Shown: positions 1 to 41,346 of the stretch, one piece after another
Numbering within the stretch: the first letter of the stretch is position 1
Layout: each line of letters begins with the position of its first letter
Assembly (NCBI GenBank): GCA_015061285.1
Contig: SUWW01000021.1
Location: forward strand, 1 to 41,346
DNA: 41,346 nucleotides
DNA from: Bacteroidales bacterium
Lineage (GTDB): Bacteria; Bacteroidota; Bacteroidia; Bacteroidales; Marinilabiliaceae
Reading direction: 5' to 3'
Notes under the pieces: generated by a model
What the model was told of the DNA's origin: nothing
Seen by the model: only the letters and a program-made list of their open reading frames with translations
The model's database searches: none
Program-made: the position numbers and the translations under genes

Positions 1-140
1 AGAATTGACTCGGCTTCCGCCTCATTCCTTTTCGTTGCACTATCAATATCTTCAAAGATCGTCTTATCTTCTTTTTTGTCTTTCGGTATGTCATTCCCGA
101 AAAGCGAGTGCAAATGTAGAGCCTTTTTTGTTACCCGCAA
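1..140 (-). promoter_or_regulatory. Leftward promoter and leader, rRNA-operon-like
   Basis: On the minus strand a -7 box TACATTTG (111-118) lies 19 bp downstream of a TTG (138-140), which fits the Bacteroidetes promoter pattern. The predicted transcript starts near 104 with a CTTTTCGG/CCGAAAG hairpin, and then reads GATCTTTGAAG and a run to the window edge with no start codon that opens a convincing ORF. This arrangement resembles rRNA operon leaders of Bacteroidales. That the downstream gene is 16S rRNA is an inference, because it lies outside the window. The two short plus-strand ORFs here show no protein features. Confidence 0.5.
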
Positions 141-332
141 TACCCCCCTCGCAAAAATTTTTACCTCTTTTCGTTTGTTCGCTGTTTTTCTGTCTATTAC
201 AACTGTGTTAACGATGGTTAATGACATTCGACTATGTTCACATGGTCGTTTCTCAACGATTTTTGAGGCTTTGCATTAACGTTTATTTGCAAAATCGTAA
301 CATGAATTAGTAAGCATATTAACTAAAAACAG
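141..332. other. Intergenic, nothing recognised
   Basis: AT-rich spacer between the leftward promoter and the terminator of the lipoprotein gene. I see no convincing ORF, RNA gene or repeat in it. Confidence 0.5.
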
Positions 333-372
333 AAACGCGCCAGCTTCGAATTACAAAGCCGACGCGAATTTT
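333..372 (-). terminator. Terminator after the FISUMP lipoprotein gene
   Basis: On the minus strand a GC-rich hairpin (CGCGtCgGCTT paired with AAGCtGgCGCG, 336-366) is followed by a T-rich stretch. It lies 33 bp past the stop codon of the lipoprotein gene. Confidence 0.6.
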
Positions 373-404
373 TGTAGTATGATTTTAGTTGCTGTATCTA
401 AATC

Positions 405-1889
405 CTACTTTTTGATACACCTCATGCTGACAAAACTGCAGTTTTCATCGTATGAAAATATGCGAGCAATTCCACTGCTTTGATTAGACAAAACTCTAAT
501 AGCATAATATTCATAATACGTTGATTTATAAGATGTTGTAGTTAGATAACAAACGCCTTTACATTGAGTTTTCTTTAGAGTTTCACCTCCGCCAACACCC
601 CACGGCTTAGCATTAAACCAATTGTGTGGTAGAATTCTCTCGCCATTCTCCCAATCGTATTGACTTGACAAAAACAGCATTATGCCCGTATCTTCACCAT
701 CGAACCCTCGTTGTTGCCTTTCTTTATAATAATCGTAATTCTTGTCATCTTCTATAGGCATTATATAAAATGATGGTCCATAGCTAGGGCGCTGATAATA
801 TCGTTCTTCTTCACTTATATCCTTCAATCCATAACTTCTCTCTACTGCCAAAAAGTCAGAGTCGGAAGGCAATACGTAACCTTTCGGCGCAAATTGTATT
901 TTTCCCAACGAGCGCCATACTTCATAAAGATTACCTGTAGTATACCTATACGTATTCGAAGAAACACTTTCCTGCCACCTATTTACTCTATAAAGCACAC
1001 CTTTTGCTCCTGAAGGAAGGGTAGAATATATAAAGTCTCTACCCTCTTCGAGTTTGACAACTTCACCTTTTTGATTTATAAAACTTGTAGCTCTGAGATC
1101 ATCGGCAAGCCATGTTTGATTGCCATAATGTTGAACTCGATAGACATTGAACTCGTGGTCGCGGATATTATCTTGCTTGTCGAGGATTATTTCTTTCGCT
1201 TTGACAGATACAGATATAACCGTATCACTAAATTGGATATTCGCAGTTATTGTAAAATCATAAATAATCGGTTCGGGAACAATACCATGAGCATCATCAT
1301 ACCAATGAATGTACATATTGTTAGTGCCATCTGACAAATTGTTCTTATACTTCACATAGCACGAATCTTGACCTCTGGGTATTTCTATTGGTTCGATCTC
1401 ATAGCCTTCATGGTCCGACGTGGCAGATACGATTACATTTTTCACTTTGTTGCCAAGTTTCCAACGAAGCACAGCTGCCATTTCTCCATCACCATTATCG
1501 GTTTCTACTTCAAAAGAAGGAACGCAATAGAAAGATCGAACCTCAGTAGGTTCACTTTTGCCTCCTTTTGTTACTGCAACAGCATACCATTTATATCGTG
1601 TGTATGGCTCCAGCTTCACATTAGCAGAAGCTACTGATTTACCAACGCAAACATAGTTTTCGCCATCGTCGGCACTTAGGTAGTAGCTATAGTTAATAGC
1701 TACATCGTCGTTAACATCAGAGCCACTAACTGTCAACGTTATGGTAGTGTCGGAGACTACGCATCTATCAGCAGTAACTATTTTTGTTGGTATTGTTGGA
1801 ACAGGATCGGGTAAAATTTCTTCCACACACGCTGTAATAGAGAATACTAACGTACTTAATAACAGCGCAAAAAGTAATATATATTTCAT
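405..1889 (-). CDS. FISUMP-like surface lipoprotein
   Basis: This 494-residue protein starts with a lipoprotein signal peptide ending in SITAC (Cys21), so it is probably lipid-anchored in the outer membrane. Residues about 30-230 form beta-rich, fibronectin-III/Ig-like segments (for example YKWYAVAVTKGGKSEP). The C-terminal half (about 250-494) matches the pattern of the Fibrobacter succinogenes major paralogous (FISUMP) domain: an opening WLADDLR, a central APKGYVLPSDSDF and a closing VSMRCIKK. The FISUMP role is not established; it is common on surface lipoproteins of Bacteroidetes and Fibrobacteres. The gene lies 30 bp after the barrel-protein gene on the same strand, so the two are probably cotranscribed. 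The assignment rests on motif pattern only. Confidence 0.75.
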   Translation of the reverse strand: MKYILLFALLLSTLVFSITACVEEILPDPVPTIPTKIVTADRCVVSDTTITLTVSGSDVNDDVAINYSYYLSADDGENYVCVGKSVASANVKLEPYTRYKWYAVAVTKGGKSEPTEVRSFYCVPSFEVETDNGDGEMAAVLRWKLGNKVKNVIVSATSDHEGYEIEPIEIPRGQDSCYVKYKNNLSDGTNNMYIHWYDDAHGIVPEPIIYDFTITANIQFSDTVISVSVKAKEIILDKQDNIRDHEFNVYRVQHYGNQTWLADDLRATSFINQKGEVVKLEEGRDFIYSTLPSGAKGVLYRVNRWQESVSSNTYRYTTGNLYEVWRSLGKIQFAPKGYVLPSDSDFLAVERSYGLKDISEEERYYQRPSYGPSFYIMPIEDDKNYDYYKERQQRGFDGEDTGIMLFLSSQYDWENGERILPHNWFNAKPWGVGGGETLKKTQCKGVCYLTTTSYKSTYYEYYAIRVLSNQSSGIARIFSYDENCSFVSMRCIKK

Positions 1890-1919
1890 TTCATTTCTTT
1901 TTTGAGTTGTATGTATAAT

Positions 1920-2576
1920 TTATCTACGAGCACCGAAATCGAAACTCAAGCGACCGGTTGGTATAATTATGTTTTTTTGAACATGAAATTTGTGATAGAC
2001 ACCATTTACATCTGCTGAAACACTGCCCATATCAAGCGACAACGCAAAGTTGAAATGTCGCACTCTTACTCCCACAGAGGGAGATAAATATATTTTACTA
2101 AAATCCGATTTTTCAATTTCGTAATAGACAGTGGTGTTACCGTTTGAGGACGAACTCCACGATCCTGGTTCTTTTGCTATACCCAATCTATAACCTACTC
2201 GCCCTTCAACATACGGAGTTACCTTGCGAGGAATGATGTCATATCGAACCGATATAAATGGTATAAATTCACTATAGTCAACACTATAAGTATTAAAACC
2301 ATGTGATTTAGGAGCTTCAAACTCCGCCCAATAAAGCATCATGCCACCACCAACATACAATTGAGGTATTATTTGACCACCATGTATCCACGATACATAA
2401 ATGGCATTGCCTCCTTCATTATTAAACCCCAAACCAGTTTCGATAAAGGTTCTATATCCTTTTATAGGATGTTTGCTTTTTACCCCAGATGAGGGCTCAT
2501 TCTGCGCCATAATAGACGTGGCAAACGTCACATGCAAAAAAGCGAGTAAGATTAGTTTCGTTTTTAGTTTTATCAT
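1920..2576 (-). CDS. Outer-membrane beta-barrel (porin-like) protein
   Basis: This 218-residue protein has a clear signal peptide (hydrophobic run ending TSIMAQ, cleavage near residue 25). The rest alternates polar and aromatic residues in short strands (YVGGGMMLYWAEF, SVGVRVRHFNFALSLDMG) and ends in a strand with GRLSFDFGARR, typical of an 8-strand OmpA/OmpX-like barrel (outer membrane protein beta-barrel family). It is the first gene of a likely two-gene operon with the downstream FISUMP lipoprotein, so the two may work together at the surface. No substrate can be inferred. A clear -7 box was not found upstream. Confidence 0.75.
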   Translation of the reverse strand: MIKLKTKLILLAFLHVTFATSIMAQNEPSSGVKSKHPIKGYRTFIETGLGFNNEGGNAIYVSWIHGGQIIPQLYVGGGMMLYWAEFEAPKSHGFNTYSVDYSEFIPFISVRYDIIPRKVTPYVEGRVGYRLGIAKEPGSWSSSSNGNTTVYYEIEKSDFSKIYLSPSVGVRVRHFNFALSLDMGSVSADVNGVYHKFHVQKNIIIPTGRLSFDFGARR

Positions 2577-2901
2577 CTTCAGTCTGTTAATATTTATGGT
2601 CCAACATTTTTATTCATTTACTTATGCAAACCAAGGGCACACCTCGCCGCAGTCATCGTTCAGCAAGGCATACCCTACGGTAATGCGTTGTATATGGTAA
2701 GTATATTATTACTTGTTTGCGAATAATCTCTAGTTTTCTACGCAAGGGGTTTAACTGCTTATGCACTACTTTACGAACTTTGTATTAAGAATTGCCATAT
2801 CGACTGCAAGTTATGTATAATTGTTAATAACATAAAAACTGGATTATGCCAAACCGCATTTTCCGATGGAAGCTATGCATACTACTATAGCCCCCCCTAC
2901 G
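2577..2901. other. Intergenic region with repeat fragments
   Basis: This is 325 bp without a supported gene. It contains the 14-mer ACTTGTTTGCGAAT (2711-2724), which also occurs in the 27-bp repeats at 12978 and 14870. Next to it, AGCAAGGC and CCCTACGG lie close together (2662-2682) and recall the hairpin arms of the dispersed element described below. A short open frame on the minus strand here ends in the residues GEVCPWFA; I cannot assign it. Best read as decayed repeat debris. Confidence 0.4.
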
Positions 2902-3972
2902 CTACCACTCTTTTTTGCTGCGTAGGAATGTGCTTGCGGCAATTAATAATATTAGAAATGGATAGACGACGGCCAAAAGAATCAGCGCAAGTGGGCGAAT
3001 CTTTACATCGAACACCCTTCTTCCTACAAATAATAGTAGTGTTTCAGCTACTGTTTTGAGCATAAATATTATTATGGACAACTGAATGTTGCCGCAAAGC
3101 AACAACAGAGGCCAAGAGATGTTGCCTAAGAGCATTGCCCAGGCCACGCGAAGAACTTCTTCGTCTTTGTAACCAGACGATTTGCGCAACCATCGCGTGC
3201 GTTGTTTCATATAATTACGAAAACCACGAGGAACACTTGTAGTCACAAGGGCATCGTGGCTTTTTATGTAGCCAATACGCCCCCCGTTCTGCTTCACCGA
3301 GCCAAGCAAAAACATATCGTCACCAGAGATGTAATCGGTTTGCGCATCGTGCGACAGATACAAATCGCGGCGAAAAGCCATGTTTGCGCCATTGCACATC
3401 GATGAGTTGTTCATCAAGGCGCATGAGGCGGTAGCCATCTGTATGGCGGCAAATTCGAGTTCGACCACATTGCCAAAAAGCGAACCATCGGTAGCCATAC
3501 GTACGGGCATAATAACCATATCGCAATTATTGGCACGCTGATATTTATCCAATGCACTTAACCACAATTTATCTACCACGCAATCGGCATCGGTAGTGAC
3601 AACAATCTCTGTTTTGGCCAATTCCACTCCATAGCGTTGCGCTTGCTTTTTCCCGTTTTTATATGGATTGTTTACTATAAGTAGATTGTCAGAGACAAAT
3701 TGGCGAAGAACGGCTTCAGTGTTGTCGGTGCAATGGTCGAATACGATAATTATTCTGTCGTTCGGAGATATGGCGTCAAGCAACGAAGAGACGAGCTGAC
3801 GAGCAACTTGCGCTTCGTTATGCATGGCAACAACAATAGAAATTGGTGTACGCCGTTCGTCACGACCATCGAACGTTTCTGCGCGTTGCCATGCGACAAT
3901 CCAATTATACAGGTAGCATAAATAGATAATTATGGAAGTGCTCGCTATGGTCGTAAATATTAGATCTATCAT
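2902..3972 (-). CDS. Membrane-anchored family 2 glycosyltransferase
   Basis: The protein is 356 residues from the chosen ATG. It has an N-terminal transmembrane helix, a GT-A fold beginning ISIVVAMHNEAQ, a DADC metal-binding motif (near residue 127), GDDMFLL (near 219) and a QRTRWLRKSS motif (near 259) as in processive GT2 enzymes, then two or three C-terminal membrane helices. It should transfer a sugar from an activated donor on the cytoplasmic face; substrate unknown. A TTG at 3996 would add eight residues, but it falls inside the upstream gene's terminator, so I take the ATG at 3972. The upstream HU/SPOR gene is 65 bp away with a terminator between, so this may be a separate transcript. 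Confidence 0.85.
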   Translation of the reverse strand: MIDLIFTTIASTSIIIYLCYLYNWIVAWQRAETFDGRDERRTPISIVVAMHNEAQVARQLVSSLLDAISPNDRIIIVFDHCTDNTEAVLRQFVSDNLLIVNNPYKNGKKQAQRYGVELAKTEIVVTTDADCVVDKLWLSALDKYQRANNCDMVIMPVRMATDGSLFGNVVELEFAAIQMATASCALMNNSSMCNGANMAFRRDLYLSHDAQTDYISGDDMFLLGSVKQNGGRIGYIKSHDALVTTSVPRGFRNYMKQRTRWLRKSSGYKDEEVLRVAWAMLLGNISWPLLLLCGNIQLSIIIFMLKTVAETLLLFVGRRVFDVKIRPLALILLAVVYPFLILLIAASTFLRSKKEW

Positions 3973-3982
3973 AGTAGTGGGT

Positions 3983-4015
3983 AAAAAAAATCGCAACCAT
4001 AGCGGCCGCGATTTT
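3983..4015 (-). terminator. Terminator between HU/SPOR gene and glycosyltransferase
   Basis: On the minus strand AAAATCGC pairs with GCGATTTT around an inner GCGGCCGC, followed by a run of T. It starts about 22 bp after the HU/SPOR gene stop and overlaps the rejected TTG start of the glycosyltransferase. Confidence 0.75.
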
Positions 4016-4036
4016 TATTATCATAGTATAAATAAA

Positions 4037-5023
4037 TTATTCACCTCCATTGGTAATCCAACTTTCTATGCGATAGTTGTCTACTATGTACTCTTGACGC
4101 GTTTCGGCTTCAACAAGAGTTGAATGTTCCTCTATCACCGCAATAAACCAATGTCCATGCTCGTTGGTATAGTCGGCTACGAAAGCGTCTTTGAAACCAC
4201 GTTCATGAAGATTCTCAACCTTCTTTTCTGCGCTCGGACGATCTTTATACGAACCGACGACAATGTTATAACGTCGCGAAAGCGTATTTTTTTCTTGAGG
4301 CTCTTGAACTGGCTCTGAAACTACAGTGGTGTCGGGTTCAGCAACTGGCTGCTCCACAACTTCAGTAGTTTCGGGATAGAAATATTTATAAACAACATTA
4401 TCCTTATTCACCACAAAGAGCAATACCCAAGCTAAAGCGAGGAAGAGCAGCACAATGATAATAATCCAAAGCCACGTTTTGTTGCTCTGTTTTTGATTGT
4501 AGACGTTAGTGGTATTATTCACATTTATCGATGCTGGAGCCACCTCAGGTTTCTTTTCTTCATTCGCAACATCTATAGTAACAGCAGCCGGCTCAGCATT
4601 CTCTTCAACGGTCGAGGTCTCTTCGTCAGTTGATGCTTCTGCTTCATCATGAGCAATAGTTATGGTTTCAGAAGCATTTTCGCCAACAACAGACGAAACA
4701 GCATCACTATCGGGCTGAAATTTCACGTTGCCTGTATCAGTTTTTTCAAACTCACCAACACCAGCAATAGAAACGTGTTTCTCAGTATCGAGTTGATTAT
4801 TGAGTTTTTTAGCAAATTCGGCAATCTGTTCTTCTGCCTCTTCGCGTGAAACACCACTTTTCTGCGCAACATACTCAGAAAGAATATGATCGTCGAAGTT
4901 TAGCCACTTATTGAATGCAATATCAACTTTACCCTCAACGTTACGCTCCATAGTAAAAGCACCAAAACCGGGTACTATGACACGCGACTCTGTGCTGATA
5001 AGTTCTTGTATATACTTGTCCAT
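4037..5023 (-). CDS. HU/CCDC81-like, transmembrane, SPOR-domain protein
   Basis: This 328-residue protein has three parts. Residues 1 to about 110 contain two small HU-fold (CCDC81-like) domains, marked by VIVPGFGAFTMER and VSIAGVGEFEK. An acidic linker leads to one transmembrane helix (about 182-206, WLWIIIIVLLFLALAWVLLF). Residues about 248-325 form a SPOR domain (YNIVVGSYKDRPSAEKKVENL), a fold known to bind denuded peptidoglycan at division sites. The architecture is a recurring Bacteroidetes one; the topology implied is HU domains in the cytoplasm and SPOR in the periplasm, linking something inside to the septal wall. A -7 box lies 33 bp upstream of the start. Exact function is not known. 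Confidence 0.85.
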   Translation of the reverse strand: MDKYIQELISTESRVIVPGFGAFTMERNVEGKVDIAFNKWLNFDDHILSEYVAQKSGVSREEAEEQIAEFAKKLNNQLDTEKHVSIAGVGEFEKTDTGNVKFQPDSDAVSSVVGENASETITIAHDEAEASTDEETSTVEENAEPAAVTIDVANEEKKPEVAPASINVNNTTNVYNQKQSNKTWLWIIIIVLLFLALAWVLLFVVNKDNVVYKYFYPETTEVVEQPVAEPDTTVVSEPVQEPQEKNTLSRRYNIVVGSYKDRPSAEKKVENLHERGFKDAFVADYTNEHGHWFIAVIEEHSTLVEAETRQEYIVDNYRIESWITNGGE

Positions 5024-5055
5024 CTTTGTTTTGAATATAGATGAGATTTGACCTG

Positions 5056-5063
5056 CAAAGTTA
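5056..5063 (-). promoter_or_regulatory. -7 box of the HU/SPOR gene
   Basis: TAACTTTG on the minus strand matches TAnnTTTG. The inferred transcript starts near 5048, about 25 nt before the ATG. No clear -33 box is seen. Confidence 0.5.
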
Positions 5064-5129
5064 ATAATTACAAATCTAAATAAAGTACTAAATATGTACT
5101 AAGCTGTGCATATATATGCAGCATTTATA

Positions 5130-8100
5130 TTATACACTAAAATATTTTGCATCTTTTGCTGCTATATAGTAGCCACAAACAGACGATAATGGTGTCATGG
5201 CAAAATTTTCGCTTAGTTGAATTCCTGTCTTTTCAGAAACAGAAAGCATGTCGAATAGTTCACGCATGTGATGATGATCGGGGTCTGCCGGATAACCAAT
5301 AGCAGGGCGAATGCCTACATAATTACCTTTTATGATTTCTTGAGGCTGACAGACTTCATTAGGCGCGTATGCCCAATATTTTGTACGCACTTCATAATGC
5401 AGCCACTCCGAAAGGGCTTCAACAAGTCGGTCGCACAATAGTTGAACGGCGATTGCTTCATAGTCGTTGCCCTCAGCACGGAGTTTTTCAATGTAATTAT
5501 TTATACCTATGCCCGTGGTAGCCGCAAATAGGCCTATGTGGTCTTCAAATCCTATAGGAGCTATGTAATCTGAAAGCGCCGAGCAACGTCCTGCAGAGTT
5601 GGTCGTTTTCTGACGGCGCATAACAAATCTATGGCGTTCGGTGCTTCGCGATTTATCGGTATAGACAACAATATCGTTGTTATCGCCATTGGCAGGAACA
5701 AGTTCTACAATTGCACGAGCAATGGTCAACTTTTGATCGATAATTCGGTTGAGTAGCTTATGCGCGACAACAATAGTCTTAGCGGCTTCGGCAGCTTTTT
5801 CGGGTTTATCACCATCGTAGCTTTCAAGCCATTTGTCTGCGTCTTCTTGGCTAACGATGTTGTCTATATCTTTATAATTATCAGTTATTTTCCAAGCTAA
5901 TAGATACATTCGCCAATTGATAAATGGAAGTAATTGACGCAAATCGATATTATCTAAAAATATCGGGCCAACAGCCTTTGGTGCAGGTGCCAAATTGGTC
6001 TGCCAATCGAGCTGCGTGCGTAGTGACAACGATTCTGCATCAGATAGCTTTTGCGCTTGTTTTGCGTCATTCTGGTCACGTAGTAACTGCTGACGATCTT
6101 TCAGCTTTTGAATAAACTCCTCATCACCATTTATCAACGATTGTGCGACATAGGCATTTTGCGATGCATCTTTTACGTAAGCTACCACACCACTATAGCA
6201 AGGTGCAATCTTGACAGCTGTGTGTATCTCACTCGTAGTGGCGCCACCAATCATCACAGGAATCTTAAGCCCTGCAGCCTCGAGAGCTTTTACAACGGAA
6301 ATCATTTCGTCGAGCGATGGCGTGATAAGTCCACTCAAACCAATAGCGTCAACTTTATGTTCTATAGCTTTCTGAACGATGGTCTCGGTAGGCACCATAA
6401 CACCCAAATCGACTATGTCGAAATTGTTGCACGCCATAACTACGCAAACAATGTTCTTACCTATGTCGTGCACATCTCCTTTTACAGTAGCCATAAGTAT
6501 GCGACCTGCCGATGTACCACTCTTACCTGCCGCTTTCTTCTGCTCTTGTATGATTGGCTGAAGAATCTCTACAGCGCGTTTCATCACACGAGCCGTCTTC
6601 ACCACTTGCGGCAAAAACATTTTACCAGCGCCAAAGAGTTCGCCTACGTAGTTCATGCCATTCATAAGCGGTTTTTCTATTATATCTATGGCTATAGGAT
6701 ATTTCTGCAACGCCTCTTGTAAATCTACTTCGAGATATTCTGTAATGCCTTTTACCAATGAATGTTGTAGTCGTTCGTCGATAGGGAGACTTCGCCATTC
6801 GTCCACAACAACCGTTTTCTCGCCTTTCGAACGAGCTTTCACTTCTTCTGCATAGTCCACAAGTTGCTCCGTAGCATTAGTATGCTTGCAAAAAATGACG
6901 TCCTCAACTTTCTCACGCAGAACAGGCTCTATGTCGTTGTAGTCGATCATCGCCGCTGGATTGACTATACCCATATCCATGCCTTCTGCAACAGCATAAT
7001 GCAGAAAAACGCTATGCATGGCTTCGCGCACTGGCGTGTTGCCTCTGAACGAAAACGAAAGATTGCTTACGCCGCCTGAAATTTTTGCGTATGGCAAATT
7101 GGCCTTTATCCATTTTACCGTCTCAATGAAATCTATAGCATAACGGTTATGCTCTTCTATTCCAGTGGCTATTGCCAAGACATTCGGGTCGAAAATAATG
7201 TCGGCAGGATTAAACCCAACTTTCTCAGTAAGAAGTTTATATGCTCGAGAGCAAATTTCTATTCTTCGTTCATACGTATCGGCTTGCCCCTTCTCGTCGA
7301 AAGCCATAACTACGGTAGCCGCGCCATACTTTTTTATTTCGCGTGCATGGCTTAGAAATTTCTCATCGCCCTCTTTCAAACTTATCGAATTGACTATGGC
7401 TTTGCCCTGCAAGCATTTCAATCCCGCGACTATCACATTCCACTTCGACGAGTCTATCATCACTGGCAAACGTGCCACATCTGGTTCAGCGGCCATAAGA
7501 TTGAGGAAGGTAACCATCTCGGCCTCTGCATCGAGCATAGCATCGTCCATATTTACATCTATCACGTCTGCTCCAGCCTCAACTTCGGCGCGCGCTATGT
7601 CGAGTGCTTCGTCGTATTTCTTTTCTGATATTAGACGGACAAACTTACGCGAACCGGCAACATTCGTTCGCTCGCCTATCTTATAGAATGCTTTATTTGC
7701 CTTGTTTACTTGCAACGCATCCAAACCGCTCAGCTCCATCGAAGGCTCGGCTTCGACGGGCTTTCGCACCTGCGCCGCATCGATAATCTTCGACATTGCT
7801 CGTATATGGTCGGGCGTCGTACCACAGCAACCTCCAATAATATTTACAAGTCCTTGGTCAAGAAAATCTTTCACTTGGCTTGCCATCATTTCTGGCGTTT
7901 GGTCGTATGCTCCAAATTGGTTAGGCAAACCGGCATTAGGATATGCACTGACAAAAAACTTCGATTTGCGTCCTAATGCTTTCAGATAGGGCATCATATC
8001 ATGAGCACCAAACGAACAATTCAAGCCCACAGAAAGTAAATCGACATGACACACCGAATTTAGAAAAGCATCCATAGTCTGGCCCGCAAGCGTACGTCCA

Positions 8101-8747
8101 CTCTTGTCGGCAATTGTTGCCGACATCATAACAGGAAAGGTGTCAATGCCACGTTTCTCAAGTTGCTCGTTCACTGCATAGAGAGCCGCTTTGGCATTTA
8201 GTGTATCAAAAATTGTCTCTATCAATATTATGTCTACGCCTCCATCGAGCATGCCTCGCACTTGCTCTGAATAGGCCGCCGCCAAATCGTCGAATGAAAC
8301 AGCTCGAAAACCTGGGTTATTAACATCTGGCGACATCGACGCTGTTTTATTCGTTGGTCCAATAGAGCCCGCAACAAATCGTGGTTTCTCGTTGGTGGTA
8401 TATTCTGCTGCCACACTCTTAGCCAACTTAACAGCAGCAAGATTCATCTCATATACATACGTCTCTAAGCCATAGTCGGCTTGTGAGATACTCGTCGAAT
8501 TGAATGTGTTGGTTTCTATAATATCAGCTCCTGCCTCTAAATATTGCTTATGTATGTCGGCTATCACATCAGGACGAGTGATACACAACACATCATTATC
8601 TCCTTTTAGCGGATGATCATGATTCTTGAATTTTTCTCCTCGAAAATCTTCTTCTGTGAGACCAACTTTCTGAATGAGGCTTCCCATGGCACCATCAAGT
8701 AGGAGAACTCTGTGTCTTAGTATATCTCGTATATTTATGCTAATCAT
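5130..8747 (-). CDS. metH: Cobalamin-dependent methionine synthase
   Basis: This 1205-residue protein is full length for MetH. It methylates homocysteine to methionine using 5-methyltetrahydrofolate and a methylcobalamin cofactor in the cytoplasm. The four modules occur in order: the homocysteine-binding barrel with zinc cysteines ([18 protein letters not shown]); the pterin-binding barrel ([28 protein letters not shown]); the B12 module with DVHDIGKN (His near residue 757 is the lower axial cobalt ligand) and [13 protein letters not shown]; and the reactivation domain ([13 protein letters not shown]). The upstream receptor gene ends in a strong terminator and metH has its own -7 box overlapped by a palindrome. 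No cobalamin or SAM riboswitch fits in the 119-bp upstream gap. Confidence 0.97.
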
Positions 8748-8769
8748 CGCGTAATTAATTATTAAGGTG

Positions 8770-8794
8770 CGAATTTAACCGAATGAGACATTCG
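8770..8794 (-). promoter_or_regulatory. metH promoter with palindromic operator candidate
   Basis: On the minus strand TAAATTCG (8770-8777) resembles the -7 box. Just upstream, CGAATG-TCT-CATTCG (8780-8794) is a perfect inverted repeat with 6-bp arms lying between the -7 and expected -33 positions. It is a plausible repressor site; no regulator is known. Confidence 0.4.
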
Positions 8795-8810
8795 AGCAGT
8801 GTAAATAGAA

Positions 8811-8844
8811 ACAAAAAGGCGCAGACTCAAAACGAATCCGCGCC
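8811..8844 (-). terminator. Terminator of the TonB-receptor/YfiR operon
   Basis: On the minus strand GGCGC and GCGCC arms with imperfect inner pairing are followed by TTTTTG. It begins about 22 bp after the receptor stop codon. Confidence 0.75.
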
Positions 8845-8866
8845 ATATTCAATATTTATGTAATTA

Positions 8867-11707
8867 TTAGAAACTGAAGTTCACACCTATAGAATATATG
8901 CCTCCAATCTTGTCGCCATAAACAAATTCTTGTTTCTGATTATCAAGAATGTTATTGCCATTGAAATATATCTCAAAATAATCTACTGGTTTGTAGCCCA
9001 CTTTCATGTTAACCGTACATCTTGGGCTAAGCGTTTGAGAACCATAACTTGTAAGGTATTCGCGCTCACCTATGAAGTTTGCATAAGCCGACACATTCAA
9101 CTGGCTTATAGGCTTAGCTATAATACCAAACATACCATAAACAGAAGGTGTAGCTTTGTGCTTGTGACCATTGCTTAGCTTCGGGTTGAGAATTTCCATA
9201 ATCTGGCTATGAAGTGAATTTGTTATGTCAAGTTCCTTCACATCACTATTACCTATTACAAAATCGTTGCCTTTAATTTTCAATGTTCCTTCTTGAGCCA
9301 TCTGAGCAAATATTTGCTCTGCGACAGCTTCTTTTTGATCATCTGGTACTTCATTTAGCTTTTGCAATACTTCAGCAGTAGCATATAATGCTTGTGTCAT
9401 TGAAGCTTCTATAAGTCTTGCAAAAACTGAATTCTGATCGTAGGTATAATAGTTGTCAATAGTCGTACGCTGTGCATTGATATTGAATTTGGCAATAAGC
9501 TTGGGCGAAATAATCCAATCGGCATTCAAACCTACACCAAACTGCTTAACATCGTAGGGGAAGTTATCGCACTGAACAGCTCCCATTGCCTTTATGCTAC
9601 TAAGCACATACATTGAATTGCCACCGGATACTGATTGCTTTGCGGCTGCGCGCGAAAATGATATATCGGCACTACGTGCCATCATACCTGCATAATCTTT
9701 ACTATGCGAATAGAATGCTTCAAAGTCGATAAGTAACCTCTGATCAGGCTGTACACGATAACCAACCTCAAACACATCGGCATGCATTATATTCGCATCT
9801 TCGGCTGGTTTGAAATCTATTTCAACGGGCTGCGCCATGCCTTCGCTACGCAACCATTTATAATTAGCGCAAGCATTAACAAGTGCCGCAGAACGCATCG
9901 CACGCGCATAGCTAGCACGAATAAAATTCTTGTCGTTGAACTTATAGCTCAACACTGCTTGGTATGAGGTGTTCCATTTGTCAGGTATATTAGTTTTATC
10001 GGAGCGAACACCAACAATTGCACGGAAACCACCCTTAGAATAGTCGAATCGCAACGATGGTGCTATGCTTGTGAGCTCTGCGTCTCCATCGAAGAAACCT
10101 GGCATCTTAACATCACCTTCACCATAGTTGTAATACGTATCCTTATCTTTTGAATATATACGCATATAGTTGATACCTGGACGTATGCCAAGTGATCCCC
10201 AAGTGTCATCGCTACCTAAATTGAAATCATATTCGGCAGTACCAAACAACTTATGTGTAAAGATGTAGAATCCAGGACGTCCATAGCAATAGTTGCCCGA
10301 TTCGCCAGCATAGTTCACTTGCAAATGCAAGTCTTTGATTGCGGCATCCAAGTTTACATAACCACCTTTATATATACGTTGTGCAAACGAATATGGTGTC
10401 TCTACCAACACACTATTGTTCACATTGCTTTGTGAATAGCCTCCTGTGAGATTCAAAACGACATCTGGCGCTGGGGTGAGTGTCAAATAACCATTTGCGC
10501 CATAGGTCTTACGTGCCAATAGTGGATCTTTGTGAACCTTACTTGCATCACGATATTCAAGCGGTGTTGAATAATACAAACTATAAATTGGAGGATTGAC
10601 AAGTTGATCTGCCGTAATTGAGCCCTTCATTGCTTTAATAGCATACTGAGCTGCATATTGTTCTATAGCAGCTTCATCAGAGATGTCATCAAGAACAGAT
10701 ATAGCTTCTGCAATACCTTCATCCATCAAAACTTTTACACGGGCAAATACTGCTGCTTGCGATAAGTTTGTCCCTACTTCACGCAAATACTTAAACTGCG
10801 CATCCGACAATTCCTGATTAGCCGTTACGGGGACAATCGTACCATTAGCAATATAGTCTTGAATATCTTTTTCACTCAAGGCTTTAGTCCAATCTACGGC
10901 ATCATTTTCATCCAAATAGAGCGTACTATTTGTCAGTACGCGGAATTTATCAGTAGGACGCTCACGATATTGCATATTCACTGAGACTCCAGCAGCCACT
11001 TTATCGGAAAATTTCCAACGGAAAGCAACATCACCAATGTTAGTGCCCAGTGTACCCATTTGAACCGAACCTGACACATTGTTTTCAATTTGATCAGGCT
11101 TACGGGTAATGATGTTTACAACACCATTCACAGCATTAGTACCATAGAGCGCCGATGCTGCACCGCGAACTACTTCTATTCGTTCTACATCTTCGATAGA
11201 AATAGGCAATTGTTCAGGATTAAATGTACCTATACCATAATTCAACAAGCTTCGTCCATCGACCATAAGCAATGTGTTGTTGTTCTCGGTATAGAGCAAC
11301 ATGTTGTTGTCGGGGATGTTGTTCAAACCACGCATTTGCACATCGTAAACACCGTTGGTTTTTTGTTGAACAATCATACCCGGAATAAGACGAAACGCCT
11401 CTTCGATAGTTGAGCATCCCCATGTACGCAATTCGTCATGAGTGATAACTGTTGTTCCAAGAGGTGATGTGAAACTGCTCTCCTCCTTTTTTGAAGCAGA
11501 GCTCACGTTCTTATTCATAATTAGCGCAAAAAGCTCGTCAACACTCGAAACTCCAAGCGTCTCTACAGCTTGCATCAAATCCTCAAGAGGCAATTCAGAC
11601 AATTGATCGATCGACATCGACAATATCTGCTCCTTTGTATAGGACTTCTCTTGGGCCACCGCCGACACACTTAGCGCAGCAGCCAATAATAACGTAATAA
11701 TTTTCAA
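8867..11707 (-). CDS. TonB-dependent outer-membrane receptor
   Basis: This 946-residue protein has a signal peptide (cleavage near residue 19, SAVAQ), a helical lead-in with LPLEDLMQ and VSSASKKEE, and then a plug domain (about 80-210: TVITHDELRTWG, FRLIPGMIV, VERIEVVRGAASALYGTNAVNGVVNI). The remainder is a 22-strand barrel ending YSIGVNFSF, with a terminal aromatic residue. It should import a substrate using TonB energy; the lead-in is typical of receptors paired with YfiR-family proteins, and the yfiR-like gene lies 92 bp upstream. Two long, helix-rich insertions (about 255-375 and 765-850) interrupt the barrel and are unusual. Substrate unknown; nearness to B12-dependent metH does not prove cobalamin uptake. 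Confidence 0.9.
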   Translation of the reverse strand: MKIITLLLAAALSVSAVAQEKSYTKEQILSMSIDQLSELPLEDLMQAVETLGVSSVDELFALIMNKNVSSASKKEESSFTSPLGTTVITHDELRTWGCSTIEEAFRLIPGMIVQQKTNGVYDVQMRGLNNIPDNNMLLYTENNNTLLMVDGRSLLNYGIGTFNPEQLPISIEDVERIEVVRGAASALYGTNAVNGVVNIITRKPDQIENNVSGSVQMGTLGTNIGDVAFRWKFSDKVAAGVSVNMQYRERPTDKFRVLTNSTLYLDENDAVDWTKALSEKDIQDYIANGTIVPVTANQELSDAQFKYLREVGTNLSQAAVFARVKVLMDEGIAEAISVLDDISDEAAIEQYAAQYAIKAMKGSITADQLVNPPIYSLYYSTPLEYRDASKVHKDPLLARKTYGANGYLTLTPAPDVVLNLTGGYSQSNVNNSVLVETPYSFAQRIYKGGYVNLDAAIKDLHLQVNYAGESGNYCYGRPGFYIFTHKLFGTAEYDFNLGSDDTWGSLGIRPGINYMRIYSKDKDTYYNYGEGDVKMPGFFDGDAELTSIAPSLRFDYSKGGFRAIVGVRSDKTNIPDKWNTSYQAVLSYKFNDKNFIRASYARAMRSAALVNACANYKWLRSEGMAQPVEIDFKPAEDANIMHADVFEVGYRVQPDQRLLIDFEAFYSHSKDYAGMMARSADISFSRAAAKQSVSGGNSMYVLSSIKAMGAVQCDNFPYDVKQFGVGLNADWIISPKLIAKFNINAQRTTIDNYYTYDQNSVFARLIEASMTQALYATAEVLQKLNEVPDDQKEAVAEQIFAQMAQEGTLKIKGNDFVIGNSDVKELDITNSLHSQIMEILNPKLSNGHKHKATPSVYGMFGIIAKPISQLNVSAYANFIGEREYLTSYGSQTLSPRCTVNMKVGYKPVDYFEIYFNGNNILDNQKQEFVYGDKIGGIYSIGVNFSF

Positions 11708-11799
11708 GGTTTTATTAGGTATAAGTAAACAATAGAGGGGGAAACCTACATATGTTTCATAAAAAATAGCATTCGCTATTCATTCAAGAATAGCGAACG

Positions 11800-12315
11800 T
11801 TAATCTACTGCCGTACCAAGTTGCAGCAACTTATTTGATACTTTGAGACCCTTTTTACTAATGTTACCATTAGAAATCTCAAAATTCAATTTACCGCCCT
11901 TAGCAACAAAAGATATTCCAGCGCCATTGGCACAGAGACCACTTTTACCGGTCACTATCAACGACGGATTACCTTCTTGCGCAGAAACAAGTTTAGAAAC
12001 AAGGTTAGATTTCGACTCCCCCAAATAAATAATATCACTCTTAACTAAGCCAGTCGCAGCAGCTGCACTCTTGACAACTACGTTTCGGGAACCAACTTTT
12101 TGTGTTTTGGATAGACCGACCAACTGGCTCTCTACTTCACTATCGCCTATCACAGTAATAACGAGGTCTTTACCTTCATCTCCTGCTGGCCAGCCAATAT
12201 TCTTTGCAAAATTATAAATGAACAATGCCTGGAACTTTGCCATGCCTTGCGCACTCGCCGACAACGCAAACAATGTTATCAGCCCTACCAATAAGATTTT
12301 CTTAGTGTTTAACAT
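11800..12315 (-). CDS. YfiR/DUF4154-family periplasmic protein
   Basis: This 171-residue protein has a signal peptide ending SASAQ (about residue 22). The mature part matches the YfiR/DUF4154 pattern: an early FIYNFAKNIGWP, VITVIGDSEVESQL, then SLIVTGKSGLCANGAGISFV and a closing KLNFEISNGNISKKGLKVSNKLL, cited here in separate segments. In gamma-proteobacteria YfiR restrains a membrane diguanylate cyclase; in Bacteroidetes related proteins sit beside TonB receptors, as here, and the role is unknown. The gene has its own promoter and leads the two-gene operon. The protein lacks the Cys pairs expected in classical YfiR apart from a single Cys in GLCANGAG. Confidence 0.75.
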   Translation of the reverse strand: MLNTKKILLVGLITLFALSASAQGMAKFQALFIYNFAKNIGWPAGDEGKDLVITVIGDSEVESQLVGLSKTQKVGSRNVVVKSAAAATGLVKSDIIYLGESKSNLVSKLVSAQEGNPSLIVTGKSGLCANGAGISFVAKGGKLNFEISNGNISKKGLKVSNKLLQLGTAVD

Positions 12316-12351
12316 ACAATGTGCTTTTAGTGTTCTAAATGTGCTTTACCG

Positions 12352-12359
12352 CAAAATTA
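12352..12359 (-). promoter_or_regulatory. -7 box of the yfiR-like/receptor operon
   Basis: TAATTTTG on the minus strand matches TAnnTTTG; the inferred 5' leader is about 30 nt. No clear -33 box is seen. Confidence 0.45.
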
Positions 12360-12460
12360 TACTTTTTATCTCTCTCCGCGATTATTTGTGCAGTTTTTTG
12401 ACGAACAATCACTTTTCATTGACTAACAACAATCGTTCCTAACAATAATCTTTATCCAAC

Positions 12461-12491
12461 AAAAAAAGCCACCGTTTTAGTCGGTGGCTTT
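12461..12491 (-). terminator. tRNA terminator
   Basis: On the minus strand AGCCACCG pairs perfectly with CGGTGGCT across a 7-nt loop, followed by a run of seven T. It begins 2 nt after the tRNA 3' end. Confidence 0.85.
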
Positions 12492-12492
12492 G

Positions 12493-12567
12493 TGGGCCCA
12501 CTTGGGCTTGAACCAAGGACCCCTTGATTATGAGTCAAGTGCTGCTAACCAACTGAGCTATAGGCCC
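12493..12567 (-). tRNA. tRNA with anticodon CAT, probably Ile2
   Basis: The 75-nt cloverleaf reads GGGCCTA acceptor, GCTC D-stem, CTTGA-CTCATAA-TCAAG anticodon arm, CTTGG-TTCAAGC-CCAAG T-arm, TGGGCCC acceptor and discriminator A. The CCA is not encoded. The CAT anticodon allows elongator Met or lysidine-modified Ile2. The consecutive acceptor pairs C4-G69 and C5-G68, known TilS determinants in E. coli, favour Ile2. The D-stem has a C13xC22 mismatch. The initiator signature is absent (the molecule has a G1-C72 pair and no three G-C anticodon-stem pairs). Confidence 0.85.
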
Positions 12568-12744
12568 CACTTACATGAAGTGTTTGTTCGCTTATCGCTA
12601 AATGCGTTTGCATTTCCTCGAAAAGCGTGGCAAAGATAGTGATAATATTCAAAAAACAAACCCTTCTCGCCTTTTTTTCTTGATTCAATTGTTTCTCGCC
12701 TATTCATGGCTGTATTGAATAATACCCTCATACCCCATGTTGGG

Positions 12745-12905
12745 CACAGCGCCTCGCTACGTAAATATAAAAGCAAGGCTCTTGCCTTGCTCATTCGCTA
12801 TATCGTTTTGTTGCGCTTTCATTTTGGCGTTTTGTTTCCGCAAGGCCGAAGTCTTACTGTTATATCCGAAGAGCATCATGTTACGATGAGCTAATGGACC
12901 AAGAG
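12745..12905 (-). repeat. Dispersed palindromic element, copy A
   Basis: A perfect-arm hairpin GCAAGGC/GCCTTGC (12773-12790) is followed on its 12791-12838 side by sequence nearly identical to copy B (ATTCGCTATATCGTTTTG, TTGCGCTTTCATTTT). Homology with copy B extends in weaker form to about 12870. The partner GTAGGC/GCCTAC hairpin is degenerate here. Read on the minus strand the core encodes QGKSLAF. Confidence 0.75.
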
Positions 12906-12978
12906 TGTTCCTTTTTACCGCTCGTTTGCCCCAAGCATCATAGGCGGCAGAGAATGCTATGTCGCTACTTTTATTCAT
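12757..12978 (-). pseudogene. Degenerate ORF with YDAWGKR motif
   Basis: A 73-codon open frame contains YDAWGKRAVKR near its start, recalling the YDAxGNR motif at the start of small secreted Bacteroidetes proteins and of Rhs/YD repeats. It has no signal peptide, and its 3' half is copy A of the dispersed repeat. I read it as a relic of the same kind of gene as the 41-residue peptide at 15875-16000, not as a functional gene. Confidence 0.3.
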
Positions 12979-13004
12979 TAGTTCACTTGTTTGCGAATTT
13001 CAAA
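12978..13004. repeat. 27-bp direct repeat, copy 1
   Basis: The 27-bp sequence beginning TTAGTTCACTTG and ending CGAATTTCAAA is identical to 14870-14896, 1.89 kb away. A 14-bp core recurs at 2711-2724. One copy lies downstream of each paralogue boundary in the duplicated patch. Confidence 0.85.
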
Positions 13005-13030
13005 TCCTTTGGAACGGTATGATTGAATTC

Positions 13031-13729
13031 TTACTTTTCATATTTATTCTCCATATAATACATCAAATCGTATTCTTGTTTATCCCTTAGGCTGTAGATA
13101 TAGATTGTATTATCAACGAGATACAATACTCCATCTTTTATATCATCGCAACATAAAATGCAAAATGGCTTTCTACTTAGCACATGATTTATAACCTTAC
13201 GTGTGGTTCTATATGGAAGAAATGGCCATAAATAATCTTCATAAACCTTACCCCCATCGATGTAGATACATCTACATTCTTTGGGGTTTGCTCTATTAAT
13301 CCAATATAAATTGAAGTTTAGAGTGGTTGTATCTACATTTATTTTATTCTCTGATACGTTAATTCTCAAGACGTAGTATGCACTAATAAAATCTCTTATT
13401 GAGTTTTCAAAATTAACCACTTGGGTTACATAATATATAGAATCAGTATGAATGTGATCTTTTATGCCTTTTGCAATCTTTTTTATAGAAATACTATCTG
13501 TCATTTCATTGATTATTCCAAATGCGTTTGCAACCTCATAGTCTGTACCTCTGTTTATAACGTTGTACAACCGATATTGATCGCTTTTGTATGTTTCTAT
13601 TAAACTTTGGCAATACGCATTTTTATCTAACAATGAGTATTGTGTATATATATCTTTCACAACATCTTGTGCATACATATTACAAGAGAAAAGGAGTAAT
13701 AACGTACTTATCGTTTTCATACCTATCAT
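13031..13729 (-). CDS. Secreted hypothetical protein, paralogue 1
   Basis: This 232-residue protein is of unknown family. It has a signal peptide (hydrophobic run TLLLLFSCNMYAQ, cleavage near residue 21). An inner ATG at 13720 gives the tidier signal sequence MKTISTLLLL and may be the true start. The mature part is rich in Tyr, Asp and Ile, with CRC and CILCC cysteines. The last 60 residues resemble those of the neighbouring gene at 14020-14859: both have a KP-(x)-LL/IL segment, then a hydrophobic VDNTIYIYSL or RDNNIYVYDI strand and an acidic tyrosine-rich tail. The pair therefore probably arose by duplication together with their flanking repeats. Confidence 0.65.
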   Translation of the reverse strand: MIGMKTISTLLLLFSCNMYAQDVVKDIYTQYSLLDKNAYCQSLIETYKSDQYRLYNVINRGTDYEVANAFGIINEMTDSISIKKIAKGIKDHIHTDSIYYVTQVVNFENSIRDFISAYYVLRINVSENKINVDTTTLNFNLYWINRANPKECRCIYIDGGKVYEDYLWPFLPYRTTRKVINHVLSRKPFCILCCDDIKDGVLYLVDNTIYIYSLRDKQEYDLMYYMENKYEK

Positions 13730-13820
13730 TCTATACTATGCAATAAATAGAAATGCCAATTATCATTAATAGTATTTGCATTGTATGATCCTATGCATAA
13801 TCTTACAATATCTTTGCCCC

Positions 13821-13990
13821 CGTTCTCCGTAGGCTCTACCTTCGGTGTGGCTAAAAGCAAGGCTACTGCCTTGCACATTCGCTATATCGTTTTGTTGCGC
13901 TTTCATTTTTGCTGTTTTTTGTTTCTGAATGGTTGGGGTCTTGCTGTTATATACAACGTAGCAATATACGATGCCGAACTAATGGAATTT
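13821..13990 (-). repeat. Dispersed palindromic element, copy B
   Basis: It contains GTAGG-centred hairpin 1 (13829-13843, imperfect), a 13-nt spacer, and hairpin 2 GCAAGGC/GCCTTGC (13857-13874). The next ~50 bp match copy A almost base for base. Read on the minus strand the core encodes QGSSLAF followed by GRAYGERG. This stretch fills most of the gap between the two paralogous secreted-protein genes. Confidence 0.8.
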
Positions 13991-14019
13991 GTACGTATGC
14001 CCCTGAATTGAATCTTACT

Positions 14020-14859
14020 TTATTCACAAATATTGATTTGGTCTCGGGGCGTTTGATTTGTAGTTGTAATTGTATATCCGCTGTTAGTATAGATATATGG
14101 AATTGGTTTCTCATTGAGTGCTTTTATTGTTTCAATATCACATCTCTGTTTTATATAACTATTCAATTCTGAATAATCATCATTTAATATATCATATACA
14201 TATATGTTGTTGTCACGTATGAAAGGTATAACACCAAACCGTTCAGATAGAGAAGGTATTAGTAACAATTGTGTTGGCTTTAGTTTGTTTATACGCTTAA
14301 ACATATAGGGAAGATTCCTTTTTAGCTTCGCATATTTTTTGTGGCAACTTTCAAACCATCTATAATACAGCAAAGAATGTCGTTTCACCTCTTCATAACC
14401 AAAATATCCATCAAAGAAATGCAATACCGCATTTATATTGTTGTTCTTGTCAACGCTAATAGCAGAAAAGACAATAGTACTATCGATAGAAATGTAGTCG
14501 CATAGATTGTCATTTATGTCAAATGTGTCTGTTCCAACAAATTGTAGGGCAAGCATTGGAACTATTTGAGTAGTAACTATTTGGATTTTATTACGTTCTA
14601 AATCTACGTCATGAGTAATCAACGTATAATTACTATTTCTCTTTTGAATCTCTATATGAGGACATAGCAGACCGAATTTATCGCGCTCCCAATCTTCGTG
14701 CTCTTTGCGGAAATAACTATTTACATTCTTTTGAATCATGTCATAATAACAGTCCATATCTGCATCATGACAAAATGCCGTCAAATATTCCGTTTTCGAC
14801 TGAGCATTAACATTGGCAACTATAAATAGGAATACCAATAATTGACCTAAAAATTTCAT
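14020..14859 (-). CDS. Secreted hypothetical protein, paralogue 2
   Basis: This 279-residue protein is of unknown family. It has a clear signal peptide (MKFLGQLLVFLFIVANVNAQ, cleavage after Gln20). The mature part is mixed alpha/beta with no recognised motif; it ends with the strand RDNNIYVYDI and acidic tail that resemble the C-terminus of the protein encoded at 13031-13729, so the two are paralogues. It is followed by copy B of the dispersed element and preceded by the second 27-bp direct repeat, which suggests that the gene and its flanks were duplicated as a unit. Function unknown. Confidence 0.65.
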   Translation of the reverse strand: MKFLGQLLVFLFIVANVNAQSKTEYLTAFCHDADMDCYYDMIQKNVNSYFRKEHEDWERDKFGLLCPHIEIQKRNSNYTLITHDVDLERNKIQIVTTQIVPMLALQFVGTDTFDINDNLCDYISIDSTIVFSAISVDKNNNINAVLHFFDGYFGYEEVKRHSLLYYRWFESCHKKYAKLKRNLPYMFKRINKLKPTQLLLIPSLSERFGVIPFIRDNNIYVYDILNDDYSELNSYIKQRCDIETIKALNEKPIPYIYTNSGYTITTTNQTPRDQINICE

Positions 14860-14869
14860 ACTATTAGAT

Positions 14870-14896
14870 TTAGTTCACTTGTTTGCGAATTTCAAA
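14870..14896. repeat. 27-bp direct repeat, copy 2
   Basis: Identical to 12978-13004. It lies 10 bp upstream of the start of the paralogue 2 gene, so it may carry part of its leader. Confidence 0.85.
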
Positions 14897-14924
14897 GACA
14901 TAGAAACTTAACTGATATGCCGAA

Positions 14925-15305
14925 CTAAGGGCGAGGAAGGGAAAACAGAGATTCAACTAACAAATAAGAAGACAATAACCAATGTACAATTACTATTAGT
15001 ATACACATAACTTTGGGTACATATGTATTGAGAATTCGTGAATAACCTCTTTTGTTCAAATAAATCCTAATTAAAAGTCGCCAAATTGAAACACCTATAA
15101 CGCTACCAACCACAATTACAGTGACAACACCATTATAGACAATGTCAAGACTCTTTAGATGAGGCCCTATTAGATAAGATAACAGAGCGCACACATTAAG
15201 CGACAATAATATATTAGCAGCTGACACTGCTCTATATAAATGTTTTATGCTTTTACCTCTTGAAATATAGAGATAAGATCTAATAATAATATCAATAATC
15301 TTCAT
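14925..15305 (-). CDS. Small integral membrane protein, paralogue 1
   Basis: This 126-residue protein has about three hydrophobic helices (roughly residues 28-47, 58-80 and 98-120). It is a tandem paralogue of the 135-residue protein encoded 28 bp upstream: both start MKIID(I/V)II(R/K)SY and share the positively charged cytoplasmic-type segment YLNKRGYSRILNT-x-VPKV before the last helix. No known family is recognised. The two genes are cotranscribed by position. A role beside the secreted paralogue pair cannot be inferred from sequence. Confidence 0.65.
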   Translation of the reverse strand: MKIIDIIIRSYLYISRGKSIKHLYRAVSAANILLSLNVCALLSYLIGPHLKSLDIVYNGVVTVIVVGSVIGVSIWRLLIRIYLNKRGYSRILNTYVPKVMCILIVIVHWLLSSYLLVESLFSLPRP

Positions 15306-15332
15306 CGCGGTACGTCGAATCGATAAGTATAG

Positions 15333-15740
15333 CTACTTTGGTAATTGAGGTAGAGTATACAACGAATAAAAAAACACACCTATTGATAAAAAATAGTGAA
15401 CAAAAACTATTATAATGCCCAAAACTTTAGGTACACGCGTATTTAGAATGCGTGAATATCCTCTCTTATTCAAATAGGCACGCTCTAAAGTTCGCAAAGA
15501 GATAATGTAAACGACTCCACCTATTATCATTACTAATATCACAAGAGGCCAAACAGAACCGTTATAAAAAATATTAATACTCGTCACCTTGATACAAAGT
15601 CCAATTATGTAGATAATCAAGCTACTTGAATTGAAAGTAAGCAAAACATTTGCTGCTGATATAGCAGCGTCCAAATTCCTTATACCGCTATTTTTTGCTA
15701 TGTAGCAATAGGACTTTATTATAACATCAATAATCTTCAT
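15333..15740 (-). CDS. Small integral membrane protein, paralogue 2
   Basis: This 135-residue protein has about three membrane helices and the shared motif YLNKRGYSRILNT-x-VPKV near residue 95. It is the upstream member of a tandem pair with the 126-residue gene. Its start codon lies 27 bp downstream (on the minus strand) of copy C of the palindromic element, so the element forms its upstream leader. Family and function unknown. Confidence 0.65.
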   Translation of the reverse strand: MKIIDVIIKSYCYIAKNSGIRNLDAAISAANVLLTFNSSSLIIYIIGLCIKVTSINIFYNGSVWPLVILVMIIGGVVYIISLRTLERAYLNKRGYSRILNTRVPKVLGIIIVFVHYFLSIGVFFYSLYTLPQLPK

Positions 15741-15766
15741 CGCGTTTTCTATTATATGGACCCCGC

Positions 15767-15820
15767 CGTTCTCCGTAGGCTCTGCCTACGTTTGCGCTAA
15801 AAGCAAGGCTCCTGCCTTGC
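15767..15820 (-). repeat. Dispersed palindromic element, copy C
   Basis: The cleanest copy. Hairpin 1 is GTAGGC-TCT-GCCTAC (15775-15789), then a 13-nt spacer, then hairpin 2 GCAAGGC/GCCTTGC (15803-15820). Read on the minus strand it encodes QGRSLAF then VGRAYGERRG, matching copies B and D. Confidence 0.85.
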
Positions 15821-15874
15821 AGCGATATATTACGTTGTTCATTCATTCTCTTTTCATAGCATGAACATTGATTT

Positions 15875-16000
15875 TTAGTTTTGATGCTGTGTTTGCCGTG
15901 TGACGCGGTTGCCACAAGCGTCGTAGCCATATTCTATGGTTTGGGCAGATGCCGCAATGGATTTTATTGCTAATACAAAAGCTAAGATGACTGGTTTCAT
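15875..16000 (-). CDS. 41-residue secreted peptide with YDACGNRV motif
   Basis: A short gene of 41 codons: a signal peptide (about residues 1-20, ending AASAQ) followed by YGYDACGNRVTRQ and an early stop. A good -7 box lies about 23 bp upstream. Small secreted Bacteroidetes proteins with this layout normally continue well past YDAxGNR, so this is likely a gene cut short by a frameshift or by the adjacent palindromic element (copy C starts about 55 bp downstream). It could alternatively be a genuine short peptide. Confidence 0.45.
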   Translation of the reverse strand: MKPVILAFVLAIKSIAASAQTIEYGYDACGNRVTRQTQHQN

Positions 16001-16022
16001 AATTAGGCAGAACTAACCGTTG

Positions 16023-16030
16023 CAAATATA
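16023..16030 (-). promoter_or_regulatory. -7 box of the 41-residue peptide gene
   Basis: TATATTTG on the minus strand matches TAnnTTTG; the inferred leader is about 15-20 nt. Confidence 0.5.
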
Positions 16031-16282
16031 TATGCATAATTTCACCAGAGCAAACAAAATTTAACTAATGTTTACAAATGGGCTCGGTGCAGAAAGAAAC
16101 ACCGAGTAAGCACATCCTAAGCCTCGCGTAAGCCCCTCGCCGTCATTTCGACGTATAAAAGCCATATTGCGTACTTTGTCGCGTTTTATCGCGTTGTAGG
16201 GCACACAAAGCGCATCTTTTGGCGTGCTAACGCGTTTTTTGACACTTTTTCGTGTGCAAAAGTGTTTTTGCGCAAACATCAA
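16031..16282. other. Intergenic, no gene supported
   Basis: About 250 bp between the peptide-gene promoter and the receptor terminator. It holds a weak open frame on the minus strand with no signal peptide, motif or coding bias that I trust, and several short inverted repeats such as CTCGGTG/CACCGAG (16082-16107). Confidence 0.4.
16082..16107. repeat. Short inverted repeat
   Basis: CTCGGTG and CACCGAG are 7-bp perfect arms around a 12-bp loop. The hairpin stands alone in the intergenic region; there is no T-run after it, so it is not an obvious terminator. Confidence 0.4.
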
Positions 16283-16320
16283 TAAAAAAGTTCGCTTGGA
16301 TCATTATAATCCAAACGAAC
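16283..16320 (-). terminator. Terminator after the second TonB-type receptor
   Basis: On the minus strand GTTCGtTTGGAT pairs with ATCCAAgCGAAC, followed by TTTTTTATTG. It begins 38 bp after the receptor stop. Confidence 0.8.
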
Positions 16321-16357
16321 CTATAACTATGAAACTTCAAAGAGGTTTATAGAATTG

Positions 16358-18895
16358 TTATTCTTCAGAGGAATAAGTGTCGTAGTTGCCGCCCTCATTT
16401 TCACGTTCTGGACCGCGTTTTTTGTTCATATTCATGTTGCCAAAATTCCAGGTGACAGTAAGATTGAAGACTCGCTTACCGCGCCAATTCTCGGAATCTT
16501 GACGGAATCCTGCCGACTCAGTAACAGAATGGAATTTACGCGAATTGAGCACGTTTCGTCCATTAATATTTACTATTAGTTTGTCCTTCAAAAACGACTT
16601 CTTGGCGCCGAGATCAAGCTTGTAGACTGGCTTACGATAGCCTTGCGCTATCATCTGTCGCGAGCTATAGTCGCCTGTGGCTTGCAATGTAATCGATTTG
16701 GGAAGATTGAATCCTGCTATCGCTCGAATATTCCAAGTGAAGTCTTCGTCTTTGTCGCCTGTCACCACCACATCGGCTTTGCCATCGCCGAGCCACGACA
16801 CATCGGGATGGAAGGTAAATGCATCGATAACAGAATAATACATATTTAATGTGGTTGTGAGGTCGAACACTGTACCAAATCTGTTTTTACCAACAACTTC
16901 GAGTCCAGTATTCATTCTGTGAGCCACATTCTCTTGTGTTTGATAAATAACCCCATCAACCATAAAGCGTATGCGTTGCATCACATCGTCGGTTGTGCGA
17001 TAATAAAGTGACGAAGAGAGCATTTGTCCCGATTCCCATGTCTTGATATAGTTCAACTCGAACGAATTTGAGTATTCTGGCGTAAGTTCAGGATTACCAA
17101 ACGATATATTCTGTGCATCGGAAATGTCGCGGAAAGAATTCAGCTGTCCTCCCCATGGACGACGAAGACGACGGGTGTAGTTGACTTGCAACTCGTTGTC
17201 GTTTGGCAATGTATACGACAAGAATGCCGACGGGAAAAGCTTGAAAAAGTCGCGCTCTGCTTCGTCAGGTGATGTACCTTCGAATGCGTCCGAATATGAA
17301 AGTGAACGCGTTTTGAATTTCCAATATTCACCACGCAAACCAACCATATATGAAAGTTGCGAAACTCTACCACCAACAGTCAAATAAGCTGCGTGTATAT
17401 CTTGCTTGTAGGTGAAATCGTTATAGAGAGTCTTATCAAGCACTGCATCAGAAGCCGAGGTTCCAGTATAGGTTTCGGTTGGGCCTGAATTGTCTTGAAG
17501 CGTAGCTTTATATCCTGCACTAAAATTCACCACATCGGCAAATTTCGTTTCATAGTCGAGTTGCACTTCCCACGATTTATCATCAACCTTAGCTGGCTGA
17601 AATTGGTATGTATTAGAAGTGGCACTATCGGCATAGTTATACGACTGTTCAAATACCGATTCTCTATCAATATTGAATCTTGAATTGGTCAGCGCAAAAG
17701 CCAATTTGCTAACCTCACTCCATTTGTGGTCGTATGTAAGTCCAACGGAATAGAACTTGTCGTCGGCATTAGCCGATGTTGTTCTCTCCGAAGTATACAG
17801 TGTAGTAGGCGTCTCGACGCCATAAATCTGCGTCGAAGTATAGTTATATTTATTGTTATTATCCATACCACCTTTCATACCTGCGAAAGTGGCACCTAAA
17901 TCGTCGTTTTTTGTGATGTGCCATGTAGCACCCATACGAGCAAACCAATTCTCGTGAGTTCTATCAGATTCTCCATCCTGATTCAGAGTAGATAGCACAG
18001 AGCCATCGTCGGCAAGATTTTCGCGGTATAGCAGATTGCCACCCTCCATCTTACGCACACGGCGCGATAGATTTACAAAGCCCTCAACAACACCGTTCGA
18101 AGCATTCATATTCACCGACAATTGGTAGCCTTTGCGAGTGTCAACACCAGCTTTTACACTACCATAATATCCCGCCATGCGGTCGTCTTTTAGTACAATA
18201 TTTATGATGCCCGCCGTACCTTCTGGAGAATATTTCGACGATGGGTTAGTAATTACCTCTATCTGTTTGATATTATCGGCTGGTATGAGTTGCAAAATAT
18301 CCGACTGATTGTCAGTTGTCAATCCCGAAGCTTTACCATTGATCCATATAGTTACGCTTGAATTGCCTCGCAAACTTATAGTGCCATCAGCATCAACGTC
18401 GACACTGGGCACGTTCTCGAGCAAGTCGGACGCAGAGCCTGTTTGAGCAGCCAAATCTTGTGTGGCATCAAACACCTTACGATCGAGTTCGAATCGCACT
18501 TGCGGCGATTTGGCTTTGACCTCCACTTCGTCGAGCGACTTGCTATCGGGTTGCATAGTTTTCTCACCTATATTCACCACTTTGCCATTTGGTGTCACTA
18601 CGACGTCTATATCCAACGTTTCATAACCCATAAAGCTACACGAGAGTTTATACCTTCCCTCTTTTACCCCTTTTATTTCGAATGCACCATCAATGTCGGT
18701 AATAGAACCTGTTACCAATTTCCCATTAGCGTCGGAAATACTCACAGATACAAATTCAAGAGCACCACCGGTATCGGCATCTTTCAAACTTCCTCTGATT
18801 ACAGCACTTGCCGCTTCGGCATATACATAAGAAAAAAAAGCAAAAACAAGCGTTAGCAACACATGCTTATACGCGCCATATGTAATTGTTGTCAT
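16358..18895 (-). CDS. Outer-membrane beta-barrel TonB-type receptor with carboxypeptidase-regulatory domain
   Basis: This 845-residue protein has a signal peptide (about 1-28, ending YVYAEAA), a carboxypeptidase-D-regulatory-like beta sandwich (about 30-115: IRGSLKDADTGGALEFVSV, GRYKLSCSFMGYETL), a plug domain (VFDATQDL, LLENVPSVDVD, VTIWINGKASG, IEVITNPSSKYSPEGTAG) and a barrel ending FNLTVTWNFG. This layout matches the Bacteroidetes outer-membrane receptor family with an OMP_b-brl_3 barrel. There is no SusD partner next to it, so it is not a polysaccharide-utilisation pair. The tail after the barrel is short and charged (NKKRGPERENEGG). It is divergent from the HAD gene over a 79-bp gap. 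Substrate unknown. Confidence 0.85.
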   Translation of the reverse strand: MTTITYGAYKHVLLTLVFAFFSYVYAEAASAVIRGSLKDADTGGALEFVSVSISDANGKLVTGSITDIDGAFEIKGVKEGRYKLSCSFMGYETLDIDVVVTPNGKVVNIGEKTMQPDSKSLDEVEVKAKSPQVRFELDRKVFDATQDLAAQTGSASDLLENVPSVDVDADGTISLRGNSSVTIWINGKASGLTTDNQSDILQLIPADNIKQIEVITNPSSKYSPEGTAGIINIVLKDDRMAGYYGSVKAGVDTRKGYQLSVNMNASNGVVEGFVNLSRRVRKMEGGNLLYRENLADDGSVLSTLNQDGESDRTHENWFARMGATWHITKNDDLGATFAGMKGGMDNNNKYNYTSTQIYGVETPTTLYTSERTTSANADDKFYSVGLTYDHKWSEVSKLAFALTNSRFNIDRESVFEQSYNYADSATSNTYQFQPAKVDDKSWEVQLDYETKFADVVNFSAGYKATLQDNSGPTETYTGTSASDAVLDKTLYNDFTYKQDIHAAYLTVGGRVSQLSYMVGLRGEYWKFKTRSLSYSDAFEGTSPDEAERDFFKLFPSAFLSYTLPNDNELQVNYTRRLRRPWGGQLNSFRDISDAQNISFGNPELTPEYSNSFELNYIKTWESGQMLSSSLYYRTTDDVMQRIRFMVDGVIYQTQENVAHRMNTGLEVVGKNRFGTVFDLTTTLNMYYSVIDAFTFHPDVSWLGDGKADVVVTGDKDEDFTWNIRAIAGFNLPKSITLQATGDYSSRQMIAQGYRKPVYKLDLGAKKSFLKDKLIVNINGRNVLNSRKFHSVTESAGFRQDSENWRGKRVFNLTVTWNFGNMNMNKKRGPERENEGGNYDTYSSEE

Positions 18896-18947
18896 GAAAT
18901 CAAACTGCGAATTTTGTTTTGCGCGCGAAAGTAGTTACTCAAGAATC

Positions 18948-18955
18948 TATTTTTG
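18948..18955 (+). promoter_or_regulatory. -7 box of the HAD phosphatase gene
   Basis: TATTTTTG matches TAnnTTTG; the inferred leader is about 13 nt, which supports the ATG at 18975 over the upstream in-frame ATG at 18894. Confidence 0.45.
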
Positions 18956-18974
18956 CAAAAAATCGACAAACGAC

Positions 18975-19595
18975 ATGAATACGACGATAAAAAATGCCAA
19001 ACTACTGATTTTCGACCTCGGCAATGTGATGATTGATATTGATTTACAAGCCTCAATAAAAGGATTTCACTACCTTGGTTTCGATGATATTAAGGATAAC
19101 ATATCCGCCAGCCATGCAGGCGACGGATTTATGGGCAAATTTGAAACTGGCGACATCTCCGTAGAAGAATTCTACGACGAAGTGCGTAAATATTGCGACT
19201 GCGACTTCACCGACGATGCCATAGCAAACGCTTGGAATGCTATGATTGGCGAATTCCCTCAAGAACGCGTGCGATTAGTAGAAAAACTAAAAGAGAAACA
19301 GCGTGTAGTGCTGCTGAGCAATACCAATGAACTTCATCGACAAGCCTTTGATGCTATGGCTGATGGCTACATATCTATCGACCTCCTTTTTCATCGTACA
19401 TATTACTCACACGAGCTACACATGGCTAAACCCAATGCTCAGATTTTCCTTAGCGTGCTCGCCGAAGAAGGCGTAAAACCCGAAGAGGCGTGCTTCTTCG
19501 ATGATTCGGACTTGAACCTACAAGCAGCTCGAAAACTTGGAATCCACGCATTCAAAGTTGATAAACAACACGACATACTTAGCTATTTCAAGTGA
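18975..19595 (+). CDS. YihX-like HAD-superfamily phosphatase
   Basis: This 206-residue cytoplasmic protein carries the four HAD motifs: motif I LLIFDLGNVMID (nucleophile Asp14; the usual second acid is Gly16, as in E. coli YihX), motif II LLSNTNE, the motif III lysine in MAKPNAQIF, and motif IV CFFDDSDLNLQAA. YihX hydrolyses glucose-1-phosphate; the substrate here is inferred only by family. An upstream ATG at 18894 would overlap the divergent receptor start and add a cysteine-rich non-conserved leader, so the ATG at 18975 is preferred. It converges with the TatD-family gene, with a palindrome between. Confidence 0.9.
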   Translation: MNTTIKNAKLLIFDLGNVMIDIDLQASIKGFHYLGFDDIKDNISASHAGDGFMGKFETGDISVEEFYDEVRKYCDCDFTDDAIANAWNAMIGEFPQERVRLVEKLKEKQRVVLLSNTNELHRQAFDAMADGYISIDLLFHRTYYSHELHMAKPNAQIFLSVLAEEGVKPEEACFFDDSDLNLQAARKLGIHAFKVDKQHDILSYFK

Positions 19596-19608
19596 TTTTT
19601 ATAATTGT

Positions 19609-19637
19609 TGTAGAGGCGTGCATTACGCGTCTCTACA
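19609..19637. repeat. GTAGAGACG palindrome, tatD copy
   Basis: Arms TGTAGAG...CTCTACA around GCGTG/ACGCG make a 29-bp near palindrome between two convergent genes. It carries the last five codons and stop of the TatD-family gene (19623 onward) and may also act as the terminator of the HAD gene. Arms match those of the palindrome at 32752-32818. Confidence 0.7.
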
Positions 19638-20312
19638 TAGCAATTGTTGATAGTTTTGAACTATTTGAGCATCTAATGCTGTTACTGTCATTCCTAATAG
19701 TTGCGCGGCAAAGCTGTAGACTTCGGCAATATTGTCGGCCTCGTCGGTTTCGAAAAACAGTCTACTGATAGGTATGTTAGTCAGTATCTCATTGGCTCGA
19801 GGGCGACATAGTTCTCGCATACCTAACGAAAATGCCATATCATACTTAGCAGCTTCGCGAATCCACTCCTTCGAGGCATAGCAGCCATGAACAACCCAAG
19901 TGGGCGAAGAACTTTTCTTGCGCATGTCGAGCAGACGCCCATACATACCTACGCAATGAATAATCATCGGCTTGTGCAATTTTTCTGCTAACACTATTTG
20001 CTGTTCGAAAATCGACTGTTGTACATATATAGGTATGCCACAAGGCTTATCGAGACCACACTCGCCAATGAAACTCGCCTTCTCAGCCAGCGACACAAAC
20101 GCATCATCGACAGCCACCGCCGCCGAATCCCATGGATGAACTCCAACAGAAAACGCACCGCCGCCGAAGCACTCTCGTCCTATACGTCCATCGTAGGATC
20201 TGCCTACAATGTTATCTATAGCAAGGCTCCAGCCTTGCACATCACCCTGCTTTCCATACCTTATGTTATATATGGCATCAGGCAAAGCATTATGAGTATG
20301 GATATTAAGCAT
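19623..20312 (-). CDS. TatD-family metal-dependent hydrolase
   Basis: This 229-residue protein is a short TatD/amidohydrolase-fold protein, probably a metal-dependent nuclease. Metal ligands are visible: His5 and His7 (NIHTH), Glu84 (GECGLD), His119 (IIHC), His142 and Asp190 (FETD). The segment between HTH and FSVGVHPW is about 48 residues, longer than I expect for short Bacteroidetes members. Residues about 25-41 (QGWSLAIDNIVGRSY) are encoded by copy D of the dispersed palindromic element, in frame, so the ORF survives. Its 3' end lies in a second palindrome. Folding and activity with the insert are untested. Confidence 0.85.
   Translation of the reverse strand: MLNIHTHNALPDAIYNIRYGKQGDVQGWSLAIDNIVGRSYDGRIGRECFGGGAFSVGVHPWDSAAVAVDDAFVSLAEKASFIGECGLDKPCGIPIYVQQSIFEQQIVLAEKLHKPMIIHCVGMYGRLLDMRKKSSSPTWVVHGCYASKEWIREAAKYDMAFSLGMRELCRPRANEILTNIPISRLFFETDEADNIAEVYSFAAQLLGMTVTALDAQIVQNYQQLLCRDA
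20191..20238 (-). repeat. Dispersed palindromic element, copy D (inside tatD)
   Basis: Hairpin 1 GTAGGATCTGCCTAC (20193-20207, one mismatch), a 13-nt spacer, and hairpin 2 GCAAGGC/GCCTTGC (20221-20238): the same layout and orientation as copies B and C. It lies wholly inside the coding sequence and adds 16 codons without a stop or frameshift. Confidence 0.8.
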
Positions 20313-20529
20313 AGATATATGTAAACTTCACCATTCTTGGAAATGTCCTCTCACGTTATCTCATTCGTAAGTATGTAGCCTCAAAAATATTGTCATTCAA
20401 GAGTTTTTACAATTCCATTTTGCAACTTCATCACCCAATTTTGTTGATTATCGGCAAACTTGGAGAAGGGCACCATCGTTATCTCAATAAAAAATTTCTC
20501 ACGCATTAAGTAAGTAAAAATATTTTTTC
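20313..20529. other. Intergenic upstream of rplM
   Basis: About 215 bp between the divergent TatD-family start and the rplM promoter. I see no ORF or repeat. It must contain the tatD promoter, which I could not place. Confidence 0.4.
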
Positions 20530-20719
20530 TACCTTCGCGCCCGATTATTATCCGAGCCTATGGGCAAGGCATTATTGTGAAGAGTCAGGGATGAAGGCGC
20601 GAAACATTCACAGTTGGTTCAAATAGCGCATAGTAGTACCGACGGATGCAACTTCACGAGAAGCTAAGTCAGGCAAATTTGTATTATTAATAAGTTGGTC
20701 TAAAAAAATTATTAAGACT
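20530..20719 (+). promoter_or_regulatory. rplM-rpsI promoter and long 5' leader
   Basis: A -7 box TACCTTCG (20530-20537) places the start near 20544, giving a leader of about 175 nt before the GTG start of rplM. The leader contains a TTGTGAA/TTCACAG stem (about 20575-20610) and lacks a start codon with an ORF of useful length. A long structured leader before a ribosomal protein operon suggests autoregulation by L13 or S9, but I cannot match it to a named RNA family. Confidence 0.5.
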
Positions 20720-21175
20720 GTGGATACATTAAGTTTCAAGACCGTATCGGCAAACAAAGCCACCGTAAATAAAGAGTGGGTGGTAGTCGATGCGACCGAT
20801 CAAATGTTGGGCCGCGTAGCATCTGTAGTAGCAAAAATGCTTCGTGGTAAGTACAAACCCAACTACACTCCTCATGTAGATTGTGGTGATAACGTAATCA
20901 TCATCAACGCAGAGAAGGTAAAACTATCAGGCAAGAAAATGTCCGATAGACTCATTTATTCATATAGCGGCTATCCCGGCGGACGTCACGACAAGACCCC
21001 AGCTGCTATTTTGGCAAAGACTCCAGAGAAACTTTTGGAGCACGCTATCAAAGGCATGTTGCCAAAGAGCAAACTTGGTGCACAAATGTTCCGTAACCTC
21101 AAAGTTGTTGTTGGTGCAGAGCATAAGTATGAGGCTCAACAGCCCAAAGTAATTGATATTAACGCCGTAAAATAA
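20720..21175 (+). CDS. rplM: 50S ribosomal protein L13
   Basis: This 151-residue protein matches L13 through its length: the N-terminus MDTLSFKT, WVVVDATDQMLGR, the central GDNVIIINAEKV, YSGYPGGRHD and KGMLPKSKLG, and the Bacteroidetes-type end AQQPKVIDIN. It binds 23S rRNA early in large-subunit assembly. The start is a GTG, chosen because it gives the conserved MDTLS N-terminus. It is followed after 6 bp by rpsI, forming the conserved L13-S9 operon. Confidence 0.97.
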   Translation: MDTLSFKTVSANKATVNKEWVVVDATDQMLGRVASVVAKMLRGKYKPNYTPHVDCGDNVIIINAEKVKLSGKKMSDRLIYSYSGYPGGRHDKTPAAILAKTPEKLLEHAIKGMLPKSKLGAQMFRNLKVVVGAEHKYEAQQPKVIDINAVK

Positions 21176-21181
21176 GCAGAT

Positions 21182-21568
21182 ATGGAAGTAACAAACGCAA
21201 TCGGCAGACGCAAAGCTGCTGTAGCACGTATATACATGAGCGCAGGCAAAGGCGAGATAATCATTAACAAGCGCGAGCTTGCAGCTTATTTCCCTGATGC
21301 TTCTCTTCAATTTATTGTAAAACAACCTTTGGCAGCACTTGGTGTAGCAGAGAACTACGACATCAAAGTGAACATGGTAGGCGGTGGCATCAAAGGTCAA
21401 GCAGAAGCTCTTCGCTTGGCTATCGCTCGCGCATTGGTTAAAATCAATGCTGAGAACAAGCCAACACTCAAGTCTAAAGGTTTCATGACACGTGATTCAC
21501 GCGTTGTAGAACGTAAGAAACCGGGTCGCTCTAAAGCACGTAAGAGATTCCAATTCAGCAAGCGTTAA
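21182..21568 (+). CDS. rpsI: 30S ribosomal protein S9
   Basis: This 128-residue protein is full-length S9: IGRRKAAVARIYM near the start, GGGIKGQAEALRLAIARAL in the middle and the basic tail KKPGRSKARKRFQFSKR, which reaches into the ribosomal P site. It lies 6 bp after rplM. Confidence 0.97.
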   Translation: MEVTNAIGRRKAAVARIYMSAGKGEIIINKRELAAYFPDASLQFIVKQPLAALGVAENYDIKVNMVGGGIKGQAEALRLAIARALVKINAENKPTLKSKGFMTRDSRVVERKKPGRSKARKRFQFSKR

Positions 21569-21677
21569 TACTTGCTTTGAGTGTTTAGTATCTAAACCGC
21601 TGAGATGTTTCATAGAAAAAGAAATCTACTCAGAGGTTGCATAAGTAAAAAGAAAGTAAACGAATAAAAAAAAGAAC

Positions 21678-22514
21678 ATGTCAAGAACAAGTTTCGAACA
21701 ACTATTGGAAGCTGGCGTACACTTTGGCCACTTGAAACGTAAGTGGAATCCAGCTATGAAGCCATATATCTTCATGGAGAAGAATGGCATTCACATAATA
21801 GATCTTCACAAGACTGTAGCAAAAATAGACGAAGCTGCAGAAGCACTAAAGCAAATTGCAAAATCGGGTAAGAAAGTGCTTTTCGTAGCAACCAAAAAAC
21901 AAGCTCGCGAAATTATCGCTGAGAAGGTTGGCGGCGTAGGAATGCCTTACGTTGTTGAGCGTTGGCCGGGTGGTATGTTGACCAACTTCCCTACCATCCG
22001 CAAGGCTATCAAAAAAATGGGTTCAATCGACAAACTTATGAATGACCCTGTTTACATGAGCCTTTCAAAACGCGAACGTCTTCAGCTCACTCGTCAACGT
22101 GAGAAACTCAACAAGACTCTTGGTTCTATTCAAGATTTGACCCGTCTCCCAGCAGCAATGTTCGTATTCGACGTAACGAAAGAGCACATTGCAGTGAAAG
22201 AGGCTAACCGCTTGAGCATTCCTGTATTCGGCGTAGTTGATACCAACTCTAACCCAGCTGATGTCGACTATGTTATCCCAGCTAACGACGACGCTTTGAA
22301 GTCTATCGAATTGATTACTGAGATTATGACCTCAGCAATCCGCGAAGGCCTCGAGGAGCGTAAAGCTGAGAAGCTCGACGAACAAGAAGCTAAAGAAAAC
22401 AAAGACGCTAAAGACTCTAAGAAGTCTAACGGTTCACGTAAACGCGCAGCTCGCAAGAACGCTGAATCGAACGAAGCAGAAGCACAAAATGAAGAGCCTG
22501 CTGCTGAGGCGTAA
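21678..22514 (+). CDS. rpsB: 30S ribosomal protein S2
   Basis: This 278-residue protein is S2: HFGHLKRKWNPAMKPYIF, VLFVATKKQA, VERWPGGMLTNFPT and VFGVVDTNSNPADVDYVIPANDDA are present. A C-terminal extension of about 45 residues is charged and Ala/Glu-rich, a common feature of Bacteroidetes S2. It lies 109 bp after rpsI, and is followed by tsf as in most bacteria, with a hairpin between. Confidence 0.97.
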   Translation: MSRTSFEQLLEAGVHFGHLKRKWNPAMKPYIFMEKNGIHIIDLHKTVAKIDEAAEALKQIAKSGKKVLFVATKKQAREIIAEKVGGVGMPYVVERWPGGMLTNFPTIRKAIKKMGSIDKLMNDPVYMSLSKRERLQLTRQREKLNKTLGSIQDLTRLPAAMFVFDVTKEHIAVKEANRLSIPVFGVVDTNSNPADVDYVIPANDDALKSIELITEIMTSAIREGLEERKAEKLDEQEAKENKDAKDSKKSNGSRKRAARKNAESNEAEAQNEEPAAEA

Positions 22515-22546
22515 TTTGTTGTAAAAGACAAAAACATAAATTTCGA

Positions 22547-22580
22547 GACGGCAGCGGGATAATATTCCGTTGCCGTCTTT
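22547..22580 (+). terminator. Hairpin between rpsB and tsf
   Basis: GACGGCAgCGGGA pairs with TCCGtTGCCGTC and is followed by TTTT. It ends 30 bp before the tsf ATG, so it may act as a partial terminator that sets the S2/EF-Ts ratio. Confidence 0.7.
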
Positions 22581-22609
22581 TGTATATAACGTATAAACAA
22601 TATAGATAT

Positions 22610-23605
22610 ATGGCTATCTCAGCACAAGACGTAAAGAAACTCCGCGACCTGACTAACGCAGGTATGATGGATTGCAAAAAAGCGCTTACCGAAGCTAACG
22701 GCGATTTCGATGCAGCTATGGACCTTATCCGCAAACGCGGCCAGATGATTGCTAGCAAACGCGCCGACCGCGAAGCTACCGAAGGTATCGTTCTCGCTAA
22801 AGAGTCTGACGACAAGAAACACGGTGCAGTTATCATGCTCAACTGCGAAACCGACTTCGTTGCTACCAACGACAAGTTCGTCGCTCTCGCTAACAAGATT
22901 CTCGACCTCGCTATCAGCAGCCGCGCTGCAGACCTCGAAGCTCTCAAAGCTCTCCAACTCGATGGCGACACCGTTGCTAACAAGGTTACCGAACTCTCGG
23001 GTATCATCGGTGAGAAACTCGAACTTTCTCAGTATGAGCAAGTAGACGGCGAATACGTTTCTGCATACGTACACGCAGGAAGCCGCCTCGCTACTGCAGT
23101 TGCTTTCAACCAGTCTGGTTTCGATGCACAAGTAGGCAAAGAGGTTGCTATGCAAGTTGCAGCTATGTCGCCTGTTGCAGTCGACCAAGCAAGCATACCA
23201 CAAGAGACCATCGACCACGAGCTCAAAGTGGCAATCGAGAAGACCAAAGAAGAAATGGTTAAGAAAGCTGTTGACGCTGCTCTCCAAAAAGCAGGCATCA
23301 ACCCAGCTCACGTAGATACCGAAGAGCACATAGAGTCGAACACTGGTAAAGGTTGGATTACCGCTGAGCAGGCTAAACAAGCTCGCGAAATCAAAGTTAC
23401 CGAAGCTGAAAAAGCTGCTGCTAACCTCAAGGACCAGATGATCCAGAACATCGCTCAAGGCCGCTTGAAGAAATACTTCAAAGAGAGCTGCCTTATGGAG
23501 CAAGAGTCTCTTGTAAACAACAAGCAGACTGTTGGTCAGTACCTCGAAGCAGCAAACAAAGGCTTGAAAGCTACCAAGTTCATCCGCCTTTCGCTCAACG
23601 CATAA
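22610..23605 (+). CDS. tsf: Elongation factor Ts
   Basis: This 331-residue protein is EF-Ts, the nucleotide-exchange factor for EF-Tu. It starts MAISAQDVKKLRDLTNAGMM (UBA-like domain), has VIMLNCETDFVATND, and ends with TVGQYLEAANKGLKATKFIR. The ATG at 22610 is preferred over one 30 bp upstream because it gives the conserved N-terminus. Codon use is strongly biased (many GCT, AAG, CTC), as expected for a highly expressed gene. Confidence 0.97.
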   Translation: MAISAQDVKKLRDLTNAGMMDCKKALTEANGDFDAAMDLIRKRGQMIASKRADREATEGIVLAKESDDKKHGAVIMLNCETDFVATNDKFVALANKILDLAISSRAADLEALKALQLDGDTVANKVTELSGIIGEKLELSQYEQVDGEYVSAYVHAGSRLATAVAFNQSGFDAQVGKEVAMQVAAMSPVAVDQASIPQETIDHELKVAIEKTKEEMVKKAVDAALQKAGINPAHVDTEEHIESNTGKGWITAEQAKQAREIKVTEAEKAAANLKDQMIQNIAQGRLKKYFKESCLMEQESLVNNKQTVGQYLEAANKGLKATKFIRLSLNA

Positions 23606-23635
23606 TTAGATAGAAATATCTATTTGCATATATAT

Positions 23636-23669
23636 AAAAACCGTTCGCTCGAAAGAGTGGACGGTTTTT
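23636..23669 (+). terminator. tsf terminator
   Basis: CCGTTCgCTC-GAAA-GAGtGGACGG followed by TTTTT, 36 bp past the tsf stop. Confidence 0.85.
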
Positions 23670-23744
23670 CCTATTTTTAGGCGGCAATAAATTATTGGGC
23701 ATAAGTATACTTATACATACTGAAAACCAAACATTTACGCATAA

Positions 23745-25037
23745 ATGATTGATAGAGTTGTAATAGATAACATCATTGAGACTGCCAACGCACAGATAGT
23801 TGATGTGGTCTCAGATTTCGTATCGCTCCGTAGGCGAGGCTCCAACTACATCTGTTGCTGTCCGTTTCACAACGAGAAAACACCATCATTCAACGTATCG
23901 CCTGCGAGAGGTATGTATAAATGTTTTGGCTGCGGCAAGGCTGGAGGCGCGGTTAACTTTGTGATGGAGTATAATAATATGAACTTCGTTGAAGCCATAA
24001 AATATCTCGGCAACAAGTTCAATATAGAAGTCCCCGAACAAGAGGAAACTCCTGAAATGGCACAAATTCGCAACGAACGCGAGAGTTTGATGTCGGTTAT
24101 GGATTACGCTCGCAACACATTCCAAAAAAACTTGTGGGAAAACGAAGCGGAAGGCAACTCTGCTTTGCAGTATCTGCGTCAAACCATACATATGCGCGAT
24201 GATGTGATAAAAAAGTTTGAACTTGGCTACTGTTTAGAAGGTTCTAACAACTTCACTTCGCAAGCTTTGCATTTGGGCTACAAGCAAGAGTATCTGTGCA
24301 AATCGGGACTCAGCAACAATATGCTCGAAGATACGTTTCATGGTCGCATAACCATACCTATTCACAATGCGGCAGGCAAAGTGGTTGCATTTGCAGGATT
24401 ATCAACTCGACCTTCGGAAGAGACTTCGACATACATATACACTCTCGAAAACGAACTGTATCAGAAATTTAGGACTATATACGGCATACATATAGCTAAA
24501 AACGAAATGGTGAAGCAAGAGCGCTGCTTCGTTGTAAGAGGTTATATCGATGCTATGCTGCTTCATCAGATTGGAGTAACTAACGTGGTTGCTTCAGATG
24601 ATTTGAATCTTACAGACGGACAAATTGCCCAGATAAAACGATTCACCAACAACATTACAATCGTTTTTGAGGGAAGCAGCAAAAATGTTGCATCTGCATT
24701 CGAAAATATTGATGCTACACTGAGCAGAGGCGTGAATGTAAAAATCTTATTACTGCCCAATGGTAGTAGTTTTGATACGTTTGCGCATACTTACAATGCC
24801 GAAGCAGCAAAAGACTTTTTCGACACAGAACAGACAGACTACGTAATATTCAAGACATCAATGCTTATGGACGAAGTGAAAAGTGGTTCAAGAGATTTGT
24901 CCTCGGCAGTAAGCAACGTAATAGCTTCGATAGCTTCGATAAACGATGGCATTTTACGTGAGATATACACACAAGAGTGCTCGAGAATAATGCAGATAAG
25001 CGAACAATCGCTAACCGACATGCTGAATAGCTACTAA
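23745..25037 (+). CDS. DnaG primase paralogue, catalytically degenerate
   Basis: A 430-residue primase-like protein. Residues 1-95 are a canonical zinc-binding domain (Cys39, His42, Cys60, Cys63; CPFHNEKTPSF). Residues about 100-425 follow the primase core, but key positions differ from the adjacent dnaG. VEGYAD is VRGYID here (Arg265 replaces the catalytic Glu), FDGDKAG is FEGSSKN (Asp replaced by Glu309 and Ser311), YLNSPES is YIYTLEN, and RFRGRVMFPIH is THFGR-type (TFHGRITIPIH). The helicase-binding C-terminus is absent; the protein ends just after the core. It should not polymerise primers. dnaG starts 6 bp downstream, so both are probably made from one transcript. Shared LTDG-(Q/H)I and KRFTNNIT motifs show a lineage-specific duplication. 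Confidence 0.85.
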   Translation: MIDRVVIDNIIETANAQIVDVVSDFVSLRRRGSNYICCCPFHNEKTPSFNVSPARGMYKCFGCGKAGGAVNFVMEYNNMNFVEAIKYLGNKFNIEVPEQEETPEMAQIRNERESLMSVMDYARNTFQKNLWENEAEGNSALQYLRQTIHMRDDVIKKFELGYCLEGSNNFTSQALHLGYKQEYLCKSGLSNNMLEDTFHGRITIPIHNAAGKVVAFAGLSTRPSEETSTYIYTLENELYQKFRTIYGIHIAKNEMVKQERCFVVRGYIDAMLLHQIGVTNVVASDDLNLTDGQIAQIKRFTNNITIVFEGSSKNVASAFENIDATLSRGVNVKILLLPNGSSFDTFAHTYNAEAAKDFFDTEQTDYVIFKTSMLMDEVKSGSRDLSSAVSNVIASIASINDGILREIYTQECSRIMQISEQSLTDMLNSY

Positions 25038-25043
25038 TTCGAA

Positions 25044-27143
25044 ATGATTGACGAATCGATAGTTAAGAATATTATAGAGACAGCCAACGAAAAAATCCTT
25101 GAGGTTGTTTCGGACTTTGTGCCTCTTAGCATGAAGCGACACAATGACGATGATGACGAAAAAAAGGGCAGAAAGAAAAAGGAGCCTATTACACAGTATA
25201 TAGGTTGCTGTCCATTTCACAAAGACAACACCTCTTCGTTCATTGTTACACCTATTTATGGTATATACAATTGCTTGAGCTGTGGGAAAAGTGGCAATGC
25301 AGTAAACTTCGTTATGGAGTATGAGCATCTCACATTCGAAGGAGCCATAAAATATCTTGGTGAGAAATTTGGCATAGCCATTCCCAGCAACGACAATGGA
25401 GCACCAGCAGCAGAACTGCCCAACGGAGAATATGAGAATATGAGTTCCGTTGTAGATTTTGCCTGCAAGACATTCCAAAAAAACCTTTTTGAGACAGAAG
25501 AAGGGCAAAGCATTGCACTACCCTATTTTAAGCAGAAACGCGAGTTTAGCGACGAAACAATAAAGACCTTTCAACTTGGTTATAGCCTCGAAAAATCGGA
25601 TGCATTCACCGTTCAGGCATTAGCCAATGGATACAAACTCGAATATCTTGAGAAGACAGGGCTAACCATAGTCAGCCAAGAACGAGGATACCAAAGCGAT
25701 CGGTTTCGCGGACGCGTGATGTTTCCCATACATAGCATCACAGGCAAAGTCATCGCATTTGGAGGACGTGTGATGCAAGAGCGCGAAAACGTGGGCAAAT
25801 ACCTCAATTCGCCTGAAAGTGAGCTTTATCACAAGAGCGATGTGGTATATGGCATATACCAAGCAAAAGACGAAATGCGAAGCAAAAATCATTGTTTCTT
25901 GGTAGAAGGCTATGCCGATGTAATATCGATGCACCAAGCTGGCATAAAAAACGTAATTGCCTCAAGCGGAACCTCATTAACCGATGGACACATAGCTCTG
26001 ATAAAGCGTTTTACGAACAACATCACTCTCCTATTCGACGGCGACAAAGCAGGCATAAAAGCTGCAATGCGAGGCATCGACAAAGCGTTATCGAATGGCA
26101 TGAACGTAAAAGTGCTTCTATTAGCGCCTGACGACGGATCGAACGTGAAAGTCGACCCAGACTCGTTTGTTCGCAGCCATAGCCTCGACGAAGTTTTAGA
26201 ATACATAAAAACACACGAAACAGACTTCATAAAATTCAAAGCCTCTTTCTTAGTAAAAGAGACTCAGCGCGACCCTCTTAGACGCTCAGAAGCCATAAAA
26301 GACATCATCAACACCATTGCCTTAGTACAAGACAAAGTGACGCGCGATGCATACGTACGCGAATGCGCAAGCATAATGCAAATGAGCGAGCAAACACTCT
26401 TCGATGTATTGCGAGACAAACTGATAGCCGACAGCCTCAAACGCCGCGATGAAATTGAAAAATCGCAACATCAAACACGATTTCAAGAATATTCGCCTGC
26501 TGCTGAATATGAAGCATACGTAGACCCAAACTCGCCTACCGCAATAACAGCAACACCTACTGCGACCGCTGCCACAAAAAATACTCAGCCAAAAAATCCA
26601 TACGCAAACGAAGAGCAGATGCTCTTGCGATTCTTCGTTAAGTATGTAAACAAGCTCATATTTGTGGGCACCGAAAACGAATCGACATTGGGAGAATATG
26701 TGATAAAAGCACTTGCAAGCGAAAATTACGAAAGTGTAGATAGCAACTTCAACAAAATGATTCAGTGCTACATAGATGCAGAAGATAAAACGACAGTAAA
26801 ACCACAAACATTCATAAACACAACCGATATAGAATTAAGTCAAAAAGCGGCAGCATTGATGCAAGACAAATATGAATTGAGCAAGATTCACAATAAATAC
26901 AGCGAAGTTGTACCAGAAGAAGAGATGGTAGACGAACTGATATTTCGAGTGATAGGAGAATTGCGTATGAAATTGCTGCTAAACAAGATAAAAGATCTAA
27001 CAACCAAAATGCAAACACTTGAGTTGCAAGGTGCTAACAACGAAAGCCTCAACAATGTGTTGGAAGAAATAAACTATTGGAACACAGTGAAGCGCGAACT
27101 TTCAAAAATAATGGGTGGCGAAAGAGCAGTGAGCAACATATAA
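25044..27143 (+). CDS. dnaG: DNA primase DnaG
   Basis: A 699-residue primase that makes RNA primers at the replication fork. Zinc ligands are Cys56, His59, Cys77 and Cys80. The core has RFRGRVMFPIH, AFGGRVM, KYLNSPES and HKSDVVYGIY; the Toprim domain keeps the catalytic Glu (LVEGYAD, near 288) and Asp pair (FDGDKAG, near 332-334), and DPDSF. Residues about 450-699 form a proline/threonine-rich linker and a helical helicase-binding region. Oddities: a charged insertion (about residues 30-50: NDDDDEKKGRKKKEP) sits just before the zinc finger, and the finger is less canonical (NTSSF, NCLSCG) than in the dead paralogue next door. Confidence 0.95.
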   Translation: MIDESIVKNIIETANEKILEVVSDFVPLSMKRHNDDDDEKKGRKKKEPITQYIGCCPFHKDNTSSFIVTPIYGIYNCLSCGKSGNAVNFVMEYEHLTFEGAIKYLGEKFGIAIPSNDNGAPAAELPNGEYENMSSVVDFACKTFQKNLFETEEGQSIALPYFKQKREFSDETIKTFQLGYSLEKSDAFTVQALANGYKLEYLEKTGLTIVSQERGYQSDRFRGRVMFPIHSITGKVIAFGGRVMQERENVGKYLNSPESELYHKSDVVYGIYQAKDEMRSKNHCFLVEGYADVISMHQAGIKNVIASSGTSLTDGHIALIKRFTNNITLLFDGDKAGIKAAMRGIDKALSNGMNVKVLLLAPDDGSNVKVDPDSFVRSHSLDEVLEYIKTHETDFIKFKASFLVKETQRDPLRRSEAIKDIINTIALVQDKVTRDAYVRECASIMQMSEQTLFDVLRDKLIADSLKRRDEIEKSQHQTRFQEYSPAAEYEAYVDPNSPTAITATPTATAATKNTQPKNPYANEEQMLLRFFVKYVNKLIFVGTENESTLGEYVIKALASENYESVDSNFNKMIQCYIDAEDKTTVKPQTFINTTDIELSQKAAALMQDKYELSKIHNKYSEVVPEEEMVDELIFRVIGELRMKLLLNKIKDLTTKMQTLELQGANNESLNNVLEEINYWNTVKRELSKIMGGERAVSNI

Positions 27144-27257
27144 AACTAAGCCCCAAATTGCCATTCATCATTGTAGGAACCCTTTGAACAAACAAGATTT
27201 TTTCAAACTTCCTAATCAGATATTTAGGTTTAGTAAAATTTCACAATTGAAAAGTTA

Positions 27258-27265
27258 TATCTTTG
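27258..27265 (+). promoter_or_regulatory. -7 box of secDF
   Basis: TATCTTTG matches TAnnTTTG. The inferred leader is about 43 nt before the ATG at 27315. Confidence 0.6.
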
Positions 27266-27314
27266 CGCCGCTTTATAGCTACCGAAATAAAATGTCTAAA
27301 AATTAATATAAACA

Positions 27315-30293
27315 ATGCAAAACAAAGGCGCTGTACGACTATTTGCCATATTGTTGGCACTTGTATGTCTGTACCAATTATCATTCACTTACTTTACAAA
27401 GCGAGTAGAGTCTGATGCCAAGGCATTTGCTAACGGCGACGTTGCCAAAGAGGCTGCATACTTAGATTCTATTGCAAACGAACCAGTTTACAATTTTCTA
27501 TTCCTCAAGCAATACACCTACATGGAGTGTAAAGGCAACGAAATCAACTTCGGCCTTGACTTGAAGGGTGGTATGAACCTTACGCTTGAGATTAAGGTTT
27601 CGGATATTATTAAGGCCATCTCGGGCTACAACACCGATCCTGTATTCAACCAAGCTATAGCTAATGCTATCGAACGCGAAAAGAGCTCTACAAGCGACTT
27701 CATCACACTTTTCCAAGAAGAATTTGAGCGCTTGAGCCCTAACGGTCAGCTCGCTACCATCTTTGCTACGGTAGATATGAAAGACCGCATCAATCGCAAC
27801 ATGTCGAACGGTGAGGTTATCTCTGTTCTTCGCGAAGAGACCGAATCGGCTATTCAGAACTCATTCAACGTGCTTCGCACTCGTATCGACCGTTTCGGCG
27901 TTACGCAGCCAAACATTCAACGCCTTGAAAAAGCAGGTCGCGTGCTCGTAGAACTTCCTGGCGTTACCGATCCACAACGCGTACGTAAACTTCTTCAAGG
28001 TACCGCAAGCCTCGAATTCTGGGAAACATACAACAACGACGAGATTCTCGCTCGCCTCATCGAAGCCGACAACGCAACTCGCGTACTTATCAGCGGCAGC
28101 GAAGCAACCGACTCTTTGGCCGACAACTCAGCTAACAAAGCAGACTCGGCAGCTATCGCTCTTCTCGGCGAAGAGAAAGCAGACTCTGTTGCAACCGACA
28201 ACAACAAATACGAATCGCTCTTTACATATTTGCAGCCTACACCTCAAGGCTATGGTGCTGTAGTTGGTGTTGCTTTAGCTAAAAACATGGCAAAAGTTGA
28301 CGCATACCTACAGAGCGAAAAAGTTCGCCGCATTCTTCCTCGCGACCTTCGTCTCTTGTGGACTGTTAAACCTATGGAAGCCAACTATGCACAACGCTTC
28401 TTCGGTGCCGACTTCAACTCAAAAGAGAATGTATACGAACTTGTTGCTATCAAATGCACATCAAACAATGGTCGTGCTCCACTCGAAGGCGACGTAATCA
28501 CCAATGCACACCACAACGTAAGCCAAAATGGTAGCTCATACGAAGTATCGATGACCATGAACTCTGAAGGTACACGCAAGTGGGCACAACTCACCAAAGC
28601 TAACCTCAAGAGAAGCATTGCTATTGTACTCGATGGTTATGTATATAGCTTCCCAACCGTACAATCGGAAATCACTGGTGGTAACAGCCAAATCACTGGT
28701 AACTTCACACCAGAAGAGGCTCAAGACCTTGCCAACGTATTGAAATCTGGTAAACTTCCTGCTCCTGCAACCATCGTAGAAGACACCGTAGTAGGTCCTT
28801 CACTTGGTCAAGAGGCCATCGAGAGCGGCTTGTGGTCGTTCCTCTTCGCTTTCATCGTAGTGCTTATCTACATGATAGTTATGTATGGCGTACGTGCTGG
28901 TGTTGTAGCCGACTTCGCACTCATCTGCAACCTCTTCTTCATGATGGGTGTGCTTGCATCGTTTGGCGCAGTACTTACATTGCCTGGTATTGCAGGTATC
29001 GTACTTACCATTGGTACGGCAGTGGATGCTAACGTAATTATCTACGAACGTATCAAAGAAGAATTGAAAGGTGGTAAGAGCGTTCGCAACGCTGTGTCGG
29101 AAGGTTATAAAAACGCAATGTCGGCCATCGTCGATGCTAACGTAACCACATTCCTCACCGCTCTTATCCTCTTCGTATTCGGTTCTGGTCCTATCCGCGG
29201 TTTCGCAACTACCCTTATGATTGGTGTTGTTTGCTCATTCTTCACCGCAGTATTTATGAGCCGTATCTTCATCGAGAAATTTGCAGACAAAGACGAGAAA
29301 CTTCGTTTCGATACCGCACTCTCTGCTCACTTCCTCGAAGGCGTAAGCTTCGACTTCCTTGCAAAACGCAAACTCTACTACGTAGTTATCGGCATAGTTA
29401 TGGCTATCTGCCTTGGCTCACTTGCAACACGCGGCCTCAGCGCAGGCATCGACTTCTCGGGTGGTCAAGTATTCGTAGTTCGTTTCGACAACAACGTATC
29501 AACAGTTGACGTTCAATCATCGTTGTTCAACCAATTCGATGGTGCAACCGTTGAGGTTAAGACCTATGGTAATGATAACCAAGTTCGCATTGCTACCAAC
29601 TATGGCATCGACAATACCGAAGAGAATGCACAAGACGAAATAGAGACCCGTCTCTACGAGGGCTGCAAGAAATTCATTCCTGAGAACGTAACTCGCGAAC
29701 AGTTCCTTTCTGAATATCGCATGAGTAGCCAGAAGGTAGGTCCTACTATGGCAAGTGACATCACCGAGAAGGCTGTATACGCCGTAATCTTCTCACTCAT
29801 CGTGATGTTCCTCTACATCTTCTTGCGATTCCGCAACTGGGCATACGGTGCATCATCTGTAGTAGCTCTTACCCACGACGTAATCTTCACGCTTGGTATA
29901 TTCTCGCTCACCTACAGCATCATGCCATTCTCAATGGAGGTTGACCAGTCGTTCATAGCAGCTATCCTTACTATCGTAGGTTACTCTATCAACAACACCG
30001 TGGTTATCTTCGACCGCGTTCGCGAGCTCTTCTACAACATGCCTAAAGCTCCAGCTATTGAGGTTATGAACAAGGCACTTAACCAAACCCTTACACGTAC
30101 GGTTAACACCTCTGTTTCTACGTTGATTACTCTCGTGGTAATCTTCTTCCTCGGTGGTGAGGTTATCCGCGGCTTCGTATTCGCAATGTTCGTAGGTATG
30201 TTCATAGGTACATTCTCATCAATGCTCCTTGCAACTCCACTTGCATACGAGATAGTATCGCGCAAAGAGAAAAAAGCTGCTGAGGCTAAATAA
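27315..30293 (+). CDS. secDF: Fused protein translocase SecDF
   Basis: This 992-residue inner-membrane protein joins SecD (residues 1 to about 650) and SecF (about 680-992) in one chain, as is usual in Bacteroidetes. SecDF uses the proton gradient to help SecYEG export proteins. Visible features are the first helix, the GLDLKGGMNLTLEI motif of P1, the SecD helices with GTAVDANVIIYERIKEE, and the SecF motifs AGIDFSGGQVF, MFLYIFLRF and VGYSINNTVVIFDRVRE. Twelve membrane helices are expected. The periplasmic P1 loop has an Ala/Ser/Asp-rich linker (about residues 240-290). A strong terminator follows. Confidence 0.95.
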   Translation: MQNKGAVRLFAILLALVCLYQLSFTYFTKRVESDAKAFANGDVAKEAAYLDSIANEPVYNFLFLKQYTYMECKGNEINFGLDLKGGMNLTLEIKVSDIIKAISGYNTDPVFNQAIANAIEREKSSTSDFITLFQEEFERLSPNGQLATIFATVDMKDRINRNMSNGEVISVLREETESAIQNSFNVLRTRIDRFGVTQPNIQRLEKAGRVLVELPGVTDPQRVRKLLQGTASLEFWETYNNDEILARLIEADNATRVLISGSEATDSLADNSANKADSAAIALLGEEKADSVATDNNKYESLFTYLQPTPQGYGAVVGVALAKNMAKVDAYLQSEKVRRILPRDLRLLWTVKPMEANYAQRFFGADFNSKENVYELVAIKCTSNNGRAPLEGDVITNAHHNVSQNGSSYEVSMTMNSEGTRKWAQLTKANLKRSIAIVLDGYVYSFPTVQSEITGGNSQITGNFTPEEAQDLANVLKSGKLPAPATIVEDTVVGPSLGQEAIESGLWSFLFAFIVVLIYMIVMYGVRAGVVADFALICNLFFMMGVLASFGAVLTLPGIAGIVLTIGTAVDANVIIYERIKEELKGGKSVRNAVSEGYKNAMSAIVDANVTTFLTALILFVFGSGPIRGFATTLMIGVVCSFFTAVFMSRIFIEKFADKDEKLRFDTALSAHFLEGVSFDFLAKRKLYYVVIGIVMAICLGSLATRGLSAGIDFSGGQVFVVRFDNNVSTVDVQSSLFNQFDGATVEVKTYGNDNQVRIATNYGIDNTEENAQDEIETRLYEGCKKFIPENVTREQFLSEYRMSSQKVGPTMASDITEKAVYAVIFSLIVMFLYIFLRFRNWAYGASSVVALTHDVIFTLGIFSLTYSIMPFSMEVDQSFIAAILTIVGYSINNTVVIFDRVRELFYNMPKAPAIEVMNKALNQTLTRTVNTSVSTLITLVVIFFLGGEVIRGFVFAMFVGMFIGTFSSMLLATPLAYEIVSRKEKKAAEAK

Positions 30294-30312
30294 TTATTAG
30301 CACAGCTAAACA

Positions 30313-30351
30313 ATAAAAAGCGTCGGCTACTTCGGTAGTCGGCGCTTTGTT
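30313..30351 (+). terminator. secDF terminator
   Basis: AGCG-CGGCTAC-TTCG-GTAGTCG-CGCT hairpin followed by TTTGTTG, about 20 bp after the secDF stop. Confidence 0.8.
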
Positions 30352-30412
30352 GTATTTATAGAATTGGACGAATATTCCATATCTTAGCGCACACACATAA
30401 GTACTCCTGACC

Positions 30413-30790
30413 ATGAACAAAAAAGTTGACCTTCTAAACGCTCTTCACAAGATGCAAGAAAGGGAAAGGCTAGAGGGAATCTCAAGTGCTACAAAATATT
30501 TATTGCAAAATGGCTACACTCATGAAGACGCCCAAAGCGTTGTAGAGAATCTCTATGAGAACGTTGAAGAACTTAGGCGCTTTCCTCCTTTTGTAATGGG
30601 GCTTGTAAGGTTTATTGCGGAAGGGCAACTAATGGCAGATGACTACGAGAAAATGAACAAATTGTTGGTCGCATGCCGAAATAGCGAATTACAGATAGAT
30701 CATATTTGTGGCGGCTGGCACAATGGTAGGCACAAGGTGCTTACTCTCAGCGAATTGCAAAGCCTTCTAAAATTTTCGTTTGACGAATAG
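30413..30790 (+). CDS. Small hypothetical cytoplasmic protein
   Basis: This 125-residue protein has no signal peptide or membrane helix. It is mostly helical and charged, with Trp-His-Asn-Gly and Cys residues near the middle (HICGGWHNGRHK), and no family that I recognise. It stands alone, with its own terminator 36 bp downstream, between secDF and an accessory ATPase. Codon use looks ordinary for the window. Confidence 0.55.
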   Translation: MNKKVDLLNALHKMQERERLEGISSATKYLLQNGYTHEDAQSVVENLYENVEELRRFPPFVMGLVRFIAEGQLMADDYEKMNKLLVACRNSELQIDHICGGWHNGRHKVLTLSELQSLLKFSFDE

Positions 30791-30826
30791 TTGACAAAAG
30801 CAGATAAGTTCAGAACTACACACCAG

Positions 30827-30861
30827 CTTGCTCAGCCACTGCGCATGGGCAAGTTTTTTTT
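30827..30861 (+). terminator. Terminator of the 125-residue gene
   Basis: CTTGCTCA pairs with TGGGCAAG across an 11-nt loop and is followed by eight T. Confidence 0.7.
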
Positions 30862-30873
30862 ATCCGTGAAAAC

Positions 30874-30959
30874 AAAAGTCGCTTGAAAAAGTGGCAAAAC
30901 AGACACAAAAGTCGCTTGAAAAAGTGGCAAAACAGACATAAAAGTCGCTTGAAAAAGTG
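30874..30959 (+). repeat. 33-bp tandem repeat, about 2.6 units
   Basis: Two full 33-bp units (30874-30906, 30907-30939; one base different at the last position) and a 20-bp partial unit (30940-30959) share AAAAGTCGCTTG, AAAAAGTGGC and AAAACAGACA. The array stops 30 bp before the ATG of the ATPase gene. Abutting units without spacers rule out a CRISPR array. It may be a regulatory minisatellite. Confidence 0.9.
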
Positions 30960-30989
30960 TAAGTTTGCATCATTACAAGCTGGAACACA

Positions 30990-32327
30990 ATGTACAAGAG
31001 AAAAATAGAGCAAATTCTACTTGACTGGAAGAATAGTAGCGAAAGAAAACCTTTGGTTATAAAAGGATGTCGTCAGTGTGGTAAGACGAGTTCTGTATTG
31101 GCTTTCGCTAAGAAAAATTATGCTCATGTTATTTATTTGAATTTTCATGAGCATCGAGAGTATAAAACCTTTTTTTCTGGAGCACTTGACATTGAAACCA
31201 TCACACTTAACATTTCGGTAGGTATAAAAGAAGCAAAGTTTATTCCGAATAAAACATGCATTGTGTTCGATGAAATTCAAGACTGTCCAAATGCACGCGC
31301 ATCTCTTAAGTTTTTCAAGTTAGATGGCCGTTTTGATGTCCTTTGTACTGGTTCGTTATTAGGCGTGAATGGTTACAAAACAAAAGAAGAACAAGAAGAA
31401 GAAGAAAATGCTTCTATTCCAGTTGGATATGAGAAAGTTATAACTATGTATCCAATGGATTTTGAAGAATGGTTGTGGGCAAATGGTATTGAACAGCAGC
31501 ATATTGAGTATTTGAGACAATGTTTAATCGACGAAACACAAGTAAATGAAGCTGTTCATCAACGTATGCGCCAACTTCTGTTGCGTTATGTTGTAGTTGG
31601 TGGAATGCCTGAAGCTGTTTCAACATTCTTCAATACAAACAATATGAATGAGGTTTATGAAGTGCAACAAAATATAATTGAAGCCTATAAGGCCGATATG
31701 TTGAAATATGCATTACAAGCAGACAAATCGCGTATACGAGAATGTTTTGATTCCATTCCAGCTCAATTGGCAAAAGAGAATAAGAAATTCCAATATTCTG
31801 TAATACAAAAAAATGCACGCGCTCGCGATTATCAAGGTTGCTTGCAATGGATAGAAGATGCCGGCATTATTAATCGTTGTTATAACACTACAATTACAGA
31901 ATTGCCACTCAGTGGAAATATCATTCCCGACACATTCAAAGTTTATATGGCCGACATTGGCTTGTTGGTCAGTATGTTAGAACAAGGCACAGTAGCAAGT
32001 ATAATGCAAGGGAATATGTATACTTACAGAGGTGCAATTTTTGAAAATTTGATGGCCGACATACTGACAAAGATGGGTCGTAAGCTCTATTACTTTCAGA
32101 AAAGTAGCGGTTTAGAAATAGATTTCCTTATTCGCTACAACGGCGAGTGCGTTCCGTTGGAATGCAAAGCACGTACAGGCAATGCCAAATCGATGAAGAC
32201 TATTTTGGCGCATCCCGAGAAATACCATATCGAACATGCATTGAAAGTTGGCGATTATAATGTTGGACGTGAAGGCGCACTGCTCACTTTACCTTTCTAT
32301 ATGAGCTTTCTATTAACTTCTTTGTAA
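30990..32327 (+). CDS. AAA_14/DUF4143 ATPase
   Basis: A 445-residue protein of the AAA_14 plus DUF4143 type. It has a Walker A (IKGCRQCGKTSS), a Walker B (CIVFDEIQD), a sensor-like LCTGSLLG, and the DUF4143 region with GGMPEAV and a C-terminal SGLEIDFLIR...VPLECKA, resembling a PD-(D/E)xK-type fold (Asp, Glu, Lys visible). The family is widespread in accessory DNA; its function is unknown. Its codon use is AT-richer than the flanking housekeeping genes, which suggests transfer. The 33-bp repeat array lies directly upstream. Confidence 0.85.
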   Translation: MYKRKIEQILLDWKNSSERKPLVIKGCRQCGKTSSVLAFAKKNYAHVIYLNFHEHREYKTFFSGALDIETITLNISVGIKEAKFIPNKTCIVFDEIQDCPNARASLKFFKLDGRFDVLCTGSLLGVNGYKTKEEQEEEENASIPVGYEKVITMYPMDFEEWLWANGIEQQHIEYLRQCLIDETQVNEAVHQRMRQLLLRYVVVGGMPEAVSTFFNTNNMNEVYEVQQNIIEAYKADMLKYALQADKSRIRECFDSIPAQLAKENKKFQYSVIQKNARARDYQGCLQWIEDAGIINRCYNTTITELPLSGNIIPDTFKVYMADIGLLVSMLEQGTVASIMQGNMYTYRGAIFENLMADILTKMGRKLYYFQKSSGLEIDFLIRYNGECVPLECKARTGNAKSMKTILAHPEKYHIEHALKVGDYNVGREGALLTLPFYMSFLLTSL

Positions 32328-32383
32328 CCAATAGCGTCATCTGTGCGAATTATCTCTACATGCGTAAGTTGAGTTAATTTTTG

Positions 32384-32745
32384 TCAACTATCGGATTACA
32401 TTTGCATATAGAAAGATGAAGCAGATAGTAACATTCATATTTTTAGTATCCGTGATAGCCGTTTTGGCTGTGGTTTGCTATGTATTTCCGCAGCCAAAAT
32501 GTGAAGTAGGCTCACTGACGCTACGTTTTCCTCAGCTTTCCGACGTGCTTCGTCCAGCTGCCGATTCAAAAATCTCTGCCGACTCGGTGGTTATGGCTGT
32601 TGAGCAGTCGCTAACAATGACCGTGAAACTCGACTCTGCCGAACAAGCACGCCAAGATTCTATACTCTTCTACAAGAAATTTTTCACCGAGAACGCTGCT
32701 CGCATATACTGCCCCAACGACGACCCGAAATTCTTCTTCCGTCTC
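32384..32745 (+). repeat. 362-bp tandem duplication, left copy
   Basis: About 97% identical to 32913-33274 at a constant offset of 529 bp. It includes the -7 box (TACATTTG, 32397-32404), the ATG and the first 110 codons of the SGNH gene. The copies differ at about ten bases. Confidence 0.9.
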
Positions 32746-32826
32746 AATGCGGCGTCTCTACAACGCACGACAAATCAATGCGTTACATATAGAGAGGTAG
32801 CGCGCTACGTCTCTACAACATGTTGA
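32416..32826 (+). pseudogene. Truncated duplicate of the SGNH-protein gene
   Basis: A 136-codon ORF whose first 110 residues (signal anchor MKQIVTFIFLVSVIAVLAVV and following) match the start of the SGNH gene at 32945. After FFFRL it leaves the homology and runs for about 26 residues through the GTAGAGACG palindrome to a stop. The catalytic SGNH domain is absent, so it is probably non-functional, although promoter and frame remain intact. Confidence 0.85.
32752..32818. repeat. GTAGAGACG palindrome, SGNH copy
   Basis: Two GCGTCTCTACAAC-type arms (32752-32764 and 32808-32818) bracket an inner near-perfect 24-bp palindrome AGAGAgGTAGCG/CGCTACgTCTCT (32791-32814). It supplies the last codons and stop of the truncated ORF, as the related palindrome does for tatD. 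Confidence 0.75.
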
Positions 32827-32862
32827 GTTCACAACTTTGTGGACCACAACTTTGTGAACTCA
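32824..32862. repeat. 39-bp palindrome with CACAACTTTGTG arms
   Basis: Arms of 19 bp around one central base pair with two mismatches. Each arm also contains its own CACAA/TTGTG dyad, so CACAACTTTGTG is present twice in direct orientation. No T-run follows. Confidence 0.8.
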
Positions 32863-32912
32863 CAGAAAAGCCGTATTTACATGGGCATACACACTATCAC
32901 CACCATTTTTTT

Positions 32913-33274
32913 TCAACTATCGGATTACATTTGCATATAGAAAGATGAAGCAGATAGTAACATTCATATTTTTAGTATCCGTGATAGCTGTTTTGGCTGT
33001 AGTTTGCTATGTATTCCCGCAGCCAAAATGGGAAGTAGGCCCACTGACGATTCGTTTTCCTCAGCTTTCCGACGTGCTTCGTCCAGCTGCCGATTCAAAA
33101 ATCTCTGCCGACTCGGTGGTTATGGCTGTTGAGCAGTCGCTAACAATGACCGTGAAACTCGACTCTGCCGAACAAGCACGCCAAGATTCTATACTCTTCT
33201 ACAAGAAATTTTTCACCGAGAACGCTGCTCGCATATACTGCCCCAACGACGACCCGAAATTCTTTTTCCGTCTC
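32913..33274 (+). repeat. 362-bp tandem duplication, right copy
   Basis: Partner of 32384-32745, containing the -7 box TACATTTG (32926-32933) and the start of the intact SGNH gene. Confidence 0.9.
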
Positions 33275-34330
33275 TTTGCCGCACTCGACGAGGCACACAC
33301 GAAGCCGCTACATATAATTCATTATGGCGATAGTCAGATTGAGGGCGACCGCATATCAGGCACGCTTCGTCGACGACTGCAAAAGATGTTTGGCGGTGGA
33401 GGTCCAGGATTAGTGCCACTACAGCAACCCATACCACGAGCATCGCTATCGCAGAGCATTTCCGACAGTGTAGCCATGAAATATGCAGGTGGAATGATTG
33501 GTCCACGCGGCAAGCACAACCACTACGGCGCTATGGCCCAGATGTGTCGCATTAGCAACGACACCACCATATTTCGACTCACACAGTATCACTCAAAATC
33601 GATAGAACGAGTAAAAGTGTTTGTGGGTAATGTAGATTCCACACTCAACGTAGTAGTTAACGGCAACAAAAAGAGCATCGGCCGCTCGCCTAAAATCAAG
33701 ACGCTTACGTGGTCGTTTTACGCAAAAACCAATAGCGTACGCATAGCATTGAACGGTGCTGCCGACATCTACGGCATTGCATTAGATGGGGGCAATGGTG
33801 TGTCGCTCACCAACATACCCATGCGCGGTTCAGAAGGAACATTCTTCACACGAATCGACAGCTACGAAATGAAACAGATGCTCAAAGAACTCGACACGCG
33901 TCTGATAATAATGGAATTTGGTGGCAATGCTCTGCCTATGCTCAACGACAGCATCGGCGTGGGCAAATACTGCAAATTCTTTGGTATGCAAATCGACTAT
34001 ATGAAATCGGTCTGCCCAGAGGCCGATATTATGGTGATTGGTCCTGCCGACATGTCGATAAAAATCGATGGCGTGTTGCAAACATACCCACTACTGCCCT
34101 ACCTCGTGGAGTGCATGAAGCAGATATGTATGAAGAAAAATGCTGCTTTTTGGAATATGTATGAGGTGATGGGAGGTCGCAACTCAATGCCCGCTTGGGT
34201 GGCGCATCAACCCATTTGGGCAGCTCCTGACTATATTCACTTCTCGTCGCGCGGTGCCGACAGAATTAGCGACCTTCTCTGGCAATCGCTAATGAACTAT
34301 TACAACTACTATAAATTAGTAAACAACTGA
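32945..34330 (+). CDS. SGNH/GDSL-family acyl hydrolase or transferase, envelope
   Basis: A 461-residue protein with an N-terminal signal anchor. Residues 1 to about 110 are a predicted stalk; the SGNH domain starts with HIIHYGDSQIEGDR (block I, Ser near 129), has MEFGGN as the block III-like region, and ends with DYIHFSSRGADR (Asp and His of the catalytic triad near 428-431). It probably acts in the periplasm with the downstream MBOAT protein to acetylate or deacetylate an envelope polymer. It shares the promoter and first 362 bp with the truncated copy upstream. A second SGNH gene follows after 12 bp. Confidence 0.85.
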   Translation: MKQIVTFIFLVSVIAVLAVVCYVFPQPKWEVGPLTIRFPQLSDVLRPAADSKISADSVVMAVEQSLTMTVKLDSAEQARQDSILFYKKFFTENAARIYCPNDDPKFFFRLFAALDEAHTKPLHIIHYGDSQIEGDRISGTLRRRLQKMFGGGGPGLVPLQQPIPRASLSQSISDSVAMKYAGGMIGPRGKHNHYGAMAQMCRISNDTTIFRLTQYHSKSIERVKVFVGNVDSTLNVVVNGNKKSIGRSPKIKTLTWSFYAKTNSVRIALNGAADIYGIALDGGNGVSLTNIPMRGSEGTFFTRIDSYEMKQMLKELDTRLIIMEFGGNALPMLNDSIGVGKYCKFFGMQIDYMKSVCPEADIMVIGPADMSIKIDGVLQTYPLLPYLVECMKQICMKKNAAFWNMYEVMGGRNSMPAWVAHQPIWAAPDYIHFSSRGADRISDLLWQSLMNYYNYYKLVNN

Positions 34331-34342
34331 CGTAGCGCTACT

Positions 34343-35611
34343 ATGCTCATACATAGATATATATACATATTAGCCATAATCATAACTACACTTACGAGCA
34401 CTCAAGGCGTAGCGCAAGATTTTTCTCGCTTGCCACAAGTGGTACGTTTGGATTCGAATATGCTTCGCTTCCCTGGTGGCGTGTCGGAGAATTTCGATGC
34501 TCTTGTAGAGCGAATCGACTCGGTGCTACTCTTCGGTCGCGGACGCATAAACATTATGCATATAGGAGGATCGCACGTTCAAGCCGATATGTATACACAC
34601 TACATACGCCAAAACCTCGATTCGCTCAATGGCTGCTTGCACCCAGCGCGAGGATTTATATTCCCATACGCCATAGCTCGAACAAACAATCCGCTCAACT
34701 ATCGAGTGAAATATGGAGGAACATGGTTTTCGGCACGAAACGCCATACGCCAATTCTATCCAACGCAAGGAGCAAGCGGCATCAACGTGCGCACCGCCGA
34801 CACAACTGCTTGGTTCGACATCGACCTCAACACCGACAGCACACAACGCTACTACACCACGCACCTACGCATTTTCGGACGCAGCATCGATGGTCGCACT
34901 AAGCCCTACATGCTACTGCCCGACTCGACTATAGTGGAGGCCAGCGAAAGCGATAGCGCCACCTATCTGTTCAACCTCAGCGAAACGACATCGCGCTTTG
35001 GCATTCGCTTTCATTTTACTTACGACACAGCGCAAAACTTGTCGCCCGACACCTTTGTTATTACTGGTATGTATGCCGACAACGATGAACCTGGCATAGT
35101 GTACAACTCGATTGGTGTGAATGGAGCTTCGGTCCCTTCGTTTCTGAATTGCGCCAACTTCGAGCGCGACCTCGGCTACTATCCGCCCGACCTTGTGGTT
35201 TTTGGCATCGGCATAAACGACGCCACAAGCAGCCACTTCAGCGACTCGCTTCTCTATAATAATTACTTGCACCTCATCGACCGCATTCAGAAAGTGGCTC
35301 CCAAAGCCGCATTCATCTTCATAACAAACAACGACAGCTTCATGCGCATACGTAGAAAATATTATGTGAATAAAAACGGCGAGGTTGCCCGCACTGCTTT
35401 CTATCGCTTGGCTTCACACTACAAAGGCGCAGTATGGGATCTGTTTGAAATTATGGGCGGACTAAACTCTATGCAAGAGTGGCAAAAAGTGCACTTGGCT
35501 CGACGCGATAAAGTTCATTTCACTCGCGATGGATACTTATACGTTGGGCGGCTCTTCACCGATGCTTTTCTCAACTTCTACTACGACTACGACTGTACTT
35601 ATGGATACTGA
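34343..35611 (+). CDS. Second SGNH-family protein, exported
   Basis: A 422-residue protein with a signal peptide (about 1-26, ending STQGVAQ). The SGNH signature is MHIGGSHVQADM (block I, Ser near 75), VVFGIGINDA (block III, Asn near 290) and DKVHFTRDGYL (block V, Asp/His near 388). It is diverged from the first SGNH protein (block I GSHVQ versus GDSQI), and resembles the AlgJ/PatB-type partners of MBOAT acyltransferases. Its last bases overlap the MBOAT start by 11 bp, indicating translational coupling. Confidence 0.85.
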   Translation: MLIHRYIYILAIIITTLTSTQGVAQDFSRLPQVVRLDSNMLRFPGGVSENFDALVERIDSVLLFGRGRINIMHIGGSHVQADMYTHYIRQNLDSLNGCLHPARGFIFPYAIARTNNPLNYRVKYGGTWFSARNAIRQFYPTQGASGINVRTADTTAWFDIDLNTDSTQRYYTTHLRIFGRSIDGRTKPYMLLPDSTIVEASESDSATYLFNLSETTSRFGIRFHFTYDTAQNLSPDTFVITGMYADNDEPGIVYNSIGVNGASVPSFLNCANFERDLGYYPPDLVVFGIGINDATSSHFSDSLLYNNYLHLIDRIQKVAPKAAFIFITNNDSFMRIRRKYYVNKNGEVARTAFYRLASHYKGAVWDLFEIMGGLNSMQEWQKVHLARRDKVHFTRDGYLYVGRLFTDAFLNFYYDYDCTYGY

Positions 35612-37460
35612 CTTCATAGCTTTTCTACAACACACTTTCGCCTTCGACGATCGACACCCTCTGCTATTCACGCAACTCTATTTCTGGGTATTCTTCGCCG
35701 TGGTGATTCTTTTCTTATCCATCATCGGACGAAGTCGCATTGCTATTCGTAACGCTTTCCTTTGTGCTGTAAGTTTCTTCTTCTACTATAAGACGAGCGG
35801 CATTTTCATACTCATACTCTGCTTCACAACACTGGCGAGTTTCACCGTAGGTAGGCGTATATACAAGTCGAAGCATTTCCGCACGCTGTGGCTTGCCATA
35901 GGTATAATAACGAACCTGCTGGTGCTCGCCTACTTCAAATACTCATACTTCCTTGCCGACATGTTTTTTCAGCTCACGGGCTGGCAGATGGAGGTTGTGA
36001 ACCACTTTTCGATGCTCGGCAATATGCTTGTGGGCGAGGCGCGCTTCACCATAGATGCCATTGTACTACCGGTGGGCATCTCGTTCTATACATTTCAGTG
36101 TATCAGCTACTTGATGGATATTTACAGGCAACGCATCACACCCGTGCGCTCGCTGCTCGACTACGGATTCTACGTAAGTTTCTTCCCACAGCTCGTTGCC
36201 GGTCCGATAGTGCGCGCCAATGAGTTCATAGGTCAACTCTACCGACCATTTTTCCTCTCACGTCGATGGATGGGCATTGCCGTATTCTGGATTCTGAACG
36301 GCCTTGCAAAAAAGATTATCCTCTCCGACTATTTGGCGGTGAACTTCATCGATAGAATTTTTGCCAATCCTTCGATGTACAGTGGTTTCGAAAACCTCTC
36401 GGCACTATTTCTATACTCATTACAAGTCTACGCCGACTTCTCGGGCTACACCGACATAGCCATCGGCGTGGCACTGATGATGGGCTTTCATCTGCCCAAA
36501 AACTTCAATTCGCCCTACAAAGCCACCAACGCCGGCGGATTCTGGAAACGTTGGCACATGTCGCTCTCGCGTTGGCTGCAAGACTACTTATACATACCTA
36601 TGGGCGGCAATCGGAATGCTTCAGCCGGCACCTACATCGTCATTCTGTCGATAGCATTGATTGCCTCAATTCTCTCGGGAAGTGTTTGGGTAGCTATAAT
36701 TATTTTGGCTCTCGTGGCTATATGCACCATCTGGGCTCTCGTCCATCCCGACAAACGCAAACTCATCACTACAAACGTAAATGCTATGAACACCATGCTG
36801 CTTGGCGGCTTGTGGCATGGCGCAAGTTGGAATTTCATGATTTGGGGCGGGCTTAACGGCATAGGTATGATTATATACAAAATATGGAAAGCGCTCGGCC
36901 ACGTCGGACGCGTGATAATCTCGCTCGCTGCAGCTACTGGTGCATATCTATGGGCGGACGCCACCAACTTGCCCATAGCCAATATAGCTATGGTTTGGCT
37001 CGCTGCAACAGCCATTGGCGCCACCATTCCTGCTATAGTAGCTATTTTCTACCGCGGCACCAATGCTTTCTCCAACCAAATGGCTCGTGCGTGGGCAATA
37101 GCGCAGACTTTCGTATTCATAACCTTCACACGACTTTTTTTCCGAGCAGGATCAAACCTCGACCCCGCCGAAGCCAACCGCACAGCATGGGAGACAGCTC
37201 AAGCTATGGTGCAACGCATCGGCTCGAAATGGGCTACAGCTCAAATTCCTGAGATGATAGATACATATCGAATTCCATTCGCACTATTTGTAATAGGTAT
37301 GATAATACACTGGTTACCAGAACATTTCAAAAGACGTTATAGAATATGCTTCGCTTCAATGCCGCTATACGCCATGACGTTAGTCTCTGCCTTGGTTATT
37401 TTTATTGTATATCAGTTTGTTACCGCCGACTTACAGAAGTTTATATATTTCCAGTTCTGA
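35601..37460 (+). CDS. MBOAT-family O-acyltransferase (AlgI/PatA-like)
   Basis: A 619-residue integral membrane protein of the MBOAT family with about ten to twelve hydrophobic helices. The family motif LLGGLWHGASWNFMIWGG carries the catalytic His (near residue 405), and the usual QLVAGPIVRANEF and YADFSGYTDIAIG segments are present. It should carry acetyl groups across the inner membrane for the two preceding SGNH proteins, as in alginate or peptidoglycan O-acetylation (AlgIJF, PatAB). The ATG at 35601 is preferred over an earlier in-frame codon at 35529, because the extra 24 residues are Thr/Ser-rich, not conserved-looking and lie inside the previous gene. Confidence 0.9.
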   Translation: MDTDFIAFLQHTFAFDDRHPLLFTQLYFWVFFAVVILFLSIIGRSRIAIRNAFLCAVSFFFYYKTSGIFILILCFTTLASFTVGRRIYKSKHFRTLWLAIGIITNLLVLAYFKYSYFLADMFFQLTGWQMEVVNHFSMLGNMLVGEARFTIDAIVLPVGISFYTFQCISYLMDIYRQRITPVRSLLDYGFYVSFFPQLVAGPIVRANEFIGQLYRPFFLSRRWMGIAVFWILNGLAKKIILSDYLAVNFIDRIFANPSMYSGFENLSALFLYSLQVYADFSGYTDIAIGVALMMGFHLPKNFNSPYKATNAGGFWKRWHMSLSRWLQDYLYIPMGGNRNASAGTYIVILSIALIASILSGSVWVAIIILALVAICTIWALVHPDKRKLITTNVNAMNTMLLGGLWHGASWNFMIWGGLNGIGMIIYKIWKALGHVGRVIISLAAATGAYLWADATNLPIANIAMVWLAATAIGATIPAIVAIFYRGTNAFSNQMARAWAIAQTFVFITFTRLFFRAGSNLDPAEANRTAWETAQAMVQRIGSKWATAQIPEMIDTYRIPFALFVIGMIIHWLPEHFKRRYRICFASMPLYAMTLVSALVIFIVYQFVTADLQKFIYFQF

Positions 37461-37483
37461 AATAATTACGCATTCTTACAGCC

Positions 37484-38839
37484 ATGTCAGAATCACAGAT
37501 AGTCGAATATAAGGAGTCTTGGCGAGACGAATACATCAAGTGGATTTGCGGTTTTGCAAATGCCCAAGGTGGCACTATGTACATAGGTAAGAAAGATGAC
37601 GGTACTCCGTGTGGAGTGGTGGACTCAAAAAAACTTCTCGAAGATATACCCAACAAAGTGCGTGACTTACTTGGGCTTATTGTAGATGTCGATTTGCTCT
37701 TGGAAGATGGGAAAAATATTATCAGGATAACTGTCCCTGAAAGCATATACCCCGTAAACTATAGAGGCGAATATCACTATCGCACAGGCTGCACAAAACA
37801 ACTATTGCAAGGCTCGGCTCTTACCAATTTTCTCATAAAGAAGACAGGCAAGAAGTGGGACTCCGTGCCTCTTGAAAATGTAAGCATTGATGACCTCGAC
37901 AAAGAGAGTTTTGACATCTTCTACCGCGAAGCAGTGCGCAGTGGACGCATGAGTGCTGATGATTTGAAGTTATCACGGCATAACCTATTGGAGAAACTCA
38001 ATCTCTTGGATGGTCAGTACCTGAAACGAGCTGCCGTATTGCTGTTTCATCGCACCCCAGAGAAGTGGATTACAGGCTCGTATGTCAAGATAGGCTTCTT
38101 TGAGACGGATGCAGACCTCCGCTATCAAGACGAGATTCACGGTTCGCTCATGATACAAGCCGACCGCGTCATCGACTTGCTCTATACGAAGTATCTGACT
38201 GCAGAGATCTCATACGACAACGTCACCCGCATAGAGCATTATCCATTTCCAAAAGATGCTGTGCGTGAAGCATTATTCAATGCGCTAATTCATCAAGACT
38301 TCTCGGCTTCAATACCAGTGCAAATAAGCGTCTACAGAGATAAGCTATACATCAGCAACGACTGTGTCTTCCCTGAGAATTGGACTGCGGAGACGCTCAT
38401 GCAGAAGCATCGTTCATTGCCTCACAATCCAGATATTGCCAATACGTTCTATCGTGCTGGCTTTATAGAGAGTTGGGGGCGCGGCATCGAGAAGATATGT
38501 GATCTCTGTCATAACTACAACATACCATCTCCTGAGTACACTGTCAACGGAGCCGACATTATGATGAAGTTCACGGCGGTAAATGGACCTAATGATGTCC
38601 CTAATGTCCCTAATAATGTCCCTAATCGTGTCCCTAATCTCAGTGACCGCGAATGCATCATCTTACGAATGCTGGCAAACGATGAAAAGCTTTCCACTGC
38701 CGCCATAGCCAAGGAGTTATGCGTGACAGAAAAGACGATAAAGCGCGACATTGCCGAACTTCAACAGTTAGGTGTGTTAGTACGCGAGGGAGGCACACGT
38801 GGGCGTTGGGTTGTGAAAATAGGGTACGATATAATCTGA
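37484..38839 (+). CDS. AlbA_2 (Schlafen-like) ATP-binding HTH regulator
   Basis: This 451-residue protein has an N-terminal AlbA_2/Schlafen domain (VEYKESW, FANAQGGTMYIG, about residues 5-120), a GHKL-type ATP-binding segment (LFNALIHQDFS near 265, SWGRGIEKI near 328) and a C-terminal winged HTH (TAAIAKELCVTEKTIKRDI). A repetitive linker, VPN-VPN-NVPN-RVPN (about residues 370-384), joins the last two. Such proteins are often transcriptional regulators and accompany mobile or defence genes. It starts 23 bp after the MBOAT gene and lies just upstream of two palindromes and the DUF262 nuclease. Confidence 0.85.
   Translation: MSESQIVEYKESWRDEYIKWICGFANAQGGTMYIGKKDDGTPCGVVDSKKLLEDIPNKVRDLLGLIVDVDLLLEDGKNIIRITVPESIYPVNYRGEYHYRTGCTKQLLQGSALTNFLIKKTGKKWDSVPLENVSIDDLDKESFDIFYREAVRSGRMSADDLKLSRHNLLEKLNLLDGQYLKRAAVLLFHRTPEKWITGSYVKIGFFETDADLRYQDEIHGSLMIQADRVIDLLYTKYLTAEISYDNVTRIEHYPFPKDAVREALFNALIHQDFSASIPVQISVYRDKLYISNDCVFPENWTAETLMQKHRSLPHNPDIANTFYRAGFIESWGRGIEKICDLCHNYNIPSPEYTVNGADIMMKFTAVNGPNDVPNVPNNVPNRVPNLSDRECIILRMLANDEKLSTAAIAKELCVTEKTIKRDIAELQQLGVLVREGGTRGRWVVKIGYDII
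38589..38641 (+). repeat. In-gene minisatellite encoding VPN repeats
   Basis: GTCCCTAAT repeats five times with short variable spacers inside the AlbA_2 gene. It encodes the flexible linker (VPN) between the ATP-binding and HTH domains and can change length by slippage. Confidence 0.8.
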
Positions 38840-38933
38840 GAGGATGGTCGCACTCGTTAATAGGATGATTAAACCTTTGGAGCGAAAAAAAATATGATTA
38901 TAACAGAAATAGTTCAAGGAAAGGGCTAACACC

Positions 38934-38955
38934 TTAGTCCCTGATCAAGGACTAA
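38934..38955. promoter_or_regulatory. Operator-like palindrome 1
   Basis: TTAGTCC-CTGATCAA-GGACTAA has perfect 7-bp arms. The 12-mer GATTATAACAGA flanks it in direct repeat (38896-38907 and 38969-38980). It lies between the HTH regulator and the nuclease gene, the position of an operator for that regulator. Confidence 0.5.
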
Positions 38956-38987
38956 CTAAAGCAAACGGGATTATAACAGACCTAAAT

Positions 38988-39004
38988 GTGTTAATTACTA
39001 ACAC
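38988..39004. promoter_or_regulatory. Operator-like palindrome 2
   Basis: GTGTTA-ATTAC-TAACAC has perfect 6-bp arms 64 bp before the nuclease start. Possible second site for the same or another regulator. Confidence 0.45.
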
Positions 39005-39067
39005 GTTTAATGATGAAACGCTATGCTATTGGTAAAGTAGAACAATAATAACACTGCTATTAAACTC

Positions 39068-40888
39068 ATGAAGACTAACGACAAATTGCTTTCCGAAATC
39101 CTTCAAAGCATCGATGACGGAAAAATACAGTTGCCCGACTTTCAGCGAGGCTGGGTTTGGGAGGACGATCGCATACGCGCTTTGATTGCAAGTATAAGCA
39201 ACGGTTATCCTATTGGTGCTGCCATGTTCTTGGAGACTGGTTCTAAGGATATAAACTTCAAGTACAGACTATTTGAGGGTGTGGACGAGTCGCACAAAAG
39301 TGTGTTCCCTGATAGTCTTGTTCTCGATGGACAGCAACGTAACACATCGTTATACCGTTCGCTCTATTGCAAGAAGGTGGTAGACACTGTTGACTACAAA
39401 AAGAAGCCAATAAAGCGCTTCTACTACATGGACATTAAGAAGAGTCTTGAGACTTTGACTGATAGGATTGATGCAGTGGTTTCCGTTCCAGAAAACAAAC
39501 AAGTGTATGTCAACATTGGCCGCGACTTGGTTCTTGACTTGTCAACACCTGAAAAGGAGTACGAGAATCACTATTTCCCTTTGAATATAGTCTTTGATGC
39601 CCCTGCTACCACTCTGTGGCAATTGGCATATATGCAGCACCATCACATGACTCCAGACGTTGTTCAATTGTGGTCAGATTTCTACTCGAAAATTGTAGTG
39701 CCTATCATGAAATACGAAGTTCCTATTATGGAACTTGAAAAAGATATTCCGAAGGAAGCTGTCTGTCAGGTGTTCGAGAACGTCAATCAAGGAGGTGTGT
39801 CACTTACAGTTTTCGAACTTGTGACGGCTACATTCGCAGCCGACAATTTCGAACTTCGCAAAGATTGGAAAGAGATATGGAATGAACTAAAGAATGAGAA
39901 ACTTCTGCTCTTCAAGAACTACCAGTCGTTTGGTGCGACAGATTTCTTGACAGCTATAACATTGCTTGTAAACTATAAGCAAACTGCTGGAGAAAACCAC
40001 AAGGGAACAAGCTGTAAGAAAAAAGATGTGTTACGTCTTAGCCTTACGGACTACAAGGAGAACAAGGAGTTGTTGCTCAAAGGTCTAAGGAAGGCAATAC
40101 AGTTCCTTCGTGAAGAGAGAATATTCTCCACCATTGATTTGCCTTACACAAGCCAATTGATCCCTCTTTCTGTTTTGTTTGCCATCGATGAGAATCTATG
40201 GTTTGATATTGCGAACAAGAAGAAACTTCGTCAATGGTATTGGTGCGGTGTGATGGGTGAACTCTATGGCGGAGCAAATGAAACACGCTACGTCAACGAT
40301 GTGGTCGGAATGATAGATTGGCTTAATGATGACAATATCATACCAGACACCGTAGCACGTTCGAATTTTCATGCATCGCGTTTGTTGACGCTTTATACAC
40401 GTAATAGTGCGGCATACAAGGGTGTCATGGCACTAATTCTACAAGGACACGCGAAAGATTTATTGAGCGGCAAGGAGATGGACTTTGTCGTATTTGAAGA
40501 CGACCCTATCGACATTCATCACATCTTCCCAGCATCGTATTGCGAGAAGCAGAAATATCCTCGCACGAAATGGAATAGTGTAATCAACAAGACCCCTATT
40601 TGCGCTCGCACTAATCGCATAATAGGAGGCAATGCGCCAAGTCAGTACATAAATAGTCTAGAGAGAAACCATGGCGTCACCACTAATATTCTAAATAAGT
40701 GCTTAGCATCGCACCAGATTAACGTGGATGCTATCCGAGCAGATGATTTTGAAACTTATTTCAATGCTCGTCGAAATGCTCTATTGGACTTAGTGGAAGC
40801 CGCGACATGCAAACCTGTGTCTGGTCGTAACGAAAACGTCACAATAGAAGAAGATGCTATGGACGACGAACCCTCAGTGTTTGATTAG
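39068..40888 (+). CDS. DUF262-DUF1524 (GmrSD-like) putative defence nuclease
   Basis: A 606-residue protein. The N-terminal DUF262 domain has PDFQRGWVW (residues 24-32) and the conserved LDGQQRNTS (near 87), the nucleotide-dependent ParB-like fold seen in GmrS. The C-terminal DUF1524 domain has the His-Me nuclease motif DIHHIFP (near 481) followed by INKTPI and a conserved Asn, as in GmrD. Single-chain GmrSD-type enzymes are type IV restriction systems that cut modified phage DNA, or SspE-like enzymes in phosphorothioate defence. No dnd or ssp genes are in the window, so the former is more likely. The regulator upstream and operator-like palindromes suggest controlled expression. Confidence 0.88.
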   Translation: MKTNDKLLSEILQSIDDGKIQLPDFQRGWVWEDDRIRALIASISNGYPIGAAMFLETGSKDINFKYRLFEGVDESHKSVFPDSLVLDGQQRNTSLYRSLYCKKVVDTVDYKKKPIKRFYYMDIKKSLETLTDRIDAVVSVPENKQVYVNIGRDLVLDLSTPEKEYENHYFPLNIVFDAPATTLWQLAYMQHHHMTPDVVQLWSDFYSKIVVPIMKYEVPIMELEKDIPKEAVCQVFENVNQGGVSLTVFELVTATFAADNFELRKDWKEIWNELKNEKLLLFKNYQSFGATDFLTAITLLVNYKQTAGENHKGTSCKKKDVLRLSLTDYKENKELLLKGLRKAIQFLREERIFSTIDLPYTSQLIPLSVLFAIDENLWFDIANKKKLRQWYWCGVMGELYGGANETRYVNDVVGMIDWLNDDNIIPDTVARSNFHASRLLTLYTRNSAAYKGVMALILQGHAKDLLSGKEMDFVVFEDDPIDIHHIFPASYCEKQKYPRTKWNSVINKTPICARTNRIIGGNAPSQYINSLERNHGVTTNILNKCLASHQINVDAIRADDFETYFNARRNALLDLVEAATCKPVSGRNENVTIEEDAMDDEPSVFD

Positions 40889-41346
40889 CAGTATCCTCTA
40901 TTGTGTAGAGCATCTTAGATGAATTTATTGTTTTATCGGACAAGTCTTCATCATAAGCTCATTATAGTTTACATGGTATTTTGGTTAAGATAGCATCTTT
41001 CCTAATTTATTGGTATGGGAAATACCAAATAAGCTCAATTGTAATTGGCAAAGTCAAACAAATCGAAGAGTTAGCTGCATTTTCTAGCTTAACCTATAAG
41101 ATGTCATCGACTACAAATTGAATGTATCTGATTATGGATTCTTGGCGATTCGATTGGGAGTAGACTTCGGCGCGAGATAATGAATTAGATCTTTTATCGG
41201 TAAACTAAGAGGCTGTCCAACGTTTGATTTGGACAGCCTCTTATATTTTCAGATCAATCCGCGTTATCGTGTGTTATCCTTTAGTTTAGACATCAAAAGA
41301 AAAGGCATAACAGGAATGTTAGATTTGAAACAAAAACTAGATGTCT
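40889..41346. other. 3' flank without a gene
   Basis: About 450 bp, A+T-rich. It contains a stem-loop TTATTgGGTAT/ATACCaAATAA (about 41007-41033) and the terminator below. A minus-strand open frame runs from the right edge (ending near 41262) but shows no motif. The GAGGCTGTCC hairpin recalls ends and terminators of Bacteroidetes insertion sequences, so a decayed element or a gene beyond the edge is possible. Confidence 0.4.
41207..41250. terminator. Strong bidirectional terminator
   Basis: AAGAGGCTGTCCAA pairs perfectly with TTGGACAGCCTCTT across an 8-nt loop, followed by TATATTTTC on the plus strand. It could end the nuclease transcript and any leftward one from the right. Confidence 0.75.

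Follow-up and report, generated by a model that had tools for sequence, protein, structure and literature searches.

Bacterial DnaG primase is made of a zinc-binding domain (ZBD), a catalytic domain and a helicase-binding domain. To our knowledge, most arguments about how DnaG molecules cooperate at the replication fork, and about cis or trans action of the ZBD in living cells, draw on in vitro experiments with identical subunits. ZBD action in trans between such subunits is said to have been described by Corn et al. in 2005. A passage of a more recent source speaks of evidence that primer synthesis generally needs the ZBD of one primase to act in trans with another primase's polymerase domain (PMC6783573). 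TtDnaG2, the second DnaG of Thermoanaerobacter tengcongensis, makes primers, as stated in an excerpt of its description (PMC5634424), and a section of another source names five residues of the phage T4 primase gp61 as stacking on template bases, His64 and Tyr66 among them (PMC10359460).

The window analysed here, a whole stretch of 41,346 nucleotides from a Bacteroidales bacterium, carries two adjacent DnaG genes. The search for adjacent dnaG copies proposed in an earlier note, made from the letters of the window, found a second species, a sheep-rumen Bacteroidales MAG (G003, JAFYCM010000055.1), in which the pair and its neighbours recur, and a third (G002) with a similar pair. An assembly artefact is rejected, since the assembly of the second species has the pair too.

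The two genes and their domains

The upstream gene (23745..25037, + strand) encodes P0001, a DnaG paralogue of 430 residues, and a 6-nt spacer (25038..25043, +) separates it from the full-length dnaG (25044..27143, +), which encodes P0002, of 699 residues. The two proteins are 44% identical to each other. A terminator-like hairpin of 15 pairs with a T-rich tail (23636..23669, +), a consensus match from a pattern scan, may set the primase pair apart from the upstream genes; the gene 5' of the hairpin is presumably tsf. The promoter scan gave 8 matches against a mean of 8.1 in shuffled sequences, so no promoter is claimed. Both proteins score above the DnaG cut-off of TIGR01391 (283.6 bits), with 331.9 bits for P0001 and 376.9 for P0002, and the AlphaFold2 model of P0001 (pLDDT 89.9) has a DnaG fold, with 2au3 as the top Foldseek match (6e-28) and a TMt of 0.90 for 4e2k.

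The ZBD of P0001 (residues 1-99, 23745..24041, +) has the zinc ligands Cys39, His42, Cys60 and Cys63 named in the earlier note and retains 23 of 23 near-invariant positions. It is followed by a linker or long-helix segment (residues 100-126, 24042..24122, +) that is 89% identical between the window's species and the second species, and by a degenerate catalytic domain (residues 127-377, 24123..24875, +). Arg265, Glu309 and Ser311 stand there, as first read, in place of Glu (80/80 of other DnaG-like proteins), Asp and Asp (79/80 each, the sole exception being a gap in one fragment ended by a contig end). Beyond these, Ser342 replaces the first Asp of the DPD motif (79/80), and Leu219, Thr229 and Tyr232 replace the NTP-binding Arg (80/80), Lys (80/80) and Asn (79/80). 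Asp269 and Asp344 are retained, but the Toprim catalytic set is broken (E265R, D309E, D311S, D342S), and by its sequence P0001 appears to be a DnaG homologue that is catalytically dead rather than an active primase. Its alignment with P0002 runs to residue 456; the remaining 243 residues have no counterpart in P0001, which ends where the helicase-binding part would begin, as had been noted. Its C-terminal helical bundle (residues 378-428, 24876..25028, +) is a second conserved stretch and a possible contact surface; the contrast of 80% versus 61% (p = 0.01) is a lead, the stretch having been chosen after viewing the alignment.

The frame is open over 430 codons, as first reported, and no stop interrupts it in any of the three species carrying the paralogue. 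Comparison of the two close species gives a dN/dS of 0.089 for the whole paralogue and 0.028 for its ZBD (Nei-Gojobori script), rough values given that synonymous sites are near saturation and dS is saturated in several segments. The figures nevertheless indicate purifying selection and agree with the earlier impression that the gene is kept.

P0002 matches Pfam and TIGR01391 models; it has a ZBD and Toprim acids, and its core is followed by further C-terminal sequence. Its intact catalytic domain (residues 144-456, 25473..26411, +) retains the equivalents of Glu265 and Asp309/311/342/344. The helicase-binding region (residues 457-699, 26412..27140, +), absent from P0001, is assigned by its position after the core; no domain model matched these 243 residues, and helicase binding is putative. 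The ZBD (residues 1-116, 25044..25391, +) is degenerate, scoring 74.4 bits with PF01807 versus 114.3-123.3 in six single-copy relatives. The earlier description of it as less canonical holds for the surface around the zinc but not for the zinc ligands, which are all there: positions 30, 59 and 61 (P0001 numbering) of the canonical DNA-reading surface are replaced, and Arg31 is conservatively changed to Lys. A dN/dS of 0.15 and the retained ligands show that some constraint remains. The charged insertion noted in this domain is real but has 17 residues rather than 20 (35-51, 25146..25196, +; BLAST gap of 17). Since the second species has the same pair and lacks it, the insertion is not a conserved part and was dropped as a functional element.

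Constraint and residue losses by domain

In its pattern of constraint dnaG is the mirror image of the paralogue, a feature that is new in this analysis. The paralogues of the two close species share 92% identity in the ZBD and 62-64% in the catalytic domain, whereas their dnaG products share 67% in the ZBD and 91-96% in the catalytic domain. With columns and domain boundaries set after seeing the data, the changes number 8/99 (ZBD) and 79/217 (catalytic) in the paralogue and 34/99 and 16/219 in dnaG, that is, 8:79 versus 34:16 (Fisher p = 9e-13). The ZBD and Toprim branch lengths are 0.08 and 0.71 for the paralogue and 0.58 and 0.06 for dnaG; the normalised ratios are 0.11 and 10.4, and those of 11 single-copy pairs lie between 0.78 and 2.76. 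The G002 pair has the same division in weaker form, with 5:31 versus 12:17 changes (p = 0.02) and p = 0.06 or 0.09 at near-invariant positions, so that reciprocal loss of constraint is found in both cases but less sharply in G002 (p = 0.02-0.09).

Residue losses follow the same division. Out of 23 near-invariant ZBD positions, the three pairs have lost 0, 0 and 3 in their upstream genes and 4, 5 and 5 in their downstream genes; 68 of 80 other DnaG-like proteins keep all 23, and the rest lose at most 3, as the G002 upstream copy does. At 71 catalytic positions the losses are 25, 25 and 20 upstream and 4, 4 and 7 downstream, and the controls range from 0 to 16, apart from 21 in one fragment ended by a contig end. 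A single-copy dnaG of the same genus (G005) has lost 14/71 with its catalytic acids all retained, so a high count of losses is by itself no proof of a dead enzyme. The G002 upstream copy retains Glu265, both DxD acids and Asp344 and may therefore not be dead. In all three downstream copies position 30 (Arg/Lys) is replaced (Met, Glu, Gln), as are Lys59 (Asn, Asn, Ile) and Phe61 (Leu, Leu, His), and Arg31 has become Lys, Ser and Ser. The third zinc Cys lies between Lys59 and Phe61, whose counterparts in T4 gp61 are His64 and Tyr66.

The 80 controls comprise 37 proteins and 43 additions picked by similarity to the catalytic core as the sole criterion (46 loci given; L172 and L173 were dropped for having no core and L167 as a duplicate). 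They include the contig-end fragment, two long copies resembling those of mobile elements, an unlinked copy from G297 and the first pieces of two broken dnaG genes, and some genomes give more than one protein. The additions in an earlier count were required to have the CxxH..CxxC and DPD motifs, which made those columns invariant by construction, and in one alignment the 24 family and order proteins were all required to contain CPFH.

Distribution and origins of the pairs

Within the genus the pair is present in 3 of 15 genomes, a single dnaG in 11, and none was detected in one. Relatives without the paralogue were one sign that the earlier note had named for a decaying pseudogene, and these exist; the others, stop codons and a dN/dS near 1, were not found. 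The absence from other genus members is read as lineage-specific duplication rather than decay because the frames have no stops and dN/dS is low. Searches of the family, order and class samples gave no pair beyond those of the three genus genomes. Three of the 71 family genomes were not fully covered, with no match in G008 and part of dnaG in G047 and G058, so a pair there is possible. In the order sample of 393 genomes, with the best four candidates per genome scored, 367 had a match at E 1e-40 and 362 at 1e-75; at the latter threshold five had two matches, the window's own and four that are not tandem. G146 has the same score on two contigs, the second ORF of G169 (1314 aa) is on another contig, that of G259 is a 306-aa piece that runs into a contig end, and G297 has an unlinked copy without the helicase-binding domain, its Toprim intact. 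The class sample had matches in 174/198 genomes at 1e-65, with two in the window's own alone. Among the best 80 of 156 named loci, retrieved with two short ZBD patterns and thus not a census, one (L060, the same as G003) had two matches. The DnaB N-terminal domain occurs once in each of six genomes examined, so no matching duplication of the helicase was seen there.

In 3/3 cases the paralogue lies directly before dnaG, and the genes are either 6 nt apart or share a stop-start overlap. In two trees the G002 copies are sisters (support 99.1/100 and 100/98), and in the second of these trees the four proteins of the first pair group weakly (62/19). One shared duplication for all three pairs is rejected by the AU test (p = 0.0006), a value to be read with the long branches in mind and for a group named after the first tree, once the data had been seen. 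The pairs apparently have two origins, on fast-evolving sequences with long branches.

A putative two-subunit primase

These comparative patterns suggest that complementary loss has probably divided DnaG into two subunits working in trans, one that reads the site and one that is catalytic and helicase-bound. The zinc ribbon of P0001 would read the template start site, its dead catalytic domain serving as scaffold only, and P0002 would carry out catalysis, tethered to the DnaB helicase through its C-terminal domain; the ribbon of P0002 probably still folds but would read DNA poorly. The P0001 ribbon would act on the P0002 catalytic domain within a physical complex, and P0001 would be recruited through its partner rather than the helicase. 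Such pairs would have come about, apparently on two occasions within one genus, when a duplicated dnaG underwent complementary loss. It is somewhat less certain, but still favoured, that cis priming has been abandoned, dnaG being unable to start a primer alone and the dead paralogue being its reading head at the fork, and that this evolved at least twice in one genus, in which case trans priming would be enough for chromosome replication in the cell. Several points count against the two-subunit reading: the paralogue lacks the helicase-binding domain that would explain its recruitment to the fork, the G002 case is weaker, and the ZBD of the window's dnaG is still partly constrained.

The earlier note had proposed either zinc-finger donation by the paralogue or a modulation of primer synthesis. 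Donation is favoured, though not proven over modulation, because of the reciprocal constraint, the DNA-facing ZBD losses of the partner and the second, apparently independent case. Were P0001 instead a dead competitor or modulator tuning the frequency or place of priming, dnaG would initiate with a re-tuned ribbon and a changed start-site preference. The intact ZBD and lost catalytic residues of P0001 fit this, as do the ligands and constraint remaining in dnaG, yet it is unlikely: the dnaG losses are at positions fixed or nearly fixed in the 80 other proteins, the same kind of loss goes with the second duplication, and no reason is offered for the ZBD to drift in a catalytic partner. It is quite improbable that P0001 has a separate role in repair, restart or defence, binding single strands through its ZBD, with the dnaG ZBD changed for unrelated reasons; its missing helicase-binding domain and drifting catalytic domain would suit such a role, but the constant place before dnaG and the complementary domains in which the two genes change do not. 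A decaying duplicate, which the lost active-site residues, the missing domain and the many single-dnaG relatives might suggest, is rejected on dN/dS and open frames in three species, and the conserved ZBD, linker and C-terminal bundle and the fixed location also speak against it. That P0001 is a second active primase of the TtDnaG2 type, which shares its domain content, is hardly credible with the catalytic Glu, DxD, one DPD Asp and the NTP-binding Arg, Lys and Asn lost in both close species.

Among the literature matches listed, none shows such a domain-wise split for DnaG. Duplication-degeneration-complementation is a general model of complementary subfunction loss in gene pairs; the two copies here resemble it in their complementary loss and differ in that a replication primase is divided by domain. 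If the two-subunit reading is true, a core single-gene replication enzyme can become a two-gene complex by simple complementary loss, and a natural pair with separated activities makes the question of cis or trans action directly testable, as the subunits can be assayed, removed and labelled separately. TtDnaG2, in the excerpt cited above, is likewise a second DnaG in one genome with a ZBD and a catalytic domain and without the helicase-binding domain, but P0001 lacks the catalytic residues of an active core and adjoins dnaG. In T4 gp61 two of the base-stacking residues described in that section lie beside the third zinc Cys and map to Lys59 and Phe61, but gp61 is one phage polypeptide with both functions, has four Cys ligands and is distant (Foldseek E 2e-7). 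Also close is bacterial DnaG itself, to which both proteins belong by sequence and P0001 also by predicted fold, and whose use of the ZBD in trans is the behaviour on which a split would build; here, however, the site reader has no helicase-binding domain, and the ZBD and catalytic roles apparently reside in two genes, each degenerate in the domain of the other.

The tandem dnaG locus and its distribution

The DnaG paralogue (P0001, 430 residues, 23745-25037) lies 6 nt before the full-length dnaG (P0002, 699 residues, 25044-27143), as the earlier note had read it. The two proteins are 44% identical, and both match TIGR01391 and pass its DnaG cut-off. The pair is flanked by genes taken, by eye only, for tsf and secDF, in a genome of 3.55 Mb on 25 contigs, of which the window is contig 1. 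The upstream unit ends in a terminator-like hairpin (23636-23669), so the pair probably has its own transcript.

A match is present in 14 of the 15 genomes of the genus. The search for adjacent copies proposed in the earlier note found the pair in 3 of the 15: the window genome, G003 (a sheep-rumen Bacteroidales MAG, JAFYCM010000055.1) and G002, the paralogues of the latter two being 72% and 41% identical to P0001, respectively. No further adjacent truncated copy was seen among the 71 genomes of the family (G008 had no match, G047 and G058 only part of dnaG), and the sole tandem found in samples of the order (393 genomes) and class (198) was the window's own. Gene order around the pair is common to the window genome and G003. 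The G002 pair has a different setting: its neighbor is homologous to the window's glycosyltransferase-like gene, which is also true of the single dnaG in G001 and G006.

Other observations concern relatives and neighboring genes. In three families of the class sample (f140, f162, f170), several genomes, most of them >90% complete, had no P0001 match at 1e-65; these may have a more divergent DnaG or one of a different build. In another family of the order, G297 encodes an unlinked second DnaG-like protein of about 443 residues (L168 1465-2811) with intact Toprim motifs, which ends where the helicase-binding domain would begin and directly precedes a gene that is FtsK-like by eye. The dnaG of G218 (L165 1498-3435) has an in-frame stop after the catalytic core, with a helicase-binding-like stretch continuing in the same frame, and that of G036 (L162) is broken after the core by a frame change; each break could be an assembly error or a real split. 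Near the pair, an AAA/DUF4143 ATPase gene (30990-32327) is 99.6% identical to its G003 counterpart (L045 17533-18870; dS 0.015), seven other flanking genes tested between these species having dS of 0.19 to above 2, and looks like a recent transfer or recombination. A cluster with GDSL-type and MBOAT acyltransferase genes (32945-37460) lies about 6-10 kb past dnaG; in single-copy G005, G010, G011, G012 and G013 homologues of its genes lie directly before dnaG.

Residue losses in the two copies

The predicted fold also marks P0001 as a DnaG. Its AlphaFold2 model has a mean pLDDT of 89.9, a confidence raised by the 13 ordinary single-copy DnaG among the 19 aligned sequences. Among the best PDB matches of the model are the B. 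stearothermophilus zinc-binding domain (ZBD), the ZBD-RPD of Aquifex (2au3) and the catalytic domains from S. aureus and E. coli. To judge from its sequence, P0001 is catalytically dead. The residues E265, D309, D311, D342, R219, K229 and N232, held by 79-80 of 80 control DnaG-like proteins, are R, E, S, S, L, T and Y, and D269 and D344 are retained. Positions 219, 229 and 232 (Leu, Thr, Tyr) correspond by alignment to S. aureus Arg222, Lys230 and Asn233, which are NTP contacts, and 197 and 199 (Thr, His) correspond by motif spacing to E. coli Arg199 and Arg201, required for DNA binding (both from an excerpt of PMC5429622). The ZBD retains all four zinc ligands and 23/23 near-invariant positions, and the helicase-binding part is missing. 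The earlier description of an intact zinc finger, of Arg265 for the catalytic Glu and Glu309/Ser311 for the Toprim acids, and of an end at the helicase-binding domain is thus confirmed.

The zinc finger of dnaG had been called less canonical, which holds for positions 30, 31, 59 and 61 but not for the zinc ligands, retained in all six pair proteins. In the three downstream copies the basic residue 30 is M, E and Q, Arg31 is K, S and S, Lys59 is N, N and I, and Phe61 is L, L and H; the 80 controls have R/K at 30 in 80, R/K at 31 in 78, K at 59 in 78 and F at 61 in 80. The upstream copies retain Arg30, Arg31 and Phe61, and two retain Lys59 (Tyr in G002). With the third and fourth zinc Cys as anchors of the alignment, Lys59 and Phe61 match His64 and Tyr66 of T4 gp61. 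In the primosome structure these two gp61 residues, along with Trp53, Tyr55 and His71, stack against template bases (excerpt of PMC10359460). Pfam ZBD scores are 120.3, 117.4 and 124.3 upstream, 74.4, 87.7 and 95.4 downstream and 114.3-123.3 in six single-copy relatives; Toprim_2 scores are 29.5, 21.0 and 63.3, then 72.1, 71.3 and 78.5, and 74.1-79.7. Some controls pull the other way. Across all 80, the number of losses at 71 catalytic positions is 0-16, with 21 in one fragment. The single-copy dnaG of G005, of the same genus, has lost 14/71 with its catalytic acids retained. An extra copy that is unlinked and another control that is mobile-element-like have each lost 3/23 ZBD positions, the same as the upstream G002 copy.

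The G002 genes overlap stop-start (TAATG). In columns that G001 and G006 share with ≥70% of controls, ZBD:catalytic changes are 5:31 upstream and 12:17 downstream (p = 0.02); near-invariant columns alone give 3:20 vs 5:7 (p = 0.09), and a filtered control set p = 0.06. The upstream copy has lost D342, N232 and K241 but retains E265, both DxD acids and D344, and may represent an earlier stage or have kept part of its activity.

Mirror-image constraint in the first pair

Since the paralogue and dnaG are both split between the same two species, each serves as the other's clock. Between the window genome and G003, identities for ZBD, linker, RPD-N, Toprim and C-terminal parts are 92, 89, 64, 62 and 68% in the paralogue and 67, 48, 91, 96 and 91% in dnaG, whose helicase-binding region is 63% identical. 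Dividing ZBD by Toprim identity gives 1.47 for the paralogue and 0.68 for dnaG, the latter just outside the single-copy range on this measure (0.74-0.99, n = 17); at 94-98% Toprim identity, four single-copy pairs have ZBD identities of 81-87% vs 66% in this dnaG. Changes in ZBD and catalytic positions are 8/99 and 79/217 in the paralogue and 34/99 and 16/219 in dnaG (Fisher p = 9e-13), and normalized ZBD/Toprim branch-length ratios on a fixed tree are 0.11 and 10.4, with 0.78-2.76 in single-copy pairs (n = 11). The paralogue's dN/dS, proposed earlier as a check for decay, is 0.089 (0.053-0.156) for the whole and 0.028 (0.009-0.058) for the ZBD, rough values with dS near saturation.

A second stretch of the paralogue is conserved. 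Its C-terminal bundle (378-428, a boundary picked after the profile was seen) is 80% identical vs 61% for 127-377, and is 37% identical to dnaG's bundle; in 12/12 single-copy pairs, by contrast, the core is better conserved than the bundle. It may be a partner-binding surface.

Two apparent duplications and a probable division of labor

The trees point to two separate duplications, one for the window genome and G003 and one for G002. The two G002 copies are sisters (99.1/100 under LG+F+G, 100/98 under C20 PMSF) and in both trees they join G001 and G006, away from the first pair. The truncated copies form a group in 0 of 200 bootstrap trees, and a tree made to hold all three as one group is 67 log-likelihood units worse (AU p = 0.0006), with the caveats that branches are long and the constrained group was chosen in view of a first tree. 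All four proteins of the first pair are grouped, but with weak support (62/19), so the place of that duplication is unsure.

According to PMC6783573, there is evidence that primer synthesis generally needs the ZBD of one primase to act in trans with the polymerase domain of another. Given such trans action, complementary loss would be easy after duplication, with the reader retained in one copy and the catalyst plus helicase anchor in the other. We consider such a division into a reader copy and a catalytic, helicase-anchored copy the probable explanation. That the paralogue's role is regulatory seems rather unlikely, and all remaining readings together count for little. The weakest step in this explanation is the recruitment of a subunit that lacks the helicase-binding domain.

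A search of open-licence literature on trans ZBD action, on extra dnaG copies (tandem, second, duplicated or paralogous) and on inactive or heterodimeric DnaG turned up no paper describing such a pair. The nearest case there is TtDnaG2, a second DnaG that is active although it has no helicase-binding domain (excerpt of PMC5634424). P0001 likewise lacks that domain but, unlike the active TtDnaG2, is dead by sequence.
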